From: Candidatus Pantoea edessiphila
GTDB lineage: Bacteria > Pseudomonadota > Gammaproteobacteria > Enterobacterales > Enterobacteriaceae
Reading direction: 5' to 3'
DNA: 64,000 nt
NCBI RefSeq assembly: GCF_002933345.1
Contig: NZ_PDKR01000003.1
Location: forward strand, 1-64,000
Part shown: piece by piece, positions 1 to 64,000 of the stretch
Layout of the letters: every line of letters starts with the position of its first letter
How positions within the stretch are numbered: position 1 is the first letter of the stretch
Notes under the pieces: generated by a model
What the model saw: the letters and a program-made list of their open reading frames with translations, nothing else
The model's database searches: none
What the model was told of the DNA's origin: nothing
Translations under genes and position numbers: made by a program

Positions 1-85
1 AACCATGTCGAACTCAGAAGTGAAATGTCGTAGTGCCAATGGTAGTGTGGAGTTTCTCCATGTGAGAGTAGGAAATCGCCAGGCA
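1..85 (+). rRNA. rrf: 5S ribosomal RNA, 3' part
   Basis: The window opens inside a 5S rRNA. Bases 5-50 closely match the enterobacterial 5S sequence (loop with CGAACTCAGAAGTGAAA, then GGTAGTGTGG). The 3' strand of the terminal helix, GCCAGGCA, ends near base 85. About the first 35 bases of the gene lie outside the window, so this is the end of an rRNA operon transcribed rightwards. No tRNA follows; the convergent accC stop lies only about 20 bases away. Confidence 0.93.
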
Positions 86-104
86 GGATTCCTTAATTAA
101 ATAC

Positions 105-1442
105 TTATAATTTTTTTGTATTGCTTTCTAAAATATTATTGGTGCCATTTTTGAAATTTATATCGTCTATAATTTTAGTATGTAATCCTACATTGGTTTT
201 TATACCATCAATAATTAATTCAGATAATGCATTTTTCATTCGTGAAATTGCTACATTACGATTTTCTCCATAAGTTATTAACTTACCAATCATTGAATCA
301 TAATAAGGTGAAACATAATATCCCGTATAAATATGTGATTCCCATCTTACTCCTAAACCTCCTGGGGCATGAAAACGTTCAATTTTACCTGAATTTGGAA
401 CGAATGTATTTGGATCTTCAGCATTAATACGACATTCAATAGAATGGCCGAAAAATTTAATATCTTCTTGTGTTATCCATAGTTTTTCATTGTTAGCAAT
501 TCTTATTTGTCCTTTAACTAAATCAATATTAGTAATCATTTCTGTTACTGTATGTTCTACTTGAATACGAGTATTCATTTCTATAAAATAAAATTTTCCT
601 TTTTTATAAAGAAATTCAAATGTACCAACTCCTTTATATCCAAGTTCAATAAAAGTTTTAGAACAAAGTTCTCCTATATATCTTCTTAACTCTGGACTAA
701 TATCAAATGCTGGAGCTTCTTCTATTAATTTTTGATGTCTTCGTTGTATGGAACAATCTCTTTCACCTAGATAAACAGCATTGCCTTTCCCATCTGCCAT
801 TACTTGAATTTCAATATGACGAGGACTTTCTATATATTTTTCCATATAGAGAATATCATTATTGAAAATTGATTTAGCCTCTATTTTTGTCTTGTTAATA
901 TATTTATTTAAATCCTTTTCTTTATATACAATACGCATACCAAATCCACCACCACCACTAGAAGCCTTAATAATTACAGGATATCCTATTAGATTTGCAA
1001 TTTCATAGTTTTTTTCTATTTTATCACTTAGTGGACCATCAGAACCAGGTATACATGGAATACCAAATTTTTTTATTTTATTTATTGCTGATATCTTATC
1101 TCCCATAAGACGTATAGTTTCTGCTTTAGGACCAATGAATATAAAACCTGAGTTTTCAACTTGTTCTGCAAAATCAGCATTTTCGGAAAGGAAACCATAA
1201 CCAGGATGAATTGCCGTTGCTCCAGTAATTTCAGCAGCTGAAATAATTGCAGGTATATTAAGATAACTTTTAATTAATTGTGCTGGTCCTATACAAACAG
1301 TTTCATCTGCTAATAATACATGCTTAAGGTTTCTGTCTATATCGGAATGTATAGCTACAGTTTTAATACCAAGTTCTTTACAAGCACGTAAAATACGCAA
1401 AGCAATTTCACCACGATTAGCAATAACTATTTTATCTATCAT
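105..1442 (-). CDS. accC: Biotin carboxylase, acetyl-CoA carboxylase subunit
   Basis: ATP-dependent carboxylation of the biotin on AccB, the first half-reaction of acetyl-CoA carboxylase in fatty acid synthesis (cytosol). The 445 residues are close to the usual 449. The N-terminal domain begins [16 protein letters not shown]. An ATP-grasp fold follows, with a glycine-rich loop [12 protein letters not shown] at about 159-170 and the catalytic [14 protein letters not shown] segment near 287-300. It sits downstream of accB with an 11-base gap, as in the enterobacterial accBC operon. The C-terminus is a few residues short. It looks fully functional. Confidence 0.97.
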
Positions 1443-1453
1443 TTGATGATGTC

Positions 1454-1945
1454 CTAGTACTCAATAATAATTAATGGCTCATTAAATTCTACTAAATGAC
1501 CATTTTCCACTAAAATTGCTTTTACTGTTCCAGATATATCAGATTCGATTTGATTCATCATTTTCATAGCTTCTATAATACATAATGTATCACCTACACT
1601 AATCTTTTTACCTATTTCAATAAAGACTTGAGATTTTGGATTGGGAGTCAAATAAAATATACCTACCATTGGTGAACGTATTATATGAGTATTTGCATTT
1701 GTCATTTTTTGATTTTCTAGCTTACTTAATTCTATTTGAGTTAATTCCGAGTGATATGGTTTAACTGTATTTTGAGAATTAATTGGAGAAGATATGTTAG
1801 AAAATTGTTGTTGATTTTCTGTATTGTCAATATTTTTTGGTATGCGACTAATACTAATAGATTCTGTTTGCTCTGAAATTGTTAATTTAGAAATATTATA
1901 TTTTTCTGTTAATTCAATTAATTTTTTTATTTTACGGATATCCAT
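1454..1945 (-). CDS. accB: Biotin carboxyl carrier protein of acetyl-CoA carboxylase
   Basis: Carries the biotin that AccC carboxylates. At 163 residues it is slightly longer than the E. coli protein (156). The N-terminal helix [12 protein letters not shown] is conserved. A low-complexity N/Q/S-rich linker spans about 37-85. The C-terminal biotinyl domain has the EAMKM motif with the acceptor lysine at 128. The linker has lost the usual Ala/Pro richness, as expected from AT pressure. It is co-transcribed with accC. The biotin dependence links to bioH at 57022. Confidence 0.97.
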
Positions 1946-1978
1946 GTATAATTTTCCATATCTTATTTGATCGATTAA

Positions 1979-2422
1979 TTAGGAAAGTTTTTTTATAACT
2001 GATTGTAAGGCTAATAGATAACAATCAGTACCAAATCCACATATTATACCTTCTGATATATTAGTAAGATAAGAAATATGACGAAATTGTTCACGTGAAT
2101 ATATATTTGAGATATGTACTTCAATAAATGGAATATTTACTGCTAATAAAGCATCACGTAATGCTATGCTGGTATGAGTAAAAGCTGCAGGATTGATAAT
2201 AATATAATCTACATTACCATAAGCTTCATGAATACGATCTATTAACTTACATTCAGAATTAGATTGTAAATGACTTAATTTTATATTTAAAGTATTAGCG
2301 TATTTATTAAGATCTTTTAAAATATCCTGTAAGCTAATGTAACCATATTTTTCTGGTTCTCTTTTTCCTAGTAAATTTAAATTGGGACCGTTTAAAATTA
2401 AAATATGAAATTTATATTTCAT
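1979..2422 (-). CDS. aroQ: 3-dehydroquinate dehydratase, type II
   Basis: Converts 3-dehydroquinate to 3-dehydroshikimate, the third shikimate step, following AroB (59518) and two steps before AroK (58946). Its 147 residues are typical of the small dodecameric type II enzyme. Visible signatures are the N-terminal [11 protein letters not shown], the catalytic tyrosine at 26, NPAAFTHTS in the middle, and [15 protein letters not shown] with the catalytic histidine. E. coli uses the unrelated AroD, whereas Yersinia and Morganellaceae carry aroQ directly upstream of accBC as here. The gap to accB is 33 bases, so one operon is likely. Confidence 0.96.
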
Positions 2423-4246
<1,824 letters not shown>

Positions 4247-4291
4247 CTTATTGTTACAATTAATTATCTAATAATTTAATAACTGTAAGAT

Positions 4292-5119
4292 ATGAAGTTA
4301 AAATTTTCAAAAAAGAAATCTTTTGGATTACGTCTTTTTTTTGCGATATTTTTATCTATCACATTCATTTTCATAGATTATCGTCTGGGATTATTTGCCA
4401 AAATACGTAGTTATTTTGATATGTCTTTAGGTTTATGTTATTCCTTTATTCAAAAACCTTCTCAAGTTATAAAAAATACTTTAGAAATTTTTTCTTCAAA
4501 TAAAAAAATACGAATAGAAAATAAAAAATTACGTTTAGAATTATTTTTAAAAAATACTGATATATGTTTATTAAAACAATATAAATATAAAAAAGAAAAT
4601 GAAAACTTACTTAAGTTATTAAATTATAAAATGAATTATAATAAACGTGCAATACTCAGTAAAGTTATTTTTAGCACTTCTATTCCATTTGCTAGTCAGG
4701 TGGTAATAGATAAGGGTAAATTAGATGGTGTTTATAAAAAACAACCTGTTATTACAGATAAAGGTATCGTAGGACAAGTTGTTTCTATTAACGAAAATAC
4801 TAGCCATATTTTGCTAGCTTGTGATTCTTCTAATGAACTTTCTGTAAAAGTATTACGAAATAATATTTTTGCTGTTATTTCCGGAGAAGGATGTAATAAA
4901 GGTTTTAAATTAAAGTATTTAATAAATAATCATAGTTCATATAATAATCTCCGTCTTGGAGATATCATTGTTACATCTGGTTTAGATAATAAATTTCCTG
5001 AAGGTTATCCGGTTGGCGTGGTGTCCTCAATTGAAATTAATAAAAGTAAATATAAAGTTTATGCTCATATTCATTCTAACATTTATTTCAAGAACTTAAA
5101 TTATTTGTTGTTGCTATAG
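4292..5119 (+). CDS. mreC: Cell shape protein MreC, C-terminally shortened
   Basis: Periplasmic elongasome scaffold that bridges MreB/MreD to penicillin-binding proteins. A short cytoplasmic end is followed by one membrane helix at about 14-31, a coiled-coil stretch rich in K/E/N at about 70-110, and the beta-domain core (SQVVIDKGKLDGVYKKQPV, then SGLDNKFPEGYPVGVV). At 275 residues it lacks the roughly 90-residue Pro/Gln-rich tail of the E. coli protein (367). It stops just after the conserved LRYLLLL-type end of the core, here LNYLLLL. Probably functional. Confidence 0.95.
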   Translation: MKLKFSKKKSFGLRLFFAIFLSITFIFIDYRLGLFAKIRSYFDMSLGLCYSFIQKPSQVIKNTLEIFSSNKKIRIENKKLRLELFLKNTDICLLKQYKYKKENENLLKLLNYKMNYNKRAILSKVIFSTSIPFASQVVIDKGKLDGVYKKQPVITDKGIVGQVVSINENTSHILLACDSSNELSVKVLRNNIFAVISGEGCNKGFKLKYLINNHSSYNNLRLGDIIVTSGLDNKFPEGYPVGVVSSIEINKSKYKVYAHIHSNIYFKNLNYLLLL

Positions 5120-5132
5120 ATTGTTGCTATAG
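5108..5132 (+). repeat. 12-bp direct repeat across the mreC stop codon
   Basis: TTGTTGCTATAG occurs at 5108-5119 and again at 5121-5132, a 13-base period. The first copy encodes the last three residues and the TAG stop of mreC. The second lies just downstream. It is most simply a recent tandem duplication by slippage. Confidence 0.85.
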
Positions 5133-5316
5133 AAAGCAGATAAAATTAATAATAAATTGGACTATATCTTACAAGAGACTTTAATTAATAAACATCGTGG
5201 TATCGTAAGAAGGAAATAAAATCTTATTTACCGTCATTGAAATATATAAAATTTATTATATATAATAATTAAATGAAAATATTTTAATTTATTATATATT
5301 GTATTAAGGTTAATGC

Positions 5317-5793
5317 TTGAACAAATATGATTTTCCGAAAAAAAAATCTATTTATTTGTCTTTTATAATAATTTTTTTATTACAAGTAATGCCTTGGCCA
5401 CAAACAATTTATATATCACGTCCATCTTGGTTATTATTGTTTCTTATTTATTGGATATCAGCTTTACCAAAATATGCTAACAATATATATATCGGTTTTT
5501 TATTAGGCATTATTATGGATATTACTACGGGATCCCTATTAGGTATAGGGGCCTTAGCATTAAGTATAATAGCCTATTTAATTAATTTTAATATTCAATT
5601 AATTAATGGTTTAAATATGTTACAAAAATTATGTATAGTTGTATTGTTATCTATTTTAATGAATTTAATCATATTTTTGATTGAATTTTTAATTATTGGT
5701 GTTCCTTTAAAATATGAACTTATTTCTAATAGTATGATTAATGCTATGATATGGCCAATATTTGTTTTTTTAATCAAAAGATATTGCTATTAA
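5317..5793 (+). CDS. mreD: Rod-shape determining membrane protein MreD
   Basis: Small polytopic inner-membrane partner of MreC in the elongasome. Its 158 residues (E. coli 162) form about five hydrophobic helices. The conserved MPWPQTIYISRPSWLLLFLIYW segment lies near 26-47, given here only as a landmark. The start is TTG at 5317, chosen because AAGGT lies 7-8 bases upstream and the residues after it align with the N-terminus of known MreD; no ATG fits. The gap of about 200 bases from mreC is larger than usual. Confidence 0.93.
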   Translation: MNKYDFPKKKSIYLSFIIIFLLQVMPWPQTIYISRPSWLLLFLIYWISALPKYANNIYIGFLLGIIMDITTGSLLGIGALALSIIAYLINFNIQLINGLNMLQKLCIVVLLSILMNLIIFLIEFLIIGVPLKYELISNSMINAMIWPIFVFLIKRYCY

Positions 5794-6047
5794 TTTTTTA
5801 TTCTTATTTTATTTACACCAAATAAATATTTGTTTATAATTTTAAATAATTTATTTAAACAATTAACAAAAAATAATAACATATTTAAAACATTACAAAT
5901 AACTTAAGATCGTTTTTTAGCAATCCACTTATCGTAACTACTCTTATTTTGATAAATATCAAATAAATAATTATTCTTATAAGATTATATATAGAATATA
6001 TTGTTTTAAACATAAAATAAAATTAGTATCAACGAAGTAAGGATTAA

Positions 6048-7001
6048 ATGATGAGAATTTCAATTCTTGGTGCCGCTGGAAATATAGGTCAAGCTCTTTC
6101 ATTATTATTGAAAATTTACCTTCCTGTCGGTTCAGAACTACATTTATATGATGTTACACCTGCTATGTTAGGTATAGCATTAGATCTTAGTCACGTCTCC
6201 AATAATGTAATAGTAAAAGGTTTTATCGGAAAGGATATAACTCAGGCATTGGTAAATACAGATATAGTAATAATATCAGCAGGTATAGCAAGAAAACCAG
6301 GAATGGAACGAGATGATTTATTTAATATCAATGCTGATATTATTTTAAAATTGATTAAACAAATAGTTATAACATCACCTAATGCTTTAATTGGTATAAT
6401 TACTAATCCAATTAATAGTACTGTAGTAATTGCAGCTGAAATACTCAAAAAATATCAAGTTTATGATAAAAGAAAATTATTTGGTATTACTACCTTAGAT
6501 AGTATTCGTGCTAATAAATTTGTTCATGATATGAAAGGTAAAAATGTTAACAATATTAATGTACCAGTGATTGGAGGACATTCTAATCAGACTATTTTAC
6601 CTTTATTATCAAAATTAAGAAATATTAATTTTAATAATCAAGAAGTTATAGATATTACCAGAAGAATTCAAAATGCAGGGGACGAAGTAATAAAATATAA
6701 ATCTGGTAGTGGTTCTGCAACTTTATCAATGAGTTATGCAGCATCACGTTTTTGTTTATCATTGGTAAATGGTTTGCTTGGTAATAGTAATATATTAGAA
6801 TATGCATATATTGAAGGTGATAGTAAGTATGCAAAATTTTTTTCTCAACCTTTTGTTTTAGGAAAAAATGGCATTATAGAATATAAGGAAATAGGTAAAA
6901 TTAGTTTATTTGAAGAATCAATATTAAATAATATGATTAGTCATTTAAATCAAGATATCTTACGTGGTGAAATGTTTGTCAAGAAATTATCATCTATTTA
7001 G
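6048..7001 (+). CDS. mdh: Malate dehydrogenase (NAD)
   Basis: Oxidises malate to oxaloacetate in the TCA cycle. The Rossmann motif ILGAAGNIGQALSLLLK is at the N-terminus. Substrate arginines sit in ARKPGMERDDLFN, and the catalytic histidine is in VPVIGGHSNQTILPL. Length is 317 residues (E. coli 312). Two consecutive ATGs occur: AAGGA at 6039-6043 is spaced better for the second (6051), which also matches the E. coli start, so residue 1 may be surplus. In E. coli mdh is also near the mre cluster. It is intact. Confidence 0.97.
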   Translation: MMRISILGAAGNIGQALSLLLKIYLPVGSELHLYDVTPAMLGIALDLSHVSNNVIVKGFIGKDITQALVNTDIVIISAGIARKPGMERDDLFNINADIILKLIKQIVITSPNALIGIITNPINSTVVIAAEILKKYQVYDKRKLFGITTLDSIRANKFVHDMKGKNVNNINVPVIGGHSNQTILPLLSKLRNINFNNQEVIDITRRIQNAGDEVIKYKSGSGSATLSMSYAASRFCLSLVNGLLGNSNILEYAYIEGDSKYAKFFSQPFVLGKNGIIEYKEIGKISLFEESILNNMISHLNQDILRGEMFVKKLSSI

Positions 7002-7023
7002 AAATTAAACATTTTTATTTCTA
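6999..7023. terminator. Possible bidirectional terminator between mdh and mscM
   Basis: TAGAAAT at 6999-7005 pairs with ATTTCTA at 7017-7023 around an 11-base A/T loop. It overlaps the mdh stop codon and lies just past the convergent mscM stop. The 7-bp stem is weak, so the call rests mainly on its position. Confidence 0.35.
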
Positions 7024-7035
7024 GAACTAATTTGA

Positions 7036-10000
7036 TTAGAAAAATCTATCAGAAAATATTTTATTTTTAAAGAAATATTTTCCTTTTACAGATTCTATGC
7101 GCATTTGAAAAGGAGGAAAAGGAATTATTATATTATTTTTTGCAAAATTTTCCACAATTAATTGATTTAATTCATGACGTAATGGCATACGATGACCCAT
7201 TTCAGCTACATATACACGTAATTCAAATAATAAAGTACCCTGTTGTAAATCTACTAAAAATGCCTCTGGCGAAGGGGTTTTTAGAACATAATTGCAACAT
7301 TCAGCAGAATGTTTTAAAATTTTTGTTACTTTACTGCTATTGGTAATATTTAGTGTTGGGATAGTTAAAACTACACGCGTAACTGAATCTGAAAGTGACC
7401 AATTAACGAATTGTTCAGTTATAAATGCTTTATTAGGCACTATTATTTCTTTACGATCCCAATCAGTAATAGTAGTAGCACGTGTATTAATTCTAGTAAT
7501 ACTCCCAGTTAAATTTCTTATAGTCACGGTGTCACCAATACGTATGGGTCTTTCGAATAAAATGATCAATCCGGAAATACAATTAGCAAAAATTTCCTGT
7601 AAACCAAAGCCCAATCCTACTCCTAATGCTGCAACTAACCATTGTAATTTAGACCAATCAATACCTATTACAGAAAGACCAAATAAGCCTCCAAATAAAA
7701 TTGTAGTATATTTAGTTAATGTAGAAATAGCATAATTAGTACCGGGTTTTAGATTTAGGTGTTGAAGTAATATAAGTTCAATTAAAGCTGGCATATTACG
7801 AACTAATTGCATTGTTATAATAAATGTAAAAACAGCAACTAACAACGCACCAAGAGTAATTGGATGATAATTTCCATTTCCCTGATTTGAAGCATTAGCT
7901 TTCCATAATAAAATATTGTCAAAAAAACCAAGAGCTAGATGAATTTCTGACCATGAAAGCATTAATAATGCTAAAGTAACTGACATTAAGATCCAGCGTA
8001 CAAGTTTCAGTGATTGTGCACTAATTACATCTAAATTAACTATTGGTTCTTCTATTTCTATAGAATCTGCGTTTTGCATTATCATGCTTTGTTCTTTTTC
8101 TTCTTCACTACGAGCTCTAAATGCAAGTATTTCAGCCCTTTTTTGTTTAGCACGATCAAAACTTAATCTACGATGTTGAATCAGCATCCATCGACGGATA
8201 ATATGATAGATTATTACAACTACAAACCAAATAACATTTGATATTTCTATATGTAATAAAATAGCTTTAGCAGTTGATGAATAACCCATTAAAGCAGCAA
8301 TTGCATCAATTATTGGAATTAAAATTATAATATTCCATATTGTGTTGTTGATAAAATTATTAGTTTTGCCACTTTTATTAATATGAAGCGGAATATTAGA
8401 TTTTTTTAGGTTTATACTACTTATGCTAATAATAAAACAAATCAAAACAAAACATACACGTCCCAAAGATGAAGATAAATTATGTTCTTCTAAATCATCT
8501 AAGACACTTAATAATATAATAAGTGGAACAATAAAGCATAAAGTTATAAAAAAATTATTGATCGCCCGAGTCACTAAAACTTGTGACCAACGAAAATGCA
8601 TAATAAATAAACCATTTGGTTTTGAAAAAATAGTGATGATTATGAAAATTGTCAAAACTGGTACAGTATTAACGATGCCATCACCTATCGCTACTACAAT
8701 TGGATGTTCTGAAGATTCTTGTAAACCATAACCTATTTGTGTCCATAGTAATGGTAATGGTATGGACATTAAAATAGATAATATAACAGTACGTATAGTT
8801 AATTTAAAACGATCCTGTGTTACTTTTCCTACTTTACTTGCTGAAGTTTCTAAAAAATTATTATACTTATTACGTATAATAAAACTTAAAACAACTAAGA
8901 ATAATCCACCTAATACTGGTAAAAAAGTTTTTATATTTAAGATTAAATCTATTACACCTTTTTTAAGGTGTTTAAGTATGTTTAAAGAAAATAAATATTT
9001 TATATTTACTTTAATATTTTTTAAATTTTTAAAATCAAATGGATTATTATCAGCAATCCAAAAAAGACGTTCTTGAGATAACTTGGTGGCTTTTCTTAAA
9101 TAATCTTGTAATTGTATCTTTGATATTTTTAATTTGGTAGTTTCAAGAATTAAGCTATCACATCCAGAAATTAATAAATTAATTAATTTATATTTTATTA
9201 ATAGTTGTTGTTTAAACATTTTTTTAAAAACATCGCTGATTATATGATCATAGGCTGTTGTCATTTCTTGTTGAATTAATGATTCTTTATTTTCTATTAA
9301 ATATTCATAATGTAAACGTTGTAAACGTATTTTAGCGATATCTTGATCAATGTTTTTTAATTGTGGCATTTCAGGCAGTTTTGCTATACGTAGTCTTAAT
9401 GTTTCACCTAATAACACGGAGTAAGTCAAACCGTTTGATTTTTCGTTAAGCATAGAATTTAAAGATTGTACCTGATTTATTTGATCATGTATTATATGTT
9501 GCTTAATTTCTATTTGATGCATTAATTTAATTTGATTGTCTAAAGCAATAGATAGATCCTGATTGGTGTGTATATAATTTAATAAGAATACAAATAATAA
9601 ATTTTTTTTATTTTTTTTAATTTTTTCAATAGCTTCTAGTAAATTAGTTTGATTTTGATTTTTTATCTTAATACGTAATTGTTGTAAATAATTGTTTAAA
9701 TATGTTATCTTAAGTTGATGAAGTTCAGCATTTAAACGAGCTATTTTTTGACGATTGTTTGCTGATAATTGTGCTAGTTCTAGCTCATTAACATATAATT
9801 CATTAATAATATTTTCTTGCTTACGTCGAATTGATTTTTCTTCACCTGAATATATAATTTTATTCTCAATTTTTTCTGATATATTTTCATCTTCTTCTAA
9901 GTTATTATTTTTACTTATAGAATACCTTGCTTCAGTAATTAATTGGGGTAATATTGATAATGAATTACTTATTTCACGAATTTTATCATTTTGTTTCTGT

Positions 10001-10401
10001 GCTTGACGTTCTTCTTCTATCAACTGCAGATTAACTTTTATAAGTTCTTGATTCAAATCTTTATTATTTGTATTTTTTAAATACATTTTCTGATTTGTTT
10101 TTAAATCATATATTTGTTTTTTAAATTCAGCTTCTAATATTGGAAATAGTTTGATAAATTTTTTATATTTTTTTATTTTTTTTGTATGTTGATTTTTGTG
10201 ATATAAAAATAGATTATTATCTGGTTGTTTTTGTAAATCATTTTTCTCAATTTTTGTTTTTTCTTCTATTTTATTTTTTAATTGATATATATCAATAATA
10301 TTGATAGCTGATACTGAATTATTGATCCATAATCCTATAACTATAGGAATACTTAAATGTATAATCAATTTGAATAAAAAACACTTAATTTTATTTTGCA
10401 T
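7036..10401 (-). CDS. mscM: Miniconductance mechanosensitive channel MscM (YjeP)
   Basis: Large MscS-family channel that releases solutes on hypo-osmotic shock. The 1121 residues match the family length (E. coli 1107). There is a signal peptide-like start (about 1-32), then a long periplasmic coiled-coil region to about 470 with the landmark ELELAQLSANNRQKIARL. Multiple membrane helices follow from about 490. The C-terminal MscS core contains LVAALGVGLGFGLQEIFANC, then RPIRIGDTVTIRNLTG and RATTITDWDRKEIIVPNK. MscM rather than the paralogue MscK is supported by this sequence and by position next to orn. It is the longest gene in the window and has no breaks. Confidence 0.95.
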   Translation of the reverse strand: MQNKIKCFLFKLIIHLSIPIVIGLWINNSVSAINIIDIYQLKNKIEEKTKIEKNDLQKQPDNNLFLYHKNQHTKKIKKYKKFIKLFPILEAEFKKQIYDLKTNQKMYLKNTNNKDLNQELIKVNLQLIEEERQAQKQNDKIREISNSLSILPQLITEARYSISKNNNLEEDENISEKIENKIIYSGEEKSIRRKQENIINELYVNELELAQLSANNRQKIARLNAELHQLKITYLNNYLQQLRIKIKNQNQTNLLEAIEKIKKNKKNLLFVFLLNYIHTNQDLSIALDNQIKLMHQIEIKQHIIHDQINQVQSLNSMLNEKSNGLTYSVLLGETLRLRIAKLPEMPQLKNIDQDIAKIRLQRLHYEYLIENKESLIQQEMTTAYDHIISDVFKKMFKQQLLIKYKLINLLISGCDSLILETTKLKISKIQLQDYLRKATKLSQERLFWIADNNPFDFKNLKNIKVNIKYLFSLNILKHLKKGVIDLILNIKTFLPVLGGLFLVVLSFIIRNKYNNFLETSASKVGKVTQDRFKLTIRTVILSILMSIPLPLLWTQIGYGLQESSEHPIVVAIGDGIVNTVPVLTIFIIITIFSKPNGLFIMHFRWSQVLVTRAINNFFITLCFIVPLIILLSVLDDLEEHNLSSSLGRVCFVLICFIISISSINLKKSNIPLHINKSGKTNNFINNTIWNIIILIPIIDAIAALMGYSSTAKAILLHIEISNVIWFVVVIIYHIIRRWMLIQHRRLSFDRAKQKRAEILAFRARSEEEKEQSMIMQNADSIEIEEPIVNLDVISAQSLKLVRWILMSVTLALLMLSWSEIHLALGFFDNILLWKANASNQGNGNYHPITLGALLVAVFTFIITMQLVRNMPALIELILLQHLNLKPGTNYAISTLTKYTTILFGGLFGLSVIGIDWSKLQWLVAALGVGLGFGLQEIFANCISGLIILFERPIRIGDTVTIRNLTGSITRINTRATTITDWDRKEIIVPNKAFITEQFVNWSLSDSVTRVVLTIPTLNITNSSKVTKILKHSAECCNYVLKTPSPEAFLVDLQQGTLLFELRVYVAEMGHRMPLRHELNQLIVENFAKNNIIIPFPPFQMRIESVKGKYFFKNKIFSDRFF

Positions 10402-11300
10402 TTTGAGAAGAAATATAGTTCAATTACTAAAAGTTGCATTAAAAGAAGACACTTTACAATCTTTATTATATAACTAGATTAATATTAATATATTAAATTA
10501 ACAATTTAAATATTGAATTTATTTTTTTTAATAGATAACCATTACATAAAATGAACTTAATGATATTCATCATATTTACAAAAAAGAATGTTTTGTATGT
10601 AATATTTATTAATAAACTAGATAAAATAAATCACAAAGTGTGATAACTTTCGATTTAAGAGATTATCAATTACAATACGTATAATTCAATTTTTCAATAA
10701 TATAGTACATTCTACATTAATATTAATATAAAGTAATTGCTTTAAGATATATCATTTATAAAATTTAATATACAATAATAAATATATTAATCCTGCATAA
10801 GATACATTTACATTGATTAACAACCTATCTCAAAATATAGACTGTCTACTTTTGTATCAGATAATCATCTTATACAAAATAGCAAAAAAAGAAATATATT
10901 AATATTTAAAATACTATGCAATTAAATTAATCTAATATTTAATAATAATATTAATATGTTTATCAATTTTTATTATAATAAATAAGTGTATAAAATTATT
11001 AGCGAAAATATTGATAACATATAAAACTCATTGTTTTTATTAATTAAGTTGGTAAAAATTATTATTATAGTATTTTTATAGTTAACGATTAAACACAGCA
11101 GTATAGAAGATATATTCATAACTTTCAGTTAAAAGACTGATGAATTTTAATCAAAGAAAATCAAATTAGTAAATTATTAACTATTAGATATATTTAAAAT
11201 AATTAATTAGAAATTCAGTTCTGAAAATAATATTATTCATTGAATATAAGTATTCAACTATTTGATATAATTAACTCAATAAATAACAAATATTAAAAAT
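10402..11300. other. 900-bp AT-rich spacer at the lost psd-rsgA position
   Basis: In E. coli psd and rsgA lie between mscM and orn. Here the interval is noncoding and extremely AT-rich. No remnant of either gene could be read in six frames. It presumably carries the divergent mscM and orn promoters, which I cannot place. Confidence 0.6.
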
Positions 11301-11861
11301 ATGACAATTAATAAAAATGAAAAAAATTTAATTTGGCTTGATCTGGAAATGACTGGACTTAATCCTGAAAAAGATCGCATTATAGAAATTGCTACAGTTA
11401 TAACAGATGTAAATTTAAACATTTTAGCAAAAGGTCCAATAATACCTATATATCAATCAAATAATCAACTTAAATTAATGGATACTTGGAATTTAGATAC
11501 TCATACTAATAGTGGTTTATTAGATAAAGTAAAGAAAAGTAAATTTAAAGAAAAAGAAGCTGAAAAAGAAACTATTAACTTTTTAAAGAAATGGATTCAA
11601 GAAAAAACATCTCCCATGTGTGGTAACAGTATAACTCAGGATCGTCGTTTTTTATTCAAATATATGCCGGAACTAGAAAATTATTTTCATTATCGTCAAA
11701 TTGATGTAAGTACCCTAAAAGAACTAGCATTTCGCTGGAATCCAGCAATATTATTAAGGTTAAGGCAAAAAAAAAGCACTTGTCCACATAGTGCATTAAA
11801 TGATATACTAAATTCCATATCAGAGTTAAATTATTATAGAAAACATTTTCTAAAAATATAA
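11301..11861 (+). CDS. orn: Oligoribonuclease
   Basis: 3'-5' exonuclease that degrades 2-5 nt RNA and pGpG, finishing mRNA decay in the cytosol. It belongs to the DEDDh family. The first acidic pair is in WLDLEMTGL. The third is in the [19 protein letters not shown] segment. H and the final D are in HSALNDI near the C-terminus. Its 186 residues are slightly longer than the E. coli 181 because of a small insertion ([11 protein letters not shown]) before the last motif. All catalytic residues are kept. Confidence 0.97.
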
Positions 11862-11922
11862 TTATACAAAAATATTTAATTTATTAATTATTCATTTAGT
11901 GAAATGATGAGAAAATATTTTT

Positions 11923-11998
<76 letters not shown>

Positions 11999-12188
11999 TA
12001 TATCAATCACATCAATTTTATGCTATAAGATAATTAACAATATTATTCTTTATTAAACATTATCATGTTTCTTCCTTGATTTTAAAAAACCAATAAAATA
12101 ATTTTTCAAATTTAATTCATATTTACTTAGTAAGAAATAGAATCTAAAAGTTGAATTTATTAAAATCTGATCTGGAGAATGTGATCTT

Positions 12189-13700
12189 TTGATTAAAAAA
12201 AATTACGAAAATAATCAACTTCCATATTCTATTTGGCCTGTAAACATGATTGCTAAATTGGAAAATGATGGTGCTAATTATTTTGGTATTAGCTTATATG
12301 ACATTATGTTACGTGCTGGAAAAGCTATTTATGAACATGTTTGTACAAATTGGCCTAATGCTAAATATTGGTTAATTTTATGCGGTAATGGGAACAATGG
12401 CGGAGACGGTTATGCAACAGCTTGTATAGCTAAAACATCAGGTAAAAAGGTAACATTAATTGCTTGTAAAGGAACACGACCATTATCCAAAGAAGCCCAA
12501 ACTGCTCATGATTCTTGGTTATCAATAAAGGGGAAAATTTATCAACCAAATATAAAATGGCCTCATAAAGTAGATATAATTATTGATGCTTTATTAGGCA
12601 CAGGCATTAATCGTACTACTAGTGAATTTTATTTTAATTTGATAGAAAAAGCAAATATGCATTTAGCACCAATCCTATCAGTTGATATGCCTTCAGGTTT
12701 ATCTCCATCTAATGGTAGTGTACTTGGAAAGGCTATTATGGCTTCGCATACTTTATGTTTTATAGGTTTAAAACCTGGACAATTTATCGGAAACGCTAGG
12801 GATTTAATTGGAAAGCTTTATTATGTTGATTTAGGATTAAAATCCTTCCTTGTAGATAAAAAAGCACCTATATCACGTTTTGATACTAGTTTTTTACCAA
12901 ATTGGTTAAAACCACGTAAAAAAACTTCTCATAAAGGGAATCATGGCCGACTGTTAGTAATTGGAGGCAACATTGGCACAGTAGGTGCTGTTTTTATGGT
13001 AGCAGAAGCAGCACTTAGAACTGGGAGCGGATTAGTAAAATTATTAACTTACAAAGAAAACATTATTCCTTTTCTTACTGCACGTCCTGAGATTATGATA
13101 GATGAAATAACAAATGATAAATTAACAGAATCATTACTCTGGGCGGATGTTATTGTTGTTGGTCCAGGTTTAGGTCATCACGATTTAGCAAAAAGGATAT
13201 TAGAAAAAATATCATTTATTAAAAAACCAATGGTTTGGGATGCAGATGCACTTAGTTTTCTAGCGATCACTAAAGATAAGTGCCATAATCGTATAATAAC
13301 ACCTCATCCTGGTGAAGCTAGTCTTTTACTAAATATGCGAACTATGGAAGTTGAACAAGATCGGTTATATGCTGTAAAATCTTTAGTAGATAAATATGGT
13401 GGAGTTGTAGTACTAAAAGGTGCAGGAACTATCATTGCTGATGAAAAAGGTAATATAGGTATTGCTGATGTAGGTAATGCAGGTATGGCATCTGGTGGTA
13501 TGGGTGATGTATTGAGCGGTATTATAGCTTCTTTAGTAGGTCAAAAACTGGAAATTTTTGATGCAGCTTGTGCCGGTTGTGTAATACATGGTGCTGCAGC
13601 AGATGAATTAGCAGTTAATCGTGGTACAAGAGGAATGTTAGCAACAGATTTATTTAAAATATTATGGAAATTTGTTAATCCAGATTTTATAAAAAAGTGA
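12189..13700 (+). CDS. nnr: Bifunctional NAD(P)HX epimerase / ADP-dependent NAD(P)HX dehydratase
   Basis: Repairs hydrated NADH/NADPH. The N-terminal epimerase domain (YjeF_N, about 20-220) contains LCGNGNNGGDGYATA and VDMPSGLSPSNG. The C-terminal ribokinase-like dehydratase (about 230-500) contains SHKGNHGRLLVIGG, GPGLG, WDADALSFLA, TPHPGEASLLL and GNAGMASGGMGDVLSG. At 503 residues it is full length (E. coli 515). The start is TTG at 12189 with GGAG about 11 bases upstream; a later ATG at 12246 would cut into the conserved region. The normal downstream partner tsaE is a pseudogene here. Confidence 0.95.
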   Translation: MIKKNYENNQLPYSIWPVNMIAKLENDGANYFGISLYDIMLRAGKAIYEHVCTNWPNAKYWLILCGNGNNGGDGYATACIAKTSGKKVTLIACKGTRPLSKEAQTAHDSWLSIKGKIYQPNIKWPHKVDIIIDALLGTGINRTTSEFYFNLIEKANMHLAPILSVDMPSGLSPSNGSVLGKAIMASHTLCFIGLKPGQFIGNARDLIGKLYYVDLGLKSFLVDKKAPISRFDTSFLPNWLKPRKKTSHKGNHGRLLVIGGNIGTVGAVFMVAEAALRTGSGLVKLLTYKENIIPFLTARPEIMIDEITNDKLTESLLWADVIVVGPGLGHHDLAKRILEKISFIKKPMVWDADALSFLAITKDKCHNRIITPHPGEASLLLNMRTMEVEQDRLYAVKSLVDKYGGVVVLKGAGTIIADEKGNIGIADVGNAGMASGGMGDVLSGIIASLVGQKLEIFDAACAGCVIHGAAADELAVNRGTRGMLATDLFKILWKFVNPDFIKK

Positions 13701-13726
13701 AAAATATGGAATATTATATTTTATTT

Positions 13727-13761
13727 ACCTAATAAATCAAAACTATTGAATTAGGTTTTTT
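13727..13761 (+). terminator. Rho-independent-like terminator after nnr
   Basis: ACCTAAT at 13727-13733 pairs with ATTAGGT at 13750-13756 and is followed directly by a run of T. It lies about 27 bases past the nnr stop, cutting nnr off from the decayed tsaE. Confidence 0.5.
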
Positions 13762-13780
13762 ATGTTACAATTAGGCTAAT

Positions 13781-14107
13781 ATTTATCTTTACGTTGATAT
13801 TGCAGTAAGTAAAACTAACTTAGTTAATGGTTTTTTAAATTCATTTAGTTATAATGGTGTTGTACATTTATTAAATATTATAAATGTCTAATAATAAAAA
13901 TTATCATATTTGATCTTTATTATGTTTTAAATTAATTTAAGCTATTTTCAATGGTAATTCATGATTATTTTAATAATACAATTTGAATGGCTACAAAAAG
14001 ATATATTGTCAATACCCGATATAGTATTAAATCTTAGTTGTATAGAAAATAATGAAAGAAAAGTAAATTTATTTACACATTCTTTTTTTTGCTATGCTTT
14101 AGATTAA
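13781..14107 (+). pseudogene. tsaE: tsaE remnant (t6A biosynthesis ATPase), decayed
   Basis: Reading 13781 onward gives IYLYVDIAVSKTNLVNGFLN, which lines up without gaps with the TsaE segment [20 protein letters not shown]. The Walker A GDLGAGKT has become VDIAVSKT. A stop follows at about 13892. A second fragment in a different frame (about 13903-13930) reads IIIFDLYYVL, matching the HFDLYRL motif. A third, 13961-14107, reads IIQFEWLQKDILSIPDIVLN, matching the VEW...PDPDVEI end of TsaE. It needs at least two frameshifts, has internal stops and has lost the P-loop. It lies just after nnr, exactly where tsaE sits in enterobacteria. Confidence 0.88.
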
Positions 14108-14626
14108 ATAATTATAAAAAATAAAAAATTTCCATAATAATGTAATAAATTGAATTCAATATTTGAATATATTTTTAACTATGAATACAAATAATAATAT
14201 ATCCTTAATTAATCAAGTGATTTTGTAACCCAAATTTGTTCAATTAAAAATAATATGAAAAAAGTTATCTTATTGAGATTAAATAAATTATTTAATCACT
14301 TCATTTTTTATTAAGTAATAAATTAATATAAATTTAAAAATTATTGTAAAACTTTATACACAAAACAAATTAAATAGATATTTTGTTGCGGTAATTATAG
14401 AAAAGAAAAACTATTTCAGTTTTATTTATTGATTTTTTATATTCTTTATTATTTAAAATCAATACCATTTGATTTTCATAAAAATATTTTAAGTGTAATT
14501 TATTAATAAAATTTATTAATAATAATAACTAAAATAAATACTTAAAGATATATCTTTAAAATAAAAAAATAAGTTATCAAATCTCTTAATTTAACAAAGT
14601 AATTAAGAGTTTAAAGGATAATTATA
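14108..14626. other. AT-rich spacer at the lost amiB position
   Basis: Between the tsaE remnant and mutL, where E. coli has amiB. I could not read any amidase or LysM fragment. It must contain the mutL promoter. Confidence 0.5.
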
Positions 14627-16387
14627 ATGTCAATTAAGATTTTGCCACCGTATTTAATAAATCAAATTTCTGCTGGTGAAATAATTGAACGTCCTGTATC
14701 AGTTGTTAAAGAATTGATAGAGAATAGCCTTGATGCTGGAGCTAATCGTATCGATATAAATATAAAAAAAGGCGGAATGAAATTAATTCAAATACAAGAT
14801 AACGGTTGTGGAATCATAAGAAATGAGTTATCTATATCTTTAGAACGATACGCGACTAGCAAAATAAGATCTATAAAAGATTTAGAAATAATTACAAGCT
14901 TAGGTTTTAGAGGAGAAGCTTTAACTAGTATTAGTTCTGTTTCACGTTTAACTTTAACTTCGAGAACAGTTAATCAAAATCAAGCTTGGCAAATTTACAC
15001 AGAAGGCAATAAAATTATAGATGTAAAAATCAAGCCAGCTACACATCCGATTGGCACAACAGTTAAAGTTTTTGATTTATTTTATAATACTCCTGTTCGT
15101 CGTAAGTTTATGAAAACAGAAAAAATAGAATTTAATCATATATATAATATGATTAATCAAATATTATTAGCTCGTTTTGACGTTACAATATCCTTTAGTC
15201 ATAATGACTATTTAATATATTATCAGCCAGCAGTAATTACTGAAAATCAAATAAAAAGAAGATTAGGATTTGTTTGTGGAACTAATTTTGTAAAAAATTG
15301 TTTGCGAGTTGATTATCAACAAGATAATTTATCTATCCATGGTTGGATTATCAATAGATCTGAATATAAAATAATTGATTTTCTACAGTATTGTTATGTT
15401 AATGGAAGGATTATAAAAGATAAATTAATTAGTAATGCTATCAGACAAGCATTTAATGATCAATTAAAGAATAATGAAAAACCTTCATATGTAATATATT
15501 TGGAAATTAATCCAAGTCAACTTGATATAAATATTCATCCTACGAAAAAAGAAATCCGTTTTTACCAACCAAGATTAGTATATGATTTTATCATTCAAGG
15601 TATAACTAATGTACTTGAAATTTACTATAAAAACAAAGTAGTATCAATTGTATTGAATAAAGAATCTAAAAATCAATCAAATGATGATCATATGAAAAAT
15701 AATGATTTTTTTTCTTTGCCTGATTGGTATTTTAAAGATGATGTATCTAATTTAATACCTAAGGAAATAAAAGAACACTATAATAGTCAAATTTCGGTTT
15801 GTAAATTACCATATGTAACAGTAAAATATCCAAAATATTTTGGTCATTTATTAACTGTATTGAAAAATAGTTATGCAGTACTTAAAAAAAATCAAACATT
15901 AAGATTAATGTCATTACCTGTAGCTTTCCGTTACTTAAAACAATCACAATTGCAAAATAGAAGACTCAAATCACAAACACGTCCTTTATTAATTCCACTA
16001 AAGATAAAAATTAGAGAATCTTATTTAAAAACAATCCAAAAAAACAATTCTATATTAAATAGTATAGGGATATGTTTTCAAATTGAGACTGATCATATAA
16101 CTTTACTTTCTATACCTTCAACTCTACATGTATATGATTTAAAAGTTTTAATTCATGAAATAGTAGATTATTTATTTTTACAAAAAAATATTTCTATTCA
16201 ACAGTTATGTTATTGGTTAGCAATTTATGAAAATAAAAATGACACTATAAATTGGACTAATTTGAAGGTAAATATATTATTAACTGAAATTGAATACTTT
16301 TGTCCAGATTTATTAAGATCACCTCCTTCAAATTTAATACAGCAAATTAATATAAAAAATACGATAAATATGCTAAACAATGTTTGA
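14627..16387 (+). CDS. mutL: DNA mismatch repair protein MutL
   Basis: GHKL ATPase that couples MutS to downstream repair. N-terminal motifs are intact: [20 protein letters not shown] (about 12-31), DNGCGI, and the ATP lid YATSKI...[19 protein letters not shown] lies near 303. A low-complexity linker is followed by a C-terminal dimerisation domain that is shorter and more diverged; total 586 residues (E. coli 615). There is no endonuclease motif, so, as in E. coli, it would need MutH. Dam is missing from its usual place in this window. It overlaps miaA by 8 bases. Confidence 0.95.
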
Positions 16388-17333
16388 ATTAAATCACTCT
16401 AAATATCATCCAAAAGTTATTTTTTTACTAGGACCAACCGCATCAGGTAAAACTGCTTTAGCAATTAAATTACACAAAATATTACCTATAGATATAATAA
16501 GCGTGGATTCAGGATTAATATATCGTCAAATGAATATTGGTACATGTAAACCATCTATTAAAGAATTGTCTTTAACACCTCATCTTTTATTAGACATAAG
16601 AGACCCTGCGGAATATTATTCAGCTGCTGAATTCAGACATGATGCTCTAATAGAAATAGAAAACATAGTAAAAAACGGCCGAATACCTTGTCTTGTCGGA
16701 GGGACTATGTTTTATTTTAAAACGTTAATTGAAGGATTATCTAATTTACCATCAACTGATATTAATGTTCGACGTGAAATATACCAAATAGCCAATAATA
16801 AAGGATGGTGTTTTTTATATAATCAATTATGTAAAATCGATCCAATTTATGCGTCCTGTATTCATCAAAATGATATACAAAGAATACAGCGAGCATTAGA
16901 AGTAATTTATATATCTGGAAAAACTTTTACTGAACTTAAAAAAAAATCTATCAAACCTCTACCCTATAATTTATATCAATTTGGTATAATTCCTGAAAGC
17001 CGTGATTTATTACATAAACGCATTGAATTACGTTTCAAAAAAATATTAGCATTAGGATTTGAAGAAGAATCCAGAGCTTTATTCGCTCGTGGTGATTTGC
17101 ATGTAAATATGCCTTCTGTTCGTTGTATTGGTTATCGTCAGATGTGGTCTTTTATAAACGGTGAAATAAGCTATGAGGATATGGTTTATCAAGCCATTTG
17201 TGCAACTAAACAACTTGCTAAACGTCAATTTACTTGGATGCGCAAGTGGAAAAATATTCATTGGTTACACAGTGAAAATATTAAATTAGCTATTGATTCT
17301 ATCATAAAAATATTTACTGCTGATATTAATTAA
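16380..17333 (+). CDS. miaA: tRNA dimethylallyltransferase
   Basis: Adds the isopentenyl group to A37 of tRNAs reading UNN codons. P-loop GPTASGKT spans residues 18-25. [19 protein letters not shown] follows, and the tRNA-binding region [19 protein letters not shown] and [12 protein letters not shown] are in the C-terminal part. Its 317 residues match E. coli (316). It is translationally coupled to mutL through an 8-base overlap. The next gene in E. coli, hfq, is gone. Confidence 0.96.
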
Positions 17334-17751
17334 TTTACATTACTTTGGGAATATATAAATTAATATTTAACCACTTCCTTTTAAACAAAGTACTAAAATA
17401 TCTTTTAACTTATAAAAAAAATTAAGTTATTTCTAGATAATTAGAACTAATTAATATACTGTATATAAAAATATTATTTTTTATCATATTTTATATCAAA
17501 TTAACTAATCTTATAAAAAATAAATCATAAAATATATTTTAATTAATTGTATTATAAAATTTAAAAATCACATTAAGTAAATGTAATATGTTTATTATTT
17601 TTAGATATAAACATTTTTATTAAACTTTTATTCAAATGAATATTTTAATTTATTTATTATAATAAAGATTGATTAATAAGCTATTTTTAAAATATACACT
17701 AATTTAGAAATGCATAATAAAAAAGTAAACTCAAAAAGAGTGGAGTAAAAT
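17334..17751. other. AT-rich spacer at the lost hfq-hflX position
   Basis: The 418 bases between miaA and hflK, where enterobacteria have hfq and hflX. No Hfq or HflX fragment is readable in six frames. GAGTGGAG just before the hflK ATG is a usable ribosome binding site. Confidence 0.55.
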
Positions 17752-19053
17752 ATGATATTGAATCACCCTGGAAATAAGCAGTATCGTCGTGATCCATTGG
17801 GTAATGACAAAATTAATTTAAATAATAAAAAAAATTTTAATTTAAGATGCATAATTAAAAATTTAATAAAAAAAATTAGTGCAATCAACAATAATAAATC
17901 CAATAATATGAAAAAAAGATTAAACATTATAACTTATAAAGTTGTTTTTATAGTTTTAATTTCTGTAATATTTACTTGGATATTAAGTGGTTTTTATACT
18001 ATTCAAGAAGCAGAATGTGGTATAGTTGCCCGTTTTGGTAAATTCATTAAATTAGCAGAATCAGGATTGAATTGGAAGTTAAATTTCATAGATCAAGTCA
18101 ATATTGTTAATATAAAAAAAATACGTGAATTAAATATTTCAGGTATAATGTTAACTTCTGATGAAGATTTAGTGAATGTTGAAATCAATGTTCAATATAA
18201 AATTGTTAATCCTAAATATTATTTATATTCTGTGATAAATAGTGAAGAAAGTTTAATAAAAGCTACTAATAGCGCATTACGCAATGTAATTGGAAAAACA
18301 AATATAGAAGATGTTTTTTATAAAGGAAATGATACTATTTGCCATGATATCAAATACCAAATTAAAGACATTATTAGTCCCTATAAAATTGGTGTCAGCA
18401 TAATAGACGTTAACATAAGGCATTTACAACTTCCGAATGAGGTTGAATCATCTTTTAAAGATTTTATTAAAGCAAAAGAAAATAAAGAAAATTATATAAT
18501 AGAAGCAAATAATTATTCTGAAAAATTAAAATTAATTGCTAAAAATAAAGCAAAATTTATTCTTGAAAAAGCGCATATACTTCAAAAACAAAAATTATTA
18601 AAAGCTAGAGGAGAAGTAGAAAGATTTGTGAAAATGTTAGAAGCATATAAAGCTAGTCCAAAAATTACTAGAGAATTTTTATATATTGAAACTCTAGAAA
18701 ATATTTTAAATCATGCAAGAAAGGTATTAATTGATGTTAATAAAAATAATCTTATATTACTTCCAACCGATTTTAAAAATGGTAATATATCTTTATACGA
18801 ATTGAATAAAAAACAAGATGAATTGAATAAAAAACAAGATGAATTGAATAAAAAACAAGATGAATTGAATAAAAAACAAAACGAAACGTATAACATAAAA
18901 AAATCATTATCAACTTATAATACTAATAATCAAGAATTATTAAATAATACCGATGAATTAAATAAAAAACAAAATGATATTATTGATAAACGTAAATCTA
19001 ATACTTTCAGAAATAATATTAAGCGTGAAAAAAGAGAAGAAATTAATGCATAA
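17752..19053 (+). CDS. hflK: HflK, SPFH-domain regulator of FtsH protease, with C-terminal repeat
   Basis: Membrane-anchored SPFH protein that forms a large ring complex with HflC around FtsH. The N-terminal HPGNKQYRRDPLG motif is conserved. A single membrane helix spans about 63-82. The SPFH domain follows (EAECGIVARFGKFIKLAESG, then SDEDLVNVEINVQYKI). A helical region is next, up to LYIETLENIL. The tail is unusual: four in-frame copies of a heptapeptide ELNKKQD/N at 350-377 and a fifth near 402. Length is 433 residues (E. coli 419). It overlaps hflC by 8 bases. Confidence 0.95.
   Translation: MILNHPGNKQYRRDPLGNDKINLNNKKNFNLRCIIKNLIKKISAINNNKSNNMKKRLNIITYKVVFIVLISVIFTWILSGFYTIQEAECGIVARFGKFIKLAESGLNWKLNFIDQVNIVNIKKIRELNISGIMLTSDEDLVNVEINVQYKIVNPKYYLYSVINSEESLIKATNSALRNVIGKTNIEDVFYKGNDTICHDIKYQIKDIISPYKIGVSIIDVNIRHLQLPNEVESSFKDFIKAKENKENYIIEANNYSEKLKLIAKNKAKFILEKAHILQKQKLLKARGEVERFVKMLEAYKASPKITREFLYIETLENILNHARKVLIDVNKNNLILLPTDFKNGNISLYELNKKQDELNKKQDELNKKQDELNKKQNETYNIKKSLSTYNTNNQELLNNTDELNKKQNDIIDKRKSNTFRNNIKREKREEINA
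18799..18882 (+). repeat. 21-bp tandem repeat (4 copies) inside hflK
   Basis: The unit GAATTGAATAAAAAACAAGA(T) starts at 18799, 18820, 18841 and 18862; the first three copies are identical and the fourth ends CAAAAC. Each adds one heptad ELNKKQD. A separated, diverged copy begins at 18955 (GAATTAAATAAAAAACAAAA). The period is a multiple of three, so copy-number changes keep the frame. Confidence 0.95.
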
Positions 19054-19993
19054 AATAATCACTCTAATAATAATTGTAATATTAATGATGTGTCGAACAT
19101 CTTTGTGCATAGTAAATGAAGGCCATAAAGCTATTTTAGTTCGTTTTAGTAAAATCGTGCGAGATAAAAATAACAATATTAAATTATTAGAACCAGGCTT
19201 ACATTTTAAGATTCCATTTATTGATATAATAACATCCATAGATAATCGTATTCACACCACAAATATAAAAAATAATTTTTTTTCTAAGGAAGGAAAAGAG
19301 ATTGTATTAGATTTTTATATTAAATGGCGTGTTAATAATTTTAACGATTACTATATGTCCACAAAAGGTGATATTTTAAAAACAGAAATGATCTTAAATC
19401 GTAAATCTAATGATATTTTGAATATTCATATAGCTCATTCATATTTAAAAGATGTTATAAATGATTTAAAGAGTCATTTAACAAAAGATGTTTATAATGC
19501 ATTAAGTAATATAAACATAGAAAATAAAGAATTAACTGCTAAATCAATAAATAATAATCTTAAATTTAAAAACAATACCATAGGAATGTCAGGGATTGAA
19601 ATTGTTGATATGAATATTAATAATATCGAGTTGACAAATAATGAACTAAATTGCATATTTAATCGGATACGCAATAAACACAAATTATTAGCACAAAAAC
19701 AGATCTTAAAAGGTAAAGAAGAATCAAAGAAAATAAGAATGCAAGCAAATTATCAAGCAGATCTTATTATGAATGAAGCAAAAATAAAAGCATTAATAAT
19801 TAAAAATGATAACGATGTAAAAATAGCAAGAATGTTTGCTGATCATTTTAAAAATGATATGGAATTTTATACCTTTATTCGCAGTTTAACTGCTTATAAA
19901 AAAATTTTTCGTAAGAAAAAAGACCTAATAGTGTTAAGTCTAGATAGTGACTTCTTTAAATATATTAAAAATCCTCTTATTAATAAGTATTAA
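19046..19993 (+). CDS. hflC: HflC, SPFH-domain partner of HflK
   Basis: Partner of HflK in the FtsH-regulating complex of the inner membrane. The start at 19046 is chosen over the longer frame from 18974 because MHKIITLIIIVILMM matches the known N-terminal anchor. The ATGCATAA overlap with the hflK stop is also typical of coupling, with AGAGAAGA about 8 bases upstream. After the helix comes VNEGHKAILVRFSKIVRDK and EPGLHFKIPFID, then a helical tail ending with FYTFIRSL and LDSDFFKYIKNP. It is 315 residues (E. coli 334), with a shortened middle loop. Confidence 0.94.
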   Translation: MHKIITLIIIVILMMCRTSLCIVNEGHKAILVRFSKIVRDKNNNIKLLEPGLHFKIPFIDIITSIDNRIHTTNIKNNFFSKEGKEIVLDFYIKWRVNNFNDYYMSTKGDILKTEMILNRKSNDILNIHIAHSYLKDVINDLKSHLTKDVYNALSNINIENKELTAKSINNNLKFKNNTIGMSGIEIVDMNINNIELTNNELNCIFNRIRNKHKLLAQKQILKGKEESKKIRMQANYQADLIMNEAKIKALIIKNDNDVKIARMFADHFKNDMEFYTFIRSLTAYKKIFRKKKDLIVLSLDSDFFKYIKNPLINKY

Positions 19994-20231
19994 AATATCA
20001 ATTATTTTAAGTAATTATTATTTCTTTATCAATCAAAGATCTCATATTAATGACTTGATATATTATTAACATTAAATGATTCAACTTCATAATATCTTTA
20101 AGTGAATTAATGTATTAGATTGTAATTAATATTTATTAGTATAATTTTAAGTATATCGAGTAATGTTTGCTTTGAATTAATTACAATATAAAAATTTAAA
20201 ATCTATTTCAATTTATAGGTGGTTTTATTAA

Positions 20232-21530
<1,299 letters not shown>

Positions 21531-21650
21531 TTTTAAAAAAATATATAAGAACTAATATCTTTTTATTGTGGTTTATTAAAAAGTTACCATAACTATCTAA
21601 AAAATAAATTAAATTTATTAATTTATAATAAAATTATTTTAATTAGATAC

Positions 21651-21679
21651 TATAATTTTAATTTCGAATTAAAATTATA
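21651..21679 (+). terminator. Perfect AT-rich hairpin between purA and rnr
   Basis: TATAATTTTAATT at 21651-21663 pairs perfectly with 21667-21679 around the loop TCG. The 13-bp stem has no G-C pair. It lies about 120 bases past purA, in the place vacated by nsrR. Terminator or processing site by position. Confidence 0.45.
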
Positions 21680-21774
21680 TTAATAAAAACTACCAAAACT
21701 GTTTATTTTTAATAAAAAAATGTATGTTTAATATTATTAATATTATTTTTAATAACAAATATTAAATAAACATT

Positions 21775-24000
21775 ATGGGAATTATTATGCCAAAGCATTT
21801 TCTTTTAAATAAGGAAATAATACAAAATAAAAATAATATTTTTAACCATAAATTTATAATGGAATTTTTTGCAAAGAGAAAAAATCCGGTAAGCTATAAA
21901 GAATTATTCAAAGAATTTTGTTTTCAAAATAAAAATAATTTTAAATATTTACTTCGTATTCTTAATCATATGACCCGAAAAGGTCATTTATTATGTATAC
22001 GTCATAAATATTATATCATGCCTAAATTTTTTAATTTAACAAGGGGTAAAGTTATTGGTCATAGAGATGGATATGGTTTTTTACGAGTAAAAGGTAAAAA
22101 AGATGATTTTTATTTATCTAATAAACAAATGAAATTTTGTATTCATGGAGATCTTGTACTTGCTCAACTAATAGATACTGATCGTAAAGGTCGTAAAGAA
22201 GCAATAGTTATTCGTGTAAAAAAATCACGTAATAAAATGATTGTTGGTCGTTATTTTTATCGATCTAGTATTGGCTTCGTTATTCCATATGATGATAGAT
22301 TAAATTTTAATATAATAGTTCCTTTAAGATTTAATTTATGTGCTAGTAATAATTGTGTAGTAGTAGTTGAATTATTACATCGTCCTACCGTAAGTAATAA
22401 GGCTACTGGAAAAATAATTGAAATTTTAGGAAAGGATATGGTTACCAGTCTTGCAATTAATATAGCAATAAGGAATCATGAACTTCCTTATAAATGGTCA
22501 CCTGAGATAATGTTACAACTTAATAAACTAAATCATCAATTAACAGAAGAAGTTAAAATAGGACGTGTTGATTTACGTAAATTACCTTTAATTACAATTG
22601 ATGATGAGGATGCACGTGATTTTGATGATGCTATATATTGTAAAAAACTTAATGGCAATGGTTGGCGCTTATGGGTTGCCATTGCTGATGTGAGTTATTA
22701 TGTACGTCCAGGTACACCAATAGATAAAGAAGCATATTCACGTGGTACTTCTGTATATTTTCCTTCAAAAGTAATACCAATGCTACCAGAGATTATATCT
22801 AATGAATTATGTTCCCTTAATCCAAAAGTTGATTGTTTATGCATGGTATGTGAGATGGATATTTCTTCTCAAGGTAAGTTAGTTGGTTTTAAACATTATG
22901 AAGCAATTATGAATTCTCATGCCCGTTTAACTTATAATGAAGCATGGAAAATATTACAAGATAATTGCAAATTACATGATAAGTATATATTGTTAAAAAG
23001 TATTCTTAATGATCTTTATAATTTATATAAAGTATTAGAAAAGGCACGTCAAGACAGAGGTAGTATTTCTTTTGAAACTTCAGAAACTAAATTTATTTTC
23101 AACAACAAAAACCGTGTTGAACGTATCGAACGAATTTTTCGTAATGACGTTCATAAAATTGTTGAAGAATGTATGATTATGGCTAATTTTGCCTCTGCTA
23201 ATTTTGTTGAAAAAAATAAAGAACCTATTTTATTTCGTGATCATGATTGTCCAACTAATGATAAAATCAAAAATTTTAACGCCATATTGAATGAACTAGG
23301 TATTATATTACCAAAGTTTAATTATCTTAAACCGGTTGATTATTCATTAATGATGATGAATTTATCCAAAAGGCCAGATTATGAAATACTGCAGACTATT
23401 TTTTTACGTTCTATGAAGCAAGCTAGTTATGATCCACAGAATAGAGGACATTTTGCTTTAGCTTTGAGTTCATATACACATTTTACTTCTCCTATTCGTC
23501 GTTATCCAGATCTATTATTACATAGAGTTATTAAATATTTATTATCTAAGAAAGAAATCACAACAACAAAAAATTTATTTACTGATAACGGAGGTTACCG
23601 TTATAATATTAAGGAGATAGATAAATTAGGTTGTCATTGTTCTTTAACTGAACGTCGAGCTGAAGAAGCAACTCGTGATGTTTCAGATTGGTTAAAATGT
23701 GATTTAATGAAAAACCAGGTAGGTAAAATATTTGATGGTATTATTTTTAGTATTACAAATTATGGTTTATTTGTCCGTCTAAGCGAATTTTTTGTTGAAG
23801 GATTAATACATATTTCAACTCTCAAGAAGGAGTGTTATAAGTATGATTCAATATGTCAACGTCTTATTGGCGAAACAAGCGGTTATATTTATCATTTAGG
23901 TGATGCAGTAAAAGTTTATATTACAGCTGTACATGTAGATGAACGTAGGATTTATTTTGAATTAGTTGCAAATAATAAAACATTAAAATACAAAAATTAA
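21775..24000 (+). CDS. rnr: Ribonuclease R, lacking the basic C-terminal tail
   Basis: Processive 3'-5' exoribonuclease that degrades structured RNA. It has an N-terminal helix-turn-helix region and two cold-shock domains (VIGHRDGYGFLRVKGKKDDF near 93). The RNB catalytic domain has the Asp cluster in DDEDARDFDDAIYC, and an S1 domain near the end contains KIFDGIIFSITNYGLFVRLS. Total is 741 residues against 813 in E. coli. The Lys/Ala-rich tail after the S1 domain is absent. The second ATG at 21787 is an alternative start. Confidence 0.96.
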   Translation: MGIIMPKHFLLNKEIIQNKNNIFNHKFIMEFFAKRKNPVSYKELFKEFCFQNKNNFKYLLRILNHMTRKGHLLCIRHKYYIMPKFFNLTRGKVIGHRDGYGFLRVKGKKDDFYLSNKQMKFCIHGDLVLAQLIDTDRKGRKEAIVIRVKKSRNKMIVGRYFYRSSIGFVIPYDDRLNFNIIVPLRFNLCASNNCVVVVELLHRPTVSNKATGKIIEILGKDMVTSLAINIAIRNHELPYKWSPEIMLQLNKLNHQLTEEVKIGRVDLRKLPLITIDDEDARDFDDAIYCKKLNGNGWRLWVAIADVSYYVRPGTPIDKEAYSRGTSVYFPSKVIPMLPEIISNELCSLNPKVDCLCMVCEMDISSQGKLVGFKHYEAIMNSHARLTYNEAWKILQDNCKLHDKYILLKSILNDLYNLYKVLEKARQDRGSISFETSETKFIFNNKNRVERIERIFRNDVHKIVEECMIMANFASANFVEKNKEPILFRDHDCPTNDKIKNFNAILNELGIILPKFNYLKPVDYSLMMMNLSKRPDYEILQTIFLRSMKQASYDPQNRGHFALALSSYTHFTSPIRRYPDLLLHRVIKYLLSKKEITTTKNLFTDNGGYRYNIKEIDKLGCHCSLTERRAEEATRDVSDWLKCDLMKNQVGKIFDGIIFSITNYGLFVRLSEFFVEGLIHISTLKKECYKYDSICQRLIGETSGYIYHLGDAVKVYITAVHVDERRIYFELVANNKTLKYKN

Positions 24001-24040
24001 AAAGTAATTATTTCTATGTAAAAAGAAAAAATTACTTTTT
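23999..24040 (+). terminator. Hairpin overlapping the rnr stop codon
   Basis: AAAAAGTAATT at 23999-24009 pairs with AATTACTTTTT at 24030-24040, an 11-bp perfect stem with a 20-base loop, followed by a T-rich stretch. It lies between rnr and rlmB. Confidence 0.45.
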
Positions 24041-24084
24041 GTAATTTTTCTTGTTAATGTTATAAATTAATAATAAAGAATATC

Positions 24085-24834
24085 ATGAATAAAATTATTT
24101 TTGGCATACATGCTGTAGAAACTATGAATAGGGTAAACCCCCAAAATTTTCAGGAAATTTTTATTCTTAACGACCACGATAATAATCGTTTAAATTTATT
24201 GTATATTTCACTTAAAAAAAGGGGAGTTAAAATAAATTTAGTTAATCGTCAATTATTAGAAACTAAAGTAAAAAAAGGTGTTATACATCAAGGTATTATA
24301 GCAATAATTAAGTCTATCAATCAATTCAAGGAAAATTTTCTTCAAAATATTATTCAAACCGTAAAAAAACCTTTTTTGTTAGTTTTAGACTGTATTACTG
24401 ACTCTCATAATTTAGGTGCTTGTATACGTACTGCTGACGCTGCTGGAGTTCATGCAGTAATTGTTCCTAAAAATCGTTCAGCTTCTCTTAATTCGACTGT
24501 ACAGAAAGTTTCTAGTGGTGCTTCAGTAAAAGTACCCTTAATTAGAGTTAATAATTTATCAAGAACGTTGTGCTTTTTACAAGAACAAAATATTTTAATA
24601 GTTGGTACTGCAAATGGATCAAATAATAATTTATATGCAGAAACATTAATCCCTCCAATAGCGTTGGTAATGGGTTCAGAAAACAATGGAATACGTCATC
24701 TAACCAGTAAATATTGCAACAAGATTATTGGTGTTCCAATGCATGGGATAGTTTCATCTCTTAATGTATCTGTTGCAACTGGTATATGCTTATTTGAAAT
24801 AATAAGACAGCAACAATATTCAATAGCAATATGA
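24085..24834 (+). CDS. rlmB: 23S rRNA (guanosine-2251-2'-O)-methyltransferase
   Basis: SPOUT methyltransferase that modifies G2251 in the ribosomal P-loop. The N-terminal substrate-binding domain starts IIFGIHAVETMNR. The knotted catalytic core has LVLDCITDSHNLGACIRTAD, ALVMGSENNGIRHLTSKYC and IPMHGIV-type motif VPMHGIVSSLNVSVATGI. It is 249 residues (E. coli 243) and follows rnr as in E. coli. Confidence 0.96.
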   Translation: MNKIIFGIHAVETMNRVNPQNFQEIFILNDHDNNRLNLLYISLKKRGVKINLVNRQLLETKVKKGVIHQGIIAIIKSINQFKENFLQNIIQTVKKPFLLVLDCITDSHNLGACIRTADAAGVHAVIVPKNRSASLNSTVQKVSSGASVKVPLIRVNNLSRTLCFLQEQNILIVGTANGSNNNLYAETLIPPIALVMGSENNGIRHLTSKYCNKIIGVPMHGIVSSLNVSVATGICLFEIIRQQQYSIAI

Positions 24835-25230
24835 TAATTGATAACTATTGTATCAAATATAGATATTATTTTTTCAATATATAAAATACGTTAATAACTT
24901 ATTAGATAATAATTTATTTGTTTAATTTATAGATTTTATTGCTTATAATGAACATATAAATTAGTTCTTTATTATTTTTAAGTTATATTGTTTACTGTTT
25001 AAAATATATTTTATACAAACATGAATGTTTTATATAAAGATAATATACAATTTCTATTTAACATGAATTTAAAAGATTTATTTAACAATTTATTAAGATT
25101 TAAAATTTATTACTTAATAAGTATCATTAAAAGAAGGCTATTTATATTTTATATAAAGTTCCTTGCTTCTAAAATAACCACTTAATTAATTATCTCATAA
25201 GAAGCTATAATCCATAAGGAGTTATGCCTA
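24835..25230. other. AT-rich spacer before the rpsF operon
   Basis: About 400 bases with no readable gene. It should contain the rpsF promoter and leader. AAGGAG at 25216-25221 is a strong ribosome binding site for rpsF. I did not recognise the S6:S18 autoregulatory hairpin known from other bacteria. Confidence 0.5.
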
Positions 25231-25629
25231 ATGCGTCATTATGAAATTGTATTTATGGTACATCCTGATCAGAGTGATCAAGTTCAAAGTATGATTGAAA
25301 ATTATACTAATTCTATAACTAGTGCTAACGGTAAAATACATCGTTTAGAAGATTGGCGTCGTCGTCAATTAGCTTATCCAATTAACAATCTTCATAAAGC
25401 TCATTATGTTTTACTCAATATTGAAGCATCTAAAGAAATAGTTAAAGAATTAGAAACTAGTTTTAGATTTAATGATTCTATAATACGTAGTATTATTATA
25501 CGTGTTAAAAATGCAATAGTTGAACCTTCATTTATGGTTAAAATTAAAGAAGATCGTAAAAATAAACGTGAAGATTCTATTAATGATCTTGGTAATTGTG
25601 CATCTGATACTAAAAATACTGAAGATTAA
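25231..25629 (+). CDS. rpsF: 30S ribosomal protein S6
   Basis: Component of the 30S platform that pairs with S18. [18 protein letters not shown] is the classic S6 start, followed by [31 protein letters not shown] at about 39-69 (landmark shown in part: [11 protein letters not shown]). Length is 132 residues including the acidic tail. In E. coli priB lies between rpsF and rpsR; it is missing here. Confidence 0.98.
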
Positions 25630-25772
25630 TATATTTATTTTAATTTAATTACATTGAACAGTTATTTGATACTTAAATAGTTGTTTTATTTAAAATTATA
25701 GTATTTAGATAACATAATAATCATATTAAAACTGTTTTAAATATTAATTAGCAAATTTAGAGGATTAATTAA

Positions 25773-26000
25773 ATGACTCGTTATTTTCGTCGTCGTAAAT
25801 TTTGTCGTTTTACTGTAGAAGGAATAGACGAAATAGATTATAAGGATATTATAACAATAAAAAACTATATTACCGAAAACGGTAAAATAGTACCAAGTAG
25901 AATCACTGGAACTTGTGCAAAATATCAACGTCAATTAGCTAGAGCTATTAAACGTGCTAGATATTTATCTTTAATACCTTATACTGACCGTCATAAGTGA
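25773..26000 (+). CDS. rpsR: 30S ribosomal protein S18
   Basis: Binds S6 in the 30S platform. Its 75 residues equal E. coli. [10 protein letters not shown] at the N-terminus and [21 protein letters not shown] near 46-66 (given as [17 protein letters not shown]) are diagnostic. It has an AGAGGA-type ribosome binding site. It is the second gene of the rpsF-rpsR-rplI cluster. Confidence 0.98.
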
Positions 26001-26049
26001 TTATTATTTACTATAATTAACAAATATATTAATAAGATAGGATTAAATA

Positions 26050-26499
26050 GTGAAAATTATTATTCTTGATAAAATCAAAAATTTAGGGGATGTTGGTGAC
26101 ATTATTAATGTAAGACCCGGATATGCTCGTAATTTTTTATTTCCAAAAGGAAAAGCTACAACTGCTACATCACAAAACATTCTTTCTTTTAAAGAAAATC
26201 AAAAACAGTTAAATAATAAACTAGCTGAAGATATAATTATAGCAAAGAGTAAAGCAGAAAAAATAAATAAATTAGGTATAGTGACAATTATATCAAAGTC
26301 AGGAAATAAAGGAAAATTATTTGGTTCAATTGGTGTTCGTAATATTGCTAATGCTGTTACTTCAGCTGGTATTGAAGTTAGTAAGAGTGAAGTAAGACTG
26401 CCAAATGGTGTTTTGAAAACAATTGGTGAACATGAGGTATATTTCCATTTACATAGTAAAATATCTGCAAAGTTAGTAGTAAATATCATAAGTTCTTAA
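26050..26499 (+). CDS. rplI: 50S ribosomal protein L9
   Basis: Two-domain 50S protein at the base of the L1 stalk. The N-terminal domain reads IILDKIKNLGDVGDIINVRPGYARNF (landmark: NVRPGYARNFLFPKG), then a long helix and the C-terminal domain. The 149 residues equal E. coli. Translation starts at GTG (26050), with AGGA just upstream. Confidence 0.98.
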   Translation: MKIIILDKIKNLGDVGDIINVRPGYARNFLFPKGKATTATSQNILSFKENQKQLNNKLAEDIIIAKSKAEKINKLGIVTIISKSGNKGKLFGSIGVRNIANAVTSAGIEVSKSEVRLPNGVLKTIGEHEVYFHLHSKISAKLVVNIISS

Positions 26500-26621
26500 A
26501 TCAAAAAATAATTATTTTCACCTTTGATTTTATTAATTAGTCTTAATAGGATAGATTAATAAAATTATATTTACTAAATATAAAACGTAAAATATATAAA
26601 AATTATGATATTTTATATGAT

Positions 26622-27398
26622 ATGAATAATATAAATGAATATATCTTAAAAAATATTTGTGTATTAGCAAAATCAGCAGGTGATGCTGTGATGAATATAT
26701 ATAGTAATAATAATATGAATTACTATATATATCATAAATTTGATAAATCACCAGTTACTGTAGCAGATATTATTTCACATAATATAATTATTAAGGGTTT
26801 AAATAACATACTTCCTAAGATACCTATCTTATCAGAAGAAAACCTATATCCATGGGAAATTCGTAAAAATTGGGAAAATTATTGGCTAGTTGATCCTTTA
26901 GATGGTACTAAAGAATTTATTAAACATAATAATGAATTTACTATAAATATTGCTTTGATTAAACAAGGTAACCCTATATTAGGAGTAGTTTACGCACCTG
27001 CACTGAAGACGATGTATTATGCTGATGTATTAAAAAGAAAAGCTTGGAAAGAAAAAAATAATCGAATAGAACAGATTCATTCTTGTTGTATATATCCACC
27101 GTCAGTTTTAATTAGTCGTTCACATAATCTTAATAATATTAATGAAATGAATAAATTTTTACTTAGTTTTAATAATTATCGAATTATTGAAATTGGATCT
27201 TCATTAAAATTTTGTTTAATAGCTGAAGGCAAAGCACAATTCTATCCACGCTTTAATCCTACTAGTATTTGGGATACAGGAGCAGGGCATGCAATAATAT
27301 TAGCTAGTGGAGCATATATTAAAGATTTGCAAGGTGTGACATTGAATTATTTACCTAAAAAATCATTAATTAATCCAAAATTTTTGGTTTCTGTATAA
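26622..27398 (+). CDS. cysQ: 3'(2'),5'-bisphosphate nucleotidase CysQ
   Basis: Hydrolyses 3'-phosphoadenosine 5'-phosphate to AMP, clearing the by-product of sulfate assimilation and of acyl carrier protein charging. It is an inositol monophosphatase-family fold: SPVTVADIISH, LSEEN and the metal-binding WLVDPLDGTKEFIKHNNEFT, then WDTGAGHAIILASG. It is 258 residues (E. coli 246). The order between rplI and ppa follows E. coli with many losses. Retention may reflect ACP turnover rather than sulfate use; that is inference. Confidence 0.95.
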   Translation: MNNINEYILKNICVLAKSAGDAVMNIYSNNNMNYYIYHKFDKSPVTVADIISHNIIIKGLNNILPKIPILSEENLYPWEIRKNWENYWLVDPLDGTKEFIKHNNEFTINIALIKQGNPILGVVYAPALKTMYYADVLKRKAWKEKNNRIEQIHSCCIYPPSVLISRSHNLNNINEMNKFLLSFNNYRIIEIGSSLKFCLIAEGKAQFYPRFNPTSIWDTGAGHAIILASGAYIKDLQGVTLNYLPKKSLINPKFLVSV

Positions 27399-27530
27399 TT
27401 ATAATAAATAATATTTGATTGTATTTTTATGTTTTTAATATCTAATTTTGATTTACAACAATTATCTTGTAAAGATAACCTTATTTAATGCTCAATTAAT
27501 TATTTTAATTTCATAAAAATACATTAATTA

Positions 27531-28079
27531 TTAATTAGTAATATTTAAATTCTTGTTTTTTGCACGCTCAATAGAGGAAATAATTTCATTTTTGGCTGCT
27601 ATAACATCATCCCAAGAACTTATTTTTGCCCATTTTCCTTTTTCTAAATCTTTATAATGTGAAAAAAAGTGGACTATTTGAGAGCGTAGCAATTCAGGAA
27701 GGTCAGTTACATTGTTAATGTGATCGTATTCTTTAGAAACTGAAGTATGTGGAACTGCAATTAGTTTTGAATCTTCTCCAGAATCATCTATCATTTTTAG
27801 AATACCTACTGGGCGACATCTAATTACAGATTGTGATTTTAATGGATAAGGAGTGGGTACTAAAACATCAATTGGATCACCATCGAGAGATAAAGTATTA
27901 TTAATATAACCGTAATTACAAGGATAAAACATGGTTGTTGATATAAAACGATCTACAAATAAGACATGTGATTGTTTATTTATTTCATATTTTACTGGAT
28001 TGTCATTTGCTGGTATTTCAATAATTACATAAATGTCCTGTGGTATTTTTATACCAGCTGGTACTTGATCTAAACTCAT
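27531..28079 (-). CDS. ppa: Inorganic pyrophosphatase
   Basis: Hydrolyses pyrophosphate and pulls biosynthetic reactions forward. It is the family I soluble enzyme with [19 protein letters not shown] and the Asp-rich [15 protein letters not shown], then [13 protein letters not shown]. Its 182 residues are close to E. coli (176). It stands alone, transcribed leftwards, convergent with cysQ. Confidence 0.97.
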
Positions 28080-28363
28080 TAAAGATACACCTCAAATTTA
28101 AAATAAAACAAATTTAACAATATTAATCAAAACATATAGTACAAAATAAACAAAATATTAATTTATAACTAACTAAATCTATAAGATTTAATATTAAAAA
28201 AACTAATTCTATATTTAACAAATAAAAATACAATAAATACTTAACCAATCTAAAATAATAAAATAATATTGTCAAATAGTATTTATAGTTAATTTTATTT
28301 AATTAAATATATGAAGAAAAATATAAGAAGACATAAACAAAAATATATGATAATATTTTTCTT

Positions 28364-28749
28364 AAAGTCAACTAGACAGTCGCTGCTTTTTTATTCTAAA
28401 ATTTTTTAATAAAAAGGGAGAGGAAAGTCCGGGCTCCTAGGGTAAGGTGCCAGGTAATACCTGGGAAGCGAGAGCTTACGACTAGTGCAACAGAAAAAAA
28501 ACCGCTTTAATAATATTGTTTGTATATCTGCTTATTAAAGTAAGGGTGAAAAGGTGTGGTAAAAGCGCACCGCGTAATTGGTAACAGTTTACGGCACTGT
28601 AAACTCCACCCGGAGCAAGGCCAAATAGAGGTTTTAAAAAAGTATAACCCGTACTAAACCTGGGTAGGCTGCTTGAACTAATAAGCGATTATTAGTCTAG
28701 ATGAATGATTGTCCATGACAGAACCCGGCTTACAAGTTGACTTTTACAA
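28364..28749 (+). ncRNA. rnpB: RNase P RNA (M1 RNA, type A)
   Basis: Catalytic RNA that matures tRNA 5' ends. It aligns along its whole length with E. coli M1 RNA. The 5' region has ACTAGACAGTCGC at about 28371. Further conserved segments are AGAGGAAAGTCCGGGCTCC (28419), GGTAAAAGCGCACCGC, AAACTCCACCCGGAGCAAGG, and GATGAATGATTGTCCATGAC with GAACCCGGCTTAC near the 3' end. Peripheral helices have become A/T-only. The region stands out clearly by its higher G+C. The exact 3' end is estimated. Confidence 0.96.
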
Positions 28750-28781
28750 TTTATTTTATCAATAAATTTTATTTAGATAGA

Positions 28782-29072
28782 TTATATCAATTTTAAAAAT
28801 GATATAATGGCTCTGTAAGCTTTCCAAAATCCTAAGCTTAATCTTACCAATCTAAACAATGATTTTAGTTTATGTATTCTTATAGACCATATTGCTAATA
28901 CAATACTACCGATCAGTAAGTATTTTTTTATATTAATAAAATTAAACCAGCAATTATCATAGTTTACAGTTTTAATATTCAATTCATTTTTTAAATTAGA
29001 TAAATCTAAACGTTGATCACTTATCTTACTACATATTAAATTTAATGCCTTTTTACGTTGTTGATACCTCAT
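28782..29072 (-). CDS. yqjK: YqjK-like small membrane protein
   Basis: Function unknown. The 96 residues match YqjK of enterobacteria (99 residues) through the ISDQRLDLS motif near 17-25 and a single hydrophobic segment with IGSIVLAIWSIR near 53-64. The start ATG overlaps the yqjE stop by one base, so the two are probably translationally coupled. Conservation in such a reduced genome suggests a real, unrecognised role. Confidence 0.85.
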   Translation of the reverse strand: MRYQQRKKALNLICSKISDQRLDLSNLKNELNIKTVNYDNCWFNFINIKKYLLIGSIVLAIWSIRIHKLKSLFRLVRLSLGFWKAYRAIISFLKLI

Positions 29073-29467
29073 TAATTATTACTCTCAAGTATATTACAAT
29101 CTGTTTTTAGTTCTTTAAGAGTATATTTCAATAAAGTAGAATCTTGAGATTTTTTAAAAATCAAAAATATAAATAAAAATGAAATTAAAAATAGAATAAA
29201 ACTAATAACTAACATAGTTAAAACACGAAACTGTGGGCTTACAGAAAATATTATTACCATTAATAAACAAAAAAATCCCGCCGTAATAAATAAAACCGTT
29301 AATCCAATCATTAATAAAATTTGTATAATTTTGGTTTTCTCTTCTTCTATTTCTAGAATTGCCAAACGTAATCTTGTTTCGATTATAATTATTATTTTAG
29401 CAATCATATTTTGAATGATATCTATTATAGTTTTGCTAGGACCTTTTTTATTTTTTATAGTATCCAT
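29072..29467 (-). CDS. yqjE: YqjE-like inner membrane protein (phage holin superfamily III)
   Basis: Function unknown. Its 131 residues match YqjE (134). An amphipathic N-terminal part contains IIIIETRLRLAILEIEEEKT. Two membrane helices lie at about 48-70 and 78-103. The C-terminus is charged, with STLLKYTLKELKTD. In E. coli it is part of yqjCDEK, a stress-related cluster; yqjC and yqjD are missing here. Confidence 0.87.
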   Translation of the reverse strand: MDTIKNKKGPSKTIIDIIQNMIAKIIIIIETRLRLAILEIEEEKTKIIQILLMIGLTVLFITAGFFCLLMVIIFSVSPQFRVLTMLVISFILFLISFLFIFLIFKKSQDSTLLKYTLKELKTDCNILESNN

Positions 29468-29781
29468 AAATAATATCTTTAATTTAAAAACTATATTATA
29501 ATATTTATATCTGATTTAATATGAATTTCAGATAATTGTGTTTATAGTATTATATTTTATGACTTATAAAATAAATCTCCATGACTATATATTATAGACA
29601 TTGAAGATTAAAATTAAAAGTTAATTTATATCAGTAAGTTTAGAAAACATTTTATAATCAAATAATATTATTTAATATTAAAGATATTTTTAATTTTGAC
29701 TTGATAATTAAATTTTTAATAATTTAATAATGATATAAATATTAGTTGATTATATAAATATAATTAGCACTATTATAATAA
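29468..29781. other. AT-rich spacer between yqjE and yqjA
   Basis: In E. coli mzrA, yqjC and yqjD sit between yqjA and yqjE. The 314 bases here carry no readable trace of them and no obvious terminator. Confidence 0.5.
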
Positions 29782-30453
29782 TTATTTAGTTTTATTTTTT
29801 TTGGATTTACGTTTGCGATATAGCATTATTATTAAACTCACTAAACCAAAAAATAGTAATACTAATGGTAATAGTATTAGTAAAAACATTAATTTATCTT
29901 CGTAATGAATAAAAATTTGTGTTTTGCTTAATACTAATCCCATAGTAGTTAGTATTACTACCCATAATAACGCACTAATCCAACTAAAGAATTGAAAACG
30001 AATATTATTTAAACCAGACATTCCAGCGATAGTTGGCAATAAAGTTCGTACAAAAGCTATGAATCTACCTATTAATAATGCTGCTAGTCCATGACGATAA
30101 AAAAGGTTATGAGCTTTTTGATGATATTTATCTGGCAGTTGTGAAAGCCATTTTTGGACGATTGCAGTATTTCCTAACCATTTACCTTGCATATAACTCA
30201 TCCAATAACCTAGTCCAGCAGCAATAGTTAACGTAACAATAATTAATGGAAAGCTCACTATTCCTTTCCCTATAAGAACACCAACTAGAATTAATAAACT
30301 ATCTCCTGGTAAAAAAGCTGCTGGTAATAATCCATTTTCTAAAAATATAATTATAAATAAAATGCCGTAAATCAACCAAATTACGGCTGGATCTGATAGA
30401 GTATTATAATCTTTTTGCCATAAAGCATGTAATAACGTATGTAAAATATTCAT
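29782..30453 (-). CDS. yqjA: DedA-family inner membrane protein YqjA
   Basis: DedA/SNARE-associated family protein; E. coli YqjA supports proton-dependent membrane energetics and alkaline/envelope stress tolerance. Its 223 residues match E. coli (220). It has the family motifs FLENGLLPAAFLPGDSLLIL (about 38-57) and RFIAFVRTLLPTIAGMSG (about 132-149), with several membrane helices and a basic C-terminus. DedA proteins are redundant in E. coli but at least one is needed, which may explain its survival. Confidence 0.92.
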   Translation of the reverse strand: MNILHTLLHALWQKDYNTLSDPAVIWLIYGILFIIIFLENGLLPAAFLPGDSLLILVGVLIGKGIVSFPLIIVTLTIAAGLGYWMSYMQGKWLGNTAIVQKWLSQLPDKYHQKAHNLFYRHGLAALLIGRFIAFVRTLLPTIAGMSGLNNIRFQFFSWISALLWVVILTTMGLVLSKTQIFIHYEDKLMFLLILLPLVLLFFGLVSLIIMLYRKRKSKKNKTK

Positions 30454-30998
30454 TTACAACACTTCCTGATGTTTTTATTAAATAGATTTTATTTCAAATA
30501 ATGTTCTTATATCTATACAATTATCTATACAATTATTCTGTAATATATAGTGTATTTCACTAAAACAACAGGAAGGTATATTTAAAATAAAATTTAAGAA
30601 TGAAATATTTAAACAAACGTTTATAAAAAATGGTTTTTTTATAAAACTAGTTAAAGATGATATCTATCATTATTAATAAAAATAGCATATATAAAACTAT
30701 TTGGTTAAGATTTTAATATGATCTTAATCTAGAAATAAAGGTGTTTTTAAAAAAGTTATTAACTAATTACTAAAATTTATAACAATAATAACAACAAATC
30801 ATTTTATCTAAAAAGATAAAATTACATGTTTTATTAAAAATAGAACAACAAGAAAGTAAAATCAGTAATATACTTACAAATAATTTATAAAATTATTTGT
30901 AAGTATATAATGTCTAATATTATTAGATTTTATAATCTAAATTCATTTTTAATTATATTAATATTAAATATAAAATTGTTTTTTCATTAAAATATAAA
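30454..30998. other. AT-rich spacer with strong hairpins, yqjA to tRNA-Ile
   Basis: No gene is readable. It holds a very strong perfect hairpin at 30868-30908 (listed separately) and a second smaller one just after it (TTAGATT/AATCTAA near 30921-30939). A short direct repeat ATCTATACAATT occurs near 30512 and 30525. Confidence 0.55.
30868..30908. terminator. 19-bp perfect AT-rich hairpin, 3' of tRNA-Ile
   Basis: The left arm 30868-30886 and the right arm 30890-30908 are perfectly complementary, with a three-base ATA loop. The arm reads ATATACTTACAAATAATTT, with only two G-C pairs. It lies about 90 bases 3' of the leftward tRNA-Ile and 415 bases 5' of leftward yqjA. It has no T tract, so a terminator or RNA-processing element is inferred from position. 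Confidence 0.5.
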
Positions 30999-31071
30999 TG
31001 GCCCCTGCTGGGTTTGAACCAGCGGCCAAGCGATTATGAGTCGCCTGCTCTAACCACTGAGCTAAGGGGCC
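30999..31071 (-). tRNA. ileX: tRNA-Ile2 (anticodon CAU, lysidine type)
   Basis: The cloverleaf read leftwards starts GGCCCCTTAGCTC. The acceptor GGCCCCT pairs with AGGGGCC. The anticodon arm GGCGA CTCATAA TCGCT places CAT at 31038-31036. The body is nearly identical to E. coli ileX, including its position next to rpoD, so this is the AUA-reading isoleucine tRNA whose C34 must become lysidine (TilS), not an elongator Met tRNA. The 3' CCA is not encoded, so the cca product is required. Confidence 0.95.
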
Positions 31072-31283
31072 ATAGTTTAAATTTTAACAAAAATACATCG
31101 AAGATATTAATTTTGTTAAAATTAATAAACAATCACATCAATATTGCGTTCAATATTTTAAATAGTATCATAAAACAATAATTATTACAGCTAATTAAAA
31201 TAAAAATTTCAATTAAAGATATTATATAAAATATTAATAGTGTTATGTGATAATTGATATATCAAATAATAATATTTGATATT

Positions 31284-33089
31284 TTAATCATCTAAAAAAC
31301 TTCTAAGTATTTCACAACGACTAGGATGACGTAATTTACGTAAAGCTTTAGCTTCAATCTGTCTGATACGTTCTCTGGTAACATCAAACTGTTTACCTAC
31401 TTCTTCTAATGTATGATCAGTATTCATATCTATACCAAAGCGCATTCTTAATACTTTTGCTTCACGTGCAGTAAGGCCGGATAATATATCATTAGTCGCT
31501 GATCGTAAATTTTCAGAAGTTGCAGAATCCAATGGTAATATTAAGCTGGTGTCTTCAATAAAATCACCTAAATGTGAATCTTCATCATCACCAATTGGAG
31601 TTTCCATAGAAATAGGTTCTTTTGCAATTTTCAGTACTTTACGGATTTTATCTTCAGGTATAAACATACGTGCAGATAATTCTTCTGGTGTAGGCTCACG
31701 ACCTGTTTCTTGTAACATCTTACGTGATATACGATTTAGCTTGTTAATGGTTTCAATCATATGTACAGGAATCCGAATAGTACGAGCTTGATCAGCTATA
31801 GATCGTGTAATTGCTTGTCGGATCCACCATGTTGCATAAGTAGAAAATTTATATCCTCTTCGATATTCAAATTTATCAACTGCTTTCATTAAACCTATAT
31901 TGCCTTCTTGAATTAAATCTAAGAATTGTAAACCACGATTAGTATATTTTTTTGCTATTGAGATAACCAAACGTAAATTAGCTTCTACCATTTCTTTTTT
32001 TGCTCTTTTAGCTTTAGCTTCACCAATAGACATGCGTCTATTTATATCTTTTATTTGTTCAATAGTTAGTCCAGTTTCTTGTTCTATTTTTAATAATTTT
32101 TCTATACAAACTAAAATATCATCTTCGTGTTCTAAAAGCTTTTCAGACCATGGTGTATTCATTACTATAGCACTTTTGAGCCAAACGTAATTTGTTTCAT
32201 TTCCAGAAAACAACTTAATAAAGTTTTTCTTGGGCATTTTGCATAGTTCTACGCAAAACTTCATTATTACACGTTCTTGGAAACGTATGCGTTCAATCAT
32301 ATTACGCATGTGATTAACTAAATGATCAAACTGTTTTGGTACTAATCTAAATTGTTTAAATATTTCAGAAAGAGTCTGAATTGTAGCAATTGCATCTACA
32401 TGAGTACGACTTTTAATTTTAATTATAGTTCTAGTTATTTCATATTGAGCTCTAAGAGCTGAAAATTTTTCACGTGCTATTTCTGGATCTATTATTTCAT
32501 CCTCTTCATTGCAATCTTTTTCGCATAAATATGATTCATTATTGGATGAAATAGATATTAAATCTTCTTGCAGATTAGGATCTACAAAATTCATAATTAG
32601 ATCAGATAATTTAGACTCTCCTAATTCAACTTTATCATATTGATCTAATAGATAAGTTATAGCTTCTGGATATTCAGCAACTGAACACTGAACTTGATTA
32701 ATTCCCTCTTCAATTCTTTTTGCAATATCAATTTCTCCTTCACGAGTAAGTAATCCTACCGTGCCCATCTCACGCATGTACATACGAACCGGATCAGTAG
32801 TTCGCCCAATTTCAGATTCAACACTTGATAATACTTGAGCAGTCGCTTCTTCAACAGTATCATCATAATTATTAGAATTGCTTTCATTCAATATTAAATC
32901 ATCAGCATCTGGAGCTTTTTCAACCACCTGTATTCCCATATCATTTATTGTTTGAATTATATCTTCAATTTGATCTGAATCAGTAATATCTTCTGGTAAA
33001 TGATCGTTAACTTCGGCATAAGTTAGATATCCTTGCTCCTTACCTCTGGTAATAAGAAGTTTAAGCTGTGACTGTGAATTTTGTTCCAT
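31284..33089 (-). CDS. rpoD: RNA polymerase primary sigma factor (sigma-70)
   Basis: Directs housekeeping transcription. Region 1.1 starts [20 protein letters not shown]. Region 1.2 holds [16 protein letters not shown], and a non-conserved acidic region spans about 130-370. Regions 2-3 include [20 protein letters not shown]. Region 4.2 has [20 protein letters not shown] and ends LRSFLDD. Its 601 residues are near the E. coli 613. It lies downstream of rpsU-dnaG in the classic macromolecular synthesis operon. AGGAGTG at the ribosome binding site and a more G+C-rich leader lie upstream. Confidence 0.98.
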
Positions 33090-33314
33090 AAGACGGTACC
33101 TACACTCCTGTGAATTAAATTAATGTCTATTTGGCTACGAGCTAACGTGTTGCTCATAAATAAAGCAAGAGTACAGCCTCTAGCAGAACAATACTTATAT
33201 AAGGCATGGCTTAAACAACAACGGTGACAAATCTATTCTATTTTTTTTGATTTTAACCGTGCTAATAAATCTATTATGAATTATAATATTTAAAATACAA
33301 AAAGGTTAAATAAA
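33090..33314 (-). promoter_or_regulatory. rpoD leader, more G+C-rich and apparently conserved
   Basis: The dnaG-rpoD interval, especially 33120-33230, is far richer in G+C than other spacers. Read leftwards, the last bases before the rpoD ATG (AGGAGTGTAGGTACCGTCTT) closely resemble the enterobacterial rpoD upstream sequence as I recall it. TTGTTG and TATAAG hexamers 16 bases apart (about 33198-33225, leftward) could be an internal promoter. The role is inferred. Confidence 0.45.
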
Positions 33315-35060
33315 CTATTTTTTTGCGAATGTTTGACTTAGGGCCCAAAATTTATTACGTTCTTCACTGTTTAATTTTTTGATACGATCACGTGAGATCA
33401 GTGATTCAAGTTGCTGTTCACGTAAATTATCGCGAATTTTATTTAATGAATCTTGAAAGACTACTTTGATTTGTTCATCTACTATCATGTGGTTCCACAA
33501 TGCTAATGTTTCAAGCTTATTTATAAAATTTGTTCCTCTATACAACTCTAATAGTTGTGATGTATTTAATTTAGGGTTTTTATTGCATTGTTTAACTAAT
33601 TCCATAAAAATAGGTAGACCAACAATTTTATATTCTGAAACATCATCAAAAGATGTTACTAATACTGATAATTTTGGATTTTGTATTAATAATGCTAATA
33701 AAATTTTCATAGTAGTAAATTTGAATGATGTACTTTTGGATGTGCTATTATTTTTTATTATTTTAGGTATTAATTTTTCAAGTTGATTATCATCAAGAAT
33801 TCCTAGTTTATTACCTAATTTTTGACGCATGTAAATGCGTAATGTTTTACCTGGAATTTGAGAAATTAACGGCAAAGCAAGAGCACTTAGTTTGGTCTTA
33901 CTATCACAAGAACTAAAATCCACCTTTCTCAATATAGTATCAAATAAAAAGGATGAAAGTGGAATTTTGTTTTTTATTCTTTTTTCAAAATTAATTTTGC
34001 CCTCTTTACGAATTAATTTATCTGGATCTTCGTTTGAAGGTAATAGTATAAAACCTAACTGATAACCATCCTCTAAATGAGGTAAAGCAACTTTAAGTGT
34101 TTTCCAAGCAGCTTGGAGTCCAGTTCGATCACCATCATAACAAAAAATTATATTTTTTGTGTTGCAGAATAGTTTTTGAATATGTTCGGATGTAATTGAA
34201 ACACCTAATAAAGCAACTGCATAATTTATTCCGTATTGTGATAATGAAATTACATCAGTATACCCTTCAACGATTATTAAATGACTAGGTTTAGGATTAT
34301 AATTTAATGCTTCATATAACCCGTAAATATGATGCCTTTTATGAAAGATAGGAGTTTCTGGAGAATTAAGATACTTAGGTATTTTATCTCCTATTGAACG
34401 TCCTCCAAAACCAACTATATGACCAGTTTTATTACGAATTGGGAAAACGATTCTTCCACGAAGTCGGTCATATAAATTACCATCTTTGCTGGTAACCAAT
34501 ATACCTGCTTTTATTAATAATTCACGTTCTTCATTGCTTTTACCAAAAAGATTAATAACATTATTGCAATTGAAAGGTGCATAACCAATGCTAAATTGAT
34601 CAATAACTATAGAATTTAATCCTCGATAATTAAGGTAATTTAAAGCATGCTTTCCAGTAGATTTTTTTAGTTCTGTTCTATACAAATTATTTATATTATT
34701 AATTAAGATATATAATTTTTTTCGAATAAATTTAATATTTTGATTTGAGCAATCTGAGTTTTCAAGTATTATATCAACATTGTTTGAATTAGCTAATTCT
34801 TCTACAGCTTCAACAAATTTGAGATGTTCATATTTCATTAAGAAATCGATTGCATTACCATAACTACCACAACCAAAACAATAGTAAAATTGTTTATCAC
34901 TATTCACACTAAAAGAAGGATTTTTTTCTGTATGAAAAGGACAGTATGCATAAAAGTTTTTTCCTTGTTTTTTTAAATTAATACGAATATTAATTAAATC
35001 AACAATATCTGTTTTAGCAAGCAATTCGATAATAAATTTACGTGAAATTTTTTCAGTCAT
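33315..35060 (-). CDS. dnaG: DNA primase
   Basis: Makes RNA primers for replication with DnaB. The N-terminal zinc ribbon has C40, H43, C61 and C64 (YCPFHTEKNPSF and YYCFGCG). The TOPRIM core contains IIVEGYTDVISLSQYGINYA and FCYDGDRTGLQAAWK. The C-terminal DnaB-interacting domain is present but diverged. Its 581 residues equal E. coli. It is the middle gene of rpsU-dnaG-rpoD. Confidence 0.97.
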   Translation of the reverse strand: MTEKISRKFIIELLAKTDIVDLINIRINLKKQGKNFYAYCPFHTEKNPSFSVNSDKQFYYCFGCGSYGNAIDFLMKYEHLKFVEAVEELANSNNVDIILENSDCSNQNIKFIRKKLYILINNINNLYRTELKKSTGKHALNYLNYRGLNSIVIDQFSIGYAPFNCNNVINLFGKSNEERELLIKAGILVTSKDGNLYDRLRGRIVFPIRNKTGHIVGFGGRSIGDKIPKYLNSPETPIFHKRHHIYGLYEALNYNPKPSHLIIVEGYTDVISLSQYGINYAVALLGVSITSEHIQKLFCNTKNIIFCYDGDRTGLQAAWKTLKVALPHLEDGYQLGFILLPSNEDPDKLIRKEGKINFEKRIKNKIPLSSFLFDTILRKVDFSSCDSKTKLSALALPLISQIPGKTLRIYMRQKLGNKLGILDDNQLEKLIPKIIKNNSTSKSTSFKFTTMKILLALLIQNPKLSVLVTSFDDVSEYKIVGLPIFMELVKQCNKNPKLNTSQLLELYRGTNFINKLETLALWNHMIVDEQIKVVFQDSLNKIRDNLREQQLESLISRDRIKKLNSEERNKFWALSQTFAKK

Positions 35061-35207
35061 GGGACCTATAGTTGTTGATTTTTAAAATAAAAAGGACTAA
35101 AGGCTTTATTTAAAAAAGCATTAAATACCACATACATTATTTTTATATTAATAATGAAAAATAAAAACAAGATTTATTAACAGTAGCAGAAAATATTAAT
35201 AATTAAT

Positions 35208-35423
35208 TTAATATAAACGAATATGACGTGCATTTTCACGGGCAATTTTTTTTGAATGACGCTTTATTGCTGAAGCTTTAGCACGTTTACGTTCTGATGT
35301 TGGTTTTTCATAAAATTCACGCCGACGCACTTCAGTTAAAATGCCTGCTTTTTCACAAGAACGTTTAAAACGACGCAAAGCTACATCGAATGGTTCATTT
35401 TCACGAACATTAATTACTGGCAT
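35208..35423 (-). CDS. rpsU: 30S ribosomal protein S21
   Basis: Small basic 30S protein needed for initiation. The 71 residues equal E. coli. [20 protein letters not shown] begins the protein and the Lys/Arg-rich tail ends [10 protein letters not shown]. It is first gene of the rpsU-dnaG-rpoD operon and is divergent from tsaD. A GGAGT ribosome binding site lies just 5' of the start. Confidence 0.98.
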
Positions 35424-35638
35424 TGTAGTTACTCCTTAATAATTATTTAATCTAAATATATTATTGTTATGTTTATTTTAATAAATTATAATTCATTTAT
35501 TACAAAAGATTATTCTAATCTAGTATGAATTACTTTGTAAAGTATTAATCATTTCTAAAAAATAGAAATTGTCCTATTATGTAAAATTAAATTATTATTT
35601 ATATAATAATTTTATCAACTTAACAATCTGGTACTGAC

Positions 35639-36655
35639 ATGCGTATTTTGGGTATTGAAACGTCCTGCGATGAAACTGGTGTTGCAATTTACGATAACAG
35701 TTATGGCTTATTAAGTAATGAAGTATATAGTCAAGCAAAATTACATTCTTACTACGGAGGTGTGGTTCCAGAATTAGCATCACGTGAACATATATGTAAA
35801 ATTATACCATTAATCTTACTAGCTTTAGAACGGGCCAATCTAAAACCAAATCAAATTAATGCTATAGCATATACTGCAGGACCTGGTTTAATAGGTTCAT
35901 TGTTAGTTGGAATTACAGTTGGTCGTACTTTGGCTTTTTCATGGAAAATCCCAGCTATACCAGTACATCATATGGAAGGTCATATTATGTCTTCAATGCT
36001 AGAAGAAAACCCTCCAATATTTCCATTTTTAGCATTATTGATATCAGGTGGGCATACTCAATTAGTAAATGTTACTGGAATTGGATTATATAAAATATTA
36101 GGTGAATCAATTGATGATGCAGTAGGAGAGGCTTTTGATAAAATAGCTAGATTATTAGGTCTTAGTTATCCTGGTGGATCTATGTTGTCAAAAATAGCAA
36201 AAGATGGAATACCTGGTAAGTTTGTTTTTCCAAGACCTATGACTGGGGGTAATAATTTAAACTTTAGTTTTTCTGGTTTAAAAACTTGTGTTGCTAATGC
36301 TATCACTAAAAATAATAATAATTATCAGACACGTTGTGATATTGCTCACGCTTTTGAAGAGGCAGTAGTAGATACATTATTAATTAAATGTAAGAATGCC
36401 TTAGATTATACTGGGCTAAAAAGATTAGTGATAGCAGGTGGAGTGAGTGCTAACTGTACTTTACGTAAAAAAATGCTTAATATGGGTGAAAATTATAATA
36501 TAAAAATATTTCATTCTCGTCCAGAATTTTGTACTGATAATGGTGCTATGATAGCTTATGTTGGTATGTTACGTATTAATAGTAGTAGTAATCAAGACGA
36601 TCTTAGTATTAATGTTCGACCTCGATGGTCATTGACAGAACTATCTCCTATTTAA
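35639..36655 (+). CDS. tsaD: tRNA N6-threonylcarbamoyladenosine synthase catalytic subunit TsaD
   Basis: Transfers threonylcarbamoyl to A37 of ANN-reading tRNAs (t6A), working with TsaB, TsaC and TsaE in bacteria. It has ASKHA fold motifs: [19 protein letters not shown] at the start, metal ligands H111 and H115 in [17 protein letters not shown], and VAGGVSANC with the late [10 protein letters not shown]. Its 338 residues match E. coli (337). It is fully intact, which contrasts with the decayed tsaE at 13781. plsY, normally between tsaD and folB, is absent. Confidence 0.97.
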
Positions 36656-36816
36656 TAGTATTATAATTAATATTAGTTAATTAATTTTGAATATTATACT
36701 TTATTAATTAAATATTCTATTTATCAAGATATACATATTTTTAAAACCATATTATATTTAATATATTTTCAAATAAAATAATAACTAAAATATAAAATAA
36801 GTAAAAATAATAAATA

Positions 36817-37185
36817 ATGGATATAATATTTATAGAACAGCTAGTAATATTTACTACTATCGGTATTTATGATTGGGAAAAAAATATAAAACAAAAATTA
36901 ATTTTAGATGTTGAAATGATGTGGGATAAAAATTTATCTAATAACAGAGATGATATTGATAATTATTTAAATTACTCCGATGTGTCTGAAGCTATTTTGA
37001 CATATTTAACAGATAATCATTTTTTATTAATTGAAAAAGTAGCTGAAGGAGTAGCAAATTTATTAATGAAAAAATTTGGTTGTCCTGGAGTTTATATAAA
37101 AGTTAGCAAACCAAATGCTGTTGCTCAAGCAAAACAAGTAGGTATCAAAATCAAGCGTGGATTATTTCTTAAGAATTTAATATAG
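36817..37185 (+). CDS. folB: Dihydroneopterin aldolase
   Basis: Cleaves 7,8-dihydroneopterin to the hydroxymethyl pterin and glycolaldehyde in folate synthesis. The 122 residues equal E. coli FolB. Landmarks are MDIIFIEQLVIFTTIGIYDW at the start, EKVAEGVANLL with the active-site region, and VSKPNAVAQAKQVGIKI near the end. It lies convergent to cca. Confidence 0.96.
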   Translation: MDIIFIEQLVIFTTIGIYDWEKNIKQKLILDVEMMWDKNLSNNRDDIDNYLNYSDVSEAILTYLTDNHFLLIEKVAEGVANLLMKKFGCPGVYIKVSKPNAVAQAKQVGIKIKRGLFLKNLI

Positions 37186-37192
37186 AAGATAA

Positions 37193-38422
37193 CTATTTCA
37201 TATTTTTAATAAGACCTTTTTTAATAGCCTGGATTCTTCTTTTATTTAATTCTTGAGATATTTGAATGCCTTTAAGTCCTTGTTGAATAAGTTTTTTAGT
37301 TGAAACCTTTAAAGCTAATTTAAAAGTAAAAAGCAAATATCGACTTTGTTTATAATAAATATTTTCTAGTCCAGTACGACCTCTTGCATCAGCTTCGCTG
37401 ATAATGGCTATTTGTTCAACTCGATATGGTTTTCGCCATGCATCAATACGATTAAATAAGTCTACCAAAGACTCTATAGGTTGATGTTCAATATTATGAA
37501 TCATATCATGAAATTCGGTTACTATTATGGCCAAATTAGTGATTGAATTTGATATTCGCCAACGATTACATAAAGATTTTACTAATGATACTCCTAATTT
37601 TCCATGATTATGATGACTTGGCCATTTATTAGGAGGAGTTAATGATTTACCTACATCATGAAGTAATGTAGCAAACCTTACATCTATTGAATTAGATAGT
37701 GCTGCAGACATTGTTAAAGACATTAAAGTATGAATTCCTGTATCAATTTCTGGATGCCATTTAGCTGGCGATGGAATTCCAAATAGATTATTAATCTCTG
37801 GAATTAATATGTTTAATGCACCACATTCACGTAATACATAAAAATAAATCTGAGGATTATTTGACATAAGTGCTTTACTAGTTTCTTGCCATACACGTTC
37901 TACTGTTAAATCAGATAATTCTCCATTCTTAGCCATTTGATACATTAATTTTTTCGTTTCATTAGCTATTCTAAAATTTAAATGCGCAAAACTTGCAGCG
38001 AATCTTGCTACACGTAAAACACGAAGTGGATCTTCATTAAAAGCTGAAGATACATGACGTAACTTACGATGGACAATATCATATTGACCATTATATGGAT
38101 CAAATAAATTCCCTTTTTCATCGCATGCGATAGCATTAATAGTTAAATCTCTTCTTTTTAGATCTTGTTCTAATGTAATATCTGGTGTTGACCAAGTAAT
38201 AAATCCATTATAACCTTTTCCAGCCTTAGACTCAGTACGTGCTAGAGAATATTCCTCTCCATTATTTGGATTAATAAAAACGGGAAAATTATTACCTACT
38301 TGTTGATAACCTTTTTTAATCATTATTTCTGGAGTAGCACCTACCACAACCCAATCCTTATCTTGAATAGGTAAATTCAGCAATTTATTGCGAACCGCTC
38401 CTCCAACTAGAAAGATTTTCAT
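37193..38422 (-). CDS. cca: CCA-adding tRNA nucleotidyltransferase
   Basis: Adds or repairs the 3' CCA of tRNAs. The N-terminal class II nucleotidyltransferase has [12 protein letters not shown] and the catalytic D21/D23 in [18 protein letters not shown] and the neck region with [14 protein letters not shown] follow. The C-terminal HD domain has [11 protein letters not shown] and SHHNHGKLG. Its 409 residues match E. coli (412). It is needed at least for the tRNA-Ile at 30999, which lacks an encoded CCA. Confidence 0.97.
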
Positions 38423-39434
38423 TAATAAATCTCCTTAACTTAAAACAATTATCCTGTTTTATATCTAAATATAAATTAATGATTTAAATATTATTTATTT
38501 AGATTAATGTTTTTAGTAGTTAATAATTTATTTTGATCTAATATTATGTAAATATTTTATCATTTATTTTGTAAGTTATAAATCAAACATTGATAATATA
38601 TATTACTTATGATAATAGAAATTACTAATAAATTTCTTTAAAAAATAAATTTTTATTCATGTAATTTTAATATTATGTTTTAAATAATTTTTAGTTAGTA
38701 AATAATAATTAAATATTGGTTTAAATTATTATTGAATGTAACTCCAAAAATTTAGATATTATATTTTTACTAAAACTAATTTTTAGAAAATAAAAAAATA
38801 TATTTTATTCTTTGAATATCAATTTATTATAGTTGAATAAAAATTTGATATGGTTATTTAACAAAATATGAATATGCTAAAATTAAATTTATTAAATAAT
38901 ATTTTTTATTTAAATAGCCAAAAATATAATTTCATTAAATCATAATGATTTTTATTTTTATTTAATTATTAAATATTTTTGCAAAGTTAAATATTTTAGA
39001 AGTGATTTTTAATAGAACAATAAAATAATATTTAATCTAACTTTTAAATTTAATATTATAATATTAATGATGGATTGTATATTAATAAAATTAAAATAAT
39101 ATACCAATTTAAAAAATTCTAAAGTTTATATTTATGATCATTATATAATTAAGAAAAATCTTATTAAGATTATTAATTAAAGTTACTATTGTAACTAATT
39201 TAGTTTAGTATCTTTAGTAAATTATTAAATAATATTACTAATAAAATTAAATAATCATAATTATGTATAAAATTATTTTAAAATAACATTATAATAACAA
39301 ATACAATTATTAATTGTATAATAAATATTACTGATATATATGCTAATATCTATTTAGGTTGTTTTGTTACTGAATTTATCATATTTATGGTAATTAATAC
39401 ACTTATTTAAGAGTTTATTAAAAGGTTTATTCCC
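38423..39434. other. 1.0-kb AT-rich spacer between cca and ribB
   Basis: The largest gene-free interval inside a conserved block. No coding trace is readable. Enterobacterial ribB has a long leader with an FMN riboswitch; its GGCGGGGYGAAATTCCC-like and ACCGGCGGTAAA-like blocks are absent from this interval. Confidence 0.6.
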
Positions 39435-40082
39435 ATGAATCAGAGGTTGTTTTCTGAATTTGGCTCATTATTACAACGAGTGGAGCGCTCTATTGATGCA
39501 TTAAATAAAGGAAGAGGTGTAATAGTAATAGATGATAAAAACCGTGAAAATGAAAGTGATTTAGTTTTTGCTGCCGAAACTATGACAGTAGAACAAATGG
39601 CATTAACAATTCGTTATTGTAGTGGAATTGTTTGTCTTTGTTTAAACGAAAGTCTTCGTCAAAAACTAGCTTTACCAATGATGGTAGAAAAAAATACAAG
39701 CTCTTACGGTACTGGATTTACCGTTACTATTGAAGCAGCTGTAGGTGTCACTACGGGAGTCTCTGCCAAAGACCGCATTACTACTATTCGTACTGCAATC
39801 GCTGATCATGCAAAACCTGAGGATCTTAATCGTCCTGGTCATGTTTTTCCCATTTGTGCTCGTAATGGAGGAGTTTTAGTTAGAGCGGGACATACTGAAG
39901 CAACAATAGATTTAGTAAAATTAGCAGGTTTTAAACCAGCGGGAGTTTTATGCGAACTTACTAATGATGATGGTTCAATGGCTCGCATGGAAGAAGCAAT
40001 TATTTTTGCTAAATATCACAATATGCCTATAGTAACTGTCAAAGATTTAATTATTTTTATTCGTGGTAAGAAAATATTTTAA
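39435..40082 (+). CDS. ribB: 3,4-dihydroxy-2-butanone 4-phosphate synthase
   Basis: Converts ribulose 5-phosphate to the four-carbon precursor of the riboflavin ring. The metal/substrate loop [16 protein letters not shown] is near 35-50. [21 protein letters not shown] and [28 protein letters not shown] (landmark: [11 protein letters not shown]) carry the catalytic residues. It has no fused GTP cyclohydrolase II. Its 215 residues match E. coli (217). An AAGG ribosome binding site precedes the ATG. Confidence 0.97.
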
Positions 40083-40318
40083 TTATATTCCAGATCATTA
40101 CTAAAATTTTAATTATTAAAATTAAAAAGATATAATTTAGTGCATAAAAAGCGTTACTTTGTTAATTAATGTGTTAACATCTAAAGCCTGGTGTTTTTAT
40201 TAATTGTTTAAAAATAAATTGTCTTAATACATTTTTATTCTATAATGTTTATTTATATAATTCTTAATAATGAAATTATTTAATCTTAAATATTTTAAGT
40301 TGTAATAATGAGACATAT

Positions 40319-41056
40319 ATGTTGCTAATACTGCGTATTATTTTCGTTGTTATTTATTCATTTTTAATGTTTACAATAGGTTTTATTTGGTGTTTGTTTT
40401 CTCCTAAGAATCCACAAAATCTATCAATATGTGGTGGAATGTTTAGTATATTATCATCATTATTTGGAATTAAAATTAAATTAAGAAAATCTAAATCTGT
40501 AGAAAATTATTTGGGTAATGCCATTTATATAGCGAATCATCAAAATAATTATGATTTAGTTATATTATCTAAAATCATACCTAATAATACAGTGACTATA
40601 GGTAAAAAAAATTTATTTTGGATTCCGTTTTTTGGTTTATTTTATTGGATTACTGGCAATATTTTTATTGATCGTAATAAAAAAATGAAAGCTTATAGCA
40701 CTATTATGAAATTAGTAAATCAACTAAAAGAAAAGCGTATTTCATTTTGGATATTTCCCGAAGGGACTCGTAATAATGGACGTGGTTTATTGCCCTTCAA
40801 ATCTGGAGCTTTTCAAGCTGCTATAATGGCAAAAGTACCTATTATTCCTGTAGTTTTTTCAAATACTAATAATATTAATCTTAATCGTTTAAAAAATGGT
40901 TTGGTAATTATTGAAATGCTTGCTCCTATAGAATTTAAAACATATAAATATTTATCAGTTCGTGAATTATCTAGATTATGTCATAATTTAATATTAAAAA
41001 AATTTGAAATTTTAAATGCTGAAATCGAAACTAGGAAAGAATATAATGATATATAA
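40319..41056 (+). CDS. plsC: 1-acyl-sn-glycerol-3-phosphate acyltransferase
   Basis: Makes phosphatidic acid at the inner membrane. There is one N-terminal membrane helix (about 4-24), then the NHQNNYD motif (HX4D) near 74 and IFPEGTRNNGRGLLPFKSGA near 141. Its 245 residues match E. coli PlsC. Upstream plsY is missing from its place beside tsaD, so the source of the first acyl transfer is not visible here. Confidence 0.96.
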   Translation: MLLILRIIFVVIYSFLMFTIGFIWCLFSPKNPQNLSICGGMFSILSSLFGIKIKLRKSKSVENYLGNAIYIANHQNNYDLVILSKIIPNNTVTIGKKNLFWIPFFGLFYWITGNIFIDRNKKMKAYSTIMKLVNQLKEKRISFWIFPEGTRNNGRGLLPFKSGAFQAAIMAKVPIIPVVFSNTNNINLNRLKNGLVIIEMLAPIEFKTYKYLSVRELSRLCHNLILKKFEILNAEIETRKEYNDI

Positions 41057-41395
41057 ATCAAGTTCTTATATACTAAAATTTTAATAAATTAAAATATTAA
41101 ATAATAAAATGTAAATATTATGATAAATTATTTTATAAACACCATTAAATAGCACATTTATGTATAAATTTTACAGGTCATACTAGAAACAGCATATTAA
41201 ATAATAAAATTTCATCTAAAATAAACATGCATAATCTATTTATTTTAAAATTAATGAAACAACTATTTTTGTATTTAATTTAACTTTTTACTAATAATTA
41301 TAATGTAAACTATGTTATATTCATTAACAATGAATGATACAGTATTTGTTAATGAGTACTAGAATAGGGACGTGCTGTTTTTAGGAAATTAATTT
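41057..41395. other. AT-rich spacer upstream of prfC
   Basis: About 340 bases marking a synteny break between plsC (68 min in E. coli) and prfC (99 min). No gene is readable. A TATAAT hexamer lies at 41299-41304 but I see no convincing -35 at the right distance. AGGAAA precedes the prfC start. Confidence 0.45.
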
Positions 41396-42976
41396 ATGTG
41401 TAATTCCTTTTTAGAAGAGGTCGCACGTCGTCGCACCTTTGCAATTATATCCCATCCAGATGCTGGCAAAACTACAATTACAGAAAAAATATTACTGTTT
41501 GGTAAAGTAATTAAGACAGCTGGTACAATAAAAAGTCGTGGCTCAAATAAATATGCTAAATCTGATTGGATGCAAATTGAAAAACAAAGAGGTATATCTG
41601 TTACTACATCTGTAATGCAATTTTTATACTGCGGTAAATTAATTAATTTATTGGATACTCCTGGACACAAAGATTTCTCAGATGATACTTATCGTACTTT
41701 AGCTGCGGTTGACTGCTGTTTAATGATTATTGATGCTTCTAAAGGTGTAGAAGAAAGAACTCATAAATTAATGGAAGTTGCACGATTAAACGATATACCT
41801 GTTTTAACTTTTATGAATAAATTTGATTGTGATATACGTGATCCATTTGATTTATTAGATGAAACAGAAAAAAAACTTAATATTGATTGTACACCAATTA
41901 CTTGGCCAATAGGTTTTGGTAAAAATTTCAAGGGTAGTTATAATCTTTACAACGATATTATATATAAATATCAAGCTGGAAAAGGTCATAAAATAAAAGA
42001 ATTGAACATTATTGAAGGTATTGATAATTATAATCTTGATGCTGAGATAGGTAGTGAACTAGCCATGAAATTACGTAGTGATATTAAATTAATAAAAGAA
42101 TCTTTTTTTGAGTTTGATCAAAAAAAATTTTTAAATGGTAAATTATCCCCTGTACTTTTTGGTTCTGCATTGGGTAATTTCGGCATTGATCATATATTAA
42201 ACTATTTAGTTTCATGGGCTCCATCTCCGATGCCACGTAATACAGATATGCGTTTGGTGTATCCAAAAGAAAAAAAATTTTCTGGATTTGTATTTAAAAT
42301 TCAAGCTAATATGGATCCAAAACATCACGATAGAATAGCATTTATTCGTATAGTATCTGGAAAATATAACAAAGGTATGAAATTATATCATGTTCGTACT
42401 AAAAAAAATATGATTATTTCTGATGCATTGACGTTCATAGCTGGTGATAGAATACATACAAAAGAAGCATATTCAGGTGATATTATAGGTTTGCATAATC
42501 ATGGTTCCATTAAGATTGGTGACACCTTTACACAAGGTGAAAACATAAATTTTTTAGGAATTACTAAATTTGCTCCTGAAATTTTTCATAGTGTTCGTCC
42601 TAAAGATCCTTTTAGGCAAAAGCAATTATATAATGGCTTGGTTGAAATATCAGAAGAGGGTAATGTACAATTCTTTCGTATTATTCATAATAACGAATGT
42701 ATTATTGGTACAATAGGTATGCTACAATTTGATATGGTTGTATCACGTTTGAATTATGAATATAAAGTAGAAGCTATATATACAAATGTTAAAATTTCTA
42801 CTGTACGTTGGTTAGAATGTAATAATTTTAAAAAATTTCAATCATTTCAAAATAATCATAAAGCAAATATTGCATTAGATAGCAATAATAATATAATATA
42901 TATCGCTTACAATATGGTTAATTTAAAAATTGTACAAGAACGTTATCCAGAAATTATTTTTAATAAAACCCAATAA
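41396..42976 (+). CDS. prfC: Peptide chain release factor 3
   Basis: GTPase that recycles RF1/RF2 after termination. G1 is [13 protein letters not shown] near 20, G3 is [14 protein letters not shown] near 87, and G4 is NKFD. The C-terminal RF3-specific domain has [11 protein letters not shown]-type motif [11 protein letters not shown]. Its 526 residues match E. coli (529). It is dispensable in E. coli and often lost from small genomes, so an intact copy is notable. Confidence 0.96.
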
Positions 42977-43038
42977 ATGCTCATATTTAGAATGACGATA
43001 TTGTAAATAAATATTTTATTTTTAATAAGAGATAAACA

Positions 43039-43845
43039 ATGAGTATATTTAAGAGTAAAGACAAATGTAATCTTTATTATAAAGATTGGGGACAAGGTCA
43101 ACCAGTGCTATTTAGTCATGGTTGGCCATTAAGCTCTGATATGTGGGATTGTCAAATGTATTATCTTGCAAATTTTGGTTATCGTGCAATCGCATTTGAT
43201 CGTCGTGGTTTTGGTCGTTCAGAAAAACCTTGGACTACTTATAATTATGATACCTTTTCTGATGATATTCATTATTTAATAGAACATTTAAATTTAAACA
43301 ATGTTACTTTAGTTGGATTTTCTATGGGCGCAGGAGATGTAACTCGTTATATTAGCAAATATGGGACAGATAAAGTAAAAAAAATTGTGTTATTAGGAAC
43401 TATAACACCAATGGTTATTAAATCTAAAGAAAATCCCAATGGTATTGAAAAATCAATGTTTGATACTATAAAAGAAGAAATATTGAAAGATAGAGCACAG
43501 TTTTTTAAAGAATTTATGAAAATGTTTTTTAGCAACATGGTTTCAGAAGGAATAATGATTTATGCTTTAAATATTGCTTTATCAGCATCTTTAAAAGCTA
43601 CTATTGACTGTGTGACATCGTTTTCTGAAACTAATTTTTATAGCGATTTAACTAAAATTAATATTCCTATATTAATTATTCACGGCAGTAATGATCAAAT
43701 TTTACCCTTTCAATTTACTAGTGGATTAACACATAATTTAGTTTATAGTTCCAAATTAAAATTATACGAAAATGGTCCGCACGGATTTATATTTACACAC
43801 CAAAATCAATTACAGAAAGACTTAATTTCATTCTTAAATGAATAA
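43039..43845 (+). CDS. Alpha/beta hydrolase, non-heme chloroperoxidase/arylesterase-like
   Basis: A 268-residue single-domain hydrolase. The oxyanion HG is in FSHGWPLSSDMWD. AFDRRGFGRSEKPW follows. The nucleophile elbow GFSMGAG gives Ser95, the acid is Asp219 in HGSNDQILPF, and the His is 248 in NGPHGF. These features match the cofactor-free haloperoxidase/esterase group. The substrate is unknown. It is not part of the E. coli order here and its neighbours are unrelated. A backup for BioH is possible, but bioH itself is intact. Base composition is like that of neighbouring genes, so any transfer is old. Confidence 0.85.
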   Translation: MSIFKSKDKCNLYYKDWGQGQPVLFSHGWPLSSDMWDCQMYYLANFGYRAIAFDRRGFGRSEKPWTTYNYDTFSDDIHYLIEHLNLNNVTLVGFSMGAGDVTRYISKYGTDKVKKIVLLGTITPMVIKSKENPNGIEKSMFDTIKEEILKDRAQFFKEFMKMFFSNMVSEGIMIYALNIALSASLKATIDCVTSFSETNFYSDLTKINIPILIIHGSNDQILPFQFTSGLTHNLVYSSKLKLYENGPHGFIFTHQNQLQKDLISFLNE

Positions 43846-43978
43846 AATTCTAATATTTATTAAAATAAATACTTAATAAGTTAATTTTATATAGAAATAA
43901 TTTAGAAATAATTGTTTAATAGTGTTGATTAAGCTCGTTCTGTGAATTAAATTCATTTTATATCAAGTTTAAAGTTTT

Positions 43979-44701
43979 ATGAAAATGATATCAATTCAAC
44001 AAAAATTTCAAAATTTAACAAAAAAAATATATAATATTGCTAAATTATACAATCGTGATCCTAAAGAAATTAATATACTTGCAGTAAGTAAAAATCAACC
44101 TCTAAGCAATATTGAAAAGATAGCATCTCTAGGACATATCAGTTTTGGTGAAAATTATGTACAGGAATCTATTAAAAAAATTAAATTAATACAAACCTTT
44201 TATTCTAATTTAGAATGGCATTTCATTGGACCATTGCAGTCTAATAAAAGTCGATTAGTAGCAGAAAACTTTTCTTGGTGTCATACAGTTGATAGAATGC
44301 GTATTGCAAATAGATTAAATGAGCAAAGACCGATATTTTTGCCTCCACTTAATGTATTAATTCAGATTAATATAAGTAGGGAAGAAAATAAATCAGGAAT
44401 AATGGCGGAGAACATTTTTAATATGGTAGGGCAAATTCAATCTTTATCTAGGTTAAAACTTCGAGGGATAATGGCTATTCCTAAATTAGATGATAATTTT
44501 GACAGACAGCTAACTGTTTATAATAAAATGGCAATTACCTTTCAACATCTAAAAAAGAACTTTAATAATATTGATACTCTTTCATTAGGAACGACTCATG
44601 ACATAGAAGCAGCTATTGCTACAGGCAGTACAATGCTGCGTATTGGAACTGCAATATTCGGTGATAGAAATAATTTTAAAACATATAAAAACAATTTATA
44701 G
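43979..44701 (+). CDS. yggS: PLP homeostasis protein YggS (PLPBP)
   Basis: Non-catalytic pyridoxal-phosphate binding protein of the alanine racemase fold-III family that buffers PLP and affects amino acid pools. The PLP lysine lies in ILAVSKNQPL near 37. FGENYVQESIKKI, EWHFIGPLQSNKSRLV and TTHDIEAAIATGSTMLRIGTAIFG (landmark: TGSTMLRIG) follow. Its 240 residues match E. coli (234). yggT, yggU and rdgB, which follow in E. coli, are missing. Confidence 0.95.
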   Translation: MKMISIQQKFQNLTKKIYNIAKLYNRDPKEINILAVSKNQPLSNIEKIASLGHISFGENYVQESIKKIKLIQTFYSNLEWHFIGPLQSNKSRLVAENFSWCHTVDRMRIANRLNEQRPIFLPPLNVLIQINISREENKSGIMAENIFNMVGQIQSLSRLKLRGIMAIPKLDDNFDRQLTVYNKMAITFQHLKKNFNNIDTLSLGTTHDIEAAIATGSTMLRIGTAIFGDRNNFKTYKNNL

Positions 44702-44829
44702 TATAATAATATCTGAATAAAATTTCATCAATAGATTATTTATATAGTTGTAAATTCATTTTGTTACTTTCTAGTTATTTTTAAGATAATAAATTTATAG
44801 TAGAATTGGTATTTTTGATGGAATATATA

Positions 44830-45974
44830 ATGTATTATTTACCTCCATTAGGTCTTTATATTCATATACCTTGGTGTATAAAAAAATGTTACTATTGCGA
44901 TTTTAATTCACATCGATTAAAAAAAAAATATCATATGTTGATTATATACATCATGTTTTGTTAGATCTTAAAAATGATCTTCATTTAATTAATAATAGAA
45001 TAATAAATACTATTTTTATTGGAGGTGGAACACCTAGTTTACTAGACATAAAATCCATAGAATTATTAATGAATGGGATCAAAGATAATTTAAATCTTAA
45101 ATCAGATGTAGAAATTTCAATAGAAGTTAATCCTGGTGCTATTGAGGTTGATCTCCTGTATTTTTATAAGTTTATTGGAATTAATCGTATTTCGATAGGT
45201 GCTCAGAGTTTCAACGAACTCAATTTGAATTCTTTAGGCCGTATTCATACGTCAAAAGAAATAAGTGATACAATACATTTAATTAAAAGTGTTGGATTTA
45301 ATAACTTTAATATTGATTTAATGCATGGTTTACCAAAACAATCATTAAAAGAAGCTTTAAATGATTTAAATCAAGCTATTTTGCTTAACCCTTCTCACAT
45401 ATCATGGTATCAATTGACTATTGAACCTAATACAGTGTTCAATATGATGCAAGATATTAAATTACCTAAGGATAGTATATTATGGAATATTTTTACAAAA
45501 GGACACGATTTATTAATCAATCGTGGTTATAAACAATACGAAGTTTCAAATTATTCAAAACCAAATTACCATTGTAAACATAATATCAATTATTGGTATT
45601 TTGGTGATTATCTTGGTATTGGTTGTGGCGCTCATGGCAAGGTGACACAATTAAATGGTAAGATCATAAGAACTATAAAAACTCGTCATCCTAAAGGATT
45701 TATGGAAGGGTTTTATCTTCATAAAAAATATTTTGTTTCTGATATCGATAAACCTTTTGAATATTTTATGAATAGATTTCGTCTAATAAAACATTTATCT
45801 CGTAAAGAATTTGAGCTATTTACTGGTTTAAAGGAAAAAACTGTTAGATCAAATATAGATATAGCAGTGTCTTTAGGTTATATAATTGAAACAAAAAAAA
45901 ATTGGAAAATTACCAAGAAGGGAAGGTTATTTCTAAATGATTTATTGGAATTATTTTTAATAAAAAATAAATGA
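44830..45974 (+). CDS. hemW: HemW heme chaperone (radical SAM family), frameshift at a poly-A run
   Basis: Heme-binding radical SAM protein related to coproporphyrinogen dehydrogenase. The natural start is ATG 44830. The first frame gives YIHIPWC and the Fe-S ligands C16, C20, C23 (CX3CX2C). It ends at a stop about 20 codons later because of a break in the ten A bases at 44919-44928. Adding one A joins it to the second frame (VDYIHHVLLDL, FIGGGTPSLLD, GIGCGAHGKVT) as a gap-free 381-residue HemW (E. coli 378). The downstream frame alone (TTG 44958) lacks the cluster. It is either rescued by polymerase slippage or is an early pseudogene. Confidence 0.88.
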
Positions 45975-46646
45975 TATTAATAAAAAACAATTATTTCTTA
46001 AGATATTTTTTAAAACTTAATTCTTAAATATTATATTTATTCTTATGATTATTTTAATATAGTTCTAATACTCTATTGAAATAGAGTACCATATACATGC
46101 AGTTTTTTAGTAATCAATTCAATAAATATATAATGGCATTTTTTTAGCCATGAATCATGGTAAATTAATTGAACTTTTTGAAATGAATAATCAGAAATTA
46201 TATTCTCCAATACTTAAAAAATATCATGATATATAATTCTTAGTTTTTGAATTTTCTATTTTTACCTCATTAAAATAATATCTAATTTCTAGTAAATATA
46301 CCTCTATGCCTAAGATGCCTAAGTAATTATACTCTGACATATTAGCTAATATAATAACTCATCTCAAATATTAGCCAATCATTACTTAAATAAAATTATT
46401 GAGTTTTAGTTAATTTTATTTTAATATGTATAAAATTAATTATTTTATTTAATAGAATTATACTTTTATTATATTTTTATAAAATATTTTAATAATTAAC
46501 ATATATAATGTTTTGTATTATTGATATCAAATTTAATTTGTTATAAAGTGTGATGAATTAATTTATATTGATTATGAGTTTATTAAAAGGATTTTAAATT
46601 AAAATAAATATTCTAATGAACATTTTATTTTTTTGAGAAATTAATA
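45975..46646. other. 670-bp AT-rich spacer at the lost trmB-mutY position
   Basis: Between hemW and yggX, where E. coli has yggL, trmB and mutY among others. ACTCTATT/AATAGAGT near 46069-46086 forms a short hairpin. A MQFF... reading at about 46097 is too short to assign to MutY. No other remnant is clear. Confidence 0.5.
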
Positions 46647-46880
46647 ATGAGTCGAATTATTTTTTGTAGTTTTTTAAAATGTAAAACTGAAGGATTAGAT
46701 ACTAAAGTTTATCCTGGTATTATTGGCAAACGTATTTATAACGAAATTTCAAAACAAGCTTGGCAAAAATGGATAAATAAACAGACGATATTAATTAATG
46801 AGAAAAAACTTAATTTAATAAATGATAAAGATCGCAAGATATTAGAAAATGAAATGATTGATTTCTTATTTAAAAAATAA
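46647..46880 (+). CDS. yggX: Fe(2+)-trafficking protein YggX
   Basis: Small cytosolic protein that protects Fe-S clusters and limits iron-driven oxidative damage. [16 protein letters not shown] with the conserved Cys7 opens the protein. [19 protein letters not shown] and [15 protein letters not shown] follow. Its 77 residues are short by about 14 at the C-terminus (E. coli 91); the missing part is variable. An imperfect hairpin (ATTAGT.../...ACTAAT) lies right after the stop. Confidence 0.94.
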
Positions 46881-47026
46881 TTAGTGGTTTTACAAACTAA
46901 TCATTTATATTATTTAGCTTTTTACTTTTATAACTAAAATTAATTACAACGATTTATGTAATTGTATTTTATTCTGACAATCATAAAATTATAATTTTAA
47001 GTCTAAAGTATAAGCAAAGATACAGA

Positions 47027-47473
47027 TCATTTTAATACATGATCTTCTGTCTTTAAAAAATTTACACTAAGCCAATCTTGTAAAATAATCGCAGCCGATT
47101 TAGAATCAATGGATTTTTTTAGTAAAGAACGATATCCTCCATTTCTAAATAGTTCTGAACGTGCTTCTTTTGTACTTAATCTTTCATCTTGCATAAAAAT
47201 ACTAATATCAAATTTTTTATTTAAGTAATTGGCAAAATTCTTAGCATGAGAAGTAAAATATTGTTCGGTGCCATCCATGTTTAGAGGTAAACCAACTACA
47301 ATCAAACTAGGTTGCCATTCTTTTATTAATTGTTCAATTTGTCTCCTATCTGGAATTCCATTTATAGCTTTTAAAGGACTTACAGGATGTGCTGTACCAG
47401 TAATTAATTGTCCAATTGCAACGCCAATATTTTTAATACCAAAATCAAATCCTATTATAATTTTTTTTGACAT
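47027..47473 (-). CDS. ruvX: Putative pre-16S rRNA nuclease / Holliday junction resolvase-like YqgF
   Basis: RNase H-fold nuclease that trims the 5' end of 16S pre-rRNA. Motifs are GFDFGIKNIGVAIGQ at the start, VVGLPLNMDGTEQ in the middle, DERLSTKEA, and DSKSAAIILQDWL near the end. The start is ATG 47473, because TGATG overlap with the end of the yqgE remnant mirrors the intact gene pair; the TTG one codon upstream is less likely. It is 148 residues (E. coli 138). Confidence 0.95.
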   Translation of the reverse strand: MSKKIIIGFDFGIKNIGVAIGQLITGTAHPVSPLKAINGIPDRRQIEQLIKEWQPSLIVVGLPLNMDGTEQYFTSHAKNFANYLNKKFDISIFMQDERLSTKEARSELFRNGGYRSLLKKSIDSKSAAIILQDWLSVNFLKTEDHVLK

Positions 47474-47990
47474 CAAGCATGTCCCGCATAATTAGCAATA
47501 TTATGTATATTTACACCGATATTGTAGGAGTATGGAAAATAATTTTACTGCTAGCTAGCGCAGTTAACCAAGAATTAGCCATTAATTCATTTTCTAATTA
47601 TTTTTTTTAAAGCACAATAATCAAAAGGACATCATCAGGTTGTAAACTTGAACTAATAACTTCTAATATATCTTTTAATATCGTAATAATAATATTTTCA
47701 AATACATAAATACTAGTATTAAAAATATGTTGTGCAGAATGTAGTATAAATCCGCAATCTTCAGCTAATGGGCCTCCTTTAAATACTGGTTTATTAAATT
47801 TACTAAGGTCTTTGTTATCTAAAGATAATGTTTAATTTGTTAAGTATATTTTCTATAGTTAAGTTTTTTATATACTTGTTAATAATTAATCCCATTACTA
47901 CTTTTTCGTTATGTTCACAAATATATATATAATAGAATGCTTAAAAAAAGGATCTTGTAATGAGGGGACAGCAACTAATAGGTATCTAAT
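47473..47990 (-). pseudogene. yqgE: yqgE remnant
   Basis: Read leftwards from about 47984 it gives [21 protein letters not shown], matching [20 protein letters not shown] of YqgE (each within 21 residues as landmarks). A two-base expansion of an AT run then shifts the frame. [66 protein letters not shown] and the end YAGHA follow in order, interrupted by stops and further shifts. It lies between gshB and ruvX exactly as in E. coli. Full length is retained, so inactivation is fairly recent. Confidence 0.93.
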
Positions 47991-48004
47991 TATAATTCAA
48001 ATAT

Positions 48005-48949
48005 TTAATGCAATATTTTTTCAATTGCATCCATTAACATAGAAGTAATAGAAATTGAAATAGCTGATTCAATTTGACATATACCAGTAGGGCTAGTTAC
48101 GTTAATTTCTGTCAGTTTATTTCCAATAATATCTAATCCAACAAAAATTAATCCTCTATCTTTTAAGACAGAGCCAATATTTTTAGCAAGTTCGAAGTCA
48201 TTTTTGCTTAAAGTTTGTACTTGACCTATACCACCAGTTCTAAGATTAGCCCGATTTTCACCTTTTTTGGGAATTCTAGCTAAACAATAAGGTATCGGTT
48301 CACCATTTATTATTAAAATTCTTTTGTCACCGTATTTAATATCTGGAAGGTATTTTTGTGCCATACAAAAAAGACGTCCTTCCTTAGTTAAAGTTTCAAC
48401 GATAACTGAAAAATTAAGATCATTTTTTTTTATACAAAAAATAGATTTACCTCCCATATTATTTAGTGGTTTTATTACTATATCAACATTTTCTTGCCAA
48501 AATTTTTTGAGATGTTTTTTATTGCATGTAACTAAAGTGCTAGGAGCAAATTCATTAAACCATAATATATGTAATTTTTCATTACAATCTCTTAAACTTT
48601 GTGGTTTATTTATAATAAGAGTCCCTTCTTTTTCAGCATATTCCAAAATATATGTTGAGTAAATATATTGCATATTAAATGGAGGATCTTTACGCATCAA
48701 GATAACGTCAAGATCAGAAAGTTTAATATTTTGTTTTTTACCAAGATTATACCAATTGTCATAATTTTTTTTTACATTTAATAAATATGTATTTGCATAA
48801 GCTTTACCCTCGTAAATATAGAGATCATTTATTTCCATATAATAAATTTCATAATCTCGTTTTTGTGCTTCTAATAACATCGCAAATGTACTATCTTTTT
48901 TTATATTAATAGAAGAAATTGGATCCATTAATATACCAAGTTTAACCAT
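48005..48949 (-). CDS. gshB: Glutathione synthetase
   Basis: Joins gamma-glutamylcysteine and glycine, the last step to glutathione. It is an ATP-grasp enzyme: MVKLGILMDPISSINIKKDS at the start, RKDPPFNMQYIYSTYIL, NKPQSLRDCNEKL, the glycine-rich KPLNNMGGKSIF, and C-terminal NVTSPTGICQIE. Its 314 residues match E. coli (316). The gshB-yqgE-ruvX order is ancestral. Confidence 0.97.
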   Translation of the reverse strand: MVKLGILMDPISSINIKKDSTFAMLLEAQKRDYEIYYMEINDLYIYEGKAYANTYLLNVKKNYDNWYNLGKKQNIKLSDLDVILMRKDPPFNMQYIYSTYILEYAEKEGTLIINKPQSLRDCNEKLHILWFNEFAPSTLVTCNKKHLKKFWQENVDIVIKPLNNMGGKSIFCIKKNDLNFSVIVETLTKEGRLFCMAQKYLPDIKYGDKRILIINGEPIPYCLARIPKKGENRANLRTGGIGQVQTLSKNDFELAKNIGSVLKDRGLIFVGLDIIGNKLTEINVTSPTGICQIESAISISITSMLMDAIEKILH

Positions 48950-49296
48950 TATTATCTCCTTAAAGAAATTTTACTATAATTTAATTTTATGATAGGTTAT
49001 ATAATGAATAATCCATTGATTGATTATTTCCTAATAATTTTAGGAAATGATTAAAATAATAAATATTTATATGATTCTAAAATTTCTTAAATTAAGAGTT
49101 AAATTTATAATATTTTAATTAATATTATTAACTTAATAATATTAATCTTGGTTCTTTATTAAAAATAAAATATACATCAAGATATTAGATGTTAACCTAA
49201 TTATTTAATAGAGAATGATTATATATATATTTCTTAGAATAATTTTATTAATTATTATGTAAATAATTAATAAAATATAAATTTATAGATTATGCT
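48950..49296. other. AT-rich spacer between gshB and hemB
   Basis: About 350 bases at a synteny break (66 min next to 8 min in E. coli terms). No gene, hairpin or remnant was recognised. It must hold the gshB promoter on the minus strand. Confidence 0.5.
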
Positions 49297-50274
49297 TTAA
49301 ATTATTTTTTTTTCAGCAAGATCAAGCGTAAAGTAACTAAAAATAATATCAGCACCAGCTCTTCTTATTGAACCTAAACTTTCTAATATTGCTTTATATT
49401 CATTTATTGCGCCTGCTTTAGCCGCAAATTTAATCATAGAATATTCTCCGCTTACTTGATATGCACTTAATGGCAATTGTGTTTTTCCCCGTATATCACG
49501 CAAGATATCAAGATAAGCACCAGCTGGTTTTACCATTAGGACGTCTGCACCTTCATTAATATCAATTAAAGACTCTCTAATAGCCTCTCTTCTATTCATT
49601 GGATTTATTTGGTAAGTATTTCGATCTCCTGTAATATTAATTCCAGTAGCTTCTCGGAATGGACCATAAAAAGAAGATGCAAATTTAGTAGAGTAAGAAA
49701 TTATTGCTGTTTGATTAAACCCAGATAAATCTAGTGCCTTACGTATATTCTTTACCTGTCCATCCATAGAAGCAGACGGTGCAACAAAATCAGCTCCTGC
49801 TGCTGTTGCTACAACTGCTTGTTTACACATATTGATTAACGTTTGATCATTATCAACTGTATTATTACGTATTACTCCACAGTGTCCGTGATCAGTATAT
49901 TGGCAAAAACATATGTCTGATATTAAGATTATTTCTGGTACAGTATTTTTGCATATACGAATAATACGTGCTATTAGACCGTTTTCATTCCATGTATCAC
50001 TTCCTAAGCTATCTAATTTATGAGAGATACCAAATAATAATACCATATTAATACCTGCTTTAGCTATTCGTTCAATTTCATACGGTAACTTTTTTTCAGG
50101 GATACGCATTATTCCTGGCATAGTTTTTATTTCTTTGTAATCATGTAAATTTTCTTCAACGAAAATCGGAAAAACTAACTTGTCTAAGTTTAGATTACAT
50201 TCTTGAAAAATTTTACGCATTAAAACATTAACACGTAACCTTCTTGGACGTTTGTCTATATTAATCATTTTCAT
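49297..50274 (-). CDS. hemB: Delta-aminolevulinic acid dehydratase (porphobilinogen synthase)
   Basis: Condenses two 5-aminolevulinate molecules to porphobilinogen, the second common step to heme. Zinc cysteines are kept at C122, C124 and C132 in [12 protein letters not shown]. The Schiff-base lysines lie in [15 protein letters not shown] and [10 protein letters not shown]. Its 325 residues match E. coli (324). With hemW it implies that heme is still made in the cell. Confidence 0.97.
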
Positions 50275-50435
50275 TATAATATTTGTTATTATTTTAGAAA
50301 TTAGTTGTTATTAATAATTTTTGTTTTTTATGAAAGCGTTATATTTATTACAAATAAATTTAATTATTTTTATATCTTATAAAAATAATTAAATAATATT
50401 TTACTAATGTGTTTATAGTAAATTTTACGAAATTT

Positions 50436-51029
50436 TCATTTAATTAGATTATTTTTAACCATAAATAAAGAATAAGTTACCTTTCCAGCTGTTTTTTTAT
50501 GATATAAAGTCCAATTATTTGGTATATAATTTATTATATTAGTTGATTTTTTTTCAATATATACAAATGAATTATTACTTATCCATTGTTTCTTTTCTAA
50601 TAAAAATATAGTCTTATCTAATAAATTACTATTAAATGGTGGATCAATAAATATTATGTTAAATGGTTTACCCTTGTTATTTTCAAGCCAAAACAGGGTG
50701 TCTGTATGAATGATTTTGCCATTATTTGATTTAAATCTTTTTAAATTCATCTCTAGTTGTTTTACTAAATAATTTTTTATCTCTAACATAGTCACAAAAT
50801 TTGCATAACGAGATAATGCTTCAAATCCGAGTGATCCGCTCCCTGTAAAACAATCAAGACAATTTGCATTTTTGATCATAGGGTTTAACCAATTGAATAA
50901 AGTTTCACGCATACGATCTGTAGTAGGATGTAATCCATAACTATTTAATACTGGTAGTTTGTGCCGACGCCACTGTCCCGCAATAATGCGAATAGATCCT
51001 GAACGATAATTACTATAAAACTTTTTCAT
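50436..51029 (-). CDS. rsmD: 16S rRNA (guanine-966-N2)-methyltransferase
   Basis: Methylates G966 of 16S rRNA. Landmarks are SIRIIAGQWRRHKLPV, RETLFNWL, the SAM-binding CLDCFTGSGSLGFEALSR, and the catalytic DPPF in IIFIDPPFNSN. Its 197 residues match E. coli (198). It is divergent from ftsY, as in E. coli. Confidence 0.95.
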   Translation of the reverse strand: MKKFYSNYRSGSIRIIAGQWRRHKLPVLNSYGLHPTTDRMRETLFNWLNPMIKNANCLDCFTGSGSLGFEALSRYANFVTMLEIKNYLVKQLEMNLKRFKSNNGKIIHTDTLFWLENNKGKPFNIIFIDPPFNSNLLDKTIFLLEKKQWISNNSFVYIEKKSTNIINYIPNNWTLYHKKTAGKVTYSLFMVKNNLIK

Positions 51030-51200
51030 TAAAATATTTATATGATATGATAAAATAATAGTGATATTAAAATAACTTTCTTAAAAAAATAAATATTAAA
51101 TTATTATTAAGTATGTTATCTATTGTTTTTATAATAAAATTTCACGCTTAGTTAATTGTAAAAAAATAAGTCAAAATATCATAGGAAAATCAAAAATATA

Positions 51201-52511
51201 ATGACAAAAAAGAAAAACAATTCTTTTTTTTCTTGGTTAAAATTAAAAAAAGAAAAAAAAGATGAGGCAGAAAAAATATCTTTGATTGAACAAGAAAAAA
51301 ATAATTCAAATACAAATCAAAATGATTTTTTATTTAATAATAACATAAAAACAGATAAAAAAATAATAAATGATCAAATACAAAAAAAGTCTTCACTAAT
51401 AACTGAAGGTACTGAAAATAAAAAAATTAAAACTAATCAGGAAATTGATAATAATCTAAATTTTAAAAAGGAACTTTCAGAAGATATTTTTAATGCAAGT
51501 TCTACCAATAAATTTAATAAATCAATTAGTAATAACAGTATTGATACATTAAATAATAAGTTTCGTAATGTTAATATACAAAATAATTTAAAAAAACAAC
51601 ATGAAGGATTGTTTACACGATTAAAAAACAGTCTAACAAAAACTCGTCAAAATTTAACATTAAATTTAATTAATTTATTTAAAAAAAAATCAGTAGATAA
51701 AGAATTGTTTGATAAAATAGAAGAGCAGTTATTGATTGCTGATGTTGGAATAGAAACTACTAAAATGATTATCAATAACATATCTCATCAAGCAAAATTT
51801 AAAAGCATATGTGATACAAAAGATATTTATATTTTATTAAAAAATGAACTAGCCAATATACTTACCGGGATAGATATTCCATTAGAAATAAAAAACAAAA
51901 AACCTTTTGTTATATTAATGGTAGGAGTTAATGGTGTTGGAAAAACAACTACTATTGGTAAACTATCTTATCAATATAATAAATTAGGTAAATCAGTTAT
52001 TTTAGCTGCCGGGGATACTTTCCGGGCTGCTGCAATTGAGCAATTGCAATTTTGGGGGGAAACAAATAAAGTTCCTGTAATTGCACAACATAAAAGAGCA
52101 GATTCTGCTTCAGTGATTTTTGATGCGATAAAAGCTGCAAAATCTCGTGAAACTGACATAGTAATTGCAGATAGTTCTGGTCGTCTTCATAACAAATTAC
52201 ATTTAATGGAAGAATTAAAGAAAACTATTAGAGTAATCAAAAAAATAGATGGATCTGCACCCCACGAAATAATGTTAATTATAGATGCTAATACAGGACA
52301 AAATGCTGTTATTCAAGCTAAATCTTTTTATGAATTCATAAAACCCACAGGAATTACAATTACTAAATTAGATGGTACTGCTAAAGGCGGAGTTATTTTT
52401 TCAATAGCTAATCAACTATCTATACCTATCAGATATATTTGTATTGGGGAAAGTAGAGAAGATATAAGAACTTTCAAATCTATAGATTTTATTGAAGCAT
52501 TATTTTCTTAA
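51201..52511 (+). CDS. ftsY: Signal recognition particle receptor FtsY
   Basis: SRP-dependent GTPase that docks ribosomes at the Sec translocon. A Lys/Asn-rich A domain (about 1-130, shorter than in E. coli) precedes the N domain and the G domain. G1 is GVNGVGKTTTIGKL, followed by AAGDTFRAAAIEQL. G3 reads DSSGR instead of the usual DTAGR. G4 is TKLDGTAKGG. It is 436 residues (E. coli 497). ftsE and ftsX, which follow in E. coli, are missing. Confidence 0.96.
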   Translation: MTKKKNNSFFSWLKLKKEKKDEAEKISLIEQEKNNSNTNQNDFLFNNNIKTDKKIINDQIQKKSSLITEGTENKKIKTNQEIDNNLNFKKELSEDIFNASSTNKFNKSISNNSIDTLNNKFRNVNIQNNLKKQHEGLFTRLKNSLTKTRQNLTLNLINLFKKKSVDKELFDKIEEQLLIADVGIETTKMIINNISHQAKFKSICDTKDIYILLKNELANILTGIDIPLEIKNKKPFVILMVGVNGVGKTTTIGKLSYQYNKLGKSVILAAGDTFRAAAIEQLQFWGETNKVPVIAQHKRADSASVIFDAIKAAKSRETDIVIADSSGRLHNKLHLMEELKKTIRVIKKIDGSAPHEIMLIIDANTGQNAVIQAKSFYEFIKPTGITITKLDGTAKGGVIFSIANQLSIPIRYICIGESREDIRTFKSIDFIEALFS

Positions 52512-52926
52512 AAAATATTAAAGAAAATAAATTAAATATTTGTTAATAAAAAGTGTTATCATCAAGGCTTACAATGATAATTTATATGATTTATTAATCA
52601 TATAAATTAATTATAAATTCAAAGAAGATACTTAAAATATACCTACTAATGATGTAGTACCTTAAAAAAATAACGTAAGGTAATACATATGAATTATGTT
52701 TTATTATATATGTAATATAATAATTAATTTATAATTTGTTATATAAAGATAATAATTATGACTAATTACATTTTTTTAATATCATTCCAATAATAAAAAT
52801 GTTATCTAAGTAACTTAAATTAAAGATAGTTGTGCAACAACCTAAACATATTTAAAGATATTTAATCATTTTATAAAAAAATTATATTAATTAATGCAAT
52901 TATATTACAATATTAAAGGAGTTTGA
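52512..52926. other. AT-rich spacer at the lost ftsE-ftsX position
   Basis: About 415 bases with no readable FtsE or FtsX fragment. It carries the strong hairpin at 52578-52609 and, at the end, AAAGGAG 4-5 bases before the rpoH start, one of the best ribosome binding sites in the window. Confidence 0.55.
52578..52609 (+). terminator. 14-bp perfect AT-rich hairpin after ftsY
   Basis: TAATTTATATGATT at 52578-52591 pairs perfectly with 52596-52609 around a TATT loop, about 65 bases past the ftsY stop. Only one G-C pair. No T tract follows. Terminator by position. Confidence 0.5.
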
Positions 52927-53784
52927 ATGATAAAAAAAACACAAGCTATAACTTTCGCTCCATTAGGTAATTTAGAATCTTATATTCAGGCTGCAAATAT
53001 ACTACCTATGTTATCAGCAGAACAAGAAAAAATTTTAGCTAAACAATTACACTATCATGGAGATTTAGAATCAGCCAAGATATTAATTCTATCTCATTTA
53101 CGTTTTGTCGTCCATATAGCTCGTAACTATTCTGGATATGGGTTACCGCAAGCTGATCTAATACAAGAAGGAAATATTGGATTAATGAAAGCCGTAAGAA
53201 GATTTAATCCTGAAGTTGGTGTGCGATTAGTTTCTTTTGCTGTCCATTGGATTAAGGCTGAAATTCATGAATATGTTTTACGTAATTGGCGTATTGTAAA
53301 AGTAGCGACCACAAAAGCACAACGTAAGCTATTCTTTAATCTTAGAAAGAGTAAAAAACATTTGGGATGGTTTAACCAAAATGAAGTAGAAATGGTAGCA
53401 CGGGAATTAGGAGTAAGTAGTAAAGATGTCCGTGAAATGGAATCTCGTATGGCTGCTCAAGACATGACTTTTGATTTATGTAATAATGATGAAAATAATG
53501 AAGATAAATCTATGGCACCAGTACTTTATCTTCAAGATAAAAGTTCTGATTTTGCTAATGGTATTGAAGAAAATAACTGGGAATTACATGCAGCAGATAA
53601 ATTAAGTTACGCATTAGAAAGTTTAGATGAGCGTAGTAGGCATATTATACGCACTCGTTGGCTTGAAGAGGATAGTAAAACAACACTTCAAGAACTAGCT
53701 AATAAATACGGAGTTTCAGCCGAACGCGTGCGTCAACTTGAAAAAAATGCCATGAAAAAACTTAGACTAGCAATTGAGTCATGA
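52927..53784 (+). CDS. rpoH: RNA polymerase sigma factor RpoH (sigma-32)
   Basis: Heat-shock sigma factor. Region 2 has [20 protein letters not shown] and [19 protein letters not shown]. The RpoH box [13 protein letters not shown] is near 132-144. Region 4 has [20 protein letters not shown]. Its 285 residues match E. coli (284). A strong ribosome binding site (AAAGGAG) precedes the ATG. With RpoD it leaves two sigma factors visible in this window. Confidence 0.97.
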
Positions 53785-54051
53785 AAATTACAAGATTATT
53801 ATTATAGTAATCTTTTTTTAAGTATTAAATATTCATTAATATGATGTTAATTGGAAAAAAAAGATATTTTTAAAACTCAGTCTTTTATATCAATTATCAA
53901 AATAATAAGAGTCTATTCAAAATTATTTTTACTAAAAAATATTATTTTTACTAAAAAATCATATTATAGATATTTAAAATATCTATAATAGATAAAAAAT
54001 ATATTACCTAATATTGTAATTGCTTTTTAATTCAATTAAAATTTAATTAAA

Positions 54052-54645
54052 TTAAACTTTTAAGTAAACTCTAATACCATCTAAAAACATTTGTGTTGCC
54101 AACATAACTAAAATTAATCCCATTAAACGTTCTAATGCATTTACACCTTTTTCCCCCAGTATTCGTAAAAAAAGTTCTGAAAGCAATAAAATTGTTAATG
54201 TTATTCCCCATGCAATTAACATTGAAACTATAATAATATATATTTGATTTACATATTGATGTGCTAGCATCATTAAAGTTGCTAATAGGGATGGTCCTGC
54301 AACTAATGGTATTGCTAAGGGAACTAAAAATGGTTCTTCACCAGCAGGTAAGCCTGTATTGTTATCTTCATAAGAAGGAAAAATCATTTTAATAGCTATT
54401 AAAAATAGAATAACGCCTCCAGATATTGATACTGATTCAGTACGTAAATTTAAAAAATTTAATATTGTTTCTCCAGAAAACAAAAATAATAACATAATAA
54501 TTAAGGAGATTATCATTTCACGAATTAAAATAATTTGCCTTCGTTTAGGTTCAATATATTTTAAAATTGACATAAAAATAGGTAAATTACCTAAGGGATC
54601 CATAATTAATAGTAATAATATTGTTCCAGAAATTATCTCATTCAT
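54052..54645 (-). CDS. yhgN: MarC-family inner membrane protein YhgN
   Basis: Six-helix inner membrane protein of the MarC/UPF0056 family, function uncertain. The 197 residues equal E. coli YhgN. Motifs are MDPLGNLPIFMSILK near 18-32, SISGGVILFLIAIKMIFPS near 72-90, GEEPFLVPLAIPLVAGPSLL, and EKGVNALERLMGLILVMLAT near the end. It is divergent from asd as in E. coli. Confidence 0.94.
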   Translation of the reverse strand: MNEIISGTILLLLIMDPLGNLPIFMSILKYIEPKRRQIILIREMIISLIIMLLFLFSGETILNFLNLRTESVSISGGVILFLIAIKMIFPSYEDNNTGLPAGEEPFLVPLAIPLVAGPSLLATLMMLAHQYVNQIYIIIVSMLIAWGITLTILLLSELFLRILGEKGVNALERLMGLILVMLATQMFLDGIRVYLKV

Positions 54646-54862
54646 TTATTTTACACCTTAATTTTTTAATATAATTTATTAATTGTTAATTAGCTAAAAT
54701 TAGTATTTTTTTAAAATTATTCTATTAATAGAAATTAACATAATTTATAAAGTTCTGGCTATTTGTAAATTTAATTATTACACATAGCTAAGTAAAATTA
54801 ATATTTTAGTATTGCCTTTAAAAAATAAATTGAACATTCAAATAATCCATATGGGAGATAAC

Positions 54863-55969
54863 ATGAAAAATGTTGGTTTTGTTGGTTGGCGTGGCATGGT
54901 TGGTTCAGTATTAATGTCCCGAATGATTGAAGAAAATGATTTTAACATGATTAACTCTATCTTCTTTTCTACATCACAACAAGGAAAACTATCTCCAAAT
55001 TTTGGTGGTAATTTTAATAGTGTTCTTCAAGATGCTTTTAATATAGAACATTTAGAAATGTTAGATATCATCATTACTTGCCAAGGCAGTGAATATACTA
55101 AAGAAATTTATCCTAAATTAAGAAGTATAGGATGGCAAGGTTATTGGATAGATACCTCATCTGTATTACGTATGGCAAAAGATGTCATTATTGTTCTTGA
55201 TCCGGTAAATTGCCATACAATTAGTGAAGGAATAAACAATGGTATTAAAACTTTTGTTGGTGGTAATTGTACTGTAAGTTTAATGTTAATGTCATTGGCC
55301 GGTTTATTTTCTCACAATCTAATTGATTGGATATCAGTTGCAACTTATCAAGCTGCTTCTGGCAGTGGTGCTCGTCATATGAAAGAATTGTTAATACAAA
55401 TGGGAGCAATATATAACCATGTAGCAGAATCTTTAAATAATCCAACAAGCTTGATTTTGGACATTGAAAGAAAAATTGCTAAATTTACCTATTCTGGTTT
55501 TTTACCAATTGATAATTTTGGTGTACCTATAGTGAATAATTTAATTCCTTGGATAGATAAAAAATTAGAAAATGGTCAAAGCAGAGAAGAATGGAAAGGG
55601 CAAGCAGAAACTAATAAAATTCTTAACACTAAAACCATTATTCCAATTGACGGATTATGTGTTCGTATTGGTACGTTACGTTGTCATAGTCAAGCATTTA
55701 CTATTAAACTAAATAAAAATATACCATTGGAACAGGTAGAAGAAATAATAGATTCACATAATAAATGGGTTAAGGTTATCAAAAACGATCAAGATCCAAC
55801 TATGCATCAATTAACACCAGCTGCAGTAACTGGTACATTATTGATTCCAGTTGGTCGAATAAGAAAACTAAATATTGGTTCAACATATTATTCTGCTTTT
55901 ACTGTTGGTGATCAACTTCTATGGGGTGCAGCGGAACCAATACGCAGAATGTTACGTTTGTTAATTTAA
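54863..55969 (+). CDS. asd: Aspartate-semialdehyde dehydrogenase
   Basis: Reduces aspartyl phosphate to the semialdehyde at the branch to lysine/diaminopimelate, threonine and methionine. NADP motif [14 protein letters not shown] opens the protein. The catalytic Cys lies in [15 protein letters not shown], and [20 protein letters not shown] carries the active-site His. The start ATG 54863 is chosen because GGGAGAT lies just upstream and MKNVGF matches known starts; an in-frame extension to 54812 is not conserved. It is 368 residues (E. coli 367). Confidence 0.97.
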
Positions 55970-56133
55970 TAGATAAAATACAGACTAATTATTATTTTTA
56001 ATAATAAGATATTATTACATAATTAATGTTACTTAAATAATATCTTCAAATTTATTGATCTAAATATTTGCAATCTTACTGTATTTTAATTATTTTTTGA
56101 TAAAAATAAATGAATTTTGAATAATAATTTTTA

Positions 56134-56712
56134 TTAAAAATAAGAATGTCTACCATGCTGATGTTCAGTATTATCAATAACTCCTTTTAAAACAGGAAAA
56201 GCTATCATTAATGCTTTTTCCACACTATCTTTTAAGGTAACGTTTATCATTGCGCATCCATTACATCCACCTCCAAATTGTAATACAGCATAATTATCAT
56301 CAGTAATTTCAACTAATGACACATATCCGCCATGTTCAGCTAATTGTGGATTAATTTGCGTATACAATAGATATTCTATCTGCTTATTAATAGGTGCATT
56401 TTCAGGCAGTTTATGCACTTTTGTAGCATTTGGTGCTTTTAATGTCAGCTGAGATCCAAATTTATCTACTACTAAATCGATCTCTGCTTCTTTTAGATAA
56501 GGTAAGCTTATTTCATCGATATAAATAGATAATTTTTCAAAATTTAATTCAGTGTCTGTATCTTTAATAGTATGTGGTTGACAGTAAGAAACACTACATT
56601 CAGCATTAGGTGTACCTGGATTATTAATAAATATTCTAATTTGTGTTCCATCTTTTTGTTTATTCAATAATTTTAAAAAATGTTTTTTAGCAGAATCAGT
56701 TATTTTAATCAT
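56134..56712 (-). CDS. nfuA: Fe-S biogenesis scaffold/carrier NfuA
   Basis: Delivers 4Fe-4S clusters to target proteins under stress. The N-terminal A-type-like domain (degenerate IscA fold, [15 protein letters not shown]) is followed by the Nfu domain with the cluster CX2C in [18 protein letters not shown]. The end matches [16 protein letters not shown] of enterobacteria. Its 192 residues match E. coli (191). It is divergent from bioH; gntX has been lost between them. Confidence 0.96.
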
Positions 56713-57021
56713 TGATAATTACTCAATTTCAGATCAAAATATTTTGGAAAAAACTATTATTAAAATAAATATAGTTTATCCATTTAACATATTTTGCATT
56801 ATTATTAGTCCTAAATAAATAATAAATAATTATTTGCTTAATTACATTGATTATACATAAAATTATGACTATCTCAAATATAAAATAGATTTTATTTAAA
56901 ATAATATAACTTAATTACGTTTTAACTAATTTATAAATAATAAATAGCAACACATAATTAAAAATTAATATCTTCATTCAGGATTTTTATTATGTATTTT
57001 TTAATATTTAATTGATTTCAA
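56713..57021. other. Divergent spacer between nfuA and bioH
   Basis: About 310 AT-rich bases at the position of gntX. A ribosome-binding-site-like AGGA at 56980 precedes an ATG at 56992 that opens a 7-codon frame ending at TGA 57013-57015, in the same phase as bioH. No gntX remnant was read. Confidence 0.45.
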
Positions 57022-57789
57022 ATGTATTATTATACTTGTGGCAAAGGTACAATAAATCTTGTTTTACTGCATGGTTGGGCTCTTAATGCAGAAATATGGA
57101 ATGAGATTGTTCCGTGCCTTAGTGCAAACTTTTGCTTGCATATATTTGATTTACCAGGTTATGGACGTAGTCAAAATTTGTCTGCTTTAACTTTAAATGA
57201 TATGGCAATTCAATTATTACCATTTATACCTTATCAATCAATCTTAATTGGATGGTCTCTAGGAGGATTAGTGGCTATGAAATTAGCTTTGATTAAGCCT
57301 GAAGTATTAGGTGGGATTATTACTGTAGCATCATCACCAAGATTTATTGCTGCAAAATCTTGGCCAGGTATAAAATTGAATGTATTTAAAAATTTTCAAT
57401 TTCATATTCAGAAAGATTTACAAAAAACAATAGATCGTTTTTTATTATTACAAACATTAGGTTCAAATAGAAGTTATTTTGATGTTTTAACATTAAAAAA
57501 AGCAATATTTTCTCAACCTATTACGCCTGCTGAAGTACTAAATAATGGTTTAAAAATTTTAACTGAAACAGATATGCGTACGAAATTACCTTTAATTAAA
57601 ATACCATTTTTACGTATTTACGGCTACTTAGATAATTTAGTACCACGTTGTATTTCACCTATTTTAGATAAAATTGTTTCGCTATCTAATTCTATTATAA
57701 TGGAAAAAGCAGCACATGCTCCCTTTATTTCTCATCCTGATAAGTTTTGCAAATATATTACTGATTTTATCAAAAAAATAGATTTCTAA
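57022..57789 (+). CDS. bioH: Pimeloyl-[acyl-carrier protein] methyl ester esterase
   Basis: Removes the methyl group from pimeloyl-ACP methyl ester, releasing the biotin precursor. It is an alpha/beta hydrolase: LVLLHGWALNAEIWN at the start, IFDLPGYGRS, nucleophile elbow IGWSLGG with Ser79, GYLDNLVPR with the acid, and KAAHAPFISHP with the His. Its 255 residues match E. coli (256). The start at 57022 has no clear ribosome binding site. Confidence 0.95.
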   Translation: MYYYTCGKGTINLVLLHGWALNAEIWNEIVPCLSANFCLHIFDLPGYGRSQNLSALTLNDMAIQLLPFIPYQSILIGWSLGGLVAMKLALIKPEVLGGIITVASSPRFIAAKSWPGIKLNVFKNFQFHIQKDLQKTIDRFLLLQTLGSNRSYFDVLTLKKAIFSQPITPAEVLNNGLKILTETDMRTKLPLIKIPFLRIYGYLDNLVPRCISPILDKIVSLSNSIIMEKAAHAPFISHPDKFCKYITDFIKKIDF

Positions 57790-57816
57790 TTAACTATACT
57801 TTTATGTTTATTCGTA

Positions 57817-57855
57817 TTAAATTAACATAAAATTATATGTTTTATGTTAATTTAA
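57817..57855 (+). terminator. 16-bp perfect AT-rich hairpin after bioH
   Basis: TTAAATTAACATAAAA at 57817-57832 pairs perfectly with 57840-57855 around a seven-base loop, starting 28 bases past the bioH stop. One G-C pair. The right arm begins with TTTT. Probable terminator by position and strength. Confidence 0.55.
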
Positions 57856-57935
57856 AATCAATACATACGAAAATTTTAAAAATTAATACAATTAATTTTT
57901 AAAAATTATTAAAGCCATAAATTTTGATATTAACA

Positions 57936-58502
57936 ATGAAAAAAAAAATAGAAAAACCTAATATTACTAACGTAAAAACAATAGCTTGTTCTAAATTATT
58001 TGAAATAGAATCAGTAGATTTAATTTTTAGCAATGGTGAACATCGCGTTTATGAACGTATTAAAGCATCTAATTTTGAAACAGTTATTATTATACCAATT
58101 ATTGATAATAATTTAATTTTAATTCAAGAATATGCTGTAGGTTCAGAAAGTTATACAATTGGTTTTCCCAAAGGTTTAATTAATTTTGGTGAATCAATAA
58201 AGGAAGCTGCAAATCGTGAACTTAAAGAAGAGATAGGATTTGGTGCTAATCAATTGGAATTAATTGGTAAAATAACTATTACACCTTCCTATCTCTATAG
58301 CATAAGCAATATTGTACTAGCTCAAAGTCTTTATAAAAAAAAACTAATAGGAGACGAACCAGAACCAATAATTATACATTATTGGTCTATACATAATATG
58401 TTGGAATTACTAAAAGAATCAAATTTTTGTGAATCACGAAACGTAAGTACTCTATTTATTGCACGCGAATGGTTAGTAAAAAAAGGTCTTATAAACTATT
58501 AA
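57936..58502 (+). CDS. nudE: ADP compounds hydrolase NudE (Nudix)
   Basis: Nudix hydrolase that splits ADP-ribose, NADH and diadenosine polyphosphates. The Nudix box GLINFGESIKEAANRELKEE continues to IGF near 90-112 (GX5EX7REX2EEXG present). LIQEYAVGSESYTIGFPKG precedes it, and ESRNVSTLFIAREWL ends the protein. Start ATG 57936 fits the family better than TTG 57924. It is 188 residues (E. coli 186). Confidence 0.94.
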   Translation: MKKKIEKPNITNVKTIACSKLFEIESVDLIFSNGEHRVYERIKASNFETVIIIPIIDNNLILIQEYAVGSESYTIGFPKGLINFGESIKEAANRELKEEIGFGANQLELIGKITITPSYLYSISNIVLAQSLYKKKLIGDEPEPIIIHYWSIHNMLELLKESNFCESRNVSTLFIAREWLVKKGLINY

Positions 58503-58945
58503 AAATAATTTTTAATAGTTGCCTAACTTAATTTTTCACTTATTAATTAATAATCAAAATATTAATATGGATTCGAAATCATTAATTTCAATAATTTAAA
58601 AATTATGACAAATAAATTAAAAATTAAATATTAATATTTCTTTATCAATAATCGAAACTGACAATAATTTATTGTCTTTTAGTAAAAATTTTATTTATCT
58701 AAATTTTAAAATTATTTTTTGTAAATAATACTATTAATATAAAATTTAATGTGCAATAATTGTTATAAATTTTAAAAAACATTAATAATGTTATAGATAG
58801 TATGAATTAGTTGTCTATGGGTCTTAGGTATTTTAATGATTATATAACAGAGTTGATAATTATATGTGTTTTAATTCCTTTACCTTTCCAGGGTTTAATC
58901 ATAATTTCTGGATATTATTAATAAATTTCATTCATATCAAACAAT
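58503..58945. other. AT-rich spacer at the lost mrcA position
   Basis: About 440 bases between nudE and aroK, where E. coli has mrcA and the hof genes. No penicillin-binding protein fragment could be read. It must hold the aroK promoter. Confidence 0.5.
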
Positions 58946-59476
58946 ATGGCAGATAAACGTAATATATTTCTAGTTGGACCGATGGGTGCTGGAAAGAGCA
59001 CTATTGGTCGTTATTTGGCTCAACAACTGAATATGGAATTTTTTGATTCAGATCAAGAAATTGAAAAACGTACTGGAGCGGATATAAGTTGGGTTTTTGA
59101 TGTTGAAGGAGAAGAAGGATTTCGTGATCGTGAAGAAAAAATTATAAATGAACTTACTGGGAAACAAGGAATTGTTCTTGCAACTGGAGGAGGGTCTATT
59201 AAATCACAAAAAAATAGAAGTTGTCTTTCAGCTCGTGGAATTGTAGTTTATTTAAAAACAACAATAGAAAAACAATTATCACGTACTCAACATGATAAAA
59301 AGCGTCCATTATTACAACAAATTAATCTATCTCCCAGCAAAATACTTAAATCATTAGCTGAAGAACGTAATCCTTTGTATATGGAAATAGCTGATCTTAC
59401 AATTAGTACTGATAATCAAAACACAAAAATCGTAGCAAATCAAATTATCTATATGTTAGAAAAAGAAATAATTTAA
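58946..59476 (+). CDS. aroK: Shikimate kinase I
   Basis: Phosphorylates shikimate, the fifth step of the pathway. P-loop [12 protein letters not shown] is at 11-22. The shikimate-binding [20 protein letters not shown] follows, then FRDREE and LATGGGSI. The lid region contains KKRPLL. Its 176 residues match E. coli (173). It is 41 bases before aroB and probably in the same operon. Confidence 0.97.
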
Positions 59477-59517
59477 AACTTAGTAAAGTTAATAAATTTT
59501 ATCAGGTATTTAATTTT

Positions 59518-60621
59518 ATGGAAAAAATTACTGTTTCATTAGGAAACAGAACTTACCCAGTTATCATATCTAATGGATTATTTAAGGATTTAAATTCCTT
59601 TTGGTGTTTAAAAGCCAATGATAAGGTTATGATAGTAACCAATCAAACTTTATCCCCAATATATTTAAACGAATTTATAATATTATTGAAAAATTTAAGG
59701 ATAAAAGTTGATTATATAATTTTACCTGATGGTGAGAAATATAAAAATCTTGAAACTGTTAATCAAATTATTAGTTCTCTGTTAAAGCAATCACATGGTC
59801 GTAATACAATTTTAATTGCTTTAGGAGGGGGTGTTATTGGTGATATAACTGGTTTTACTGCAGCTATATATCAGCGAGGTGTTCGTTTTATTCAAATACC
59901 AACAACTTTACTTGCTCAAATAGATGCATCTATTGGTGGAAAAACAGGTGTTAATCATATATTGGGTAAAAATATGATTGGTGCTTTTCATCAACCAATT
60001 TCAGTAATTATCGATACTAAATTTTTATGTTCATTACCCTCACGTGAGTTCAGTTCAGGATTGGCAGAAGCGATTAAATATGGAATTATTTTAGATAACT
60101 TATTTTTTCATTGGCTTGAAAACAATATTGATTCACTAATGGCACTAGATGAAAACGCATTGATTTATTGTATTCGTAGATGTTGTGAATTAAAAGCTAA
60201 TATAGTTTCTATTGATGAACATGAAATAGGACATCGTTCAATTTTAAATTTAGGTCATACTTTCGGTCATGCGATTGAAACACATATGGGTTATGGTAAT
60301 TGGCTTCATGGTGAATCAATATCTGTTGGAATGGTTATGGCTGCATGTATAGCAGAACGTTTAGGTCAATTTAAAAAGAGTGATACTGAAAAAATTATTA
60401 ATCTATTAAAAAGAGCCAAATTACCAATACGTGGTCCAATAGAAATGGTTCCTAAAGATTATTTAACTTATATGATGAGAGATAAAAAAGTAATTTCCGA
60501 TAAACTCAGACTAATACTTCCTTTATCAATTGGAATGTCTGAAATACGTAATGGTATATCTAATGAGTTGATATTTGATGTGATTAACGAATGTCAAGAT
60601 TGTGCTTACATAGAAAATTAG
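59518..60621 (+). CDS. aroB: 3-dehydroquinate synthase
   Basis: Converts DAHP to 3-dehydroquinate with NAD and a metal. [11 protein letters not shown] near 73, [21 protein letters not shown] near 100, [22 protein letters not shown] near 130 and the metal histidines in [12 protein letters not shown] and [10 protein letters not shown] are all present. Its 367 residues match E. coli (362). damX and dam, which follow in E. coli, are missing before rpe. Confidence 0.97.
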
Positions 60622-60920
60622 ATATATAAATATTTTTCAATATATGAATAATAACACTTAAAAAGTGTAAAAATATAAAACTTATAAATATAGTTTGAAT
60701 AAAAAACTTAATAAGATTGTATGTTTATTAGTCTCAAAAATTATAATTTTTGTTATTTTTATAGATATAACCACCAACAACAAAAATGCAATACCAACAT
60801 AATATAAAATATTAAGCAAATTATTAAGTTAATAAATACCAAATGAACTATAAATAATAGTAAGTGTTAAAATTAATTTGTTATATGTGTTAATAATTTC
60901 AATAAAATAGGTAAATTTAG

Positions 60921-61604
60921 ATGAAAAAATATCTATTAGCTCCTTCAATACTATCAGCGGATTTTGCTAGATTAGGTGAGGACATCCTAAAGGTTTTAAA
61001 TTCTGGAGCAGATATAATTCATTTTGATGTTATGGATAATCATTACGTTCCTAATCTTACTATAGGTCCTATGGTTTTGAAATCATTGCGTGATTATGGA
61101 ATTTCTGCACCAATTGATGTACATCTTATGATAAAGCCTGTAGATGCGCTGATACCTGTTTTTGCTAAAGTTGGTTCTAATTATATTACATTTCATCCAG
61201 AAACTAGTGAAAATATTGACAGAACTATACAAATAATAAAAGAAAATGGCTGTAAAGCTGGATTAGTATTTAATCCAACTACTGTTCTCAACTACCTTGA
61301 TTACGTAATGGATAAATTAGACATAATTCTTCTTATGTCAGTAAATCCAGGTTTTAGTGGTCAATCTTTTATTCCTAATACGTTAGAAAAATTACGTGAA
61401 GTAAGACAAAGAATTGATAATAGTGGATATGATATTATTTTAGAGGTAGACGGTGGAATTAAGATAGATAATATTGGTGAAATAGCTAAAGCTGGAGCTG
61501 ATATGTTTGTTATAGGCTCTGCCATTTTTAATAACAATAATTATAAAAAAGTTATCGATAATATGAGACAAGAAATAGAAAAATATAACTTAATGAGTTA
61601 TTAA
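60921..61604 (+). CDS. rpe: Ribulose-phosphate 3-epimerase
   Basis: Interconverts ribulose 5-phosphate and xylulose 5-phosphate in the pentose phosphate pathway. TIM-barrel motifs are [38 protein letters not shown]-type [23 protein letters not shown] and [12 protein letters not shown]. Its 227 residues match E. coli (225). It also supplies the balance of ribulose 5-phosphate used by RibB. Confidence 0.97.
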
Positions 61605-61768
61605 TTTTTCAGTAAACATTAATAATGTTGTTTTATAAAAGGAATTCATCTTATAAAATTTTCCCTTAATTATAAGCAATATTAATCGATATTATTGACT
61701 TATTAATAATTAGTAATATTTTTTCATTAAAAATCAAAGAGTTAATTTTCCTAGATTATTAGGATTTA

Positions 61769-62767
61769 ATGATGGAAAAATTTGTAGTTTTTAGTGGTGT
61801 TCAACCATCTGGTGAATTAACTATTGGTAATTATCTAGGTGCAATTAGTCAATGGGTTAAAATACAAAACGATTTTGAATGCATATATTGCATTGTGGAC
61901 TTACATACCTTAACTGTTCGCCAAAATCCTAAAACATTAAATAGATCTATTTTAGATACATTAGCTCTTTATTTAGCATGTGGCGTTGATCCTGATAAAA
62001 GTATTATTTTTATTCAATCTCATATAGCAGAACACACTCAACTTAATTGGATTTTGAGTTGTTTTTGTTATTACGGTGAACTTAATCGTATGACGCAATT
62101 TAAAAATAAATTAACTAGTGAAGATAAAATTAATTCAGGTATATTTAATTATCCAATATTAATGGCTGCTGATATTTTATTATACCAAACAAATAAAGTA
62201 CCTGTAGGTGAAGATCAAAAGCAACATATAGAATTAAGTCGTAAAATTGCTCAACGTTTTAATAGTATCTATGGAGATATTTTTAAAATTCCAGAACCAA
62301 TGATTTTAAAATTTGGATCAAAAATTTTGTCACTTACAGAAATAGAAAAAAAAATGTCTAAATCAGATCGCAATCGTAATAATGTTATTAGTCTTTTAGA
62401 AGATCCGCAATTTATAGAAAAAAAAATCAAGCGTGCAGTTACTGATTCCGATAATCCTCCTATAATTCGTTACGATATTAAAGAAAAAGCTGGTGTTTCA
62501 AATCTTCTCAATATATTATCAGGTATAACAGGTAAGAATGTATTTGAATTACAAAGTGATTTTCAAGGCAAAACTTATAACCAATTAAAATTAGTTGTTT
62601 CTAATGAAGTTTCTTTAATGTTATTAGAACTTCAGGAACGTTATCATTATTACCGTAATAATATACCTTTTCTTAAGCAAATAATAGACGAAGGAGCAAA
62701 TAAAGCTAAATTGAAAGCAAAAGAAACAATAATCAAAGTTTATAAAGCGATAGGTTTATGTTTTTAA
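61769..62767 (+). CDS. trpS: Tryptophanyl-tRNA synthetase
   Basis: Charges tRNA-Trp. It is a class I synthetase: the HIGH-like motif is in [39 protein letters not shown] binds substrate, and the KMSKS loop reads KKMSKSD near 201. Its 332 residues match E. coli (334). gph, between rpe and trpS in E. coli, is missing. Confidence 0.97.
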
Positions 62768-64000
62768 TTTATTGATATTACATGTTATTATAGATTTTTG
62801 TTGATTATTATTTACAATTTATTAAGTTAATAATTATTGTGAAATTTTCATTTTATGATTTATAATGAACTTATAATAAATAACTTAATCTTTTTATCTT
62901 ATTCCTTAAACAAGGATAGTTTTACAAGGATAGTTTCACCATGAGTAAAATTATTTTTGTCTTCTAATATTTTAAAAATACGACCAACTATTTGCCAAAT
63001 TTATTGCCTATTGATTTTAACTTGCATTCCATCTGCAATCTGGATAGTATTTAGTTGTTTAGTTATTATATTTATAAGCATTTTAGAAATGGTTTTTTTA
63101 CATCTAAAAATATCAGGATAAAACTTTTTCAGATGTAACTTGTAAACGATGAGTACTTTTGATGAGATTATTAATTAATATGTTTGATATTTAGATGAAT
63201 TAATTCATCTAAATTTTTATATGAAATTTCAGCTACTTCACATGCAATTTCTACACGGACCGCAAGTGCTACTTTCTTAAATTTTTTAAATAGTCTAAGT
63301 TCACTAATAAAACTACTTGATTAAAAAAATAATTATGTTTTTCCCATAAAAATTCAATTTTATTGTTAAATGATTCGATTTTTTTTATTAGAAAGATCTA
63401 TTCTTAAATCCTTAAATTTTTAGTATTAATGTTTTTAGATACAAAAAAAACTAAACGTAAAATTACTTGTTTAATTACTATATGCAATTACATAAGTTTA
63501 ATTGAATTTTTAAAATTTAATATAATAGTGTTAGCAATTAACCGATTAATAATATTTATTTATAATTTTACTATTTTAACTATTTAACCAATAATATACG
63601 AACTTATATAAGTGATATTTAATAAACATTGACTGAATATCATTCTAAAATATTCATAATATTTGCAAAATATTAATTGTATTATTACGACAAAATTACT
63701 ATAATCTATCAATTAATGATATTTGGAATTAATCTATCAATAAAAATTTCAAAAAAATTAATCTAAAATATAAATATTATTAATATATAACCATTAAATA
63801 ATTTATAATTTTTTTTAATTTGATTAATGCTTATCTTGTATAATAGTTATATATCTTTTAAATTAAATTATTGTAACCTATATAAAGTTGAATTTTAGTT
63901 ATTTATTTATCATTGGTATTAGTTAATGAATAAAAACTCACATTAGAAAATCAAAAAAATGTTTTTTTAATCTCTCATATTATTTTATTATAATCATAAA
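62768..64000. other. 1.2-kb noncoding region with a decayed minus-strand coding trace
   Basis: No intact gene. The part at about 62925-63420 is less A/T-pure than other spacers. Read leftwards it gives protein-like segments broken by stops and frameshifts, such as VALAVRVEIACEVAEISY (about 63270-63215) and IQIADGMQVKIN (about 63045-63010). I could not assign a family. From about 63450 to 64000 nothing is recognisable. Confidence 0.5.
62911..62936 (+). repeat. 12-bp direct repeat
   Basis: CAAGGATAGTTT occurs at 62911-62922 and 62925-62936, period 14. It lies at the 3' end of the decayed minus-strand coding trace and looks like a slippage duplication. Confidence 0.8.

Follow-up and report, generated by a model that had tools for sequence, protein, structure and literature searches.

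The hemW gene at 44830..45974 (+) of the DNA stretch analysed here (64,000 nucleotides, referred to as the window) is probably a working gene which carries a standing -1 frameshift in a run of ten A and is rescued by RNA polymerase slippage adding an A. From the sequence evidence we give this reading a probability of roughly 0.7. Slippage of RNA polymerase on the A10 run would make the hemW transcripts vary in length; full-length HemW would come from those that gained one A, or that differ by some other number restoring the phase, and a 44-aa fragment from the remainder. Were the full-length HemW sufficient, the short run would be tolerated and may arise, persist or revert, and the same slippage rescue may serve a number of further genes of these symbionts. 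What we infer is the slippage itself, how much product it gives and that the polymerase, more than the ribosome, is its main agent. Two points go beyond the initial annotation: the window comes from a Pantoea-type symbiont of stink bugs, and the hemW break is one of a set.

The hemW break in the window

The window belongs to a genome of 835,639 bases in 12 contigs (G000) from the Candidatus Pantoea edessiphila group, Pantoea-type symbionts of stink bugs. Its hemW gene, coding for a radical SAM heme chaperone, lies downstream of a gene which by translation we take to be yggS-like and upstream of genes that are presumably yggX-, ruvX- and gshB-like. The gene is made up of two frames meeting at a poly-A run. 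The first is a zero-frame ORF of 44 aa (44830..44964, +) with an ATG start and a stop codon at 44962-44964, and the second is a downstream open frame of 355 codons plus stop (44907..45974, +) which has no start codon ahead of the run. The run itself (44919..44928, +) is where the gene breaks and where slippage is proposed to occur; sequence and translation show it to be exactly ten A and the sole break of hemW. The initial annotation had placed a hemW of 381 codons, one A short, at these coordinates, and this proved right in each respect. A second A run of the gene, of nine A (45893..45901, +), is in frame.

The codons for the CX3CX2C cluster (CIKKCYYC; 44875..44898, +), as read from sequence and translation, sit in the 5′ part of the gene, ahead of the break and out of frame with the 355-codon frame. 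The earliest start-like codon in the downstream frame, TTG at 44958, lies 3′ of the Fe-S cluster, so that an internal start there would give a HemW without the cluster. Joining the two frames at the run gives a product of 381 aa, which matches the NCBIfam HemW equivalog TIGR00539 with 409.5 bits (cut-off 205.4) in a single stretch, residues 9-369 against profile positions 3-361 of 361. This whole-protein match, together with the CIKKCYYC motif in the translation, identifies the product as HemW and agrees with the earlier observation that both halves align without a break from the cluster onward. No other lesion was found in the 381 codons, as had also been claimed, the 355-codon frame being open and the family match full-length. 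Features of the slippage class found with hemW are a break confined to a homopolymer of about nine or more A/T, no other lesion and purifying selection, the last seen with both hemW and accA.

The 836-kb genome has 28 distinct A/T tracts of at least ten, of which the break hits one, and a second species, G004, is broken at the same tract, which argues against chance. An assembly one A short, with a true run of 11 A, is a very improbable source of the break. Homopolymers are error-prone and the poly-A breaks described below all go in one direction, as such an error might leave them. Nevertheless, the assemblies of these genomes do contain in-frame poly-A runs of greater length (A11, n = 9; A13-A16, n = 3) beside A10 (n = 66), and the same break recurs in separate assemblies, in two for hemW and in three each for accA, fdhD and rluD, so that a general undercall of A11 is disfavoured. 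In addition, hemW of G004 is broken at A9, and Illumina MiSeq is the platform given for the new genomes of the Pantoea edessiphila study (PMC8032781).

Two other loci of the window are worth recording. For an ORF of 526 aa at 41396-42976 (+), which we take to be prfC-like, the syntenic contig of G004 holds a 71% orthologue; on those of G001, G002, G003 and G005 the matches reach no more than 26-28% and are to a longer protein. At 63066-63189 (-) lies the G000 orthologue of a gene which in G001 and G005 codes for 210 aa; its changes of frame are supported by all five congeners and, in contrast to hemW, it looks like real decay.

hemW among the congeners and selection on the gene

hemW is present in all five congeners (G001-G005) and in 55 of the 60 relatives searched. 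Among the six genomes it is broken in G000 and G004 and intact in G001, G002, G003 and G005. The run in G000 reads TTA, nine further A, then TAT, while that in G004 reads TTA, eight further A and G, making it an A9 with a -1 break in the same phase as G000. The run of G002 (TTA, nine further A and G; A10+G) is in frame, and in G001, G003 and G005 the run is interrupted and the frame open.

A tree built from 31 six-way orthologues (9,503 aa, hemW excluded) gave (G000,(G004,(G001,(G002,G005)))) with G003 as outgroup. The AU test rejected the three topologies tested in which G000 and G004 are sisters (p 0.0008-0.032 over three models); another topology without this pairing (tree 8) was not rejected (p 0.07-0.09). 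Common descent of the hemW break was therefore dropped as proof of its age. With G000 and G004 being non-sisters, the breaks are either parallel or a single old break that later reverted, and each of them could be young.

This bears on whether hemW is simply a young pseudogene in G000 and, separately, in G004, which we regard as improbable. The breaks are not accounted for by any exclusive ancestor shared by the two, and long A runs are prone to indels, both of which suit such a decay. Against it stand the 381 codons free of any other lesion, the retention of hemW in every congener, the clade-wide and constrained accA breaks (see below) and the rate at which the gene evolves. In the downstream part of hemW, G000 and G004 share 72.2% amino acid identity compared with 72.1% for the concatenated genes, and their differences at codon positions 1, 2 and 3 are 0.251, 0.110 and 0.325. 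The pN/pS of this pair is 0.334, with synonymous sites close to saturation, and lies within the range of the six intact-species pairs (0.264-0.507). The hemW branches of G000 and G004 take up 0.113 and 0.125 of the gene tree, against means of 0.115 and 0.130 for the 31 genes. hemW thus appears to be no faster on the two broken branches, with constraint as in the intact lineages, although rate and pN/pS are less informative if the breaks are recent. The sole long branch in the hemW tree, 0.172 and above all 31 comparison genes, is that of G001 (L068), where the frame is intact.

The preference of the initial annotation for rescue over decay thus finds support in the break of G004 at the same tract, the lack of acceleration, the pN/pS within the intact range and the other broken genes, including accA broken throughout a clade. 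A further possibility, that genomes with 10 A and with 11 A coexist in the symbiont population and the assembly shows the majority form, appears to be the least probable of all. It is in keeping with the variation in hemW run length among the congeners, but the breaks of accA and fdhD extend to all members of a clade, suggesting the short form to be fixed.

Other genes broken at poly-A runs and the direction of the breaks

In the six congeners, 142 A/T tracts of at least ten were read (28 in G000 and 114 in G001-G005), a -1 label meaning one nucleotide short or two too many. Poly-A frame breaks at A runs of at least ten were found in 20 instances in 14 genes, all -1, namely hemW, ppk, murI and pqiC in G000; accA and fdhD in G001; accA, fdhD, rluD and dusA in G002; murC, holA, pdxB and era in G003; rluD and ygfA in G004; and nadK, accA, fdhD and rluD in G005. 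Two further -1 breaks lie at A9, these being hemW in G004 and rlmB in G005. In E. coli, six of these genes (accA, nadK, murC, murI, era and holA) are essential.

The NCBIfam scan covered each of the 14 genes with one representative, plus a further accA. The curated cut-off was passed by 13 of the 14, with pdxB failing; this gene and cdsA (see below) give full-length family matches which score below their curated cut-offs. The match of fdhD to its cut-off model starts 3′ of the run, and ppk is truncated by the end of the locus. Identification was by similarity only for rluD of G002 and G005, accA of G002 and fdhD of G001 and G005, and rlmB of G005 is likewise without a family scan of its own.

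Three loci were removed before counting: degP in G005 (L237, labelled +1), where the run precedes the start codon; L121 in G000, where an ATG lies immediately 5′ of the run and in frame; and a ThiI-like remnant in G005 (L245, labelled -1). The last is a short rhodanese-like piece broken at an A10 run and presumably resembling the C-terminus of ThiI, with other thiI sequence being absent from the three frames just upstream. Breaks at poly-T were counted separately and comprise cdsA (+1; L262) and lptF (-1; L282), both in G003 and both at T10 on the coding strand.

With regard to shorter runs, no real break was found in a sample of 30 of the 127 A9 runs of G000, the lone candidate (L210) covering two genes. 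An automatic scan of the syntenic contigs overlooked the hemW break of G004, making its negatives soft. In three other reduced genomes, 36 tracts at 30 loci were read out of 435 matches and gave three candidates, too few to judge, two being -1 and one +1 near a C-terminus. The two -1 breaks, at A11 (L309, G023) and A10 (L323, G035), lie in genes which we take to resemble rsmD and murB, respectively. It may also be mentioned that G000 has two A16 runs in frame, located within open genes or at their start (L124, G000:C5:181639-181654; L152, G000:C9:37260-37275), which by translation look like sohB and cyoA.

Persistence of such breaks is best seen with accA, whose open frame is 277, 278 and 278 codons in G001, G002 and G005 and 320-325 codons in G000, G003 and G004. 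All three broken copies have A10 at the same place, with a zero-frame stop a few codons later. Over 252 downstream codons the pN/pS of the broken trio is 0.14-0.21 compared with 0.23 for the intact pair G000-G003, G004 having been left out of this comparison. fdhD is also broken in G001, G002 and G005, while it is intact in G004 and has no match in G000 and G003. As evidence it is weaker than accA, as its N-terminus is poorly conserved and the family match misses the run; moreover, the intact fdhD of G004 has A8, so that the broken run may have two A too many rather than one too few. G001, G002 and G005 form one clade, all three members of which have both accA and fdhD broken, and such clade-wide breaks under purifying selection are hard to explain unless the full-length protein is made.

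The breaks are also strictly polar. None of the genuine poly-A breaks, at the A/T tracts of at least ten of the six congeners or in the A9 cases, is +1, and all 15 genes (rlmB included) are -1, for which p is 6e-5 under equal odds of both directions, a value that loses weight because some of the genes are orthologues shared between species, gene boundaries are soft and replication may itself favour deletions. As a control, 59 in-frame poly-A tracts were shortened or lengthened in silico by one A; the direction was called correctly in 59 and 59 cases and a break was labelled in 48 (removed) and 50 (added). This polarity is what an insertion-biased polymerase slippage would leave, and replication bias to shorter runs could contribute to it.

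Slippage has a comparable bias in Buchnera, where insertions outnumber deletions among transcription indels (157 to 70), and homopolymers account for 151 of the insertions compared with just 15 or 16 of the deletions (PMC5574713). In an E. coli reporter, poly-T allowed rescue by deletion, which none of the poly-A runs studied did (PMC6260861), and the position of the only +1 break, cdsA, at a poly-T agrees with this. Also in E. coli, under selection for a working enzyme, -1 changes went from 69 to 90% of indels, in an experiment that does not tell polymerase from ribosome (PMC3812077). Against such a bias, work cited in PMC6260861 describes the direction as variable at runs of nine or more and, in one study with the E. 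coli polymerase in vitro at A11, deletions as predominating.

Agent of the proposed rescue, comparable systems and significance

RNA polymerase slippage is the best-supported mechanism, given that every poly-A break can be corrected by an inserted A, the main direction of transcription indels at Buchnera homopolymers (PMC5574713). In-frame transcripts of 12-50% have been reported at such runs in an aphid and an ant symbiont (Tamas 2008, as cited in PMC5009743), although the Buchnera study found no transcription error that restored a frame (PMC5574713).

A ribosomal -1 shift on A_AAA_AAA (G000) or A_AAA_AAG (G004) would restore the frame and give the same protein, and every poly-A break could likewise be corrected by such a shift. 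Slippery heptamers are found in hemW of both G000 and G004, and A_AAA_AAG ends the runs of G004 hemW and G005 rlmB in the zero-frame phase. Reporter cassettes in E. coli with 11, 9 and 7 A gave 63, 40 and 10% frameshifting, the passage concerned not resolving the level at which this occurs (PMC3711429). On the other hand, pseudoknots aside, the 75 nt 3′ of the hemW run fold into stem-loops no better than shuffles (z 0.22 in G000 and 0.26 in G004). Among eight of the 22 broken instances, including both hemW, the lowest z for a stem-loop after the run was -1.95 (murC), the others being -1.24 to 2.05. Nor was a Shine-Dalgarno-like stimulator evident by eye in the 24 nt before the hemW run. No break was found on A7 or A8 runs, which have the same heptamer, in the syntenic-contig scan that missed G004 hemW, and shorter runs also mutate less. 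We thus consider ribosomal shifting unlikely as the explanation and rank polymerase slippage first, with a ribosomal share being possible; both lead to the same HemW.

The initial annotation had pointed to Buchnera and Blochmannia, and the analogy holds for the kind of poly-A break but not for the organism, as the window belongs to another symbiont group. The poly-A genes of these bacteria have, as here, a single indel in a run of 9-11 A in an otherwise intact gene evolving at an ordinary rate in a reduced, AT-rich insect symbiont, and in Blochmannia two genes have independent breaks or a reversion, as with hemW (PMC3017870). They differ in that hemW is not among the genes named in the section of PMC3017870 on such genes, in that the set described here comprises 14 genes at A runs of at least ten in six species, all -1 at poly-A, and in that their rescue has cDNA evidence while the present breaks are known from DNA. 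The dnaX gene of Thermus thermophilus resembles hemW in having a homopolymer of about nine A or T at which the polymerase adds bases, giving several frames per gene (PMC5009743). The Thermus gene, however, is in frame at the DNA level and slips to make a shorter product on purpose, whereas in hemW the frame is lost in the DNA and slippage would bring it back. In E. coli dnaX a -1 ribosomal shift takes place on A_AAA_AAG (PMC3711429). This heptamer also occurs, correctly phased, in hemW of G004 and rlmB of G005, and A_AAA_AAA in the window, but unlike E. coli dnaX the hemW run lacks a stable 3′ structure or an evident upstream Shine-Dalgarno-like stimulator.

No earlier report of these breaks or their polarity was met in the literature on P. 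edessiphila, Edessa symbionts and symbiont slippage or frameshifts, a scope outside which Tamas 2008 and Wernegreen 2010 fall, and a literature search for stinkbug symbionts and slippage found no paper. In the main text of PMC8032781 the terms "frameshift" and "hemW" are absent and "slippage" occurs once. Rescue of poly-A frameshifts is a known phenomenon and its putative extension to another group of insect symbionts fits as what is new here, the six species showing that essential genes are involved and that breaks persist throughout a clade.

As a tentative and rather doubtful generalization, frame-keeping at poly-A may have been handed over to the expression machinery in this symbiont group, with runs one A short being tolerated in any gene, essential ones included, and the opposite change being purged. 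The polarity (14 genes at A runs of at least ten plus rlmB at A9, versus none) would then be a fingerprint of the direction in which RNA polymerase or the ribosome slips, readable from DNA alone. Such strict polarity predicts messages with one extra A and few with one fewer. It also follows that automatic annotation may label working genes such as accA, nadK and hemW as pseudogenes.
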